A DNA stretch of 64,000 nucleotides, from assembly GCA_003024175.1 (NCBI GenBank), contig MDYQ01000043.1:79008-143007 (forward strand). Reading direction: 5' to 3'. Made by a program: the position numbers and the translations under genes. The notes beneath the pieces were generated by a model, which worked only from the letters and a program-made list of their open reading frames with translations, had not been told where the DNA came from and searched no databases. This document shows positions 1 to 64,000 of the stretch, one piece after another. The number at the start of each line of letters is the position of its first letter. The first letter of the stretch is position 1. Origin of the DNA: Planoprotostelium fungivorum. Lineage: Eukaryota > Evosea > Variosea > Cavosteliida > Cavosteliaceae.

Positions 1-3000
1 ATTTTTCAAAGTGGATAATCACAACGCACAAGGTGAAGACGAGAGACAGCGCCCAGACTGATGCATTCGTAGGGCGAGATAAATCTCTCTTTACCTACAT
101 ACCTGTCTGTTCTGCAGACGGCAGTGTACTTCCTGATGGAGAACATCATCTCACTTGCTATCGATCTCCTACACCACCACCAGCTTCGCTTGCACTGGAT
201 CAGATATATTATCTCAACGAACAAGGTGAGTCCATCAACAAGGCATCGTTGATGATGTCATGCAGTCATCTCGGAGTACATATCGAAGAGATCAGACGTA
301 CTGACTATATCTGCCCTCTTGACATCCAATATTCTCAATCGAGATGGTGAAAAGCGATATAGTCATACGGATGTTGATCTACGTGCACAGCCAATACCTT
401 CAAACTGTTAAATTGGGAGAAGAACCCGATGGCAGCTTTAGATGCCATTCGTTCCTTCGAGTTGTTTGACCAAGCCCAGGTGACAATTACTATCCAGCGA
501 AGATCATTTTTTTCAAATTTCATCAGGTAGTGAGAATCTTTCAAGTCATATTGACGGCTCAACTCGAGCTTTACGAGAGATTCCCCCAGATCATAGTCTT
601 CGATTCCATCGTGCATCTCATCCGCATGATCATGGATGAGAGAAATTCAGAATACTACGACATCCTATTAGAATTCATCCAAGAGAAATCTCTCAGTCCT
701 CTCGTCCACACCCATTTAGTGGCGGGCATCATTCATTATCTCGGTCACAACGATCCTGCGGAACATTCGAACATGATCAAGTTATGTCTGAAGGTAACGA
801 GCGAGGACAAAGATGATGCTGAAATCAGCAGACGTTATACCCTCTGGCCAAACTGATCAATCGATCGTATTCAGCACTCCCCCCGGAAGGAGGGGTGATC
901 CAACCTATTCAACCTCAATGGTTGCGCATCATCAAGAGCATGTGCTCGCTCATGTCTAAAAATCTCCCGAAATCGTACAACTTGCACGTGCTGGCTCTCA
1001 AGGTAATTCCACCATGTTCGAATCATCTCTAAATCGACCGTAGAATCTAGCACCATTCTTATCCGAAATACGAACGAGCTTCAATAACGAAGAGATTGGA
1101 GATATCGTCGGAGAACTACTGGACACGTTCATTGATGACAACGAGAACCACGTCCCATCAGAGATGATCCACGTCCTACAAGTCGTGATATCAGAGAGTA
1201 ACCCCACGAAAGGTGAGAGGAAATTCGTGGGGTGAGGAGACCGATAATACCAGGTGACATGAGTGAGTTTACACACAAGGTGATGAAATTCCTCCTGACG
1301 AGAATGGAAACCGCCGAGAGTCACGATACTAACGGAGCACATCAAAATTTAACACTGTTATGCGCCATCATCGATTTCACCCGCACGAATCGTCACGTGA
1401 GTTGATTCATCATTCGATTCGTCAAACTGATCATCTTGTAATAGCGTGGCATCATCAGTGGATTATTCCAAAGTGTCAATCACTTGTCCAATAAGTCCTC
1501 TGTAAAAGACACACCGGTGGCGAATCTACAGATGTGCCACATCTGCCTGTTTGATCTCATTTATACGCTGAGATTGGAAGATTACCAATCGAACGTACTC
1601 AATTTAGGCCACAGGAAACAAGTGGTGAGGTGAAGCGAGAAGACGAAGCTCAAGACATGCAGGAATTTTACACCTTCATTCTGAAGACACTGAGCCGATG
1701 CATGATGGAGCCACCATTTCCTGACGAGGAAACCGAGCTCAAATTGTTGGTCAAATTGTCCATTCAATATTTCATACGATGCTCGCTGGAGGTGCTTCCG
1801 CAGATTTTTCCCACTTACGTCGAGAATGCAAATCAGGCTCAGCAATCAGAAGTCAGGGTGAGAGATGATGTCGAGAGGAAGGTTGATGATCCATCACAGA
1901 TATACGAGCTGCTCGTACAGATCGCACTGAACCTGGCTTTATCACCTGACTTAACGTTGGAGAATCTGTCCATCACTCGTAGAGTGAATCTCATGCAGAG
2001 GTGAAGCAGATCCGATGTGAACGCAAATCTTACGGCAACAGGTATGGAGATCTCAGGGTCAAGGTGCTGGATGATACGGTTCAGTTGTTCAAGAAGATCA
2101 AGCAACAGTCCACCGAATTTGTGTCTCAAACGATAGGACAGGTATGTTCGTCCCACTGATCGACGTGAAGAGTCTGAATCGATCAGGTTCTGCGATTGAT
2201 GTTCATCAAGCATCCTGACATTCAGGAATCTGCTCTATCTCTGTATCTCAGAATTTTACAACAAGTAGGTTTTTGATGGATATCCATTCACCACACGATA
2301 ACGAACGATCAGGTGATGGATGTACCTGAGGGCATCTTATCCTTCAGAAGCCAGACCATCATTGAATTAGAATCAACCGCTGCAGAGGGAATGATCACGT
2401 CAGATTTCCTCAACTTCTTCTCAAAGAGGTATTTGTGTGAACAGCATTTCATCAGCTGACATCACCTAGTTTACAAGAGCTATTTCGAAGGGATGAGAGT
2501 CTCGAAGTATTTGGCACGGAATTCATTCAGGACATCAAACAGGTTCGACTGCGAGAGAAATTCAACTGATTCATCTCCAGCAAACTCGTCTGTTGTACGA
2601 GTTAGCCAGTGTACCGAAGGAAACCGTATTCGATGACAACCGTGTGTTCGTCATGGTCAAATTGATGGTGATCTACATTGCAAATTCCTATCTCACGTCT
2701 GCAGGATGGTGTGGTGGGGGAGGTCGGTAGACAAGACTCTTACATCAAGTACGCTCACAATCTTGCCTATCTCCACAGCCATTCGAATCACTTCATCGAA
2801 GCCGGCCACTCCATCTTACTTCACGCGGACCAGTTGGCTTGGGATGGACTAATTATGGTCCCCAGAATCACGCTCAGAGAGACAGCCCTGCCGGATGAGA
2901 GTCATCGAGATAGGAAGGAGACGTTGTACCGGATGGCCATACGTTATTTCTCGCAAGGAAAAGCGTGGGAGAAGGCAGCCGATCTGATCAGACAACTGAC

Positions 3001-4360
3001 GCAGGTATGACCCGACGTGATGTCATCGACGATGTGAATGTCTACGAGTATTCAATCGAAATCAGGTCTATACTGAGGAGATATGGGATCTTCAAGGTAT
3101 AGCTGATCTACTGGTGTGTCGAATTGGTTATCTTTATGTTAAATCCTCGCAGAAAAATGAGGCAGAGATGTTCCGCAATATTTTAACCACTGAGAGGCTA
3201 TTCGCCTCCTTTTTTCGAGTCGGTTTCTATGGCCGTGGATTCGATGATCTAAACGTGAACTACAACTCTTCCACATACCTCGTGACACGTCTTCAGGGCA
3301 AAGAGTTTATCTACGTGGGAGAGGAGGCAGAAAGGTTGGCCGATTTCAGCGAGAGGATGTTAAGCCAATTTCCCGGAGCCGAATTGCTGAAATCGACGGA
3401 TCAGCCTTCAGAGGGTGGCAGAGGCAAACGTGATGATGCTCGCGGTGAAAGTTTGATTCTGATGTCTATGTAGGTCTGTTGATTGTGAGCGTGAATCCGT
3501 CTACGGAAGACGAGGCAAGAGGTCAGACTCCTGCCTACATGGATGAGAAATATCCTCCCAACATGAAGAAGTACTTCCGCCATAATGATGTGAGATGATG
3601 ATGGTGTGAGACGAAGTGATCTGATGGAGAGGAGGTTCATTTCTTCTTGTATCCAAAGGCAGTCAGGAAACCGAAGGTCCCGGGTGTGAAGAGTGATAAC
3701 GAATTTGAGGATCTGTGGCTGAACAACACCTACTACATCACCAAGATCAAATTACCTTCTTACCAGAGGAGAAGCGAGATCATCCGCAAGGTGATGATCG
3801 CATCACAGCTCACCGTGCTGAAGACGTGCCAGGTAGAAGTTTGGGTCTCACCCATAGAAAACGCTCTGTCGAGTGTCAGCGGTAAGAACAGAGAGATCGA
3901 AGAGATGGTCAGCGAGCATGAGAGAGATCCTCAACGAGATCTGAGACCCTTCACGATGACCTTGAATGGCGTCATCGACGCCGCGGTGAACGGTGGAGTG
4001 GCAAAATATCAAGACGCCTTCTTAACTCCCTCTTATCTCTCAGAGAATCCAAAGAATGGTGAGACATTCTCATCTTCTGGACGCGCACCATCATGTTGAC
4101 GTCATCACAGAACGATTAGTAGATGATCTGAGATGGGAGCTCGTGAGGCAGATGTCGATCCTCACGACAGGTGTAAAAGTTCACGGTGCAAGGTGTGGTG
4201 AAGACATGCGAGGCCTCCAAGAGAAACTCGAAAGTGAGCCGCTGAGACATCATCATCCTGGCGTATTCACATTTATTCAGATTTCCTGGCCAGAACGAAA
4301 TCCGACATGCTGAGGTCCATGCCCAACTTGGAAGAAGAGTGGAAGAAGCTGCTCTCTTAA
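1..4360 (+). CDS. DOCK-family Rac-type GEF (DHR-2 catalytic region), 5' partial
   Basis: This is the 3' part of a dedicator-of-cytokinesis gene whose start lies left of the window. DOCK proteins activate Rac/Cdc42-type GTPases at the membrane through the DHR-2 domain. Many short exons encode helical (armadillo-like) sequence and then DHR-2: RVGFYGRGF and GKEFIYVGEE near 3.2-3.3 kb, DNEFEDLW near 3.7 kb, PIENALSSV and LNGVIDAAVNGG near 3.9-4.0 kb. These blocks, in this order, match the DOCK A/B subfamilies (DOCK1-5) better than C/D. The last introns are about 4047-4090 and 4233-4280, and the protein ends EEWKKLLS. Exon borders in the first 2.5 kb are approximate. The stop codon touches the stop codon of the convergent neighbour. 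The family call is firm; the preferred GTPase is unknown. Confidence 0.9.
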
Positions 4361-5973
4361 TTAGATGTTACTTGTATACATGCCAGAGTTATACTGTCCG
4401 TTGCTGTTGACGTGCTGAATGATCGTGTCGCTCGATGAGAGAGGTGAAGAGGTTACGTTCTCGTAGGGGCTGCTGCCTGCCACTTCTTCGTACGGTTGTT
4501 CGCTGGGGACAAAGTGGAGCATGTAGAGTTGGGGGAGAGAGAAGATGTCTCGTTTGATGCTGATGGCGATCTGTCCGTGGATGTACATGTTTGTTCCGTA
4601 TCTCTTGAAGGCTCCGTTTAAGACGTGTCTGTGATGATGAGATGGAGCAGGCGATGGTGATGGTGGATCACCTCTTTCCGCTTCCTAATATGATCTCTGG
4701 CATCCGTAAGTGAACTTGGTACATGGTCTCTGGTGCTAAAACTTGAAAGAATGCGTGATCTTCCGGTCGGGTAGGTGTGGGCTGGTTCCAGCCGGTTTCC
4801 TGCAGGAGTCAAAGAATATTCACGGATGATTCGAGGAAATTTGGCGGAAAAAGATCTCACCTCTCTGAAAGGTATGTTGACGTGAAAGATTCTACCTTTC
4901 GATCCAAAGATGATGACGGGGAATTCACTCTGATCGGCTCCGTTCTGTGATGCGTGAGCCGCGATGACTTGACGTTCTCCATCTTCTCACCTTCAGGTCA
5001 TTCATCTGACGGTTATACTCTGTGATGAGTTCTTGTTTCTGCTGTGGAGTGATCCACTGCTCCAATTTCTTAACCTGGTGGAACGTCAGCATTATCATTC
5101 GTTGACTAGCTGGAAGAAACATACCTTTTCGAGATATTTTCCTATGGCATCCATCATGGCTTGGACGTTGCCTCTGATGACGTCATCAGATGATGATGTG
5201 AAGGTGACCATCTCACCTGATGTCCATGTGTTCGATCATGCCCATCGTGTTTTGAACGTCAAACATTCTGAAAGAGGGAGGGACTCCATGGTTGTCGCTC
5301 AGACGTAATGGAGGTCCTCTAGATGAGCCTTCATTATCATTCGGCGGTGGCTGCTGTTGCTGCATGTTGTATTGAGTGATGGGATTCATTTGTGGGGGCT
5401 CCTCGAGTAATGCGGCGAAGGCCAAACTGCTAGGAGTGAATGGATTGGTGGATGGTGTTTCCAGTTGGGTGATAGGCTCGCTGTAAATATCATCAGATAG
5501 AGGTGTGCCTTGCAGTGCATTGTTGATGTAATCCAATTCTGTGGAAAAATGAGCGTGATGCGATGGACAGAAGAGCTCTTACGATCGAGCTGGGGAAAGA
5601 GATAAGAATATAATCCGTTGTTTGGGTCTGAGTTGGGCTCTTCGTAATCATCGAACTATCAAAGAGTGAGTAATTGAGAGAAGATGAACATATGAATGCT
5701 GACCAATTGAAAGGATGGCTCTGGGTACACGTGAACTGACTTCCTCTTTCTCTTCGTGATAGGTCTATCCACGCACTCTATCCCCTTCAGTTGGCATCGG
5801 TTGCATGGCCGTTCTATAGAATAGCATCAGTCTCCTTCTCTCTGTCCCATCAATCTATCACCAACTTCACAGGACAAATGACTCTTGTGGCAAGATTGGC
5901 AGGCTCTCACGAGCACCTTCTGCATCTTGTTCGACCCATATCCACTGTTCTGAGGGGATTGATACTGGTCCAT
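4361..5973 (-). CDS. Zn2Cys6 (Gal4-type) transcription factor with PAS-like C-terminal region
   Basis: Predicted nuclear DNA-binding regulator. The N-terminus starts MDQYQSPQNSG and runs into RACQSCHKSHLSC, then after a GTGATAG intron ERPCNRCQLKGIEC. Spliced, this gives a C-x2-C-x6-C-x5-C-x2-C-x6-C binuclear zinc cluster, followed by a basic RPITKRKRK linker. The middle is Gln/Pro-rich (around 5.35 kb). The C-terminal part (FPVIIFGSKGRIFHVN, then MYIHGQIAISIKRDIFSLP) resembles the PAS-like region of fungal ERT1/AcuK-type gluconeogenesis regulators. That is a family resemblance, not evidence for the same target genes. The start at 5973 is the first in-frame ATG after an upstream stop, though an upstream exon cannot be excluded. 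The stop at 4361-4363 abuts the DOCK stop, so the two 3' UTRs must overlap. Confidence 0.82.
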
Positions 5974-6570
5974 CTGTGATTTGGACGGAGGGAAATGAGG
6001 AAGGAATCGCCGAAACAGAATCGCCGGTCATGGAACGAATAAAATCAGAATAAAAGCATTTATGAGAATTCCGATTACGTTCGGAGGCTTTTATGTGCCG
6101 AGGGACAACCTCACACAGATCCCACGGGTTTGAAGGGTGGTGTCCATGCATTTGGATCACTAATTTTTTTGTAGTGCATATTCCAGTAGTCGGGAGAGAA
6201 GTGATCCATTCTCAATGCACCATTTGACTACCAACCGGAAAAACCGAATCATCTGAAGAAACAGTATGGATGCACAGCACTTTTGTTGAGCCAAAGAGGC
6301 AGACTCATCAACTGGTGGATTATCTCTGTTAGAGTTCAGTATGAGTCCATTGCATCGTCCACCCCTACTCTCACTGGCGCAAGTCTGGTTCAGACCGTCG
6401 AACGGCTCGTACATCGTCCATCACTGTTCAGGGTCGTGGAAGGAGATACCAAGAAGATGTATAAAAAAGTTAGGAAGTGAAATGTGTTCTACACCGCGTC
6501 AGAGATTTTTTCGCGCCGATGACATCAGGAGGTCATCTCACAGGATGGGCGGGAAGAGAAGCTTTATGAG
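5974..6570. other. Divergent intergenic region, about 600 bp
   Basis: This stretch lies between the starts of the Zn2Cys6 factor and the Sfi1-like gene. It holds only short ORFs with no recognisable domain. It probably contains both promoters and 5' UTRs. A run of seven T between short inverted CACTA/TAGTG arms near 6147-6171 is the only local structure I noticed. Confidence 0.4.
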
Positions 6571-8772
6571 ATGAAGGGAAATCGTTTGGATCTGCCATCA
6601 GAAGCTAGATCGATGGAACAGTTTCGCTTTGAGTCTCTGTTGTCTAAGAAGCCACGGGTGTTGTCCTTCGATCGAGTTGCGAAGATCAGTCAACGCAGAG
6701 ATGAAGCAGAAATCCATAAGAAGACGGAGACGTAAGAGTGCTATTGAAAAGTAGAAGCTGATCTGGGTTCAGATGGCCTTTGGAGGAGATAGATGTATTG
6801 CAGGAGGTGATCGAGAAACCTGCTAAAAATACGAAGAGAGTGACGATCATCACGCCCACCACGGAAAAGATGATGAACCACAAGGACATACAAACCATGT
6901 CTAGAAACCCACAATGGGATCACCTGATGAACCGCCTGGATTCCACGTTGGATGACATTCTTCCAACTGCTGAAGACAGTGAAGACGATGATGTGAGTGT
7001 CGACTTCAAATCGTGCTCGCACTCACCGCGCCAGAGTGAAGATCACTTGATGAGAGATCCACTCGAAGAGATCAGAAAAGATATCCCCAGTAGAGTCCAT
7101 CTCATTCGGGCCGTCAAAGCATTGACCGATGCAAAGACATTACAGTTCATCCGATCCGTCCAATCAGAATCCGACACCTTATCATCCATGAAGGTGATGA
7201 CCGGCTCGAGCGTCCCATCTAAAGACATCGACACAGATCAGACGTCACCAGCTGCTGCTCATCGGAAGAGACATCGAGGCCGTGTCCCTCGATCATCAGA
7301 TGGATGCATACCGAAAGATATTAGCTTGGAGACGCCTGCGCTTCCACGCATTCATGAGCCGCATTCGAAACAACACCATCGATCGAGGCGTACCCAAATA
7401 TGAAGGTAAGAGACAAACGAAGGGACTCGAGTTGAACGTTTCAGAATTTCATCGCAGCTGTTTCTTTCTTCTGTGGAGGAGAAGATTGCATCATCGGTTG
7501 ATGTTCCAAGAGTTTGGAGAGTTTATCGGTCGGTGGAGGATGAGAAAGGCCCTGTCTGCCTGGACTGCTTACACACGGCGGAGTCGTGTCAAGTACAAAG
7601 CGTTGGATATGTCAGAAGCACACAGCAACGAGACTCTATTGCGGAAGGTGACACCACCGTGAGTGCGGAGACGAGATTGAATCGATTCAGATGGTGAGGC
7701 AGTGGAGGAAGATCTGTCATGAGCATCGAAACAGAATGTGGAGAGGCGTGTACAGCAGAAAGAGATGTGATTTCTTATGCAAACGCGAGATCTTTCTAAA
7801 GTGGAAGATGATCGTGAGGGAGAGACACATGCTAACCCATCAGAGAGGGCTAGATCGAGAGGTGAATCTAGATCGTACTGCATCAAGAGTTCAATGGATG
7901 TACAGGATGTACGTGCCATACTGATGAAATGGCGTGGAGATTTCATGAAGAGAACGAGTGTCGTTTTCAAACACGAGAGTGACTGGTTGATGCAGATCGT
8001 ATCGAATCATCGCAATAGCACAGAGGGAGAGAATTCCGCTTTGAGCCGGTGGACAGATAAGAAGATGATGACCAGGTGAATAACTCGATTTCACTTCGAT
8101 TGGTTGATTGAATCACATCGTGATCGCATCGATTGACATCATCGAAGGTTCATCACGAAATGGAACCAACAACTTTCGTTGAGGTTAGGACATCGTATAT
8201 CCATCGAATTGTATAAAATCAGAATCCAGAAGAGGATGTTGAAACGATGGAACGTCGCTGTACATAACTTGAAGAACCTGTGAGTTCATCACCACACCAT
8301 CATCTCTCACCATCATCATCTCACCAAGATTCATCATCACCACACCATCATCATCTCTCATCATCGTCATCTGATCGGCTCGTCAGACGCAGAGCAGAAG
8401 AACATCATCGCTTCCAGCTCTTACGACATACATTCACATCTTGGTGTACATACAAACGCAAACTCTCATCCGACAGAAGAGAAATGGAGAGGGAGAGGCA
8501 GAGGAGGAAGTACCACGAATTAGAGAAGCGCTGCAACATCTTCCGATCGAAACTTGAATGTAAAACGATCGTTCGTCATTGGGAGCATTGGAAGGAGAGA
8601 TGTCAAGGTAAGCAACACGCTTCGACTCGTGTTAACAACTTCAGCTAAATTGATCTTATCTGCATCGGAGAATGCACTGTCGACCACGAGAGGTTCTCTC
8701 TACAGTCATCAGTATCGAATATTGAACGAGGCGTTCAGAGCTTGGAGGCGTTATGCATCGAGGAGACGTTAA
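6571..8772 (+). CDS. Sfi1-like Trp-rich repeat protein (candidate centrin-binding)
   Basis: Starts at MKGNRLDLPSEARSMEQ; the first intron (GTAAGAGTG...TTCAG) joins frames at about 6731/6772. After an acidic, Ser-rich N-terminal part the protein is a chain of basic helical repeats with regularly spaced Trp: KILAWRRLRFHAFM, FFLLWRRRLHHRL, FIGRWRMRKALSAWTAY, VRQWRKICHEHRNRMW, FLKWKMIV, FITKWNQQLSLRLG, MLKRWNVAVHNL, FTSWCTYKRK, IVRHWEHWKER and EAFRAWRRYASRRR at the C-terminus. This AFxxWR-type pattern is typical of Sfi1 repeats, long helices that bind centrin at spindle poles and basal bodies. Sequence identity is low, so the assignment rests on the repeat pattern. Its stop lies 9 bp from the stop of the convergent helicase gene. 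Confidence 0.68.
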
Positions 8773-8781
8773 ACGGACTAT

Positions 8782-11700
8782 TTATTTGATGAACGTGTAC
8801 CACGGTTTCTCTTCTTCTTCCTCGTTGGTTTCTTCTTCGGTTGCCGTCCAGCTCTTATTCTTCTTCTTCTCTACGTCACCGAATAGAACCGTGTCACCTT
8901 AAGATGTCAACACATGATGATGAGAATGATATGATGATGTGTGATCACCTGATGTGTGAGTGACGTTTTTGAGCAGATCACTGTTGATGAAAGGTGACAT
9001 CCTTCTAGAATAAGTGATGTACAATTCTTTCTTAGCCCTCGACATTCCGACCTATCACATCATCAACATCATCATCATTGTGATCATGATGGACGGCTCA
9101 CATATAACAGCCTCTTGTCTTCTTCGTCGTCCACCACGAACGAATCTGCCTTCTGTCTCTTCCTACCAGGTACCACTCCCTCGCTGATCTCCGTCAGAAT
9201 CACAGCTGGCCATTCCAAGCCCTTCGACTGATGCATCGTAGAGAGTAAAACCTATCACACATCAGATCATCATCGATCGCGATCGTCATCGATGATGATA
9301 CGATCATCATCGATCATCACGAGATGCATCACCTCATCTGCATCCTTTTCTTGTGCTATCTCTCCGCTATCCAGTGCAAATTGATCGATGAAACGAAGGA
9401 TGGTATCGATGCGGGGGCCGGGTTCGACCTCGTATGCAGTCTCTCCGTCTATGATGCGCATGAGGGTGTCCATCGTCGTCTCGTCTTTGAATTCCATCTT
9501 CCAGCCTTATAGAAGATGAGAAGAGCGTCGCGATGATCATCATCGTGATGATGGTGATGATGGTGATGATCTGATTGATAACGATAGTGCTGATGATGAC
9601 CGTGATGATGAACGATCGTATTGGTGATCCATAGAACGATGTTACCTGTCTGTTGGATGATGAGTTTGATGAGATCAGAAGGCTTCCCGTTGCCCTTCGA
9701 AAACTCGGTCCAGTGTTTGAATTGATCCGACAATATCTTCAAATTATTGAACGATGATAATTTGAACCCTTCTGGTCGCTTCATAGTGTCCAACTGTACG
9801 CGTCACTGAAATTTCCGTGAAAATCGAAGAAAATCACATAGTGTAATACGCCAACTCCTTCGTCTAATGCCTGAGAGAGAATGAGAGGGATGATGATGAG
9901 TCAAGTGATCGAACCTTCTTCACGACGTGTCGGTGAAGCATGTCCAATGATTTGAGACCGAGGCCTCTGGGGGGAACGTTGACGATGTTCATGAGAGACG
10001 AACCGTCTCTAGGGTTGATCATTACCTTCAGGTAAGACATCATCTGTTCGTCATCAATCATCATCCGTCACGATCACGATCATCCATCACGATCATCATC
10101 GCCGTCACGATCACGATCGCGATCAAGATGAGATCATCACCGTCACGATCACGATCGCGATCAAGATGAGATTATCACCTGAGATGCAATCTTCTTCTCT
10201 AAAGCAACTTTCCCTTTCGCCAGACGAAACGGAACGTTCTCTCTCATCAGTGACGGCTGCAACCAATTTGCCGTCTTATTGTTTCTGTACAAAACTGCAA
10301 TGTCTTTCGGTTGATATCCTTCTTCATGGATCAATCTGATAACAATTCAAACGATCTGTCATCCATTCTCATCTCTTGATGATCACCTGTGCAGCAGCTT
10401 GGCTACTACGTCTGCCTCGTCAAAATAATTCTCGCAGTAGATGAGTTTCACTGGGTCTCCTTCTGCAGCCGCAGGTCCAGGTTTGATCTCACCGGTCCTG
10501 TTGTACTGTCACATCGTGTTTTCATCGAGTTTTCATCGAATCTTCTCACCACTTCTTATCGGCCGATGTCGACAGGAGCCTGCCGTAGGCGTCGACAATC
10601 TTGCGAGTGGACCGATAATTCGTGCCCATGAATATCTTCTGATGCTGTGGAAACAGCGTGGTGAAATAATTCCAGTTCTCAATGTTTGCACCTCTCCATC
10701 CATAGATGGATTGATTTCGGTCGCCCACCACGGTGATGCAGCCCTGTCGGCTCAGTTCTTTGATCAACTCGAATTGGACTTCGTTGGTGTCTTGGTATTC
10801 GTCGACGAATAGGTATTGGTATCTGATGATGATCAGATGAGTGTGATCAGATCGTGATGATCACAGATGTGCTTGTATGTTCAAGTTGTGATTCAACTTG
10901 ATTTCATGAAACAGAAGAGATCACCTTTTTCGCACGTATTCAAAAGAAGTTCTTCCCTCTTTGAAGGCAGTGACCACCTTCACGAATGATCATCCTATTC
11001 GATTTTCCACCTCACCTGCTGAAGCATATCACCGAAATCGAGTGCGTTCATTTGATTCTTCAGATATTCGTATTGTCTTGACAACTCGATCTGATCGCGA
11101 TCGTCATCACGGTGATCGCGATCATCATCGTACGCACCTCATCTTCATCGTGTGAGATCTCGTGCAACAGCCTACCCTTCGACTTGGCAAAGTCCATTCG
11201 ATCCATCAACTTGGCCGTGAGGAACTTCTCCTCGTCTCTCTCGGCAGCAGACATGTCCTTGCCACTCTGTCTCAATAGAGACGTTGGGTCCTGGCTGTAT
11301 TCGTTGACATACCGAACGCGGTCACCTTCCTTCTCTTCCATCAGGTGATCTGCATCATAGCACGAAGAGTGTGACGTCACCTCGTTTCGCGTTCTCATGC
11401 AGATCTTTAAGAGTCTCTTCTGATCGGCCTCGTCGAAGATGGAGACGTCGGGGCCGATGGTGTCGGTTTCTCTCAGGACTTGCATGCAGAAGGAGTGGAA
11501 GGTGTTGACGGATAGGTGCGAGATGGTTCGGTATGGAAGGTTTTTCTGAGATGGATGAGTGAAGGGGAAAGGAATGTGACTCACCGATAGACGTTCTCTC
11601 ATCTCGTGAGCGGCTCGGTTGGTGAAGGTGAAGACACAAACACTCCGAGGGTCGGCACCTTCAGAGACTAGTCTGGGGGTGTTGATCAGACAAATTGGAT

Positions 11701-12031
11701 GGGTGATGATTATCACCTCTCGATTCTCTTCATCAGAGTGAACGTCTTTCCTGAACCTGTAAAACGACGTTCAGAAGAGCAGATATCCACGTGAGTGCTG
11801 ACCTGGTCCAGCCAGAATCATCAGAGGTTGTTCGTACGAATGACTGACTGCATCGCGTTGATCATTGTCCAGTCGACTCAACTCCCTCGCAGGGGCCACA
11901 TCCGAATTGCATCTGAATGGTTGACGAATCAGATTGGGTATTAATCTCGGACGTGATGATTCGAAACGTGGTTGTTGGCTCTTCAGACTCTTCCAGCCAT
12001 TAGACAGGATCAGCTTTCGACACCCCAACAT
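8782..12031 (-). CDS. UvrD/PcrA/Srs2-type superfamily 1 DNA helicase
   Basis: ATP-dependent 3'-5' DNA helicase of the UvrD group, and all helicase motifs are visible across many short exons. They are the Q motif LNDDQRDAV-like (LDNDQRDAVSH), Walker A LAGPG|SGKTFTLMKRI split by an intron near 11.76-11.81 kb, motif Ia VFTFTNRAAHEMRERL, Walker B FVDEYQDTNEVQFELI, motif III VGDRNQSIYGWRGA, motif IV NYRSTRKIV, motif V LSTMHQSKGLEWP, and motif VI RLLYVG|MSRAKKE. The C-terminus is acidic and ends EEEEEKPWYTFIK. The start is the first ATG at 12031. The first 40 residues are rich in Arg, Lys and Ser and nearly free of acidic residues (MLGCRKLILSNGWKSLKSQQ), so a mitochondrial presequence is possible. 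Nuclear (Srs2-like) and organellar roles remain open. Confidence 0.9.
10103..10178. repeat. Two-copy 38-bp tandem repeat inside a helicase intron
   Basis: Units 10103-10140 and 10141-10178 are identical except for one base. Each is built from CACGATCACGATCGCGATCA-type blocks. The pair lies within an intron of the UvrD-like gene, between exons near 10.04 and 10.19 kb. It is a recent tandem duplication in an intron already rich in GATC/CATCATC words. Confidence 0.9.
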
Positions 12032-12088
12032 GCTCAATGTGTTATCCACGTGACCTGACGTGAAGAATAAACTCCTTCAAAACTGTAT

Positions 12089-12926
12089 TTATTTCTTTTT
12101 CTTCTGAAGCCATGAGGGTAGAGGAACTCTCTTCTTCTCTGTGGCTGGCTTATCTTCCTGTGTCTTATTCTCTGTTTGGGCTACGACAGGCTGTGATGGT
12201 GTCTTCTCCTGTGCTTGCTCCACCAGACCAGGCTTGATGTATTCTGTGACGTTTGTGTGGCCTGAGATGAAGAGGTCAAAATGAGGCAATAAAAGTCTCG
12301 CCACCTTTTTCGTAGGCAAAATGGATGATGGCTTTGGGAATGAGACCCAATGCCTTTAATGATTTACCTGCGATGATCCTTTGGAGTGGTGGCGTGAGAA
12401 CTGAATGGGTCAATCATGAAGATACAGTGATCAACTTACATAGATAGAAAGGAATCTCAGGTCTGGACAGCACTTGATCTTTCAGAAATTGGGTCATGAT
12501 GTCCAGTGTATCATCGGGATTGAAGACGGACTCAATCTCTAGACGATCTGGAAAACGAAAACGGATCGTGACCTGGATAATGGAGTGAGTTCAGATCTCC
12601 ATGTTGTGTTCGAATGATCACGTGAAAGTTGAGGACTTACCTTGTCGTATTGAGCGACCTTCTTATTTCTCTCCTTCCATTCTTTCGTACTGAGCACCGA
12701 GTTCTGTTCCGTCTTCTGTTGTTGATCGTGAAATTGCCTCTTCAGTTCAGCAGAGGAGAGTTCGTAATTGATATCTGAGTTCACGATCAGCCATTATATA
12801 TTGGTATTGATGGATCTCACCATCATCTGATGGTGGTGGTGCATCGTTCGGCTTCAAAACTTTGACGGCTCTATTGTCCACCGTCTGTGTTGTCTCCAAT
12901 GTTTCCTTCGTTGTCTCTCCTTCCAT
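12089..12926 (-). CDS. UBX-domain protein, TUG/ASPSCR1-like
   Basis: Candidate cofactor of the AAA ATPase p97/Cdc48. The N-terminal half is Thr/Glu-rich and probably disordered (KMEGETTKETLETTQ, NDAPPPSDDG). The central helix ELKRQFHDQQQKTEQN runs into a beta-grasp UBX domain: RFPDRLEIESVFNPDDTL, FLKDQVLSRPEIPFYLF|LTPPLQRI and KSLKALGLIPKAIIHFAYE. The FYLF-TPP and P-x-A-x-x-HF elements resemble the TUG/ASPL UBX domain. The tail is Lys-rich (LPSWLQKKKK). The first in-frame ATG is at 12926; an upstream exon could add an N-terminal ubiquitin-like domain that I do not see. It is divergent from the Derlin gene, with 113 bp between the starts. The helicase gene lies 57 bp downstream on the same strand. 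Confidence 0.78.
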
Positions 12927-13039
12927 CTTCTGCGATGTTTGCAACGCAATGTCGCGATGTGATGTGTCCACGTCATTTGTAGTGAGCACATTCTTTCATT
13001 TTTGTGCCACGAAAACCGACACAAAAGAAGAGGAGCATC

Positions 13040-14015
13040 ATGTCCGATCAAATCAAAGCATGGTGGTCCACACTACCCATCTGCACCAAATACATCTTCG
13101 CATGCACATTCGGTTGCACACTTGCCAGTGCATTCGGATTGGCATCACCTCTGTACTTGGTCCTGATCCCTGAGAGGATATTCTATAATTATGAGGTAAG
13201 AGACAAGGTCAGCAGTCAGATGATGATGTTATCTTCGTAGATCTATCGTATTGTTACATGTTTCTTCCTCTACTTCCTGGGATTCCCTTTCCTCATGGAT
13301 ATGGTTTTCTTGTGAGTTCTTTAGCATGACGTGCGACATTCTGCCTCCATCCTCCTCCAATCATTCATTTTCAACAGGATCAATTACGGAGTTCAGTTGG
13401 AACAGAATAACTTTTCTAACACTGCCGATTACGTCTATTTCCTCCTAACCGGCAGTCTGGTCTTACTCGTGAGTTCAACATGATAAACATCCTCCATTAC
13501 TCACCCATCCAGCTCGGCGGTCTCGTCTTAGACATCAATTTGTTGGGTCCGGGCCTCATTCGAATGATCATCTACGTGTGGGCGAGAAAGAACCCCGACA
13601 TCCCAATGACATTCATGTTCGGTCTCCGTTTCCAGTCGTTCTGGCTTCCTTGGGTCATGATGGCCTTCAACATGTTGATGGGTGACTCATCCATCTCTTC
13701 ACATGATGTCGACGTTCTTACGTCTGAACCATTCATCAGGTGGCAGTCCATACAGTGATCTCTTGGGTATCGTCGTGGGACATCTCTACTATTTCCTCAC
13801 TGTCATCTATCCCAACACGAGTGGAAAGAGGCTCCTTCAGACACCCGAAGTCTTGTGAGATGATTCACTTTGACACGATCACTGAAGAGGTCGACAGCTA
13901 CACGTGGTTCCCCCAGGGATATAGACCACCTATTGCAGGTAGAGCTGCACAGCAGGCCCAGGCAGCACCTGGAGGTAGAGTGTGGGGACCAGGACAGGCC
14001 TTGGGAGGAAGATGA
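13040..14015 (+). CDS. Derlin (ER-associated degradation membrane protein)
   Basis: Derlins are rhomboid-fold pseudoproteases of the ER membrane that help retrotranslocate misfolded proteins to p97. The protein begins [18 protein letters not shown], has several hydrophobic helices, then [59 protein letters not shown] and [16 protein letters not shown], and ends in a Gly/Pro/Arg-rich cytosolic tail. The order and spacing match Derlin-1/2/3. In the usual WR motif before the second helix the Trp is replaced by Tyr (IYR). At least four short introns are evident. The tail [14 protein letters not shown] is the position where animal Derlins carry a p97-binding SHP box; the F/W-G-x-G-like part is kept here. 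Confidence 0.92.
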
Positions 14016-14224
14016 GACTTTTGATCGACGCGAGCGAATAATAAATCGAACGAATGATATTGACAACAGTCACGTTCATTTCATTTGGATGTGTCCATGT
14101 ATAATCTCTTGATTGCGGTAGTGTTTGTTTTCTCGTCTCATTTTCATTGATCACTCGATCATCCGCACTGTACGATCACCAATAAATGTGCAAAATCTAC
14201 AAAATCGATTTTATCCATTTTCTT

Positions 14225-14770
14225 TCACTCGGCCTTCTTCTTTCTTCCCTTCAACAGAGATAGAATCTGAGGCATGAATACGCAAGAGAGGATGATGCCC
14301 ACGAAGAGGCTCATTGCGATGCGGAGGCTGTGTCTCGGTATACCGTAAAATAGAGTCTCGAGCACAATGTCAAATGGCACATCTCTTAATCCGTCTGCTC
14401 CTTGTGGCCACACACCCTCCTGTTCAGCTTGGACGATGACATGGTATCTCTCTCCATCATGCGGAGGTTCGTGTCCTTCGATGTGCCCTCTCGAGTTAGT
14501 GTTGAACATGATCTTCTCCGTGTTGAGTAGTTTTCTGTTGTGAAAGACTTCTGGCTCCTCTAATCGCATGCGAAAAATGGTTGGATAGTTTGCGGGATAG
14601 GATATCCTGACTTCGTAATAAGACGATGGAGATAGGTTGACCAGTGCAAAGCGGATTTTAGAGCCTGGACTGATGGACATTGTCTTCGATTGATCAGCTC
14701 TCAGAGAGATTGCATCTTCTCCGATTGAATAGGACAGACATAGGAAGCAGAAGAAGAGGAGGTGTAACAT
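14225..14770 (-). CDS. Type I membrane protein of unknown function with C-terminal KKxx signal
   Basis: I do not recognise the family. A single exon encodes a signal peptide (MLHLLFFCFLCLSYSIG). A luminal domain of about 130 residues follows, with beta-rich stretches such as FALVNLSPSSYYEVRISYP and a His-rich loop HIEGHEPPHDGERYHVIV. Then comes one transmembrane helix (MSLFVGIILSCVFMPQILSLL) and a short basic tail ending KKAE. Lys at -3 and -4 is a canonical dilysine ER-retrieval signal, so an ER/Golgi-cycling location is likely. An in-frame ATG at or near 14863 would add 31 residues ahead of the signal peptide and overlap the divergent TPR gene, so I chose 14770. Confidence 0.78.
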   Translation of the reverse strand: MLHLLFFCFLCLSYSIGEDAISLRADQSKTMSISPGSKIRFALVNLSPSSYYEVRISYPANYPTIFRMRLEEPEVFHNRKLLNTEKIMFNTNSRGHIEGHEPPHDGERYHVIVQAEQEGVWPQGADGLRDVPFDIVLETLFYGIPRHSLRIAMSLFVGIILSCVFMPQILSLLKGRKKKAE

Positions 14771-14857
14771 CGTATCGTCATGTATGTGATGTGATGACGA
14801 ATTGTAAAGCCGCTCAAGTCCAGGAAATAACAAATCATCATCAACATCAACTTTCCA

Positions 14858-17705
14858 ATGCAACGACTCCAGCGATTGGTGGCAACAGGGCTACCTAGAA
14901 CACCATGTTCAAGACCACCACTCATGTTCAACCACCTGCCTCGATTTACACCGACACCTATACGTGGCTTCAGATCCTCGTCTAGACTATTCAATGACTC
15001 GAAAGCCTTCGGTCAGTCTTTAGACAAAGTGATTGAGTTGACAGAGACGGGGAAACTCGATGAAGCCATGAAGTATTACGATAAATTGATCGACATGAGT
15101 CCAGGAGATGCATTCTCCTACCTTAACAGAGGTCTTCTGCACGAGGTGAAGTCTAAATGGGATGATCCATTAATGTTGATGCATCACCAGGTGTTTTCAC
15201 AGTGGAAAAGTGCCATAGACGATTACACGACAGCCATATCACTTGAACCAGATTCTGGTGCCATATATCTGAAGAGAGGCAATGTCCATTGTGAGATGAG
15301 GTGTGACACGTGATCTCATTTTCGACACCTTCTTAAGCCGAATCAGAAATTACAAAGAAGCACTCGCAGATTTCACGAAAGCCATATCTCTGGATTCCAA
15401 ATCAGTCGATGCATTCTTCAAACGTGCCAGCTGTTTCCTCCTGATGGGAAAATACAAAGAAGCTCTCGAGGATCTCGACAAGACGATCGAACTGAATCCT
15501 GGACACGCCAACGCTTACAACTTGAGATCTATCTGTCAACATGCATTGGGTGCAACCGACAAGGCCATCAGTGACATCAACAAGGTGATCCATTCTTTCT
15601 CCTCCTGCGATGAAACACACTCAATACAGACGATGATGATGATGACGGTGATGTTCGGCTGAACAAAGACAGGCGAGTGAGATGAAGCCAAATCAATTCA
15701 TCTCGTACAAGAGTCGAGCTCAGATGCACGAGACGAAGGGAAGATTAGAAGAGGCACTGCAAGATTGGACCAGTGCCATCAGCCTCGGTGATTGACTCTC
15801 ACTCATTTGATGCTGACATGCGACAGAACCGAAGAAAGCTGATCTGTATCTATCGCGTGGACTCTTGTTGAAGTCTTTACAGAGAAAAGAAGAGGTCTGT
15901 AGGATGACCATCTCACATCATCCCATCATCTACCATCAACATCACCGACACGTCCATCGTCGCTCATGCTGTGGCCTAGTGACTGACTTGGCGACAGGCC
16001 ATCAGAGACTTCGACAAGGCCATCGAGCTAGATCCATCGAACGCGGCTGATGCCGAGAATCAGAGGGCTGTGTGCTATAGAGACATCAAGATTCAAAAAT
16101 CAGACACAGAATTGCAACAACTTACTGAGGTACAATGCATCATTAATACCATCATCATCACATGATCATCATCACATAATCCGAGATGATAGAGACAAGC
16201 AATGTATTGACTATCTCCAGGCCATCGAGAAGAACAGACAAGATTCCACAGCTTATGTCAACCGAGGTATCGTCTATCAGTGGAGAGGAAAGAGGAGCGA
16301 GGCAATCGCAGACTACTCACAATCCATCCAAGTCAAACCCACACGCGAGGCACATTACAGAAGAGGCAACCTCCTCTACGAGATGGACCGTCTGGCTGAT
16401 GCAGAGAAGGATCTCACATCTGCCATCGAGCTCGATCCCAAACACTGGCAGTCTTATTATCTGCGAGCGAAAATTAGAGACAAATTGAAAGAGTACGAGG
16501 GGGCCGAACACGATTACACGATGGTGAAGATGATGATTATCAGATCAGATGATTGACGATGGACAGACGATCCACTCGGACTCTGAAAAGTATGAGAAGG
16601 CCGTAGCTTATAACGACAGAGGACTCATTCGACTGCTGAAAGGGAAGTTTAAAGAGGCAGTCGAAGACTTTACCGTCGCCACCAAGCTCCTGCCTCGCAG
16701 TGCAAACTCTTTTTTCAACCGAGGAAATGCGAGGAGGCAACAGAAGGAATATGAGGTGAGAGGAGGATGAGGTGGAAGGAGTTGATGGAAATGCAGGCGG
16801 CCATCAGTGATTTCAATCAGGCCATTACCATCGAACCGAAACATTGGGAGTCATACAAGGGAAGGGCTACATGTTACCAACTCTTGAAAGATGTGTGTAA
16901 ACATAATCATTTCCTTCCACAACATCTGATGTGATAATCAGACGGAGAAGGCTCTCAAGGATTGGGATCACGTGATACAGAACAAGCCCGACGCCGCCTC
17001 CCTCTTTGCCAGGGCCATGATCCTCTCCGAAATCGGAGGCACTTCCAATCTCGAGAGGGCCCTCGATGATTTCAACCGCTGCATCGGCCTCAAGCCCGAC
17101 TACGTCCAAGCCTACTCCAACCGAGGAGTCACCCACAACGCATTGGGAAAGACAGATGATGCCATCCGCGATCTCAACAAGGTGAAGCATTTTATTCCTA
17201 GAACTCGCATCTGTTTCCAACCACAATCGAAATTTTTTTCTCTCGCATTATCTTAGAAGGAAATTGAAGGAGAGGAGCATCTTTGCGCTTGGGGCAGTAC
17301 TTCTTCAGTGACGTGTAAACAGAGACGAAGTTATTGCTAATTGAAAACTACATCCAAGCCACGCGTATACCACTGGTATACGCAATTTTTGGAAAAAACT
17401 CCCCTCATAATTGAAAAGAGAAATAGAGACATGGAAACTGAATAGAATTTCAGGCCATCGAATTAGAACCGAAAGACCAGAGTCTGTATACGGCAAGGTC
17501 GATCTTGCACGAGTCCAAGGGAAATCTGAAGGGAGCCGTCGAGGACTTGACCAAGGCCATCGAGATGACACCCAACCGTCACGCCAAGTTATACTTCCAG
17601 AGAGGTTTCTTAAAGAAGCAGCTGGGAGACAACAAGGGCAGCAGTGCGGATTACCACCACGGACAAGAGATTCAAGCTCAGAAGAGATTCAAGAGGTACA
17701 TGTGA
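14858..17705 (+). CDS. Multi-TPR protein with mitochondrial-type presequence
   Basis: The N-terminus (MQRLQRLVATGLPRTPCSRP, then RGFRSSSRLFN) is Arg/Ser-rich and almost free of acidic residues, a typical mitochondrial targeting sequence. The rest is a near-continuous array of about 16 tetratricopeptide repeats, for example NYKEALADFTKAISLDS, KYKEALEDLDKTIELNPGHA and GNLKGAVEDLTKAIEMTPN. TPRs form a superhelical protein-binding scaffold; the partner cannot be read from sequence. Introns are short except one of 272 bp (17182-17453), which splits a repeat between DLNK and AIELEP and contains a U4 snRNA gene on the same strand. The protein ends QKRFKRYM. Cytosolic TPR proteins of this layout exist, so the mitochondrial location is inference. 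Confidence 0.85.
17279..17405 (+). ncRNA. U4 spliceosomal snRNA, nested in an intron of the TPR gene
   Basis: The diagnostic parts occur in order. The 5' end ATCTTTGCGC (17279-17288) is complementary to the conserved U6 segment GCGCAAGGAU (U4/U6 stem II). A 5' stem-loop closed by ACTTC/GAAGT carries purine-rich internal bulges. TTGCTAAT is complementary to U6 AUUAGCA (stem I), within the U4 signature ATTGCTAATTGAAAAC (17333-17348). A perfect 10-bp hairpin follows at 17363-17383, then an Sm site AATTTTTGGA (17384-17393). The length of about 125 nt fits U4. The RNA appears to end shortly after the Sm site, as in yeast, so the 3' end is approximate. It is transcribed in the same direction as its host intron. 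I saw no certain promoter element in the roughly 95 bp upstream. Confidence 0.9.
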
Positions 17706-17783
17706 AGAGGCAACGTTTTCAAAGATAAAAGAGAGTCAACGTGATGAACAAACAAAATTTATGTACATAAAATTTAATACCCT

Positions 17784-19680
17784 CTAAAAGTAGGGTATGT
17801 TGTGCTGGATCTCTTCGAAGACGAAACCGCTGACGCCGTCTTGCATCATGTGCGGATGCATCGGCTGCATCGATGGTTGTTGTTGCATGAGCGGCGGCGG
17901 TTGTTGCATGAGCGGTGGCTGTGGTTGCATGAGCGGCGGCTGCGATTGCATCGTCTGCTGCACGGGTGTCTGGATGTTCGCCACGCCCGGCTCCATCAGA
18001 TGAGCTGCCACGAGAAAGTCTGCCTCTGGCACGACACTGTCTAAGACGAGACGGAATCCGGGGTAAGTGATGCGATATCGGTTGAGCGTGTTGACGAGGC
18101 AAAAGTACTCCTGGTCTCTCCTCTTCATGCAGCGGAAGACAAGGACGGGCATGGCCAACGACCACGCGACGCCTACGCAGAGATAATTGATCCTCGTGCA
18201 CATCTGAGAGGCCTCCATGGCCAATTGAACGGCCGTCTGTCGGTTGTGGTTGAGAAACTCGTGGAGACTCTTGACGTTGATCGAGATGAGCGATGCGATG
18301 AGTTGGTTGTAGCTGCGGTTGTCCGTGGCCTCCGTGTAGTGATGCATGTTGTTCAACAGCTCGTCGACGTAGAAATCGATGTCGGCTGTGCTCTTTCCTT
18401 GGGTGACCTGCTCGATCATGGTCTTGCAGAGGTAGAAGAGGCTAGCACAAAACTTGTCCTTTCCGGATGGTTTGTGGTTCCACGTCCTCTGCATGGCGCT
18501 CTTTCTGTCGGTGTGGTTGACGTAGAGGAGGTTGTAAGCGAGGGAGGAGACTTCGATTTCACGACCCTTGGGGTTTCGCATGATGCGGAGGTTGAGACCG
18601 CACGAGTAGGCGAGGTTGATGGAGAAGATGAAAGAGTTGATATCACCACCGGTGATGTGATAATGTGCCATGAGAGAATGAGCCCATCCGACGTCCACGT
18701 CGATACACGAGAAGACGCTGGAGATGGATCAATCACATGGAGGGGGTTTGAAGTACGATGGGCTCACTGTTTGATGAGATCGTTGGCGCAGGCCATAAAC
18801 TCTATGGAATCTTGTACGTGGTTCTTAGCTCGAGCGCCAAAGGCCATCATGACCTTCAATTGACATAGCTCTGTGATCTCGGCCGTCGATCTTGGCTTCA
18901 TCATGAATGCCTCTTCGGTGATGTGGAGGAGAGTGTTACACAGAGTTGAATAAGCAGCCTCACAAAAGGCAGGAGAGCGAATGATGTGATCAACTCTGGC
19001 CATCCAGGCTGGGGGTACTCGAACAAATGGGTGGAATGTCTCTGCTTGCTTTACATAAATCCAGATGTAAGTGGCTACCTGTTTACGTTTCAGTTAAAGT
19101 TGTATGATTTAAATCGAGATTCACCCTCTGGCAATCAGTGAGCTGACTCTCGGCCACAGTGAGCGAGCGTGGTAAGTAGAAAAAGGCCCCGTTGACGTCT
19201 GTGACGTGTTCGAAGTTGTGGGGTCCTTTCAAATCAACATTGGGCGAAGTGAGGAGTAAGTCTTGTTGTGGAGAGAGCGGAGGAGAAGACATGGCCTTGA
19301 TGTTGATGGGGAACATGTTCCCCGCATTTTGCACAGAGAGCGTGCCCAGTAGATCTTGGAATTTGTCTCTCCAGAAGAGAGTTTGCTTGCGCTGCTCTTC
19401 CAGGAGCATCTCGGGAGGGGAGCTGTCCTCTTTAGCTGATACATTGTCGGCCTCAGTGGGCGATCTGACTCTCTTGCATTTCGGTCCTCTCTTCTCCCTC
19501 TGTGGGTACTCGCACGTGATGTTTCTCTCGCAGCAGTTAGAGCAGCCTTGGGGGTTTCCATCACATTTGAAGTGTCTTCGTTTACAGAATGAGCAAGCCA
19601 GAGAGATGTACGCGTGTCTCTTTCTCTTGGTCGCCTCCGTACCTTCCTTATTCGTTACCACCATCTCCATCTTGTTGTGT
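17784..19680 (-). CDS. Zn2Cys6 transcription factor with long regulatory region
   Basis: Predicted fungal-type regulator. After MEMVVTNKEG and a basic stretch comes ACSFCKRRHFKC-DGNPQGC-SNCCERNITC. This is a C-x2-C-x6-C-x6-C-x2-C-x6-C cluster, followed by the basic linker REKRGPKCKRVRSP. The middle contains a helical region reminiscent of fungal-specific regulatory domains (ATYIWIYVKQAETFHPF, then long helices around 18.4-18.9 kb). The C-terminus is a Gln/Pro/Met-rich tract (QPPLMQQPPPLMQQQ), a likely activation region, and ends EEIQHNIPYF. The open frame upstream of 19680 lacks an ATG. At least two introns lie near 18.72-18.77 and 19.02-19.14 kb. It is unlike the first Zn2Cys6 gene outside the cluster. 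Confidence 0.82.
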
Positions 19681-19810
19681 GTGTCGATCAGAGCTACCCC
19701 AAAAAACACAGGGAAAATTTCGCCCAACCGAAATAGTTGGTTCCACGAATCACGTCATTCATTTTTCCGATCTAAGAGATGAACCCAACTTACACTCTCC
19801 CGCCATACGT

Positions 19811-21265
19811 CTATTCCTTCTTTCTCTTCTTATGTTTCTTCTCTTTCTTATGTTTCTTCTCCTTCTTATGCTTCTTCTCCTTCTTCTCCTTCTTCTCCCT
19901 CTTGTGCTTCTTATCTTGCGGCTCCTCCTTTGTCTCAGGCTCTCTCGACTCGGAGGGGCTGTCAGTGATAATGCTGTATTTCTGTCCATCTGCTGATGCG
20001 TAGCACTGAGATCATTAACCCGCGACACTTTTCGAAGTCCCAAAAGTACGGGTGAACGGAAAATAGCGTATAAATGATTCAGCCGGTGAGCTGCTCACCT
20101 CAGAGGCGATGTGCCCCCTGCCACCACACCGCGGGCAATCCATGTTGAGTATGGCTCCGATCTGAATCGGTTTCTTATCGGCACCGTGACCTGAGAAGCC
20201 CCTCCGGCCTTGATGTGACAGCAGATCGACCTCATTGATGTCTTTGTCCGAGCCATCCATCTGATTGGCTGATGATGATTAGAGGATGTGATGGTGGGTG
20301 AAAGGTCACCGTATTTATAGGATAGGCCTATCTTTCCGTCGTCCTAGATATTCATAAGCCGAGTTTGAGAATTAAGACTTCTCGTGCGGATGATGAAAAA
20401 CGAGTGAAATGTGGACATAGAGGTACGACTCACCGCGATGTTGACGACCTTGACGTAGATGGTGTCGCCCTGTGTGATGATCCTCTGGATGTCTAAAGAG
20501 GTGTCGGTGGATGAGATGACGATGATGGATGATTACACCTTCTTTTCCTTGCAGTTTTTCGTTGGCAACGATCTGAGAGATGTGGCAGAGACCTTGGCGG
20601 TTGCTGCCTTCTAATTGGACGAAGACACCATACTCTTGGATGGTAACGGCTCTTCCTTTGTGGATGGAATATAACTCGGGGGGAGGACCCTCTGGTTCTC
20701 TTCTGATGTCCCGGTCACAAATGGACTATCAATGTGGTGCGATGATAACAGAAGGAGTTGGAGGATGCGAACCTGTGGTGATAATTTGGTCTGCCTTCTC
20801 CTTGATTCCTTCTATCGTAACGATCCGGGGAATGATTTCTGTGGGGAGATCTGATATCATCAGCTCCTGATGGAATGAAGGTTCATTCACCTTCTTCTGA
20901 TGGGTGACGCTCTTCGAGGTGATCTGCTCCTCCGAGGACTCCTCGATCTGATTTCATCATCAGATCCGCATTGATCTCAATCTGCACCTTCGGTGAGAGG
21001 TGGGAGGTGATCGATCTCTCCTCGGTGATGGAGATCTTCTCCTGATGGGTGAGCGTCCTCTCTGTCTTCTGGGTGAGATAGAGCGACGAGGGGAACGTGA
21101 TATGTGTCTGATAGGTGAACGAGAGCGCTGTCTCAATGGTCCACGTCTCGTATCAGGTGATATTGATCTCTTTCGTGGGGGTGATCGCTCGCGATCTCTG
21201 ACTGGAGAGGGAGAGTAGCCGCCAAAGGGGGAAGGGCTACGACTACCCACTGGAGAGAAAGACAT
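19811..21265 (-). CDS. ZCCHC17-like S1 domain / zinc-knuckle RNA-binding protein with RS region
   Basis: Domain order is visible after splicing. It starts with an N-terminal Arg/Ser-rich region (SPSPFGGYSPSPVRDRERSP and many RSRSPIR units). An S1 RNA-binding domain follows (ELYSIHKGRAVTIQEYGVFV, GLCHISQIV, GDTIYVKVVNI, KIGLSYKYG), then a CCHC knuckle CPRCGGRGHIASEC joined across an intron. The C-terminus is very Lys-rich (KKHKREKKEKKEKKHKKE). The S1, CCHC and Lys-rich tail order matches ZCCHC17 (pNO40), a nucleolar/splicing-associated protein. The RS region is not part of the animal protein as I know it; S1 plus RS also occurs in DHX8, but no helicase is present here. Start at 21265 is the ATG of MSFSPVGSRSP. 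Confidence 0.85.
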
Positions 21266-21383
21266 GTTCGATCTCCGTGACGATTGCAATGTGACTTACA
21301 CAGATCGCATGATGGCAGGCTACAACAAGGCCGACACATTAAATCGTGACATCACACACCATCTTGTCCTCTCAACCACAAGT

Positions 21384-24190
21384 TTATTCTCCGTGATCTC
21401 CATATTGGGCCAACAGCTGCTTGACTTGTCGGTATCGATCGTATTCGTTCCAAACTGGTTGTCGATCTTCTCTCGTCGAGACTTTTCTGTTGTTCTTTTG
21501 AAAGAATTCGTTCTGATACTCGTGGAGGAAGATTTGTAGCTGCATAACATCATCAGCTCTCGATGATTATGTTGAAATCATCATAGACGACATCACCTTT
21601 CTCTTCTCGTATCGTAGAGCTTTGTAGGACGGATCCTCTGTGAAGTCGTTTTGAACTTCTTCCGTCTGCCTCTCGACGTGTTCTTGTCTCACATGTTGTC
21701 GCTCGCGATCGTTCCTGCGTCCATCAACCCCTCCTCTCCATCTCAACTCACGTTACGGCGGGCGACACAGATATCGTCTTCGAAGAACCTCTCCCTTTAG
21801 AAGGTGCGCTCGGTGATGACATCTTTCCCTTACTCCTCACCTTCGCATCCAGCATCTCTGTTTCTGCGCATCAGACGTGATGAAGAGGATGAGTCACCTT
21901 CTCTCCTGGACACAAAGACGTTCGATTCGTTGAGTCTCTGTCTCTCTTCTTCTTCGTCCATTCGAAGTTTGACGTCACGATAACGAGTGTAAAGCGCTCT
22001 CAGATGTTCCTTGTCTGCCTTCGCTGGCTGTTTCTCGTCAGAGGAGATAATATAGAAGATGAGATAGTACCATGTGTCCGTGCTTCTTTTGAAACTCGTG
22101 ATCGAACGCCTTGAGCTCCCTCTTGATGGCCGTCTTCTCTTCTTGCAATTGGTGCGTGTCCATGTCTTCCAATCGATCGGGCCTCCTGTGTGTCCTCCTA
22201 GCCTTCTCTAATCTATCCATGGCAGTCTGATCCGTGTGAATCATCCATTCATATCTTCATTCTCACGTCTAACTTGGCTTCCATCGTCTCTTCGCTGATG
22301 TTTCTCGATCGCCTTCGCTCTGACATATCACCGAACGAGGAAGTGGTCCTCAGCTTGACGTCTTCTCTCGCCGGATTTGCCTTCAGAGCTCCGTGTAGGA
22401 GGGCGGCAGGCATGGTGTAAGACAGGTCGTTCACTTCGTTTTTGCGTCTCGATGCGGTGACGAACTCATCACGATGTCAGCTCGAATCGATGATGCGAGA
22501 GATCACGAAGTAGGAGGATGATGGATGTGAAAATAATGATCGTGATGGAGTGTCTCACTGGATCAGATGTGCGGGGGGATTGATGTGAAGGTGATTCGAG
22601 TTCTTTCGTTTTGGGTGTGACGGTGGGTTCTGATGAGTCGATGTCAGCATCATGAGGAGAGGGATGAGAAGAGGAGAGATATAAGAGTGATATCGATGCG
22701 GATGATGGATGTAACGATAGTGAGACGAGACGATACCTAAAAGAGGTGTGGGTCTCTCCTTCGGTGTCGATTTCGATCGATTCCAGAACCTGTCTCTTTC
22801 ATTTCTCCATACAGACGATTTACACTCCACCTCTTGTTCTCTTTTCCATCGTCGCTTCTATTTCTCGATACCTTATACAACATCAATGCGTCACGTCCTC
22901 TGACACACTCACTTGTAGATTCTCGTCCAATTGTTTGTTCTTATCGAACAATATGCCCACCGATTTCTGCATGAGATTCTTAATCATCTTCTTGTTTCCT
23001 TCTTCTGTATTCATCGTCTCCGCGCCGTTCGTCTTCTTTCGATTCTAATCGATGCGTTCGTTTTCATCATTCATCTTCTGTGTCTCACCTGAACCGGGCT
23101 CGAAGAGGGTGATTCGCTGCTGTTTTCTCTTCGTAAGAAGTTTCGCAAGGAACCAGTTAACGTCGTCCTGTGTGTCGTCATGATGATGATTGATGGTGAA
23201 GATCGTGATGTGATGAGGTTCACCTCTTCTTCTTGGCTTCTTCTGTGTTATCGTCCACGATATCTCCGTTCTCTTCTGCATTTCCTGAATCTTTCAAATC
23301 GACCTCCTCTTCCTCCTCTTCTTCTTCCCCATCACCAAAGATGAAATTGAAATTCTCGATCATATCACACACCACAGAATTCGTCTGTGCACAGTCATTT
23401 CAATGTTCATCAGTCAAGTCATGAGTATCTGTAACACGAACGCACGTATCGACGGTATCCATATATCACGGAGTCGTTCGGTCCTATCTTAAGAAGATGA
23501 TTTCACCTTTGGAGTGTCCAGTAACATTCTGGCTGGATCGTTTTCCACCGAACGCAAGAGATTATTTCCAAAGACGATGGCCAGATTATTCGAAGTCATT
23601 CGGTTGACGTCTTGGTAGTCTCTCACGGCCACCAGCATCTCTAAGATCCTTCGCATGGTGATGCGATTGGGTCGGGGTAGGTTCTCGATCAGTGTCTTCT
23701 GTAATTGTAATTTATCATCGGTGTCTGGCATGTCTGTGGAGGTGAGACGGAAGACGTGATGTACGAGATGCAATACCTTGGGAGTCCATAAAACTATCGT
23801 AGTTGTGGAACAGAGTGATCGGCTCAGGCAGCTCTCTAAGATACATTTTCAACAATCCGGAGGCAGTGTGAATGGAAGTACACTTGGATAATACGTTCGT
23901 CCTTCCTGTCGAAGTTCAGCGGAGTATGATGAACGTAATGCCGAATCACCTTCGTCGTACTCTTTCTTCAGAAGGAGAATTTCCGCTTGACTGCCGCTGA
24001 GTCGAAAGATGCCTTCTGTGTCTAATCCATTGGCTTCAACGTATAAGATGAGCTCGAGCAATACGGCCGGAATTTTGGCACCAGGTCCTTGTCTCTCTAG
24101 AACTTCATCGAATGATGCACCGAATACTTTAACTGGGCGTGATCGTGATGGACTGAAACTTCGAATGGATCCCAATAGTGACTTCTTCAT
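21384..24190 (-). CDS. FAM13-family RhoGAP
   Basis: Predicted GTPase-activating protein for Rho-family GTPases. The N-terminus is MKKSLLGSIRSFSPSRSRP, followed by a RhoGAP domain: VFGASFDEVLERQ, IPAVLLELILYVEANGLDTE, GIFRLSGSQAEI (arginine finger in the GIFRLSG motif), LPEPITLF, and MTSNNLAIVFGNNLLR. An acidic region and coiled coil come next. The C-terminal half contains two related helical modules, KRELKAFDHEFQKKHGHMP..KADKEHLRALYTRYRDVK and LQIFLHEYQNEFFQKNNRKV..REDRQPVWNEYDRYRQVK. Such modules are the hallmark of FAM13A/B, so this is a full domain match and not just a RhoGAP. Many exons; some borders between 21.6 and 23.2 kb are approximate. Confidence 0.85.
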
Positions 24191-24651
24191 ATGTGACAGC
24201 TGACTATGTCTTTGTGGATCGTAATGACATAGAGACTGAGAGCTCTTTGCTTCGGTGCTGATGTGATGTGGCGGGAAGCTCTCAAAAAGAATCGGCTTCG
24301 TCTACAAACAAATCATCACCCATTTGTGTGGACTAAATATGAACAAGTTTTGTCAATCCAGCTGATCAGAGTTGCCAGGATGATCATTCGTGTAGTCGCG
24401 GTTCTACATCTTTGCCGCGAACTGTACTCTTAGGTCCCTCTATCATTCCATTTCAAAAGGAGGGAATCGAGATGATACCATCAGACATCAGTGGTTTCTT
24501 CCACCATTGTGAAAGAAAATGGTGGCGATCCGATCTCGCGCCCGTACGATGGGTGCAAAAATTCGCGATAATCATCTCGTTTCAATCGATCTACTACAAC
24601 GACTTGATGGCGGGAAGACGAGCATTTCGAAATTGAAGGATCACAAACAAC
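24191..24651. other. Divergent intergenic region between RhoGAP and MAD2
   Basis: About 460 bp with no recognisable coding sequence on either strand and no RNA gene that I could identify. It should hold the RhoGAP promoter and the MAD2 promoter and 5' UTR. An inverted TCGCGG/CCGCGA pair near 24.40 kb is the only local structure noted. Confidence 0.4.
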
Positions 24652-25584
24652 ATGGTGAGTTTTATCTAAGGCCTCTCTTTCTTATCTCCTTGGTATCTCT
24701 TCTGATCGCCCTATCAGCCAGTCTCTACGAAGACAAGCAATGAGATCACCCTGAAGGGTTCTGCTGCTATCATCGCTGAATTCTTTGGTGAGGGAGTCCA
24801 TCGAGTGATGAACTGATTATATATAAGGATACAGCATCAACAACATTCTCTATCAAAGAGGCATCTATCCTCCCGATGAATTTATATCGAAGAAGCAATA
24901 CGGTCTCCCCATTTTTGTGACGACTAACAACGAATTGAAGTGAGATACACGTCTATAGATTCGAACATCATGATTCACTCACACGCAGCACCTACATTAC
25001 CAATGTGATGTCACAACTGCAGGGTGAATAGTAGTGCTCTCGAAGAGGTTGACTGAAGGATGTCAGGTTGGATCGAAAATGGGAAGGTCCAGCAGCTCGT
25101 TTTAGTGGTCACGAGCGTTCAGACGAAGGAGACTCTCGAGAGATGGATCTTCAACATCCAAAAAGAAACGGTGTCTAATGGAGAGAAGGTGAAGACATCA
25201 GTCACCTCGCACTTTGTCCATCTGACGCACAAACAGGTGGAGAAGCCACAGAAAGAGATTCAATCCGAGATTCAAGCCATCATCAGACAGATCACATCTT
25301 CCGTCACGTTCTTACCCCTGTTGGAGGTGTGAAGGCTCTCCTTGTCGATGACTCATCCTGAAAGGGACAATGCACTTTTGACCTGCTGGTGTACACAGAT
25401 CAAGACATTGCCATTCCACAGACGTGGGAGGAGAGCGATCCTAAGCACATCACGAACCAATCAGTCGTGAGATTGAGATCATTCAGCACGAAGGTGATAC
25501 GACACATCGACTCCATCGTCTCAGCGACTCCTGCAGGTTCACAAAGTGGAGACGGCCGTAGCTTACAAAAACTACGAAGAATAA
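24652..25584 (+). CDS. MAD2: MAD2 spindle assembly checkpoint protein (HORMA domain)
   Basis: The spliced protein aligns end to end with MAD2: M|PVSTKTSNEITLKGSAAII, AEFFGYSINNILYQRGIYPP, KKQYGLPIFVTTNNELKTYI, ERWIFNIQKE, EIQAIIRQITSSVTFLPLLE, CTFDLLVYTDQDIAIPQTWE. The C-terminal safety-belt end is RLRSFSTKVHKVETAVAYKN. MAD2 binds MAD1 and CDC20 at unattached kinetochores and restrains the anaphase-promoting complex. The initiation codon is the last codon of its exon: ATG is directly followed by GTGAGT (24655), and coding resumes with CCAGTC. The last intron removes the sequence between STK and VHK. The stop lies 25 bp from the convergent cytidylyltransferase. Confidence 0.96.
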
Positions 25585-25609
25585 AACACTTTAGTCTATT
25601 GTCTAATGT

Positions 25610-26231
25610 TCATCCATCCTTCTTCGTGATGTGATCGAGATGCCCTCCGTCTCGAATGCGAGTGAGGATCTCTGTGGTAGAGATACCTCCAGTGTAAGGC
25701 AACATCTGGAAGATGCCCAGGTCCATTGGTGCTTTGTAATATTTCTCTAGCTTGGCCGTGTCAAAGTCACTTCCGTGGGCGACAATGTCTATACGGCTGT
25801 CTAATGTGAGACACGTTTGCAAGAGGATTCGCGCTCACTGCTTCTCGATGAACTCTTTGGTCACGACGAGAGGTACGTCATCGTATAGAACTTCATCGAC
25901 GTACTTGCAGCCCTCAGCCGATGCGACTCTCTCATGGCCTCAAATGCTTTCAGAACTTCTTCAGGTCGAGGATGGATCCTCACCGTGAAGGATCGGGGCT
26001 CTCTTGTATCCCGTAACATCTTCATCTTTGCAGATACCTACGATGAGGTAGTCGCCGAGGGCCTTTGCTTGACGGCAGAAATTGACGTGGCCTGAGAGGC
26101 TTAGTTCTGATGATATAATGTAAGCTCACCATAATGCCATAGGTCGCCGACCATGTCAACGTAAACTCTCTTTAGAGCTTCAGATTCTAAATTCGAAAGA
26201 ACATTACCTTCTGTCCCTTGGTCTCCGACAT
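25610..26231 (-). CDS. Cytidylyltransferase (phosphoethanolamine/phosphocholine type), single domain
   Basis: Predicted CTP-dependent nucleotidyltransferase of phospholipid head-group synthesis. Spliced order: MSETKGQK|RVYVDMVGDLWHYGHVNFC with the catalytic HxGH motif (HYGH), RQAKALGDYLIVGICKDEDV, YKRAPILHG|HERVASAEGCKYVDEVL, PLVVTKEFIEKH|RIDIVAHGSDFD, YYKAPMDLGIFQMLPYTGG, and the nucleotide-binding ISTTEIL. The introns found keep this frame exactly. At roughly 170 residues it is half the length of animal PCYT2, which has two such domains. It resembles the one-domain protist and plant forms with a VDMVGDLxHYGHVNF signature. The substrate cannot be told from the sequence. Confidence 0.85.
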
Positions 26232-26298
26232 CCTGATGTTTTGAGAAGAAAAAATGGTCCGGCAGGAAGAAGGGACACCACTACAATTCTGATCGATC

Positions 26299-27081
26299 AT
26301 GAGCCTCCCCTCATTGATTGGAAAGAGAGCGAAGCTAAATGTTGTTCTTTTTCAACCACAAATACATTGGAACACAGGTCATTCCTTCATTTTTTCTGGA
26401 TGTGATCTGATGATGCAATCAGGTAACATCGGTAGAACATGTCTTGGTTTCGATGCAAGATTACATTTGATCAAACCGTACGGCTTCACATTGGATGACA
26501 AGCACGTGAAGAGAGCAGGACTCGACTACTGGTGATGATAGGTTCAGGGAGATCTTCCTTCTGAATGTACAGATCAGGTCAAAAGTCAACATCACTGAAT
26601 ATGATCATTGGAATGATTTTCGATCGGCGCTACCCTTGTTAGGGAAAGGTGACACAATCATCAGCCATCGGATGAACATCGCCTCAATATTGCAGCATTC
26701 TACTTCACAAAGTTCGCTCAGACATCCCTCCTCGATGTAGATTTTTGGTCTCAGGTGAGTCCGATCACACCGCATCACAGCATGTACTCATCTTCCAATA
26801 TAGAAGAACAAGTCTCCTCTAGAAGACGGAAGAGAGGGGAGCGAAGAATCAGTCTGTCTCGTGTTCGGATCGGAGACAGATGGCCTCCGACAAGTGAGAG
26901 ACCAGATAGAAGGAGAGACGATGCTGTACATACCTCAAGACAGTGAACACATCCGTAGCTACAATCTATGTGAGTCGATCCGTTCAGGTCCACTCGTGAC
27001 ACACGACCAGCGAACTCCGTGAGCATAGCACTCTGGGAGGCATTTCGACAGCACGATGCGATCAAGAGATCGAATCAATAG
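26299..27081 (+). CDS. TrmL/CspR-type SPOUT tRNA 2'-O-methyltransferase
   Basis: Bacterial-type tRNA (cytidine/uridine-34 2'-O)-methyltransferase homologue. Signatures after splicing: [74 protein letters not shown] (motif 2 of the trefoil knot), and [30 protein letters not shown] (motif 3, split by an intron that restores NLSNSV). It ends AIKRSNQ. In bacteria TrmL is about 157 residues; this protein is slightly longer at the N-terminus. A tRNA gene starts 124 bp downstream, which may be coincidence. Organelle or cytosolic location is not evident. Confidence 0.88.
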
Positions 27082-27205
27082 AGTCAAACGAGATAACCAC
27101 TTGATCTGCAGGATCGTGTGTGCAGCATCGACAACAAATATTCCTCAAGTTCACGTGAGTGTGTATACAGCGTCAATGTATGCAAGATTGAGCCCCCATC
27201 ACGAA

Positions 27206-27320
27206 GCATCTGTGGCCGAGTTGGTTATGGCGCTAGACTCAAGCGAAAGCTTACTGCCAAGTCATGGTAGAGATTTCTAGTGTGGGTAACCGCGCGTGGG
27301 TTCGAATCCCACCGGATGCA
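27206..27320 (+). tRNA. trnL-CAA: tRNA-Leu (CAA) with 31-nt intron
   Basis: Acceptor arms GCATCTG and CGGATGC pair (one U-G), the D arm is GCCGAGTTGGTTATGGC and the anticodon stem CTAGA/TCTAG. The anticodon loop is CTCAAG..T with anticodon CAA at 27240-27242. A 31-nt intron occupies 27244-27274, one base 3' of the anticodon as in other eukaryotic tRNA-Leu(CAA). A long variable arm and the T arm GTGGGTTCGAATCCCAC follow, with discriminator A at 27320. A T-run at 27324-27329 is a probable Pol III terminator. Confidence 0.95.
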
Positions 27321-27426
27321 CACTTTTTTATTTTCCTTCTGTGCGAATTTTTACAGCTCATACCACACTCGTTTAGAGTCTCCATCATCAGACCACGATA
27401 CAATCATCATCTATTCGACATCTTTC

Positions 27427-30400
27427 TCATCTACCGTTTGCCTGTTCCATCCATCGTGCCCTCCTGATCAACTCTTGAATCGATCCCATCTTCTCTTGAA
27501 TCTGATACGGCTGTTGTAAGACATTGTAGTTTCCATCCAAATACATGGCTCTCGACAAAGAAATCGGTGACAGCGACTCATCTTCGCGATAATGCATCTG
27601 CTGCCATCAGCCACCGCCAACATCATCATCATCTCACCTGCTGCGATCGTGGTGTGAACTGCTGCTCATCACCGAACCCATCATCCAAATCTCTCAGGTG
27701 CACGCCGATGGCTTGGATGTCCAACAGATCCACCGTCTCACCTTCTACATCTCTATCAGCCTTATCGTTCGATCTTCTCAACTCACCTTCGTATTCTAAC
27801 GGGTGAGGTGTGCTCGGCGTCTCTGGAGGTGGATGGTTGTCCAAGTGAAGCAGTTGTAGACCCCTTCGAATGGGAGTCGGCGCCACAGCGTAACGATCTT
27901 GAAGGGGAGTGAGGGTGGACCTCTTGCTTCGATTCAATTGTTCCATCAACCTCTTCTCCCACTTGATGGCGACCACTTCATCGGCCGCGTTCGGTGTGTC
28001 GAATTCCTGCGAAGGCGTCAGCGATGACTCTGCTGTTTGTGGACTCACGAGAATGAATTCGATGATCTCTTCTTTACCGGCCGGCACTTCCACGTAGAAC
28101 GTGTCGGCGGCGAGAGTGCACGCCGATTCAGAGTTGCGATTGATCTTGACGAATTCACATTCGTATTGGTATCTCACTCTCAGTCCCTTGACTTCCGGCT
28201 GACGCTTCAACATGGGATTGATCTGTTCTCTTCAGCTGACGACTCATACGAAATATGTCTCACCTTGTACAATAACAGGAGGTGTCTGCAGCCACCCAGC
28301 AAGAGGTGCTTCTCTTTGTTGTTCCACACCTGCCCGTTCGTCACGTCGGTCGTTGATATTCATCTCACCTTCCCCGTGATCGATCGATCTTGATCAGACG
28401 GTGACTGCCCGACAGGTCCCTTCCTCCATGCGAACACGGCGTGAAACGGACTCGTCTGCTCTTCAGAAGCTGTGATGCCCCACGAGTCGAGAGAGAAGGG
28501 AAAATAATGGCCGGGCGACGTCCTGTGATTGTAGGTGGTAGGCGAGTCCTTTCTGAGTCACACACTTGATCCGATTTCGTTCTCACCTTTCCGCTGGGTG
28601 TCATGCTCCTCCGTCTACGTTGTTGTGCGGCCGAGATCGATGGATCCACCTTCTGAACGTACTGCACTCGTCAGAGACATCATTATCCTCGTCTTCACCT
28701 TCTTCGGTGACGGCGTGTGGTTCAGCGAGTTCTCTTTACCCTCTCCCTCGACTCGATTCACTTTGATCAGAGTTCTCTTCGTTCTCTCGTTCGTCTCCGG
28801 CGTCTTTGTGGCCTCAGCTAGGGTGGGCTCTGTACTTCTCTTGTCCTCCCACAATGTGACACTGTCACTCATGATGGAGAAGGGTGACACTGGATTCTCC
28901 ACAAGAATGATCCTGGAGACGTCTAATTCTTCCGTGGAATCAGCCTCGACTTCTCTGGACGGAGTCGCTGCATTGCGTTCGTTGACGATCTGTTGTACGT
29001 CACGTGATTGTGTGAAAGATATACGTTCACCTTCTGCAAATCTTCTATCCTTCTCTCCAGGGAGAGGATGAGATTGTTCTTTCTCATGGTTTGCCTCTGA
29101 TGGTTCTCCTTCTGTACTTCCATCTGTCTCTGCAGGTCGATCACTCTTCCCTCTAACTGTTGATTTTTCGATTGGAGTGGTAAGAGAAAGGAGTTTTGGG
29201 CGTCGGCGAGTGCCTCGATACGATTCATCTGTGATCCGATCCTATTCTCTAACATGCCAAACTCTTGCTTCACCTTTTTTCGCTTCAATTTCGAAATGTG
29301 TGACAGACACAAAGTGTCACCTTCTCACTGAATTTAAGCATGAACGACTTGATCTCCTTCTCTTTCGCTTGCAATCGACTCCTCTCGATCTTGCGTCACG
29401 TCAATCACCGAATTGATGTAAGACAAACTCACTCGAAATTTGACGGCGGAGTAGTTGAGTATCTGTGCAATGTCTGGACGACGCAGGGGATCCTTTTCGA
29501 GCATCTTGAAGATGAGAAACTGGATCTCGGCGCTGTACACCTTCGGCAGTGGTGCCGGCTTGTCCGTAACGATCTTACTATACATCTTGTTACCTCTTGT
29601 AATCGAAGAAAATGACTCACTTGGCCAGGGCAATCTGATTCGTGGCTAGAAAGGGAGGTCTCTTCGATGCCATCTGTTCGAGTCAGTTTGAGGTCGATCC
29701 ACCGTGTCTCCTCCTTCACCTCGTACCTGTGATGGTGTCAGGATGAGAAGATGAGATGGACTCACATGAGACAACCCAAGGCCCAGATATCCGATTTCGT
29801 ATCGTAAGGATGCTCTTGCACCATCTCCGGGCTCACCTGATCTTCCATCAGATGACATCGTCACAGTCTGCATCACTCACGTAGAGAGGTGTGCCCACTC
29901 CAGTGTAGGCAAAATGGGACTGCACATGCTCAGTTGGAGAATAATCAATAGAACACGATACAAGATCATACCTGTGCACTCAGAGCTCTTCCGAGACCAA
30001 AGTCGCCGATCTTGATGTTACCACTGGCGTCTAATAAAATCTGAATCTTTCAGCCATCATTGGATTGGATGAAAGTCATCACATTCTGAGGTTTGATGTC
30101 TCGATGGAGAATCCTATTTTCGTGGAGGCATTCTAAACCCTGTTGAGGTGAGTCATACGATGGAGATGATGGGTGACCTGTGCAATTTGAATCAGATGCG
30201 TCCATAAGGTTTCTTCTGTGAAATGGCTGGAGATGGTCAATACTGAATACGATGATCCACTCACCCGATTTGATTCTTTATCTTCTGGTATAGATCACCT
30301 CCGGCTGCAAATTCCATCACAATAAACAAGGTCTCATCCTCTACGAATGCCTCTTCCAAACGTATAACGTGGAAATGATCGATCTGACTCATCAACTTCG

Positions 30401-30632
30401 ACTGAAATCGTTCAGACTGAAAGATACGAGCAATTTCACCTCATTGAGAGCTTCCTCCTTCTCAGCTGGTGTTATTCCTTCCAGTCGAACCTCTTTGATT
30501 ACACATATGTGCCCATCTATCCTCCTTCTGGCTTTATAAACTTTACCATACGAGCCTTTCCCCAATATTCCGAGGATCTCGTAGGTGTCTAAAAGTGTAT
30601 CTTCAGGCATCATTACCTCTCTCTGAGACATG
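27427..30632 (-). CDS. NEK-like Ser/Thr protein kinase with coiled-coil and long C-terminal region
   Basis: The kinase domain is at the N-terminus: YEILGILGKGSYGKVYKARR (Gly loop), CVIKEVRLEGI (VAIK Lys), LECLHENRILHRDIKPQNV (HRD), IKIGDFGLGRAL (DFG), SDIWALGCLMYEV and LEKDPLRRPDIAQIL. These features are closest to NIMA-related kinases. A coiled coil follows directly (IERSRLQAKEKEIKSFMLKF, then RKKVKQEFGMLENRIGSQMN) as in NEK1/NEK2-type proteins. After that comes a Ser/Thr/Pro-rich tail of several hundred residues that I do not recognise, ending ARWMEQANGR. An in-frame ATG at 30703 would add 24 residues and leave only 40 bp to the divergent gene, so MSQREVMMPED at 30632 is preferred. Exon borders near 29.6-30.3 kb are approximate. 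Confidence 0.84.
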
Positions 30633-30743
30633 AGCCGGCAGATGATTCGTCGTCCGTTTGACGAGTGTTTTGAACCCACTGAAATTGGCGGGAATACTCG
30701 CATTTCTTAGAATTGCGAATAGTAGCCGGAAAACTCGCACCCG

Positions 30744-31779
30744 ATGTCATCACTTCCAGCAACCCAGAGGATGGACCAGGAGGAGGACTTTGATGATCGA
30801 GTCTTTTTACATGTCTATGATCTGACGAGAGAGATCAACGACAAATGTTGGTGGATGGGTGTGGGGATCTTCCACACAGGAATCGAGATCGATGGTAGAG
30901 GTATGAGGACATTCATTCGCCTCATTTCATTCGTTCGGGCGAATTGGTTGTATTCATTCGAATGTGCAGAGTATTGGTTTTATGGCCACCTCGAGCCCTA
31001 CACAGGCGTCATCGTATTACAGCCGGGTGTAGTCCAAATGAGAAACATGATCAAGAGGTGATCCGATCGTTTCAGTGAATCCCGTCATCACCATCCAGAC
31101 GGATCCTCATCGATCCCCAGACGCTCTCTCTTGTTGGCTCGCACATCGAAAACAAAAGCGGAGACGCAACAGATCATCGACCAATTGACCATCGAATTCA
31201 TCGGTAAGAGCTATCATCCCCTGCACAGGTGACGCCTCTCCCCTCTCTTCCCTCCTCATCCTCTCCATAGGAATTGCAATCATTTCTCTCAAGAGATGAG
31301 CCTCAGATTATTGGACAGAGGGATCCCCGGTTACGTCAATCGCGCCGCCTTCCTAGCTTCATCCGTTCTAAGGGTGAGATGTCGTCTTTCATCACACATC
31401 ATGTAGAGGTGATCGTGATCATGATGATGAACATCCGACATCAGGTCATCCCCGAAACGTGGATATGGTGGGTCATGTCAAGGTTCCTCGGATCACAGAC
31501 CAGACAAACCGTAGAGGATTCACCCCAAACCGAATTGGTCGATGAGTCACACGAGGAAGAAGAGAAGTTGACTCGTGAAGAGAGAGAGAGGGTGCAGACT
31601 GTGATGAGAGGTTAGAGATGACGAGATCATCACGCGATGTGTATTGTTCTGAATGTGAGACAGAGTTTGCGATCAAGATAAGTGGATCGCCAGCGGAGAT
31701 GCAGAGGAGAGTGACGACGGCGGTGTTCATGCGCATCAATGAGGGAACCATCGTCCGATCGGACGTCGATGTCGTGTGA
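30744..31779 (+). CDS. PPPDE/DeSI-type thiol isopeptidase with C-terminal extension
   Basis: Candidate deSUMOylating/deubiquitinating cysteine peptidase. Visible elements are VFLHVYDLTREIND, GIFHTGIEIDGREYWFYGH (catalytic His in FHTG), an ETQQIIDQLTIEFIG helix, and SYHPLHR|NCNHFSQEM (catalytic Cys in NCNHF, joined across an intron). The helical end is LLDRGIPGYVNRAAFLAS. This His-then-Cys order is the permuted papain-like fold of DeSI/PPPDE proteins. A less conserved tail follows (acidic ESHEEEEKLTREERERV, then EFAIKISGSPAEMQRRV..VFMRINEG). The frame near 31.02-31.12 kb, between the two catalytic exons, is the least certain part. Confidence 0.78.
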
Positions 31780-31990
31780 CGTGTGTTCGATGAGAAGAGT
31801 CTATGCGACCCACGTTACCCACTCGTCACAATAAGACATCAGAGAAGAGGGATAGATAAATATTGTACGAACACTCTTTGCTTTCGATCGTTCGAAGAGA
31901 AGATTTGAGGACGGCGAAACCCAAGTAATGACTATCATTACCTACAGTTTGGGGTTTGGATCAGCGGTATTGTCAACAGGCATTCAACAA

Positions 31991-32061
31991 GCGTCGATGG
32001 TCCAGTGGTAGAATTTCCGCCTGCCACGCGGGAGACCCGGGTTCGATTCCCGGTCGACGCA
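31991..32061 (+). tRNA. trnG-GCC: tRNA-Gly (GCC)
   Basis: 71-nt cloverleaf: acceptor GCGTCGA/TCGACGC, A box TGGTCCAGTGGTAG, anticodon arm CCGCCTGCCACGCGG with anticodon GCC, T arm CCGGGTTCGATTCCCGG and discriminator A. TTTT at 32065-32068 is a likely Pol III terminator. This is the left member of the inverted pair. Confidence 0.96.
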
Positions 32062-32455
32062 CGGTTTTGCTGATTTGATCAAACACTTATACGATGTCTG
32101 AAGGGGAGGAGGATTCCTTACGATTTTTGTTACATATTGATTTCGGTCACCATATTCGTCGAGTGAGATCTCACATCACAAGACCATATATGTCGATCGA
32201 TTAATATTTCGATCACATCGATCATCGCACCGATCACGTCGATCATCACGTCATTGAGACTGAACCCATCATTACATGAATTCAAATCACCAACGCTACA
32301 TTGCACCCGACATACATCTCAAAAGAATTATCTCCAAAAAACTCATCTGATGACGCTGGACGATTGAGTCGAAACGGCTGACAGCCGGATAAAGAGTTCC
32401 CGTTTGTGATCATGCGATAATCGAGCATGGCTTCTCGGATGGATGAGCAAAACCG

Positions 32456-32526
32456 TGCGTCGACCGGGAATCGAACCCGGGTCTCCCGCGTGGCAGGCGG
32501 AAATTCTACCACTGGACCATCGACGC
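32456..32526 (-). tRNA. trnG-GCC: tRNA-Gly (GCC), second copy
   Basis: Identical to the plus-strand copy at 31991-32061 over all 71 nt, in opposite orientation. The same TTTT stretch follows its 3' end (minus strand). The two genes converge towards the spacer. Confidence 0.96.
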
Positions 32527-32623
32527 TTGTTGAATGCCTATTGACAAACCTGCTGATGTAAACCTCAAACTATAAGTGATGATAGTCATTACTTGGATTT
32601 CGCCGTCCCAATATCTTCTCTTC

Positions 32624-32957
32624 ATCCAATCGATGTGACGTAAAGGTGTCAAACACTAATGTCTGAAGTTGCTGCTTCTTCTAATTACGCCATCAGCAGC
32701 CCTTTGGTCCGCTCTGGTTGATGTATCTATTCTCTGTAAAACGCACGGAATGTTTCTTGTTGTATATCGGACGAAACAGGCTCATCTGCACGACAGCACG
32801 GTCGTTTATTGGTGCATTTTCAATCTCAGAATCAGTGTGAACAAGTGGAGTTGAGCAAGAGGCTATAGATAATACCAGAGTCCCTCTGATGACATGCCCA
32901 TATGAAGGCCTTGTGATCTTTGACTGACGGACCCACACGAGGGCTACTCAAGAGTAA
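32624..32957. other. Intergenic region after the tRNA inverted repeat
   Basis: About 330 bp between the right arm of the tRNA repeat and the stop of the ankyrin-like gene. Short ORFs on both strands show no domain or codon pattern that I can support. It probably contains only the 3' flank of the ankyrin-like gene. Confidence 0.4.
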
Positions 32958-34399
32958 CTATACCAACAAAGAGTCACCCCTTTCAGCTGCTCTTCTGAGC
33001 GCTTCGTTGTTGTGGACGGAAGGATCCACACGAGAGTCCTCCAAGAGAGCCCTGATGATGTCGAGGCGGTTCTGGCTGCAAGCCCTTACAATCATCTCGT
33101 TGTTCCTGACAGATGGATCCACCCGAGGGTTGGCCAGTAGCATTCGTAATATCTCTACGTTCCGTGCACGGACGACAGTTCGGATGGCCTCGTTGTCTTC
33201 TACTGATGGATCCACACGAGGATCAGCCAGTAGGACCTCTATCATTCCGATGTCCCCTCTTGAACATGCATCTCGGATGGCCTTGTTGTCCTCTATGCAT
33301 AGATCCACACGAGGAGCGAGCAGGAGAAGTTGAATGATATTGAAATTTCCCTGACTACATGCTCGTTTGAACGCCTCGTTGTCCCTGGCAGCTGGATCCA
33401 CACGAGGGTCGGTCAGTAGCATCTCTACTGTTGCAGCATTCCCCATTGAACATGCATTTCGTATGGCCTCGTTGTCCTCTACTGATGGATCCACCCGCGG
33501 GTCGGCCAGTAGCATCTCAGCCACCGTACTATCCCAGTGCAAACATGCGTCTCGGATAGCCTTGTTGTTCCTGATGGTTGGATCCGTACGGAGATCGGCC
33601 AACAGTATTCCTACCATGGCAATACCTTTTGTCAAACGTGCGTTCTGGATGGCCTCATCGATTCCAGCGGATGGATCCACACGATGATCGGCAAGGAGCG
33701 CTGCTGAGATGCTATATCCCCCTCCAGATACAGCATTCCTAAAGGCCTCGTTGTTGTTTGCTGATGGGTCCACACGAGGGTCGGCTAACAGCATTTGTAA
33801 GATGGATGCAGTCTGCCTGGGCATTTTGGACTCTTCACGGGAGAGGATCCAACAAGCTTCTTGAAAGACTCGGTTGTCGTCTGCTATATCGATCCTAGGG
33901 TGGGCCAGTAGCATCTCTACGATCTCAGGATGCAGATTAGAGATGGCTTTTCTGATGGCCCAGTTATCATTTTCAGATGGATCGAGGTGTGGATGAGCCA
34001 AGAGTGCTTCGAAGATGTCTCTCGTCAGCGATGACACAGGTCTTTTCCATGTGCACTTCGAATATAGCTCTCGGAGGGGGCTTTTGTCCAATTTTACGGG
34101 TAGACTGATTAGAAAGCGGACTGACTCGAGATAGCCACGTTCTGCAGCGAAGAAAACATCTCTGTGGGACAGTAGTTCAGTAAAGCCGTTGACTGAGAAC
34201 TTAAGAAGATGGTAAATGAGAAATGAGTGTTGCTCTCACCGATCTCCTTCCATAACTTGCAGGTGATACGGAGGATACCAAAGCGTCTATTTCTGACGCT
34301 TCTCGCCGCCGATTTCTGCTGCCTCCTGTGTTCCACCAGCACCCTCTTCAAGATCGCCCTTGTGACATCGTAGCTGGAAGAGATGAATCCGTTGTTCAT
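32958..34399 (-). CDS. Ankyrin-like repeat protein (31-residue repeats)
   Basis: Starts MNNGFISSSYDVTRAILKRV; one intron near 34.18-34.24 kb leads to VNGFTELLSHRDVFFAAERG. The second exon encodes about ten repeats of roughly 31 residues with the core DNEAIRNACSMGNAATVEML and LLADPRVDPS. These are helix-turn-helix units of the ankyrin type with a shortened loop, predicted to bind proteins. The N-terminal ITCKLWKEIG is faintly like the end of an F-box, but there is not enough to call one. The repeats near the C-terminus are the most alike, which suggests recent duplication or gene conversion. The target is unknown. Confidence 0.78.
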
Positions 34400-34835
34400 G
34401 TTATAGTCTCTGAGTGTAGAACCTTTTCGAAGCTCGTGCTGCTCCCGAAGTGGGTCTACACCAAACTAAACTAAATTCGTGTGACACAACCGAAATCGCA
34501 AATTGCAGTTTAGCAGCGGGGTACCCACGTTTCGAGCTGATCCCTCCTTCTCTTCTCGATCGTCCACCACCGTGGCGGATACAATCGTGACGCCAACACC
34601 ATTCAGATGATCATTCATCTCAATCTCTCTGTATCGCTTGATGATTGCTCATCGCTATCTGTATTGACAATGAAAGAAACAAGAGCAACCTCAAATTTGA
34701 GGTTTAATAGTTCATTGATTCACCCAACAGGGTCATCCTGTTGGTGATGCTCACATGATATGATCATCTGTCCATCAGAGGCAACTTCAGTTTCCAGGTT
34801 TTAAATTTGTTATCATTTAATTCATTCGAGAACAT
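34400..34835. other. Intergenic region with two consecutive inverted repeats
   Basis: About 436 bp between the ankyrin-like start and the rotatin stop. No coding signal is seen. It contains an 18-bp perfect palindrome at 34687-34704 and an 8-bp-stem hairpin CCAACAGG/CCTGTTGG at 34724-34744. It should hold the ankyrin-like promoter and the rotatin 3' UTR. Confidence 0.5.
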
Positions 34836-37800
34836 CTAGATCACTTCAATCTTGATCAGACGAAGAACAACACCTTTCAGTTCTTTTGTCCCCCTCTTCA
34901 TGAGATTAATGAGCTGCACGTATCGTGGACTCAGCTTTTCTGTTTCTTTCATCTTGATGTACTGTTGCATCTCCTCTACAGCTTGTATAGCTTGCTTCTT
35001 ATCCAAGTGAGATATAAACTGCAACCATTCATTATCACTCAAAAGGTCACCCTCACCTTAGCGGACTGTGACAGAATGACCCACAACAATCCCACAGAAT
35101 AAGCTTTTGTAGTGATTTCTTCTGTCATCGATTTCCAGATTAAGATGATTCTATCGATGAACTTCCCTACTCTCTTTCAATCCCATGATGTACATCCACC
35201 CTACCTTGTAGCATGATGTGTGGGTGAGTGTCTTTGCAGAAAGAGAGCTGAAGGAGGAGAAGGAAAATGTCAGCTTGGACTGTGGGATCTGATGGATGAA
35301 TATTGCAGAGACAATCGATGAAGCCTATTTTCGTCAGTACTTTGACGTGATGCAATCCCACCGCTCATCTTCAAGATTGAGGCTTGTCCTTCTGCTGAGT
35401 GAGAAAAGTTGACGAGAAATCGAAGCATGGAATGCTGCCTAATCGAATCAAGCTTGTTGTTCATCAAGCTGTCTCGGATGTGCAGCATGATATTCGTCTG
35501 GATGACATTCAAATCTCTGCCGATTACACGATTCACCTTCTGCATTGCGGAACGAAGTATGGGAGATAGGGCGAGAGACTGCATGCAGAGATGGATCAGC
35601 TGAAAGGTAGTTGCATCCAGCTTTGGCTTGACGGCCACCGTGATGAGAGAGTGAAGAAGGTTCCTCTCCTTATCGTTCTGCTTCTTCTTCGAATTCACCA
35701 TCATCTCTTTGGCGGGCTCACATCCAGACAGAAAATTCTGCATCAGCTTGAGGTAATCTTGAAAGATCTGCTTATCGCTGATGACAATGGGCCATGCACT
35801 CTTCATCCAATCAACCAACTCCTCTCTTGCCATCATCTATCTCTCTCAATCGATCGTCATCTTTTCCTTCTCAACCACCTTTGCTTCTTTCGAATTGTGT
35901 AGAAAGTTTCTCAGTAGACTCGTGTAATGGAAGTACATGTCGAGGGTTTTACTCTGAATAGATCAGAGAAGGATGGACGGGTGACTCACGTGATTCAAGT
36001 TGTGAAGGTATGCGGCGTGAATCTGAGAGAGATATGTACCGATACGATGAATCACGACGTGAATGTAACCCGCTGAATGGAATCAGTTCAAGATTGAGAT
36101 GAATAGCTACCTTCCAAGGCATAGTCTTGTGATTTGAAGCTGACAGCGAATAAGTTGCAGAGGGATACGAGACAGCTCTTGGTATCATCTTCATCTCCTC
36201 CCTCCTCTGATTGACGTAACACGTCCATCACCTTCTGTGTCAATAGATTGGCTGGATAGATCTCTTCGTCGAATACCGTCGGTTCGTTGATGAACTGCAG
36301 AGCTCTCTCTTCCATGTTGGATAACTGGAATCCATCAATGGGTGAATGTTTCGAGATGAATCACCATGCGTGAGAGCAGACGAACGGTGGGTAAGATAAC
36401 TTTGCTTCGTGTCTCGTCTCTTAATATGAACATGATGTGAAGAATGATTCTTCTTATTCCTCGATCGTAATCTTCTCCTCTCGCTTCTGAATCGGTCTTT
36501 GTTCCGCTCTGTCTTCGTTCGATGTCGCATCCTTGTCATGTAGACTCACCATCTTGCACAGTATACGAGTGGTCACTGCTCGATGAGGCTTTTTAGTGCG
36601 GTGGATCTGAGTCGAACGTCAGAATTTGAATTTCATTATTTCTCTCAACTATCTGAAGGCAGTCATCCATGTCCTTCTCTACGCTCTTACTATTTCTGCC
36701 GTCGAATAATGTGATCTCCATGATCTGTATTACATTCAACATCCATCCATCTACTCGTGTCGTAAATGTATCGATTCCACCTCGAAGATCAATAGGATCG
36801 TCTCCTCAGACTCTGTACTCAGTGTCTTTAAGCGTTGAATCATGAGCTTCCACAGTCCATCACAATCGATATCATTCTCTCGAACGACGATGGTTCGAAT
36901 CAAGAGGAGCTGTGTCTCCAACAGATAACTCTCCTCTCTGTTCTCTATCTCCCTGATGAGAAGGCGATAGATGTCCCCGGCTTCTCACGGATCAGAATCG
37001 ATGTCTACATCATTGTGTCACCTGTTTCAAATCTGCCTGATCGAACGATAGAAGTGAGAGTGAGGTTCGCTTCACATCTTAATGAATGTGGTATCGTAAC
37101 ATCGTGAACGAGTGCATCACATATCGATGCGATGGTCCTGAACAAAGATTCCTCCATGTCGTCGATCATGGATCTGAAGATGGCCAGAGCTGACGTCTAT
37201 CCTCCGTCATTCTCATCCGTCTCGATGTATCACAATTGCACTCACTTGTAGACAATGTCTGCCCCTGAATAGAACGTCCCATAAGGTGGCCAGAAATAAG
37301 GATCGATCTCTCACGCCAGCACACAGTGAGGGTGATGATCTGATGCAGAAGAGAAGGCTCTCCATCATTCTACCGTGGTAGCCACTGTCGTCCTCTGTGA
37401 ATGTGAGAATGAGGGAGGGGGAGAAAGTGACCTGCGTCCAGATTGGCCAAGGAGATTGTGAATTGAGAGAAGAATGGACTGAGTGAAGAGAGATCATCCA
37501 TCGTCAAGTGAGAGCATAATAGACATACATCCAATTTGAGTCGTGTCATCTTCGCATCAGATAGATCCACCTAATTTGTTATTCAAGAAGGTTCATCGTC
37601 GGTTTCACCTTCTGATTGGATAAGAACTGAAGACAAGAGAAGCAGGCTTCGTTCAAATCGGTAGAATGTTCTATGCTTTTCAGACACGATGTCTTCATCA
37701 TTCATAATTCTTTCGTCACACCTCGACTCATGTATACTCTCCTCAGTAATTGCTTTAACGCTTGTAGTGTCTTCAGCTCCACACAACGTGTGAGAGATCT

Positions 37801-40800
37801 ACGGCGAATGAAGGAGATCACAATGATTGTAGATGATAGTGTAGAAAAGATACGGATGTTGAGGTGAACTCTGAAACGAATGATCGTGCTGTCTCATCAC
37901 TCGTATCAACTCCGCGACCAACTGCAACGGATCAGGATGTATCGATACAGTGATATCACTCACCATGACGCAAGTTTTTGAATCGAATCCTGGAGAGAAA
38001 GAGCCTTCTCTGTTCTCTGAGAGGGAGAGATGGTGGACGAGTGACATGAATCGACTGAACTCTTCCATTTCTTCCCTGCTCTCTACCCTTCCATCCATTA
38101 ATCTGTTCTCTGTCATCCTCTATCGTCTTTCATTCCATTCACTTGATGAAGAGCTCCCTCGTATGTTTCGATTGCACGAGAACGTGTTGCTGATGGGGTG
38201 TACTGCAGTGATCTCTCATCCCTCGGATTCTCTTCGAACTTTCTGTGTGTTTCTGTTGGTGTCTCATCATCCTGTCGAATTGTGCGGAAGGATGGATGCA
38301 TCGTATGATGTCCCACTCTCGTCGTTCTTCTCCTGTCATAATGATCAATTCCGTCTCTTCTCATTCTTCTCACCCGAGTGAAGGACTTGATCAACTGTGA
38401 ATCCTTCTAACGAATGCAATATCTTGACATTGTCCTTATCTTCCTTTGATGGCTCGGAATCGATCTTTCCATACACTCGCACTGCTCTGACCTGACATAA
38501 TCAGATGATGACATCTCGATATAAGCAGAGACGGATGTCCTTTCAAGGTAATGAATGTGTCACCTCCACATGAAACTGATAGTGAAGATTTGCCTCCATT
38601 GGAACGTACATAGACTCGTCCTTTACGTCTTCGAACGGATTTGGGACGTAAAGTCTCAAATCGAAAGATAAGAGTACGAAGATCTACATGATATCAGTGA
38701 CGAGATACTTTCGCTCAGATCTCACGGCGGTCAGATCGCATCTGATCTCTTGTGACGTGTGAGGGAGATCTGTTGAAAGTGTCACAACACATCAACCACT
38801 CGTCCTTACATGTCATCAGCGTCAGCAGTCGTTCTCTCGTATTCCTCAAGCGATCGGCCAGGTCTAAACCTGTACCCCCTCCTCTCCTCTTGACGATCTC
38901 TTCTCTCTCCAACGTGACCCTCAGCATCCGAACGCACGGAATCGACAGTACGGATCTCATGGATTGGATCTCAATGAAGATGGCATCCACCACTTGATTT
39001 CTATACAAGAGACGATGATATCGACTCTCTGTCGTAGTTCAGATCTTCTCTCTCCACGATAGTTCACCCGTGATCATTCGTGCCATCTGCTCCACTGCAG
39101 TCTTACGAACATCGTCTTGTAATGTTTTCGTTAAGAAGATGTTCTGCAATTCTACAAAGTGAGATTCCTGATGTCATCAACGATGCGTGTGAGATGAGCT
39201 CTTTGTTCGAACCTTCATCGATGGGACGGATCCACTCTTCTTCGTGTGAAGGTCGTTGCATTGAAACGCTTCGTTCGTGTTCCATTCCAGTCCACTGCCT
39301 CTGAATCGTTGAAAGATCTCTCTCAGTTTGTCTCTTCCTATCCTTCTGATCCTATTGCAACGTTCAACTTCTACTGATCTATACAAATATCTCACCATGG
39401 TTGCTGATGGTAGAGAAACCTGATGTGGGCCAAGATCTACCATTCATCACGTCAATTCACTTTCAGAAGATTCAAAGTTTCACCTGCTCTTCGACCGACG
39501 CTGATTCGAGCAGATAATGGAGAGAAGCTGATTCGCATGAGTCCCTCGTGCATGAGAATACATCTCACCGAATAGAGCGGAACCATAGGTGATATCCCCC
39601 ACTTGGAATTGAAGGGCCAAGATGATTTCCTTCGATCCTTGATTCATCTTCCACTCGTAACCCTCCATCAACTTCACAAACAATCCTCTCGCCAGTAGAC
39701 CTGTCTGCTCATCGTTCGTCTTCGTTCTTCACTCTCCCTCTCACCCTTTCGTCGTTCATTGCCATCTGTGTGATCTCCTTCATCATGCGTTGAGTGCACA
39801 GCATGTCTCTCAGCTCCTTCGTGGATAATCTCTGCATCAGCTCTACATAGATCAACTCTCGAATGTCTGCGTAGCGGTGCCGTAGGAGCAGAGATAACAA
39901 GTCCACTCCCTCCTCTACGTGGGACGATGCCAAGTGACAGACGAGATGGATGGTGTAGCGGATAACGTAGATCGGTTCGTGTACGTACGCGATACTGTCC
40001 AACATGTCTCTGATGTCCGATGCTTGTCTCACACTCTCTCGATAATCGGTACATTTTGTGATCCATCGAGAAGTCCTCTGATTGCGATCTAATCGCTGCA
40101 ATTCGTTCGTTTCACAGTGAGATGAAGTATCGCACCTCTCTGATGTCTCTGACGAGGGGGCTGATATAAGATAACAGATTGGCCCTTATTTGAGGATAGC
40201 AGTAATGAACGGACTCACTGAGAATCGTTCTACACAACTCATCCACCACACCATCGGGTATCTACGACGTAGTCAAATCGAATGAACAAACGTCATCTCA
40301 CCTGACTACAAACTTCTTCCGGTGGCCATAGGTGAAGCAGATCACTCGTAAACTCCACGATGGACACGTACATCTCATCATATTCTCCCTTTTCTCCCAT
40401 CATCTTGTATATATCGGACAGAGAGCTGATGTACATCTCTGCTCTATGAACTGTGAGTGAGTGTCTCGTTCTATCATATCTCACCCCTTACATCCCACAG
40501 CTAGTCTCTCCATTCGAATGAGAGGAAACCACAGTCTCATCGCGTTCAATAGATTCGACGCCGAATCACGTCCGCGAGGGAGGAGAGAGGAGAGCTCCGT
40601 GTAGAATATGTGCAGCCAGTTACACAGTGAATCGATGGATAAGAACGATGTATGACCATCGTGCGTGATACCACTGGCAGATGTACTCTGAATGAATGCC
40701 ATTGTCATATTGTCCCCAAACAGATGGATGCAATCCAGAGAGTCTGAGAACAAAACTCGGTCACTCGCCGACATCAGTGAGAATAATTTCTGTCATGGGT

Positions 40801-41603
40801 GAACGATCGAAGAGAGGAGAAATCACCTGTGGAATGTCTGAATGCATGGAGAGGATGTAAGAGCCGTAATTGAAGTGAGTGTTACTGACGGAAAGATATT
40901 CTGAACACTCCAAGCAGGCTTCTCTCAACAGAATGTCATCTTTGAGACCCATCTTGATACTCATTCGGTAGAAGACGTTGTGCATGCTTCCCCTCTCTTC
41001 CATCTTGGTGATGATCGGTTCTATTTGGAAGGGGTCCGTGGTCACCTCCACGCTGAAACTCTCTTCGATCTTCATGGGTCTTCTCTCGTCGTGAATGTAG
41101 TAATTGGATCTGTCGGGTGAGGAGAGGTTTGATAGGATGGCTTGGATCATGTCTTCGGTGCGTTTGCTGATCTGGAGACGATCACCACTTTGAAGAAAGT
41201 CTTGAAAGAATTCTAATCCTCCTATCGCATTTAATTCTGTGGATCCTTGAGGATGCTGTGCACCATTAGATAACGTCTTCATGTATGATCGGCCCACTTT
41301 TGATATTTCGAGAATCAAAGACAAGACTTCTGATTCCATGGGTACCTATGTTGCACATCAGCGCGGGAATCTCACTCAAAGTTGGCTTACTATCGATCTA
41401 TTGAACCATTTCAAAAGGTTGATCAATAATTCCTCGTCGTGGATGATCTCGGTGAGGTGAATCAATCCGCCCTGAAGCTTGAATGATATAGATGATAGGC
41501 TGCTGCATCTGACCGACTCATCGTCTGATACTGAGATACGTCATCCGATGATCCGGAGGCTGATCTCACCCAATTGAGTGATCAGCCAACGATCGAGGGG
41601 CAT
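34836..41603 (-). CDS. RTTN: Rotatin (RTTN/Ana3) centriole protein
   Basis: A very large, many-exon gene. The N-terminus after two introns reads MPLDRWLITQL|VSDDESVRCS, GGLIHLTEIIHDEELLINLL, KWFNRSI|VPMESEVLSLILEISK. This matches the rotatin N-terminal block with LLxWFN and VPMxxEVLxL. The C-terminal exons (LIHLCMQSLALSPILRSAMQ, HSMLRFLVNFSHSAEGQASI, LKVLTKIGFIDCLCN, LLLLQLSFCKDTHPHIML) match the rotatin C-terminal armadillo-like region in order. Rotatin builds full-length centrioles and basal bodies in animals. The middle (36.3-40 kb) is poorly conserved, and I could not verify all exon borders, so the single-gene span is partly inference. The protein would be of the order of 1900 residues. 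Confidence 0.78.
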
Positions 41604-41775
41604 CGCAACACCTGTGACAAATTGTGCCGTTAAGTCGTTGTAGATGAAATTTAAACACAATCACGGGCATTTTTCCGTGTGCATCGTACACACAACCGCA
41701 CGAGAAGGCACATCTCTTCGGTGTCCTCTCTTCTACTCTGTAAGATCATCCTCTAGACCACCAGCGACTGAGAAC

Positions 41776-44141
41776 ATGTACGGCGGAGGTTACCCACCCG
41801 CAGGACAGCCAGGTTACCCTCCTCAGGGTGAGTCTTCGTTTTATTTCGATCTTCATCCTTCGAGTTGAAATGTCTCGAGAGATTGTTCCATATCGCCTCA
41901 TGGATCCATCTGAATCAAATCAGGACAACCAGGAGCTTACCCTCCACAACAAGGTTACCCACCTGCCGGACAACCCGGTGCTTATCCACCTCAGCAAGGT
42001 TATCCACCTCAGCAGGGCTACCCTCCTCAGCAAGGTTATCCACCTCAGCAAGGTTATCCACCTCAACAGGGTTACCCTCCCCAACAGGGCTACCCTCCCC
42101 AACAGGGCTACCCTCCTCAGCAAGGATATCCACCGCAGCAGGGTTACCCTCCACAACAGGGCTACCCTCCCCAGGGCTACCCTCCTCAGCAGGGTTACCC
42201 TCCCGCTCAGCCAGGTTACCCTCCCGCTCCCTACGGAGCACCAGCAGGTGGAGAAAAAAGGCGGGAAAATCACGTGACACTGTACAGGGTACCCTCCAGC
42301 CGGAGCTCCCGCACCTTACGGAGCCCCCGCTCCCTATGGAGCCCCCGTTGCCGTCGTTACGACCTACGCTGTTGGTGCGTACGACATCATCCTTTCATCA
42401 TTTCACCTCTACCCAATCACTGACGTGATACAGGTAGCTACGGAACCTACGGATTTGACCCCAAGAGAGATGCAGAGACGCTGCGTGCGGCCATGAAGGG
42501 TGAGAGTCTAGAGTGTTCACGATAAAAGAGATTGACGAGGGAAAGGTCTGGGAACGGACGAGAAGATGCTCATTCGCGTGTTGGGATGCAGATCGAACGC
42601 AGAGAGATTGCAGATCGCCACGGCTTACCACCAGATCTACGGAAAGCACCTCGAGAAGGCACTCGACGACGAGACCAGCGGAAACTTCTGCAAGCTCCTC
42701 AGACGTCTCGGTGAGTCAATGTCTCTCTCTATCCTTCATCTCTCTATCCTTCATCTCTCTATCCTTCATCTCTCTATCCTTCATCTCTCTATCCTTCATC
42801 TCTCTATCCTTCATCTCTCTATCCTTCATCTCTCTATCCTTCATCTCTCTGATCAGGTCGTGAAGATCCTTTTCTATCTTTTATCTTTCACTCACGATCT
42901 GAACGTCATCGTGTCGATTTGAACGTAACGACATCCTTTGTTCTTCTTTGCGATGCAAGATGAGAACGTCAAGTGAGAGAGACTGAAGAGTACAGTGAGA
43001 CCCACTCACATCATCAAGTCCGATCACCTGCACGAAGCTATGGCAGGAATGGGAACCAAGGACAGATGGCTCATCGATGTCTTGACTCAGACCTCTAACG
43101 CGTGAGTGATGATCATGTCGATTCAGATGGAGGAGAGAGCTGAATGGATGCAGTGAGCTCCAGGCCATCAAGACCGCTTATCAGCAGGATTACGGATCCA
43201 ATTTGGAACATCGCATTCGCAGCGAGACCTCTCACAACTTCAAGAAGGCTCTCGATCACCTCATCCGAGTGCGTATCTCACTTTCTTCTTTGTCATCGTC
43301 AAGACATGATCATCATCACCCGTGACATCATCACATGGGATGTGATCATCATGATGATGATCCGATGGTGTGTCTGTTCTAACGTGTGCGTAGGGATGCC
43401 GTGAGGAGGGACCTGTGAACGATGCAGTGGCATCTGAAGATGCGAAGACGATCTACAAGGCCGGAGAGAAGAAGTGGGGAACGGACGACGATACCTTCAT
43501 CAAGATCTTCACCTCTCGCTCTGCCGCTCACTTGCAGGCCGTCAACAAGTGAGATCCATCTCTTAATTATGTCTTTACTCTCTATCTTTGTTCTCTTTTA
43601 TCCTTCTTCTCTTCTCTCTCTATCGTTATTCTCTTCCATTCTCATCTATCATCTACTTATTCTCTTCTTATCTATTCTACTTATTCTCTTCTCTTCTTAT
43701 CTATTCTACTTATTCTTTTCTTGTTATTGTCTCTCATCCACTCCAGCCACTACATCAGAAACCGTGGAAAGACAGTTCTCGTGAGTGAACGAATGCACAT
43801 CACCATAGACTAACGGAGACAGGATGCCATCAAGAACGAGACGTCCGGTGACTACAAGGACCTCCTCCTCGCCTGTTGCACCATGAGAGAGGTGAGATAG
43901 AAGAGAGTCGAGAGAACTGACCTCTCATCAGCAATACTTTGCCGAGCGTCTTCACACCTCCCTGGCTGGTATCGGAACCTCTGATGCCGTTCTGGTGTAC
44001 ATCCTGGCCATTCACGATAGACCTCAGCTGCAGGCCATCGCCAGATGCTACCAACAGAAGCACGGACACACCCTAGAGCACGACATCCGTGGTGACACCA
44101 GTGGACACTACAAGGATCTCATCATGGAGCTCCTCAGATAA
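41776..44141 (+). CDS. Annexin with PGYPPQQ-repeat N-terminal domain (annexin A7/A11-like)
   Basis: Calcium-dependent phospholipid-binding protein. The N-terminal domain, [16 protein letters not shown] followed by about 25 YPPQQG-type units, is low-complexity as in synexin and Dictyostelium annexin C1. Four annexin repeats follow: [58 protein letters not shown] and [20 protein letters not shown], with GxGT calcium loops and acidic partners (DDETSG, SETS, NETSGD, DTSGHY). The protein ends KDLIMELLR. The intron 42711-42995 contains a minisatellite. The stop lies 13 bp from that of the convergent TRM82-like gene. Confidence 0.95.
42726..42850. repeat. 15-bp minisatellite in an annexin intron
   Basis: Eight perfect tandem copies of TCTCTATCCTTCATC plus a partial ninth inside intron 42711-42995. 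The unit is pyrimidine-rich on the sense strand, so it may act as an extended polypyrimidine tract. The intron is several times longer than most here. Because 15 is a multiple of 3, the array also creates an artefactual open frame. Confidence 0.95.
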
Positions 44142-44154
44142 ACTTCTCTCTTCT

Positions 44155-45763
44155 TTATTTGCTCTCTTCCTTCTTCTCTTCTTTCTTCTCTTCCTTCTTC
44201 TCTTCTTTCTTCTCTTCCTTCTTCTGTTTCTTCTTCTCCTGCCACGCGGCCTCTTTGGCTTGGAACTCGTCGTTGGCCAACTTTCGAATGGACTCGAGCG
44301 AGATACTCTTCTGCAATCTATCCAGCTCCTCCTCCGTTCCTTCTCTCCATCACTCTTCCACTCTCTCTTCCCTCTCTCACCTTCTATGACCAAGGCATTG
44401 ATGGCATCCACGATGGGGTGGCTCGCTTCTACGTACTTTCCCTCCAGATTCTGATAGCGAACGACCTCTGGTTTCATTCCGTAGGCGTAGAGGCTTCCAT
44501 CGGGGGCGAATTCAGCGCCGACGGCGAGGCTTTTCTCTTCTCTCCCGTAGGGGATCGTCTGGGCTCGGTTGAGAGAGCTCCTCTCGGTGTCCAGGTGGTA
44601 GATTTGGATGGACTTGACTCTGCGATCGATGAGGTGGATGCGATGATGAGATGATCACCCTTCGACGACGACGGCGATGGAACCATCTAAAGGAGAGTGG
44701 GATATTGACAGGACGTTTGCCTTCACTTTCTCCTGATGTCCATCATCAGAAGACGTCCATGATGATCTGACGCTCACCGATGCATCGAGGGTTTCGGTCT
44801 GTAAGAGTTGACCCGTCTTGTATTTCCACAGCCTCAGAGTTCCATCACTTCCACCAGAGATGAGAAGATCTTGACTGGCGGCAGGGATGACCAGACGAGA
44901 GACCAAGCTGGGTGGAGGTGAGATGAGAGAATGGAGGTGAGATGAGAGGATGTCGAATGGGAGGTACCTCGTGTGACCGAGACAGTATGATTGGATGTCA
45001 AAGGCGTTGGGGTAATGAGACACTCTGATCTTCTCGTCTCGATCGGCCGTCAAGATGAAGTCGTGGCGTGGAGATAACAACTGTTCGGTGGTGAGAGATG
45101 GATGGCTGTGTGATACTCACCATGTAGATGACCGTTGAACAGTGACCAAGCATGAGTTCGCTGGAGTCCATATCGGTGATGTTGCTCGAATATACATCTC
45201 CAAATTTGTCTGCGTAGATCACTCTCGAACCTCCATCTTGATGAGCTCCAAATTCGACGGTAGAAATCTTCTTCGTGTGTTTTCTGTCTTTCGTTTAGGG
45301 ATACAGAGCGAAGTGTGTGATCATGTGATCTCAACTCGAGATGGATATGAATCTTCTCACTTGGTTGCAATGCATTTCCAAGATTCTGTAGACCATACCT
45401 TAACTGCTTTGTCATCTCCAGCGGAGACTAGGTGCTTCCCTCCCTCATCGAAACTAAGGGTTCTTACGAGATCTGAATGTATACCACTGTGTAAGTCTTC
45501 TGAAGTGATCGTGGTTCCCTTACTGTTGAGGATCAGGACAGAATTAGGAAAATCACCTACACAAGATCTATGATGTGGAATCGATTCGATGTTGCAAAGG
45601 TAACGTATTTTCCTTGTGAATCAAAGCGAAGGAGGTGGATTGGAAGACGCTGCATGTTCGAGCTTGCTGATGTGTGAAATCTTTGAGATGTAACCCGTTG
45701 TAATTCCGTGAATATTAACAATCGAAAGTGAGCACTGACGATCGTCATGAACGCTATGGACAT
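44155..45763 (-). CDS. TRM82/WDR4 subunit of tRNA m7G46 methyltransferase
   Basis: WD40 protein that stabilises the catalytic TRM8/METTL1 subunit, which makes 7-methylguanosine at tRNA position 46. The signature block ILTADRDEKIRVSHYPNAFD, IQSYCLGHT is characteristic of TRM82/WDR4. Other blades read LLRFDSQGKYVTFATSNRF, RTLSFDEGGKHLVSAGDDKA and SRLVIPAASQDLLISGGSDG. The C-terminus is a Lys/Glu repeat tail (KKQKKEEKKEEKKEEKKEE) encoded by a TTCTTCTCTTCC-type microsatellite. Start at 45763 is the first ATG of the open exon. Several short introns lie between blades. Confidence 0.9.
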
Positions 45764-45881
45764 TTATCAACCTCTAAAGTCATCTGTAGACCTCTCCTCT
45801 GAGCTCTATATCATCTCTTCACTCCTTCGTCCTTTCTAACCATTTCCTTCAAACGTTCAGATGGTGACAGCGGAGCACTTC

Positions 45882-47242
45882 TCACTTCATCTCCCTCTTC
45901 CATCGAACTTCATTCCAATCTACGTGATAAGGTACATCTTTATACAATTTCTGCCACAGTTCATACGGTATTCAACTATGACTTCCATTCACCTTGCTCT
46001 TCTTCAATCGCGAGATATCCACACCAGTGGCCACAGGATTCGTTACGTGCAGATCGGACAGATCAACTGTTGGATATAAAAAAATATCGAAACACATCAA
46101 CTCTCTTCTCTCACAGATAAATATCTTCCCCAGATCAGGTGATACGAAGCTGACCTCCTCGTAGAGAACAAAATCGACTTCTAAAGTTCTGATGTCTGCT
46201 GTCAGATGGACCCGAATAGAGAATGACGTTCACCTGTATCCACATTCTTCACTCAAGAATTGACAGAGGTGAGTGCACAGTGTGTACCTCTCCTTCATGT
46301 TTCGAAGGTTCTTCTTCACTCTGCTCTTCACGTTGGACAGAAGACTCGTCAATGATGCAAATTCTTCTTCGTTCAACTGGGAGAGAATGAACGAAAGACT
46401 CTCGTTCTCCTCACCTCTGTAACGTCGAAGACTTTCGATGGTATGTTGAGATGATGGGGTGTGATGATGTCGATGATCGATGTGGCACCGTTACTCTTCA
46501 CACCCAATACGGCTCGAATGTCTTTGAACGTCTCATCTAAAATGGGGCGTTCTAATCTATCGGTGTGTCGGACGATGGGAATCATCTGATGGCTCACTTT
46601 GTCTTCTTGAGAGATTGTTTGATGTCCTTCAGGTGAAAGAAGTCGAGTTCTTCTGATTTAACTCTCAGAGGAACACTGATGCGGGCTTCAGTGGGTGATG
46701 TGACGAGTAGTTCAAAGTCCTTCGATCATCAATCAACATCACATCATGTCGTCGATGATCACCTCTCTTCCCTCTATGAAGGGTTGCAGGAGGCTACTGA
46801 TCCGAACTCCTTGGTCGAATATCTTTTCAATGTGATAAGCCTGCATCGATTCAGAGGATGGAGGACTTGAATGTCTCACCGTGTATTTGTGCATCAACTC
46901 CACGATGATCTCGACTAACCCATAAGGTCGTTCGGGAGACCACCTCTCGTCTAACTCGGTCGAGTCTAAGCCCGCAAAATCCCCTTCCTCTTCACGAAAG
47001 ATGAAATCAATGGGACAATGACCGCCAGTCTGAGTGTACGTTCGAAGCATAATCCCTGAGACATCATCGATGATGTTCGATGAGCTTGGTCGAATCAAAG
47101 AGAACTCACATTCGATCATGATGCCTGTGAAAGGGAAAGAGACTTTGTATTCTCTCTGATTGACGGGAAGTATTTCTATGTTCAGATGACTGTATCTGTT
47201 CGCTATTCTTATCCTTCGTTCGAGCCCAGGATCATCGATCAT
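45882..47242 (-). CDS. BRE/BABAM2 (BRCC45) homologue
   Basis: Scaffold of BRISC and BRCA1-A deubiquitinase complexes, built of UEV-like domains. The N-terminal exon reads IDDPGLERRIRIANRYSHLN, YKVSFPFTGIMIECEFSLI, PIDFIFREEEGDFAGLDSTE and RPYGLVEIIVELMHKYTVR, matching the first BRE UEV (the PxDFIFxE element and the VVKELxxxY helix). Later exons give ISVPLRVKSEELDF, RLERPILDETFKDIRAVLGV, RYTLCTHLCQFLSEECGY and TLEVDFVLYEEVSF, in the same order as human BRE. The end is VPYHVDWNEVRWKREMK. The first ATG is at 47242. The match is of conserved spacing with modest identity, hence not higher confidence. Confidence 0.75.
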
Positions 47243-47487
47243 GATGGTGTAAGATGACAAACCCTGTCATCTAGTTGTAGTCTTTGCTTTTCTTGGAAAG
47301 GAGAAAAGTGAATAAAGTCCAGCAGCTCACTCTCTACCATGTAACACAAGAGATTCCAATATTCTCTACACCAAAACTTTCATTAAACCGTTCCATCATC
47401 AGCACCGATGGATGATCTGATCTCTGTTTTTTGGTCTTTTGGACCAGCCTCTTCTCTCGAAGGGAATCACCAGCTTCTGATCGCTTC

Positions 47488-48178
47488 TCAATAGATTGGA
47501 ATGTACGTCTGTATGAGAGAGAGGAGGAGATGTGCCAAAGCTAAAGCGCTCCCCCAGATGGCCGCAGATCTCCACGACAGATTGAAATCACCCGCGACGT
47601 AGAGGAAAGCGATGGCCGCAGCTGATCTTGTATCAGTGGAAGATCATGTGATTCATCTTACCGTAAAGAACTCCTGTGACCAAACCAACGAAAAGACCCC
47701 AGGCAGTTGCGATGATGGGAAAACTGAGAAACGCCAACGGAAGGGTCTTCTTATTCATGTGTCGATTGAATCTCCACGTTGCAATCATCCCCCATAGGAA
47801 GTAGAGGATGCCGATAGCGAAAGAATTCCAGACTGTGATGCAGACCCACATGTCTGTCATGGTTTCCAGTTTCTCAGCTGAGAAGACGTTGACCATGATG
47901 TAGTTGTTCGCGTGCGAATATTGAGATGCCGGATGATCTCTCCGAATGGGTCGCGAATCGATCAGAAATTCGGATGAGGGAGGTAATGCCACCCTCTTGC
48001 AAGTCTTGGAGGACGGCAGAGCACGTGAATAGAGTATAGAATTTGACCGACAATCCGATGCGTTTGTAAGAGTCACCAGTCCAATTGGATAGAGGAGAAA
48101 GTGCGTGGCGAAGAGATAAGGATAGGACAATCGAGGTGCTGAAAGTAATGCAGGAAAAACGCGGGAAACAGAAAACAT
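47488..48178 (-). CDS. TMEM170-family membrane protein
   Basis: Small multi-pass ER/nuclear-envelope protein family implicated in ER shaping. An N-terminal hydrophobic segment (MFSVSRVFPALLS, SYPYLFATHFLLYPIGLV) looks like a signal peptide or anchor, followed by a luminal region. The family core then reads MWVCITVWNSFAIGILYFLW, GMIATWRFNRHMNKKTLPLA, FPIIATAWGLFVGLVTGVLY|AAAIAFLYVAG. TMEM170 proteins share this three-helix layout with a basic loop after the first helix and a GVLY/AGVY..AG end. One intron near 47.62-47.66 kb is needed to join GVLY to AAAIAF. The C-terminus is LLLSLIQTYIPIY. Confidence 0.8.
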
Positions 48179-48272
48179 TCCAATCAATTCCTACATCATA
48201 CGTAGAGACGTTACTTGAGCTCAGCAGCGGTGTTCTATATCATCGAGCAGTGGTTTTATTGAATATCTCGTC

Positions 48273-50298
48273 ATGCAGTTGGGTCCTGATCCCACCGGCC
48301 CAAACAGAGAAACTCAATATTATCCAAAGAACAAACGTCCGAGGCTAGAATTAGAGAGTACAGTCAAGCACATTGTTCAATATGAAGAAGAAGTTCCACT
48401 TGTCTTGTCTTCCAGCGAGTGGATGTCACGATCGCACCGAAAAGAAGAGGTGTGAAGACTTACGAACGTTGACCCATGGATTGAAACAGAAGCAGATCGG
48501 TGGCTCTCTGAAATACCTGGCTGACTTCTCGAAAAAATACCAACATGATGGATTGACCGCCATGTGGAAGAACATTAGAGATCTCAACGACAAGGACATC
48601 AAAGACATACTCCAATTCCTTCCCATATACGTATCCTCCATCACGAGTGCCAAATTAGAAATAGAGGAAGCAGAGACGCAAGAGAGGGACATAGACGAGA
48701 ATGGAACAATAATGTTGCGATGGATTATCCACCTGCTACCTGCAAACTTCTCGATCTTGGAGTCCCTCCGAACACTCATCTTCTACAATTTCGTAGAGAG
48801 TGCAGAGGCCCTCTTCTATGAACTGTGGTCATGCTCTCAACTGAGGTACAACCGTTTATCTGAATTGTACCGTCTCATCTGAACAGGTTCATGCACACTT
48901 TAGAAACTCAACCGTCTTGGGGAGGTTGGATCGACAGTTTACCAGCAGACCCCTTCGATATGTTGCTGTACAATCCATCCACACAGATCACCTGCATCGA
49001 ACCATACGATCCCCTCTTTGAGAACTTGAAGGAGTTGTGCAAAGATGTAGAGTTCTCCAGCGAGAAGGATATCTTTCGTCAGTTCAAGATGGAGCCCATC
49101 GCCTGCCACATGCTCAACGAATTCAAATTAGACAAAGTCTTATCCCAACACGAAGAGAAACCCCCCATCAACATTCTCCCTCCAGCATCCTCCGAAGACG
49201 ACATCTGGGATGATCTCATCAGCACAGTCGATGAATACCGAAAAGAGGTCCCCACGCTGCATGTTCTGAACCACGATTCATCCAAGGAGGAGGAAGAAGA
49301 AGAGATCACAGATTCACCCTCCACTCCTCCACGTAGAGCCACACAATCACCTGCCATCATCACTGCAGACTCACCGCAGCACCTCATAGAGTCATCGTCT
49401 TCTCCTCCACGGGAAGATGTTCGATCTCCATCACCACACGACTCTCCATCACCACATGATGACTGTCCATCACCATCATCGACACGAGATGCACTCGATC
49501 ATCAACCCTTATCACCTTCATCACCTCTCTCATCAGACCAACCTCCTTCTTCACCTTCGGTCGTTTCAGTGGAATGTGAAGAGACGGACGATTTCATCTT
49601 CACCTGTGGTTCCACCGATTTCATATCTGAGGTAGAGGTGAGAGACACTCTTACATCTCAACCTCTAATCATCTCATCAGGTCGTGTCCGATGTCATCGA
49701 AGACGAACCGGATGAGATCATCGAGACGCTGGAGACCTACGAACCATCAGTAGACCACTCATCCAACAAGAGAGAGACGAAGCAGGAGGGAAGAGAAGCA
49801 ACAGATAAGACACAAGTCGAGAAAGTGGCAGAGAGGAAGTTTCAAGAGTTTTGCTTCTGTGAATGGGGAGATGCTGAGACTGGATTCATGATCTTCTGCG
49901 AGGGATGCAAGAGGTGGTTCCACGGGCAGTGCGTTCAGATCGATCAGAGGATGGCAGACGACATCGAGAGGTACCACTGTGCCGACTGCGAGCCACTCAG
50001 AGGACCCTCCGTACACAAGGGAGAAGAGGAACCGAGCGATGAAGAGGATGACGATGATGAGATGGACTACCGGTATCACAAGGAATCGAAACCTACAAAG
50101 AGAGGACAAGTTCACCCCGGAAGGGTCTTCACTACACAGCAGAGAGACGAGATGATCCGCATCTTTAAGACGGAGACGCAGACGCCGACAACGCAACATC
50201 AGCAAGAACTGGCGGACAAGTTTGGAGTTCAAAAGAGGAGCGTCATGATCTGGTTCGCCAATCGCAGAGCTGCCACGAGGCGAAAGAATAAACGATGA
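48273..50298 (+). CDS. PHD finger plus homeodomain protein
   Basis: Predicted chromatin-linked transcription factor. The N-terminal region (after an intron at about 48361-48415) is helical and unfamiliar. A long Ser/Pro/acidic linker follows. The PHD finger FCFCEWGDAETGFMIFCEGC, KRWFHGQC, ERYHCADC has the Cys-x-Cys start and RWFHG core of CFP1/Spp1-type fingers, which read H3K4 methylation; the WF aromatic is kept. An acidic stretch leads to a C-terminal homeodomain (GRVFTTQQRDEMIRIFKTET, QELADKFGVQKRSVMIWFAN, RRAATRRKNKR) with W48, F49, N51 and R53 of the recognition helix. The pairing of PHD and homeodomain is otherwise best known from plant PHD-finger homeobox proteins. Confidence 0.88.
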
Positions 50299-50384
50299 GT
50301 TCTGACCGTGTGACATGAATGGTTGTCGGTTGTAGTCGTGATGGATATGATCGTGGCGGAACATTTATAACCGAAACAAACAGA

Positions 50385-51419
50385 ATGACGTCCACCGATG
50401 TGCGAGTAAAAGAAGCTCACCAATTCATCACCTCCGTCACCGGTCAGAACTTTGCAGGAGGCTCTCTCGATGAACTCCAAGAATCACTCAAATCGGGTGT
50501 CATTCTCTGCAAGTGAGTGACTAGCTATTCAGATAGGGTCGATCCATCGTAACATTCTCTTTAGACTCGTGAATACCCTTAAGCCTGGAACTATCGCCAA
50601 TGTTAACACAAGTAACATGGCATTCAAGCAGATGGTTCGTTCCGATCCTCTCTCATCTTCTCATACAATCGCAGGAGAACGTCGCCGCCTACATCGATGC
50701 CACGAGAAAGTTGGGAGTTCACGATAAGGACACTTTCGTCACCGTCGATCTCTTCGAGGGTAAGAACATGTCTCAGGTGATGTCATTCCATCCACCATCA
50801 TCATCATCTCACCTTGCACGTCCAGGTGGTCCAGAACATCGTATCTCTGAAGAGGGCGACCGGACATGGATTCGACAAACAGAAGGACGTCGCTTCAGAT
50901 AACGCCAAGCTCAACCTATTGTCACCCACTGCCTCCACCAATCACGATCAGACTACCGATGCAAAGGCCGGCTCTCAGCTGAACAGCTCCGAAGAGCAAA
51001 AGTTTGGCTCGAAGCAAGATGTGAAGAGGTCTGTCTGTCTGATGTGGAGATGAGAGACTGAAGAGAGCAGAACTGGAGAGGCCTTAGTCAGTGGAAGACA
51101 AGAGAACAAGACTGCCATGACTTGTGGTGTCTGCACAAAGTACATCACATCGGGTTCCGTTGATGGTGAGCCATATTCTATCCTATCACCACACTCTCCA
51201 TCATCGTCTCATCATCATGATCGTCTGATGTGAAGGACAGCTTTGGGAAGAACCTGGCATCCCAACTGCTTCACATGCAAAAAGTGTGGAGTCAAGTTAT
51301 CGACCACCAAGTACTACGACCACGAGAAGCACCCTTACTGTGAGAGATGCATTCTCATCGTCAAGCCCCACAACATCCGTGGAAACGTCGTCGACAAGGG
51401 TTTCTCTCTCGCCAAATAA
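50385..51419 (+). CDS. Calponin-homology plus LIM domain protein (ChLim-like)
   Basis: The N-terminal CH domain begins MTSTDVRVKEAHQFITSVTG and continues SLDELQESLKSGVILCK|LV, NTLKPGTIANVN, ENVAAYIDATRKLGV, FVTVDLFEGKNMSQ|VVQNIV. A calponin-like GFDKQKDVA stretch and a Ser/Gln-rich linker follow. A single LIM domain (CGVCTKYITSGSV|SALGRT, WHPNCFTCKKCGVKL, HPYCERC) lies at the C-terminus, which ends KGFSLAK. The architecture equals Dictyostelium ChLim, an actin-associated protein working with LimF and Rab21 in phagocytosis. Function here is inferred from that architecture. The start ATG is chosen at the beginning of CH homology. Confidence 0.85.
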
Positions 51420-51556
51420 ACTCTGTACTCCTCTCTACCCGTTTGTCACTACTCATTACACGTTATTCTATTCTTCACTACACTGCAGATACAACAACAA
51501 CACTTTAGAAGATAAATCATTTCCGATACTCTATTTATCTACACAGAAAAGAGAGA

Positions 51557-53543
51557 TTAATCGACCTCCTCAATCTTAGGTCCGTCACCCTTCGATGAGG
51601 ATGAGGCTCCTGATGGGGCAGCTCCACCTTCAGCAGCACCGGGGAATCCCTCTGGGGCTCCTCCCTGCTGGTACAACTTCTGCATGATGGGCATGGCAAC
51701 ACCCTCCAGATCCTTCTGCTTGGCCTCAAACTCTTCCTTCTCGGCAGTTTGGTTGGCCTCCAACCAGGAGATGGCCTCATCGACAGCCTTCTCGAGCTTG
51801 CTCTTGTCGTCGGCGGGGAGCTTGGAGGCGGTGGCCTCGTCTCTGAGTGTGTTCTTCAGGGAGTACGAGTAGTTCTCCAGGCCGTTCTTGGCCTCGATCT
51901 TCTGGCGGTTAGCCTCGTCCTCAGCCTTGTACTGCTCGGCCTCACGGACCATGCGCTCGATATCAGCCTGGGAGAGTCTTCCCTTGTCGTTGGTGATGGT
52001 GATGTTGCTCTTCTTTCCGGTGGTCTTGTCTGCAGCAGTGACGTTGAGAATGGAGTTGGCATCCATGTCAAAGGAGACCTCGATCTGGGGGACTCCACGG
52101 GGGGCGGGGGGGATACCGGCCAGCTCGAACTTTCCGAGGAGGTTGTTGTCCTTGGTCATTCCTCTCTCTCCCTCGTACACTTGGATGAGTACACCGGGTT
52201 GGTTGTCAGCGTAAGTGGAGAAGACTTGGCTCTTCTTCGTGGGCACAGTCGAATTTCTGGGGATGAGCACAGTCATGACCCCTCCGGCAGTCTCGATACC
52301 CAGGGATAGGGGGGCCACATCGAGGAGGAGAATGTCCTGAGTCTTGGCACCTCCAGTACCAGAGAGAATGGCTGCCTGAACGGCGGCTCCGTAGGCGACA
52401 GCCTCGTCGGGGTTGATGGACTTGTTGAGTTCCTTTCCGTTGAAGAACTCCTGGAGCATCTGCTGGACCTTGGGGATACGTGTGGATCCTCCGACGAGGA
52501 CGACCTCATGGACGGATCTCTTGTCGATCTTCGAGTCGGCGAGGACCTTCTCCACGGGGGCGAGACACTTGCGGAAGAGGTCCTGGTTCAGCTCCTCAAA
52601 ACGAGCACGGGTGACGGAGGTGTAGAAGTCGACACCGTCGTAGAGAGAGTCAATCTCGACCGAAGCTTGCGTCTGGGAGGATAAACTACGTTTGGCTCGC
52701 TCGCAGGCCGTGCGGAGTCTTCTGAGGGCACGGGCGTTGCCGGTGATGTCCTTCTGGTGCTTTCTCTTGAACTCTTGGACGAAGTGGTTGACCATGCGGT
52801 TGTCAAAGTCCTCTCCTCCCAAGTGTGTGTCACCGGCTGTAGCTTTGACCTCGAAGATACCGTCGTCGATGGTGAGGAGAGAAACGTCAAAGGTGCCACC
52901 ACCGAGGTCGAAGATGAGGATATTCTGCTCCTTTCCACGCTTGTCTAGACCATAGGCAATGGCGGCGGCAGTGGGCTCGTTGATGATGCGCTTGACTTGC
53001 AGTCCAGAGATGACTCCGGCATCTTTGGTAGCTTGTCTCTGAGAGTCGTTGAAGTAAGCAGGGACGGTGATGACTGCGTCGGTGACCGTAGCTCCCAGGA
53101 AAGCCTCAGCAGTCTCCTTCATCTTCAGGAGAACCATGGAGGAGATCTCCTCGGGTGTGAATGTCTTCGTCTCTCCCTTGTAAGACACTTGGATCACAGG
53201 CTTGTCTCCCTCCTTAGCGAGCACTTTGAAGGGCCAGTGCTTCATGTCTGCCTGGATGGCTGGGTCCGCAAACTTGCGTCCGATCAATCTCTTGGCGTCG
53301 AAAACGGTATTCTCTGGGTTCATGGCAACCTGTAAACGCGTTAGTGACGAAAGAGTGTCTTCTAATTCATACCTGGTTCTTAGCAGCGTCCCCAATCAAT
53401 CGGTCGGTGTCTGTGAAGGCCACGTAAGAGGGAGTAGTTCGGTTTCCTTGGTCGTTGGCAATGATCTCTACTCGGTCATTCTGCCAGACTCCTACGCAGG
53501 AGTATGTTGTTCCTAAGTCGATTCCAATAGCTGGTGCGGGCAT
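51557..53543 (-). CDS. hsp70: Cytosolic HSP70 chaperone
   Basis: Complete 647-residue Hsp70: [80 protein letters not shown], then the substrate-binding domain and the C-terminal EEVD for TPR co-chaperones, preceded by a Gly-rich region. One 43-bp intron (53330-53372) lies after AAKNQ. Codon use is strongly biased to C/G at third positions compared with neighbours, as expected for a highly expressed gene. That bias also produces long antisense open frames. Inducibility is not clear: the upstream region has only degenerate heat-shock-element-like repeats. Confidence 0.97.
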
Positions 53544-53823
53544 GTGTTGTGTATTGTGTATGTGTTGCGAATTGAAAATGGAATGTGACGAAAACAAATG
53601 GTGCGTTCGAGATTTCGGAGATTTCACGCAGTATTGTAATTTTTTGACAAATTCAATTCCAAGTCACCGAAATCTCAAAAACTGAGGACAGCTGCATCCT
53701 CACTGCTTTCTCTTTATTTATAATACACCTATTGATAATATAACGTTTATCAGAATAACTTGTGAGTTCCTCGCAGAAGCACTCGCTCATGCAGTTCGAT
53801 GTCCTTCATTGGGCACAAGATTT

Positions 53824-54887
53824 TTATCTAAACATAAGATTCTGTATTGTTTTGGTAGTGGGAAAGATGGCAGGCACTCTCTTCCTGTAGTCCTCGTACT
53901 GCTGACGACCAAAGATGGAAATCAACTTCTCCTCTGTTTTCGTTATTGTCTGTCAAGCCGCAATCTCTCACCTTCGTAGGGGACAGCGAAATAGAGGTAT
54001 ACGATAGAACCGATGAATAGTACCATCCTGTTCACTTCAACAAACATGCATTCTATAGGGTCACCTGTCAAGGGAGAAGTAGGGAGTGACTACAAAGGCT
54101 AATAGAGTGAAGAAGTACATGGGGTGCCTCACGAGACCAAACAATCCTGAAGTTCGCAACTTAACGTTCGTTTGTGTGCCATCTCCACTCTCGGTCTTGT
54201 ATCCATCTCTCATTAATTGTGCAAGGCCTGGTAGATAGAATCATCACCCGCATGGCAGATGACTCTCACCAATAAAATCGAGAAGATCCATCTGTGTGGC
54301 TACCAGGATTGTGATGGACCAGATGATCAGGAAGAGAGACACCGACATCCAGTGGCACAGTTGGTGGCTCATTGGAAGCAGACGGTATGACACATTAATG
54401 TGGCTCCAAAGGTCTGAGAGAAAGTCAAGATGTATCATAATCTACCTATCACCCACAGAAGAGAAGAAGATTATCAATCGAGCAGATGATATTGTAGGTG
54501 ACTCGAACAGCTTGGGCTGGCACACCAACAGACTGTATGTAGGTCCTCCATTGTTTCTGTGCTGTGATAGAGTGGATATAACTGTAAATATTACCATCTG
54601 CGATATCACACAACATACCCCCAGGCAAGAACAAGCGTCAAGTTGTAAATCATCTAAGAAAGATTACATTACTGAGATCGAATCTCATGAGATACCTGCC
54701 GAAGAACAGACCAAGTTATCGGACCTTCTGATTGTGCACCTTGTTCGATCGGGAGAATGCTCAAAACTCCTGGTGGATAGAAGGGGGGTCTAGTGTCGAA
54801 GGCGGTCCAAATGAAGAAGAAGATAGATGAAGGACCAGCCACCAGGAGATTCAAAGCCCCCCAAATGATGCGACTGGAGAGATGCAT
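53824..54887 (-). CDS. NnrU/MddA-like multi-pass membrane protein
   Basis: Membrane protein related to the NnrU and isoprenylcysteine-methyltransferase-like group. Segments: MHLSSRIIWGALNLLVAGPS with a first hydrophobic helix, HSITAQKQWRTYIQSVGVPA, QAVRVTYNIICSIDNLLLF, HWMSVSLFLIIWSITILVAT, QMDLLDFIG, then the signature RTSGLFGLVRHPMYFFTLLA and a final VPYEEEKL..FGRQQYEDYRKRVPAIFP. The HSxxA..W, RxTY and LxRHPxYF motifs fit methanethiol S-methyltransferase (MddA)/NnrU proteins, mainly bacterial. The enzymatic role here is inference. Exon borders around 54.63-54.69 kb, and the intron in the VTPYFSL/VNRMV region, are approximate. Confidence 0.7.
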
Positions 54888-55019
54888 GGCAGAATGAATT
54901 TGCTGTCACACGAACCTCACGAACACGTGATACAGGCGGTTTTATTGCCGTGTTACTAAATGCCTTCATTCTTCCGAACACCCTCTCTATGGTGAACGAT
55001 GGAGTACTCCGTACTATGA

Positions 55020-55420
55020 TCAACTATGCTTGAGTTGGAAGAGGCGACCATGTGTAGGGCTGTGACCAAGCAGTAGCCGTGAGCCTCGTGTACAAATGGT
55101 ATTGAAGATCAAAGAAGGGTGATCCAATCCAATCCTTTCTGCCCAAACACCTTCGGAATGTTGCAAGTCTTCTTGCATCTTTTGCCGCTCTTCGCCTTCG
55201 GTCTGTTTGACTATTTGATTCAGATACACAATCACCTGTTCGCGGTCTGTACCCAAAGGTCTTCTACAGTCATCCCTCTGAGAGAGCCTTCCCAAGCGAT
55301 GAGGTGATCAATCTGGCAGAAGGCTCGGTCCTTGTCTTCGCCTTCCAAAATGAATCACCGAGGAGAGGAAGCGAGCAGGTGATGTGACAAGATGAAAGAT
55401 GTGCAGTTTATAGGTCCTTG
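55020..55420 (-). CDS. Unrecognised small gene, structure uncertain
   Basis: The minus strand holds an open stretch with helical, charged content (REQVIVYLNQIVKQTEGEER, QKMQEDLQHSEGVWAERIGL, DHPSLIFNTI) ending LFQLKHS. A second frame just upstream reads DRAFCQIDHLIAWEGSLRGM, and a splice joining the two was not resolved. I see no known domain. It could be a small gene between the NnrU-like gene and the next minus-strand gene, or the 5' end of something transcribed leftwards. Coding potential is plausible but unproven. Confidence 0.35.
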
Positions 55421-55442
55421 GACAAAGAGGTGGATGCGTTCT

Positions 55443-56077
55443 CTAATCCCATTCGTCATCGTTCGTCGTTTCCTCTGGCTCATCTTTCGAATGTTGGTCC
55501 GTCAACTTGGATATTTGTCCCATGAGCTCTCCTCCTTTCATCCCAGCAAACATGTTGTTGGGATTCTTGAGGCTCTGAATAAACAGAGAATCTCCTTGTG
55601 TGGTGAATTGCACTTCATCACCGACGTTCAGTCCACTGTTTTTCATCTTGTCCACATCGAACCAGAATTCAAAGGTGCTCGGCTGGTGAGAATATTCAGT
55701 GTTGTTCTCACTGGTGATCCTACCTTGGAGGGGTAAAGTTCAGCTAAAGCCTTCGCCTCTAGCCAACCTTTTGGCGCTGGTCCAGTATTTCCAGCCTCCC
55801 TTCCACTTAAAATTACAGCGATCTCTTGATCAGTGAGCTTTCCAACATCTGACTTGAAGTTGGGAGCGATGGGATTGTTGTATTTGTTGAGTTCAACTTT
55901 GAATGCCTTGGTGATCTTGATGATCAGAGCGTGGTACCTTGAGATGTCGCTCTTGCTGATAACAGTCTGGAATCTCTCTCCAACCAACTGACCGATTCCA
56001 ATGATTCCGTTGCCTTGATGGTAGTCGCGTTCATCCCAATGAGTTACATTGGTGGAAGTGCTCTCGATCTTGCCCAT
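55443..56077 (-). CDS. Conserved-looking hypothetical protein
   Basis: I do not recognise it. Two exons give MGKIESTSTNVTHWDERDYH, QGNGIIGIGQLVGERFQTVI, a helical middle (DISRYHALIIKITKAFKVEL), and GKLTDQEIAVILSGREAGNT. The second exon starts near VDKMKNSGLNVGDEVQFTTQ and contains SLKNPNNMFAGMKGGELMGQ. The C-terminus is acidic (HSKDEPEETTNDDEWD). There is no signal peptide or membrane helix, so it is probably a soluble cytosolic protein. The start at 56077 faces the double ZZ-finger gene with 83 bp between starts. Uninterrupted frame across a typical short intron supports it as a real gene. Confidence 0.62.
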
Positions 56078-56160
56078 GATGATTGATCTCCGATGTTTTT
56101 TGCTGTTTGTTTTCAGCAAGTGAGGTCTACAATCGCTACATCAGCAAGTCGGGGCTCAAG

Positions 56161-56780
56161 ATGGACGAAACAGAAACCTACACCGAAGCAAACGCTCGTG
56201 ATATACACTGCAGTCATTGTGGCGAAATCATCGTTGGAGCGAAACGGCGCTGTGAAAATTGCTCTGATTATACTCTTTGTTCTACCTGTATGGAGAGACA
56301 AGAACAGGTGATCTCGATTTTGATCTCGACCTATTCTCATCGAAGTGCAAGATACATCCAGCGCACATCTTTAAAGAGTCCTCTGCACAGTCTGTCCAGT
56401 ACAAACACGTCATTCCATTGGTGACACACTCAATTGTTTGATTTCGCTTACCACAACAGGCCGATCCAACATTTCATCACTCTGCCTATTGTGATCATTG
56501 CGGTACGACAATATTGGGGATACGTTACAAATGTAAAGAATGTTCAAATTATGACCTTTGCATGACATGCATCAAACTGAAGGACACTGTCCATCCAAAC
56601 CATACTTACACAGCCATGGACAAGACATCTTATGGGTGTGTTTCTGGTGATTCAACAAATTTACGTATGACAGCGAGAGAGTTGAACAATCTCATAACCT
56701 CAGAGACAGCAGTTGCCAAGTTATGGAAACCCCCAAACAACAGACTATTGGTCCACTTCATAGTGCTCGATTACGGTTAA
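56161..56780 (+). CDS. Double ZZ-type zinc finger protein
   Basis: Two ZZ fingers are visible after splicing. The first is IHCSHCGEIIVGAKRRCENC, SDYTLCSTCMERQEQ|CKIHPAHIF; the second is AYCDHCGTTILGIRYKCKEC, SNYDLCMTCIKLKDTVHPNH. Each has the C-x2-C..C-x2-C..C-x2-C..H-x5-H-like spacing of ZZ domains, which bind N-terminal or SUMO-like ligands in other proteins. After the second finger about 45 residues follow with no known domain (MTARELNNLITSETAVAKLW). Introns lie near 56309 and 56422-56460. The first ATG is at 56161. The gene sits at the boundary with the repeat-rich right end and may be truncated at its 3' side. Confidence 0.78.
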
Positions 56781-57147
56781 TACAAAAATACAGATGAAAG
56801 TGAATTCACTTCAATTGGATGAATGCACCTCCCTCTGGATGTCTAAATCGATGTTGGTGTGGTTCACCCCTTCATGGCTCTTGCGTCTTGGTAATTCACA
56901 ATGTTGACGACGACAATGAGTACGGCCTGGAGTGGCTCGATTACCCCGCACACGTTCAACTCAGACAGAGCCAATCTTCCGAACGCGTTGTCGCAGAAAG
57001 AATATGGCATTACGCTTCCAGTCGTAATGAACCGTAGAGAGTGTGTCGTTGAAAATCGTCTTTGTCCTTCATTCATTTTTTCTGGGGAGTAGTGCCCTAC
57101 TACTCTCTTTCTTTTTCTTCTCTCCTTCTCTGTTTTCGATTGATAAT
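56781..57147. other. Non-coding stretch at the start of the repeat-rich region
   Basis: No supported gene. Short ORFs on both strands lack domains. A T-rich run followed by the hairpin GAGTAGT/ACTACTC (57087-57105) and a pyrimidine tract are the only visible structures. Confidence 0.4.
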
Positions 57148-57290
57148 ATCAATGGCATCCTCCTCATCTTCGATGTGACCGTCCACATCCATCATTCCTG
57201 ATATCATCCAGCATGGATCGAAGAGATCAAGAAGAACGCACCAGAATCTGTTTCCATCGTCTTAGTGGGCAACAAATCAGACAAAACCTC
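57148..57290 (+). pseudogene. Rab-type small GTPase relic
   Basis: Two blocks of a Rab GTPase are recognisable: NGILLIFDVT, and about 30 bases later WIEEIKKNAPESVSIVLVGN followed by KSD. The second is the N/TKxD guanine-specificity region and the helix before it. Between them the expected SFDIIQ segment survives only in a shifted frame with an in-frame TGA. Both the P-loop before and the SAK motif after are missing. This is a decayed fragment, not a functional gene. Confidence 0.72.
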
Positions 57291-57932
57291 TGGTCCGGTC
57301 AACACGGCTTCTTCGCCGCGTTGGGTTTGATGCAACGGATCCAATGCGAGAAGGTTGATTTCCGACGTGATGGGTCTGCGGACTCCCTTGAAAGTCTTGT
57401 AGTAATGACATATTTCACCAAAGGGATCTCCTTTCTTGGAAGATACAGACTGAAGCCAACACCTGAGATCTTTGCGTTGATGAGCAGTCTCCAATACTAA
57501 CTGACACGGTGCTGATACAACGTCGATGGATCTCTATCGTATTCCAACAGATTGACTACCTAGAAGCTGAATTGCACGACGTCAATGAGAATGAACTGAT
57601 GATGCCAAACCTTGAATCGATGATCAGTACCAACTCGGCGACAGATCGCATCGGTCGCCTTTTCGTCTTGTCTATATACCACCGGACTGTTGAAAACCCT
57701 CGTCTGAGATTTTCCAGCCTTCTGTTGTATGTCCACGAGCTACCTGGATGACGTCCCCTCCTTCGAGCGGTTTCCGCCTGTCGAATGTGCGTCTGCTTCG
57801 ATTGATGCTTAATACGAAGACTCCCTCAGACTCAATGTTGCATTCTCGAGGCATTGTTCATCACCCACTTTTCTGCTTGAGCCGATTAGATCAGCCTGTC
57901 CCTGCCTCTTGATCAGTTTTACACAACAAGAG
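57291..57932. other. Region without supported gene between Rab relic and kinase-like gene
   Basis: Several ORFs of 60-100 codons exist on both strands, but none shows a domain, and the frames conflict. The last about 40 bases may still belong to the kinase-like gene, because its frame stays open upstream of the chosen ATG. Otherwise the stretch looks like decayed sequence. Confidence 0.35.
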
Positions 57933-58848
57933 ATGGTAATATTTGGTGCAGTATTCACAGATGACGGGCCCATAATTGATCCTTACTATTCAATCAATCT
58001 GTTGTATGTTCCAAATGATAATACATGTCACAAGAGAGTTGCTCAGACCATCTGTGTACTGAGGTGACTTTTTACATCATATGAGAGGCTCATTATTGTC
58101 ATCTAGGGAAGCCATAGATTCATTGAACAGATTTTATAGAGACGAGACACTACACCGTCCTATTGATGGATTCCCTTTTCTTCGTGTTGCCAAGTTAGAT
58201 GGCCAGGAGACATCTCTGAAATATGAGTGCCGCATTGGGAAATCTCTGGTGTTCAGGGCAAAATTGGGCAGTACAGAAGATGTTATTGTTAAGGTTACAC
58301 ATGCTTACAACACAGAGGCACACATGTCATGCACACCCTTTTCTCCTCAGATCAGAGCAGTCATTAAGGTATGAGGTCCTCATCTCAAAGGATTAATCAA
58401 CATAGCAACCATTTGGATGGACATATGTTATCATGGATTATGTGATGGGTGTCACTCCAGCTGGAATCCCTGAAGAGAAACACACTGTGGTTAAGGAGAA
58501 TATCAACAAAGCTATTATCAAAATGCATGAGAAAGGATTTGTCCATGGAGATCTTCGTCCGTGCAATATACTGGTTAGACAACAGGTGAGAAACTGAGGA
58601 AAGGTTATTTCATTCATTTTTAACAGGACTGTTTTGTATACATAATAGACTTTGACTGCAATGGGAAGGAGGGTGAAGCTAAATATCCCTACTTTCTCAA
58701 CACAAAAGATATTCAGTGGCCTGATGGAGTAGCCTCAGGCAAGGTCATCACTCAAAAACATGACAAAGACATGATTTCAAAAATTTTCTTGGAAGATTTG
58801 GCTGTCAGCTCCTCATTGTTGAAGAGGAAGCCAACACCAAAGGAATAG
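57933..58848 (+). CDS. Protein kinase-like gene of the type found near Crinkler effectors/transposons
   Basis: Four exons keep one frame: MVIFGAVFTDDGPIIDPYYS..ICVL|RGSLLSSREAI, then KYECRIGKSLVFRAKLGSTE, VIVKVTHAYNTEAHMS, IK|QPFGWTYVIMDYVMGVTP, MHEKGFVHGDLRPCNILVRQ|QDCFVYIIDFDCNGK, KYPYFLNTKDIQWPDG, HDKDMISKIF. The catalytic HRD is HGD and DFG is DFD. This resembles the kinase-like domain common in fungi, Rhizophagus and oomycetes, where it often accompanies Crinkler proteins. The Lys of the ATP site (VIVKVTH) and an HD-containing end are present, so activity is possible. The true start may lie upstream, since the open frame extends left. Base composition is AT-richer than in genes left of 56 kb. 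Confidence 0.72.
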
Positions 58849-59734
58849 AAATACATCTCTGGTACAAGGGCATTGAGGGCATAGTTATTTGTGTTGTGTT
58901 GTTTGCGTGATTCTTCTGATCCAATGAGTCTCAACCTTCTTGTTGCAGCATCCTTTAGATTTGTTATTTTACAACTTGTATTTATTGGATAGCCTATACA
59001 GCAAAGCCACAGCTATGTATTTTGGATACTTGCTAGGCACAATGAACAATCCAACAGTGAATATCAACATTAGAACAGCAAAGATCAGACCATTGAGAAA
59101 AAACAAGAATGCGTAGGAATCTGCAAATGCCAAAGTGGTAGTAATTAATGAAGTTTTACGACCTTGTTGATTTCTTATGCAGAAATGGTGAAGCAAAATG
59201 CAATTTAGAAGGATATGACAAAATATGTATGTTATGTCCTGAAATGTTTGTCTCTCAGCCAGGTGTTGGGTACTACTAATTCAATCTTGTGTCAGAATTG
59301 ACTTACTCTCAATTCAGTTGTTGAAATCAACTGTAATCTACATGTTTGAACCTCGTTGGTACATTAAATGACAAAAAATGACATAAATTATCGATGAAGC
59401 ATGCAAAAAATACAGAAAAATATGCCAAAATTGAGCTGTCCGCGCACGCGCGGTGAGTAATAATTTGGTATTTTCTGTGATTTTTTTTTGATTTTTTTCT
59501 TGATTTTACGTAGATTTTTCTTATATGTTGAAGTTGATCACGACCGCACATGCACAGTTTATCAATTGGCTCTGATGTATTAGCAAAGATCTTTTGATTT
59601 TGTTCAATCACCTGATTGATCAAAGTTGACCATCTGATTTTGCAAAACAACATCATGTATCAATTTTGATAGAATTTGGCATTGTGAAATGTAAGATTGC
59701 TAGAAAATCAAAAGGAGACAGCAAGTAGTTGCAA
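58849..59734. other. AT-rich non-coding stretch
   Basis: No gene is supported. A 75-codon minus ORF at 58969-59196 has a hydrophobic run (LNGLIFAVLMLIFTVGLFIV). Its FLFFLNGLI part is the inverted copy of 27 bp that reappear at 59762-59788 in the LINE fragment, so it is better read as repeat-derived. The remainder is rich in A and T runs. Confidence 0.4.
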
Positions 59735-59756
59735 AAAAAGGTGCACCTTACAGGTT

Positions 59757-60221
59757 TGTATATTCTTGTTTTTTCTCAATGGTCTGATAAAGGCAATAGA
59801 AGTAGAACTGACAGCAAAACAATTTGGCCTCATGCTGAAGGCAAACTGAACAGACACCACAGACAGAGTAAGCACAGATACCAAAACAGAGAAGGCATTG
59901 AAGAGACATGGAATTCTATACATAGAACAGCTCATACAAGGTGACAGAATGATCACTACCAATGAGATTGATAAGATAAATATGGACGCTCTAGCAGACA
60001 GCAAGAAATACAACAAATGGACCTTCCAACTTCAGAACAGAAAACATGATCACCAAAAAAGAAGAGAGCAAAACAAACAAATATTTGGTAAGAGATATAA
60101 AGAAATAGAGAAGGGCAATAAAGAAGCTGATAGACTGGCAAGTACTGCATGTATAAGGGAGAATATAACATCAACACTAATCTATACTCTGGCTCGAAGC
60201 CACATTCAACAACAACATTAA
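59757..60221 (+). mobile_element. LINE (non-LTR retrotransposon) fragment
   Basis: The plus frame reads LKRHGILYIEQLI, GDRMITTNEIDKINMDALAD, then a basic helix and EKGNKEADRLASTACIREN. GNKEADRLA is typical of the RNase H-like domain near the end of LINE polyproteins, and the GILYIEQLI block of the preceding region. There is no ATG-to-stop full-length frame and no reverse transcriptase core, so this is a truncated remnant. It shares the NEIDKIN element with the second fragment at 61.7-62.8 kb. Confidence 0.55.
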
Positions 60222-60225
60222 TCCT

Positions 60226-60632
60226 CTCGAAAGAACCATAGAACACTTTATTATCCAACTGAGGACCAAACTTCTTGAGGTCCAATAAAATTTGCCCATG
60301 TTTTAACCCGTTCCAAGGGCATGTTTTAAGGAGATACAGATCTCATCTATTAAGGGCCTCATCCCTCGCAATCTTGGCTGATGGAAGATCTCCAACCTTG
60401 ACCTTCTTGGTATCCCGCAAGAATATGTCCAAATCCCTCAATGTGAGATTGTCATGTGTTGTTTTGACATTCCAATCGTCCCAACGGCGTAACTTTTCTC
60501 TCAAAGCAGGCACGGTCAGTTCTATGACCTCTCAGTATGCATGACGGCTTGAAGATTGTGACTTACTCCCTACTTTGATATTTCTGTCCTTGCAAGCTGC
60601 TTTTTGTTCATCAGAGAATATTTATCCGAGGT
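60226..60632. other. Sequence between LINE fragment and foldback element
   Basis: No supported gene. A 89-codon plus ORF (60275-60544) has no domain that I recognise. It may be the 3' part of the LINE fragment or older repeat sequence. Confidence 0.35.
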
Positions 60633-61642
60633 CCCCACTGGACTGCAGAGTTCAAAGTTATCAGTTGGCCAGCAATGGCCTAGTAGCCCTTAATGGGGTC
60701 AAACTGATATCTGAATAAAACCTGAACTAAGGACCTGCAGAGACGGACTTGTCTTGGAGACTGTTTCGGCACAGTCTCTATCTCGACGTCAAGACGCAGT
60801 CGAGACAAGGGGGTGACTCGTCTCGTCCTTTCTCTCACAATATTGTAAGACGAGACAGAGACAAGACAAACAAATCTGGTCTCGGACTGTCAGATAATGC
60901 CATCAAGAGCGGCTGTTGACATCACCTCTGCTGTAACCTCTCAGACCTGGCTGAGATATCATAGGAAGGTCCATTGTATCTCCATCTAAGACTCTCTCCC
61001 TATTTGAGCCCATCTGATGGAGCGCTGAACCACCTTTTTGCTCGAGAGGGCCAAGTATACTGATCCAATTGCATCACATCTTCAATAAATTGACGGTAAT
61101 TTGAATAGTCTATTTTTAGACATTGCCAGTGGATGGGAGCAATTAGTGTTTTCAATCCACATGCCACTGAAGTATATCCATTGCCTCGTCTCTGCTACAA
61201 CCTAACCAATCAACAAGCAATCTGACCTCTGATACATCACATCATTCAAGAATCACCTGCATAGAATTGTGTGCTTTGTTGGGTATAGGCTCGCGTTTAG
61301 TGTTGAGGTTTGTTGTGGCCACATCAGGTGGGATATGATATGTCATTGGCTCTGCACCGAAGTTTTCGGATATCGTTCTCATGACTTTCTGGGGGAAATT
61401 GTCGAGACGAGACCGAGACGAGACAAGCGATTTTTTGTCGAGACGGATCCGAAAATTGCGAGACAAGACAGAGACACGAATTTTTATGTCTCTGCAGGTC
61501 CTTAGAATAGAAGTCAATACAGACTTGTGATGGAACGTTCAGGTTCAGGTTCAGGTTTTATTCAGATCTCAGTTTGACCCCGTTAGGGGCTACTAAGCCA
61601 TTGCTGGCCAACTGATAACTTTGGACTCTGCAGTCTAGTGGG
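60633..61642. mobile_element. Foldback-type DNA element with long inverted ends
   Basis: Arms 60633-60726 and 61549-61642 are 94-bp inverted copies with few mismatches. Nested just inside are perfect 18-bp inverted repeats CTAAGGACCTGCAGAGAC at 60727-60744 and 61488-61505. Subterminal sequence on both sides is packed with GAGACRAG/CTYGTCTC words, as in non-autonomous hAT-like elements. The interior of about 740 bp has no transposase. The right side has 43 extra bp between outer and inner arms, including a CAGGTT triplication. I did not find a convincing target-site duplication. Confidence 0.75.
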
Positions 61643-61691
61643 GAGACCCGAAAAAAAAGTAGCAAAAGAGATATATGTGAATTGAGGTACT

Positions 61692-62780
61692 ATGGCAATC
61701 CTTCTGGACATCTGTGCACAGGTAGATAGGGGCAAGCTTGGGTGGTGTGGACTTGTGATGGAACGTTTGAAGAGATACACCCAATTGAATCAGTCCACAA
61801 CAGTCACAGTAACATTTGTCTACGCCCATACGTTAGATACTCCATATAGTTTACGTATATCAGTACAAAGAACAAAGAAGAGAAAGACGATGAGAGAGAA
61901 GTTTGGCAAAAAGAGCACCGACTTGATCCTCAAAGGAAACCAAGCTGCCAATAAACTTGTAGCATCTATCCACGTTGACACCTCTCCTATCATGCCTGTC
62001 AGCTCAGACATGCCATCAATCCTACTCCTGCACAAACAAGGTGGCGTATGGACTACCAACACGAGAAAAGACCTCTTACAACGACTATGAGACAAACTGA
62101 AGCAAACTTGGTCCTCTCAATGCAAGGGCCGCAGTAAACATATCACTGATAATAATATCGACAAGATAAACTGGTCCACGCTTTCAAGACCAATCATACA
62201 GTACAGTAGATAGCAATCTACGCCATCAGATCACATGCAATCTCATATACACCAACTCACGAGTACACCGAACGCATCCTCACTTACATCCGTGGTGCAT
62301 CTACTGCACAGAGACACAAACTCACATATTCATTGACTGCCCCGCAGCGAAGGACATATGGAACGAACAATGGAAGAAGTCCAGGGGTGCGATGCATCCA
62401 AAATAAACACATCTTTGACGCCATAAAAGAAGCAAGATACACCACAGTCTAATCAACATTCTACAAATCAACATAAAGGGAAGCAGCACACGCTGCTCCC
62501 GGCCATCTCAACGGTCACAATGATAATAATATCAACATCTCTTCATCTAACATCTGCAGCCCAAGAACACCGTGACCGACAAATACCACCACTACTACCT
62601 CCAAACCACCCCACGATACAACCACCCAACGCCACCCACCACCTACTACAGCTGAATCCAGCGAGGAATTCCAGACAATGGGATACCTAGTTCTCAACTC
62701 TCTCCGCCCCAAATTGGGGAGGGCATTCCTGCATAAATCGGGAAAACTTTGAGAATAAATATTCGTAATCGTAATCGTAA
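61692..62780 (+). mobile_element. 3' end of a non-LTR retrotransposon with TCGTAA tail
   Basis: The frame around 61692-62090 reads WCGLVMERLKRYTQLNQ, VTVTFVYAHTLDTPYS and LKGNQAANKLVASIH, matching the RNase H region of LINEs. Further on, in another frame, WCIYCTETQTHIFIDCPAAK (62293-62352) is the CxxC..HxxxxC zinc-binding motif found at the end of LINE ORF2. The frame is broken, so the copy is dead. The 3' end has a CCCCAAaTTGGGG hairpin (62707-62719) and a (TCGTAA)3 microsatellite (62763-62780), a usual non-LTR tail. The 5' part is replaced by the foldback element region. Confidence 0.68.
62763..62780. repeat. (TCGTAA)3 microsatellite, LINE 3' tail
   Basis: Three exact TCGTAA units follow the LINE zinc-knuckle region and a GC-rich hairpin. 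Short tandem tails of this kind arise during target-primed reverse transcription and mark the exact 3' boundary of the insertion. Confidence 0.8.
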
Positions 62781-62795
62781 CACATTGCTTTTCAG

Positions 62796-64000
62796 GTCTT
62801 CGATCTGTCGTGCGCCATATCTTTATAGACTACGTTTCGAGCGCGTCCACAGGTAACAACAGCTTGCCGACGTCGCTCCTTTCTCACAGTCTGACTCTAT
62901 TCTAGTTCTTGGGCGTACTGTCCATCCCTGTTCGAGAGACCCTTTGAGTCATTTCTCGAGGTAACATCACGCCCGACCCAACGTCGGTTCATCTTCATCT
63001 ATTCTGACGTTCACTTCAGGTCCGTATCGTCCACCGTCCATCCGCCGCACAATTCAAGCCATCCACAAGGTAATAATATACGCCTTAATTAGATGCCTGT
63101 CTCTATAGACGTTGGTGTACATTTTCTGACTGTCACATCAGATCTCGTCATTATTGGCCAATCATCGCCACCTCGACATTCTCAAGGTAATTTCATACGC
63201 TCGAACCGAACGCTTGACCTCTCAATTTCTCGACCTCTCCAGACGTCGGCGTCGGATCATCTTTTACATTCTGACCATCATTTCAGTATGGCTGCACAAA
63301 CCCCAAAAGACCTCTTAGTTAGTCTCATCAACGCCCATAAACCAAATGATGGTTATACCACTGCATGGGTGGACGCTGCTGTGGACAAGATTGATGCTGC
63401 GGGAGATGGAAAAGTCCGTAACTGGATTTTAAAGATTCAGAACTCCACTCCTGGTTTTGTTGCGGACTATATTGCCCTCAAAAATTCTATAGACGCTGCC
63501 GGTGAGTCTCGACCTTTCTTATTCTCTTTATTCTCTTCGCGGTGTCCCCAGGGCCTCTATGGGGCTCTACGGGCCTCTCAGGCTCTAGCTCGCATAGCGG
63601 CGGCCCTGGGTGTCGTTTTGGCTGCGGTCACGTGGTGTGAGAATTCAAAGACAACATGTGTTATGTTGTTTTTTATGTTGTGTATTGGTAGTGTTCATAA
63701 CTCTGACAGAAAGCAGGTATACAGATACATCAGCTGCAGACCCAGATCCAGCAGCAATCTCTGGCATATGCTAACAGTGTCCCCGGTGAGTCCAACCCCC
63801 ATTCTCATAATACTCAATGTGGTGTCTGAAAAGTACTGGAGTATTTATCTTACATATTCTTTTTTCCTATTGATAAAAGACAGATTTGTATGACCGCGTG
63901 AGGCAAGCTCTTGGTGGTCAGGATGTACCAGAGAAGATCAGAATAAGAATAGAAAAGAACCCTATTTGGTCAAACCTTCTGGCCAATTCAAAAACCACAT
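62796..64000 (+). CDS. Unidentified gene with chain of micro-exons, 3' partial
   Basis: The most certain coding part starts at ATG 63288: MAAQTPKDLLVSLINAHKPN, DGYTTAWVDAAVDKIDAAGD, GKVRNWILKIQNSTPGF. After a 212-bp intron (63502-63713) comes GIQIHQLQTQIQQQSLAYAN, and after another DLYDRVRQALGGQDVPEKIR up to the window end. Upstream, four putative exons (62796-62852, 62906-62960, 63020-63069, 63142-63186) of 45-57 nt are separated by introns of 53-100 nt. They keep one open frame into the ATG exon. They are therefore either coding (start further left, lost behind the LINE) or 5' UTR exons. I recognise no domain; a loose resemblance to Crinkler-associated N-terminal regions is only an impression. 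Confidence 0.6.

Follow-up and report, generated by a model that had tools for sequence, protein, structure and literature searches.

A U4 spliceosomal RNA gene with snRNA promoter-type and 3' signals nested in the sense orientation in an intron of an amoebozoan TPR protein gene

The window analysed here, a stretch of DNA of 64,000 nucleotides, belongs to contig C375 (143007 bases) of an assembly of 36.86 Mb in 471 contigs. It contains a TPR gene (14858..17705, +) for which we built by hand a chain of 11 exons joined across GT-AG introns. The reading frame is unbroken along all 11 modelled exons and yields a product of 672 aa that matches Pfam TPR families, the best being TPR_1 (E 1.4e-100), and that is 95% identical to the deposited protein P0001. 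The record of P0001 names Planoprotostelium fungivorum, an amoebozoan of the class Variosea. This label is disputed, a 2023 survey stating that the NCBI entry under that name is really Protostelium aurantium (PMC10639083).

Intron 10 of the host gene (17182..17453, +) is 272 nt long, lies in phase 0, has the borders GTGAAG...TTTCAG and encloses a U4 RNA, leaving 97 nt of intron on its 5' side and 50 nt on its 3' side. The remaining nine modelled introns measure 39-103 nt, which bears out an earlier note made from the letters of this DNA, where intron 10 had been called the only long intron of the gene; the coordinates given there coincide exactly with the boundaries in our exon chain. When 17182-17453 is removed one TPR unit is rejoined, with ...DDAIRDLNK running directly into AIELEPKD..., and the transcript-derived homologue P0020 is continuous across this junction, without an insertion. 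We infer that the U4-bearing intron is also removed in vivo.

The deposited protein P0001 has 31 additional residues exactly at the position of intron 10. These could be traced to 17257-17295 and 17325-17375, that is, mostly to translated U4 sequence, and they look like an artefact of gene prediction, the nested U4 gene thus explaining a spurious insertion within a deposited protein.

The RNA itself lies at 17279..17403 (+), its 5' end being placed by homology and its 3' end approximate. With the Rfam model RF00015 (cmscan), whose gathering score is 46, it obtains 88.9 bits (E 1.6e-18), and the alignment spans model positions 1-138 of 138. The covariance check of the intron that the earlier note had proposed is therefore significant, and its claim of a complete U4 in an intron on the strand of the TPR gene holds over the full length of the model. 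Rfam assigns 17279-17403 to U4; the U4atac model, RF00618, found no match at E 0.001 or better in the whole genome, this locus included, and its control matched nowhere either.

The strand of U4/U6 stem II (17279..17288, +) pairs at 10/10 positions, one of them a G-U, with the U6 of the same genome (L004), in agreement with the complementarity to U6 that had been noticed at the 5' end, and the stem I strand TTGCTAATT (17334..17342, +) pairs with this U6 at 8/9. Both stems appear in the co-fold of U4 and U6. A perfect 9-bp hairpin, GCGTATACC-ACT-GGTATACGC (17363..17383, +), recognised in the sequence and in the minimum-free-energy fold, is followed by the Sm-type site AATTTTTGG (17384..17392, +), recognised in the sequence and in the covariance-model alignment; the earlier note had read both correctly. 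By its sequence 17279-17403 is a full-length U4 snRNA, and we predict that it is expressed, capped and assembled into a U4/U6 snRNP. The full U6 that served for the pairing (95.1 bits) is itself followed, after 3 nt, by a divergent U6-like sequence of 63 bits (L005), the two occupying C74:56400-56602.

The spliceosomal RNA genes collected from the assembly for comparison with U4 were those of U6 (two above the cut-off and one below), U2 (14 and one below), U5 (six), U1 (four above the cut-off and two just below), U12 (one) and U6atac (one). The divergent second U6-like copy L005 and the fragment L006 were excluded from the counts of elements, and the U2 fragment L021 was used for the upstream element and excluded for the 3' element. 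The start of the U2 genes was placed by hand at ATCTTCTCGG because the start given by the covariance model is wrong in the U2 genes that bear introns.

A match of at least seven bases to the nine of ACCCAYAAT begins between -59 and -62 in 28/28 of the non-U4 Pol II snRNA loci (six of U1, 15 of U2 including one fragment, six of U5 and one of U12). Its form is CCCAYAAT in 26 of these loci and ACCAYAAT in two, the overall consensus at the snRNA loci being [CA]CCAYAAT, and the genes of Pol III type share it, with U6 having it at -65 and U6atac at about -63. The intronic U4 is preceded by such a DUSE/PSE-like element, AACCACAAT (17219..17227, +), which begins at -60 relative to the 5' end of the RNA and is of the ACCAYAAT form, as is that of the U1 gene L032.

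When a matrix trained without U4 was run over the 200 nt 5' of the intronic U4, its top site was this element at -60, with 10.45 bits. Such a score or a higher one occurs at six of 127968 window positions, the element itself counted, and the chance of finding it within the five positions from -58 to -62 is about 2 in 10,000. Of the 26 unique training sites, which span 10.3-20.3 bits, 25 score higher than this element, and a further match, at -148 inside a host exon, reaches 9.93 bits. The upstream sequence by itself is therefore unspecific, and it is the position that carries the argument.

Elsewhere in the window CCCAYAAT occurs at 6908, 28848 and 57969 (+; positions within a base), and these sites outscore the element of the intronic U4. 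No known RNA family was found behind any of the three, and they may be chance matches or promoters of unknown ncRNAs. The window also holds two identical tRNA-Gly(gcc) genes, inverted and facing each other (31991-32062 and 32455-32526), and at 27206-27320 a tRNA of 115 nt according to Rfam, absent from the ARAGORN list obtained with default settings, which probably contains an intron.

Behind the RNA lies a 3' element, ATAATTGAAAAGAG (17407..17420, +), with the word AAAAGA 10 nt past the U4. By a plain word count AAAAGA stands 8-12 nt past the RNA end in 22 of 27 non-U4 loci (U2 13/14, U5 4/6, U1 5/6, U12 0/1) and is missing in the other five, and it is found behind two of the three U4 genes, the intronic one among them. 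The chance of meeting it in any 24-nt stretch of the window is 0.0076. The word count was used in place of a consensus scan, which misaligned L028 and L033; the score of the intronic site with the 3' matrix, 13.0 bits, reached at seven of 127966 window positions with the site itself counted, comes from a noisy matrix whose training scores extend down to 0.4.

From the upstream element through the 3' element the unit forms a cassette of 202 nt that lies wholly within intron 10. Without it the intron would measure 70 nt, which is ordinary beside the 39-103 nt of the other host introns. The normal size of this remainder suggests, short of proof, that a pre-existing short intron took up a compact snRNA cassette.

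The earlier note had also proposed a look for further U4 copies, and the assembly proved to have at least three U4 genes, on C90, on C372 and in the TPR intron. The U4 at C90:66632-66756 is identical to the intronic one over all 125 nt and carries both signals, with the upstream element ACCCATAAT at -60 scoring 13.37 bits against the 10.45 bits of the intronic element. A codon-usage detector found no coding signal within 500 nt of this copy, the nearest being 542 and 783 nt away. The U4 of C372 is 87% identical to the intronic one over 116 bases and lies about 200 nt downstream of an open frame on the same strand, with a coding signal at 225 nt; judged by its sequence, this frame looks like that of a CCCH zinc-finger protein. 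The element of the C372 gene, at -58, is degenerate (4.29 bits, a score equalled or exceeded at 136 of 127968 window positions) and no AAAAGA was found behind its RNA, so that it may be a case of a U4 copy persisting with weak signals.

The flanks of the intronic and C90 genes show no similarity above that of shuffled sequences (78 and 125 of 200 shuffles were as good), and the stretch of 24 nt that precedes the intronic U4 is similar to its counterpart at the C372 gene (0/200 shuffles as good). Identical U4 bodies between dissimilar flanks would be accounted for if gene conversion had acted on the RNA body, or if the gene had been duplicated and its flanks had since decayed.

Among the U2 genes, eight of the 14 full ones (L012-L017, L019 and L020) and the fragment L021 contain an intron-like insert of 65-69 nt, with GT-AG borders in eight cases and GC-AG in one, placed between ..AUCAAG and UGUAGUAUC, directly before the branch-point-recognition sequence. 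All of these insert-bearing genes have the upstream element and the eight full ones also AAAAGA; the other six full U2 genes are intronless. If the inserts are spliced, the spliceosome would be needed for making its own U2. Introns in U2 are known in Rhodotorula. An mRNA-type intron is contained in the U6 of fission yeast (PMC10484740).

We also looked at how often snRNA genes of this genome lie between coding segments. In a scan of 31 snRNA loci with the codon-usage detector, from which U6atac was excluded, same-strand coding signal was found within 150 nt on both sides of two, the intronic U4 (92 and 48 nt away) and a U1 gene on C82 (80 and 5 nt away). The detector recovered segments in eight of the 11 host exons, a sensitivity that is overstated because the training set included the host gene, and short exons near further snRNA genes may escape it. 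The C82 gene is the top-scoring U1 of the genome and lies within a modelled sense intron of 309 nt (L045:4827-5135), and the protein of its host gene aligns with UNC-45 structures across the junction, at best with E 1.4e-30. This U1 has its upstream element at -60 and AAAAGA 10 nt behind it. On these matches the second nested spliceosomal RNA gene is a U1 in an UNC-45-like gene. Two loci of intronic appearance among 31 may reflect nothing but chance landing.

We consider it very probable that the TPR intron, otherwise ordinary, harbours an autonomous U4 gene nested in the sense orientation. The letters of the DNA establish the identity of the RNA, the intron, and the presence, the position and the sharing of both signals. 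From these we infer the polymerase, the start site, the 3' processing and the expression of the intronic U4. A SNAPc-like promoter complex would bind the DUSE/PSE element at -60, RNA polymerase II would initiate at 17279 and the 3' element would cause the 3' end to be formed past 17403. The U4 would then be capped, loaded with an Sm ring at its Sm-type site and paired with U6. Transcripts of the host would traverse the U4 unit, which would be removed from them together with the intron. The 3'-end signals of vertebrate snRNA genes mainly affect polymerases that have initiated at snRNA promoters, and with signals so selective the polymerase of the host could read through.

The U4 might instead be a silent copy that landed in the TPR intron and is expressed little or not at all, the C90 gene supplying the U4 of the cell. 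Two loci do encode the same RNA, the active one is not distinguishable by sequence, and the upstream element is the weaker of the two here. Yet the 125-nt body is unchanged relative to C90 in spite of the dissimilar flanks, and the upstream and 3' control elements are both in place, and we hold silence to be improbable. To much the same degree we doubt that the nesting is itself functional, with host transcription and the internal promoter of U4 (and likewise that of the U1 in UNC-45) interfering with or feeding each other, and with U4 arising both from its promoter and from the excised intron, or its transcription tuning the removal of the intron. If true, it would amount to a small feedback loop linking the supply of an snRNA to a host gene.

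Somewhat less credible still is that the U4 is made by the host and, like many snoRNAs, matures from its intron once this has been excised, its supply then tracking transcription and splicing of the TPR gene. The sense orientation and the flanking 97 nt (5') and 50 nt (3') of intron would suit such processing, and the human U4atac in an intron of CLASP1 is said to need transcription and splicing of its host (PMC10228655). Against it, a promoter-type element is not lacking: one occupies, within the intron, the place typical of the snRNA genes, and together with the 3' element, also at its correct offset, it would be superfluous for a processed RNA. The dependence of U4 on the TPR host is also unlikely, as far as sequence can tell, because the identical C90 gene has like signals, and nowhere within 500 nt of it was coding signal detected. 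The earlier note was right to ask whether U4 is made from its own promoter or by host processing, and the comparison favours the promoter, both signals lying at their snRNA offsets within the intron. The coupling of U4 supply to host splicing that it had raised finds no support, the identical gene with both signals and the 87% copy lying outside any detectable intron, and the opposition of an intronic location to an own promoter is false here, as the intronic U4 keeps promoter-type signals. The insertion in P0001 would divide the region into a number of short introns and make translated exons of U4 sequence; this reading can practically be dismissed, for the inserted residues are mostly U4 sequence (17257-17295 and 17325-17375), split a TPR unit and are lacking in the transcript-derived P0020.

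The autonomous, sense-nested U4 gene that we favour can be set beside three known systems; a search of part of the literature turned up no earlier description, for this organism, of U4 or U1 genes nested in others. Where intronic snoRNAs and scaRNAs are released by processing, a promoter of their own is unnecessary. The U4 described here shares with intron-encoded snoRNAs and scaRNAs (PMC4053861) its place within an intron of a protein gene, and it differs from those processed RNAs in having snRNA promoter-type and 3' elements.

The precedent for nesting is the human U4atac gene, RNU4ATAC, embedded in an intron of CLASP1 (PMC10228655, PMC13400782), where the gene for a U4-type spliceosomal RNA likewise resides in the intron of a protein-coding gene. 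The present case differs from what these sources describe in that the RNA is the U4 of the major spliceosome, the organism is an amoeba and the intron is short and nearly filled by the cassette. The amoeba U4 is on the strand of its host. We have here a core-spliceosome snRNA in a sense intron whose signals are recognisable through about 30 sister genes of the same genome, and its intronic location need not imply dependence on the host, the opposite of what a review infers for human U4atac (PMC10228655).

In dictyostelids the DUSE, [AT]CCCA[AT]AA, lies about 60-63 nt upstream of ncRNA genes, and it is described for all spliceosomal RNA genes of D. purpureum (PMC3188802, PMC7919456). The genes of the present genome resemble them in having a very similar element, about 60-63 nt upstream, that spliceosomal RNA genes of Pol II and Pol III type both possess, and differ in that the amoeba is a variosean, the element reads [CA]CCA[CT]AAT and one U4 and one U1 are found in introns. 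The authors of one of these studies did not expect the sequence of DUSE or its distance to be conserved beyond Dictyostelia (PMC7919456). With this variosean genome, the occurrence of DUSE-like elements set at a constant distance from the gene extends beyond the dictyostelids.
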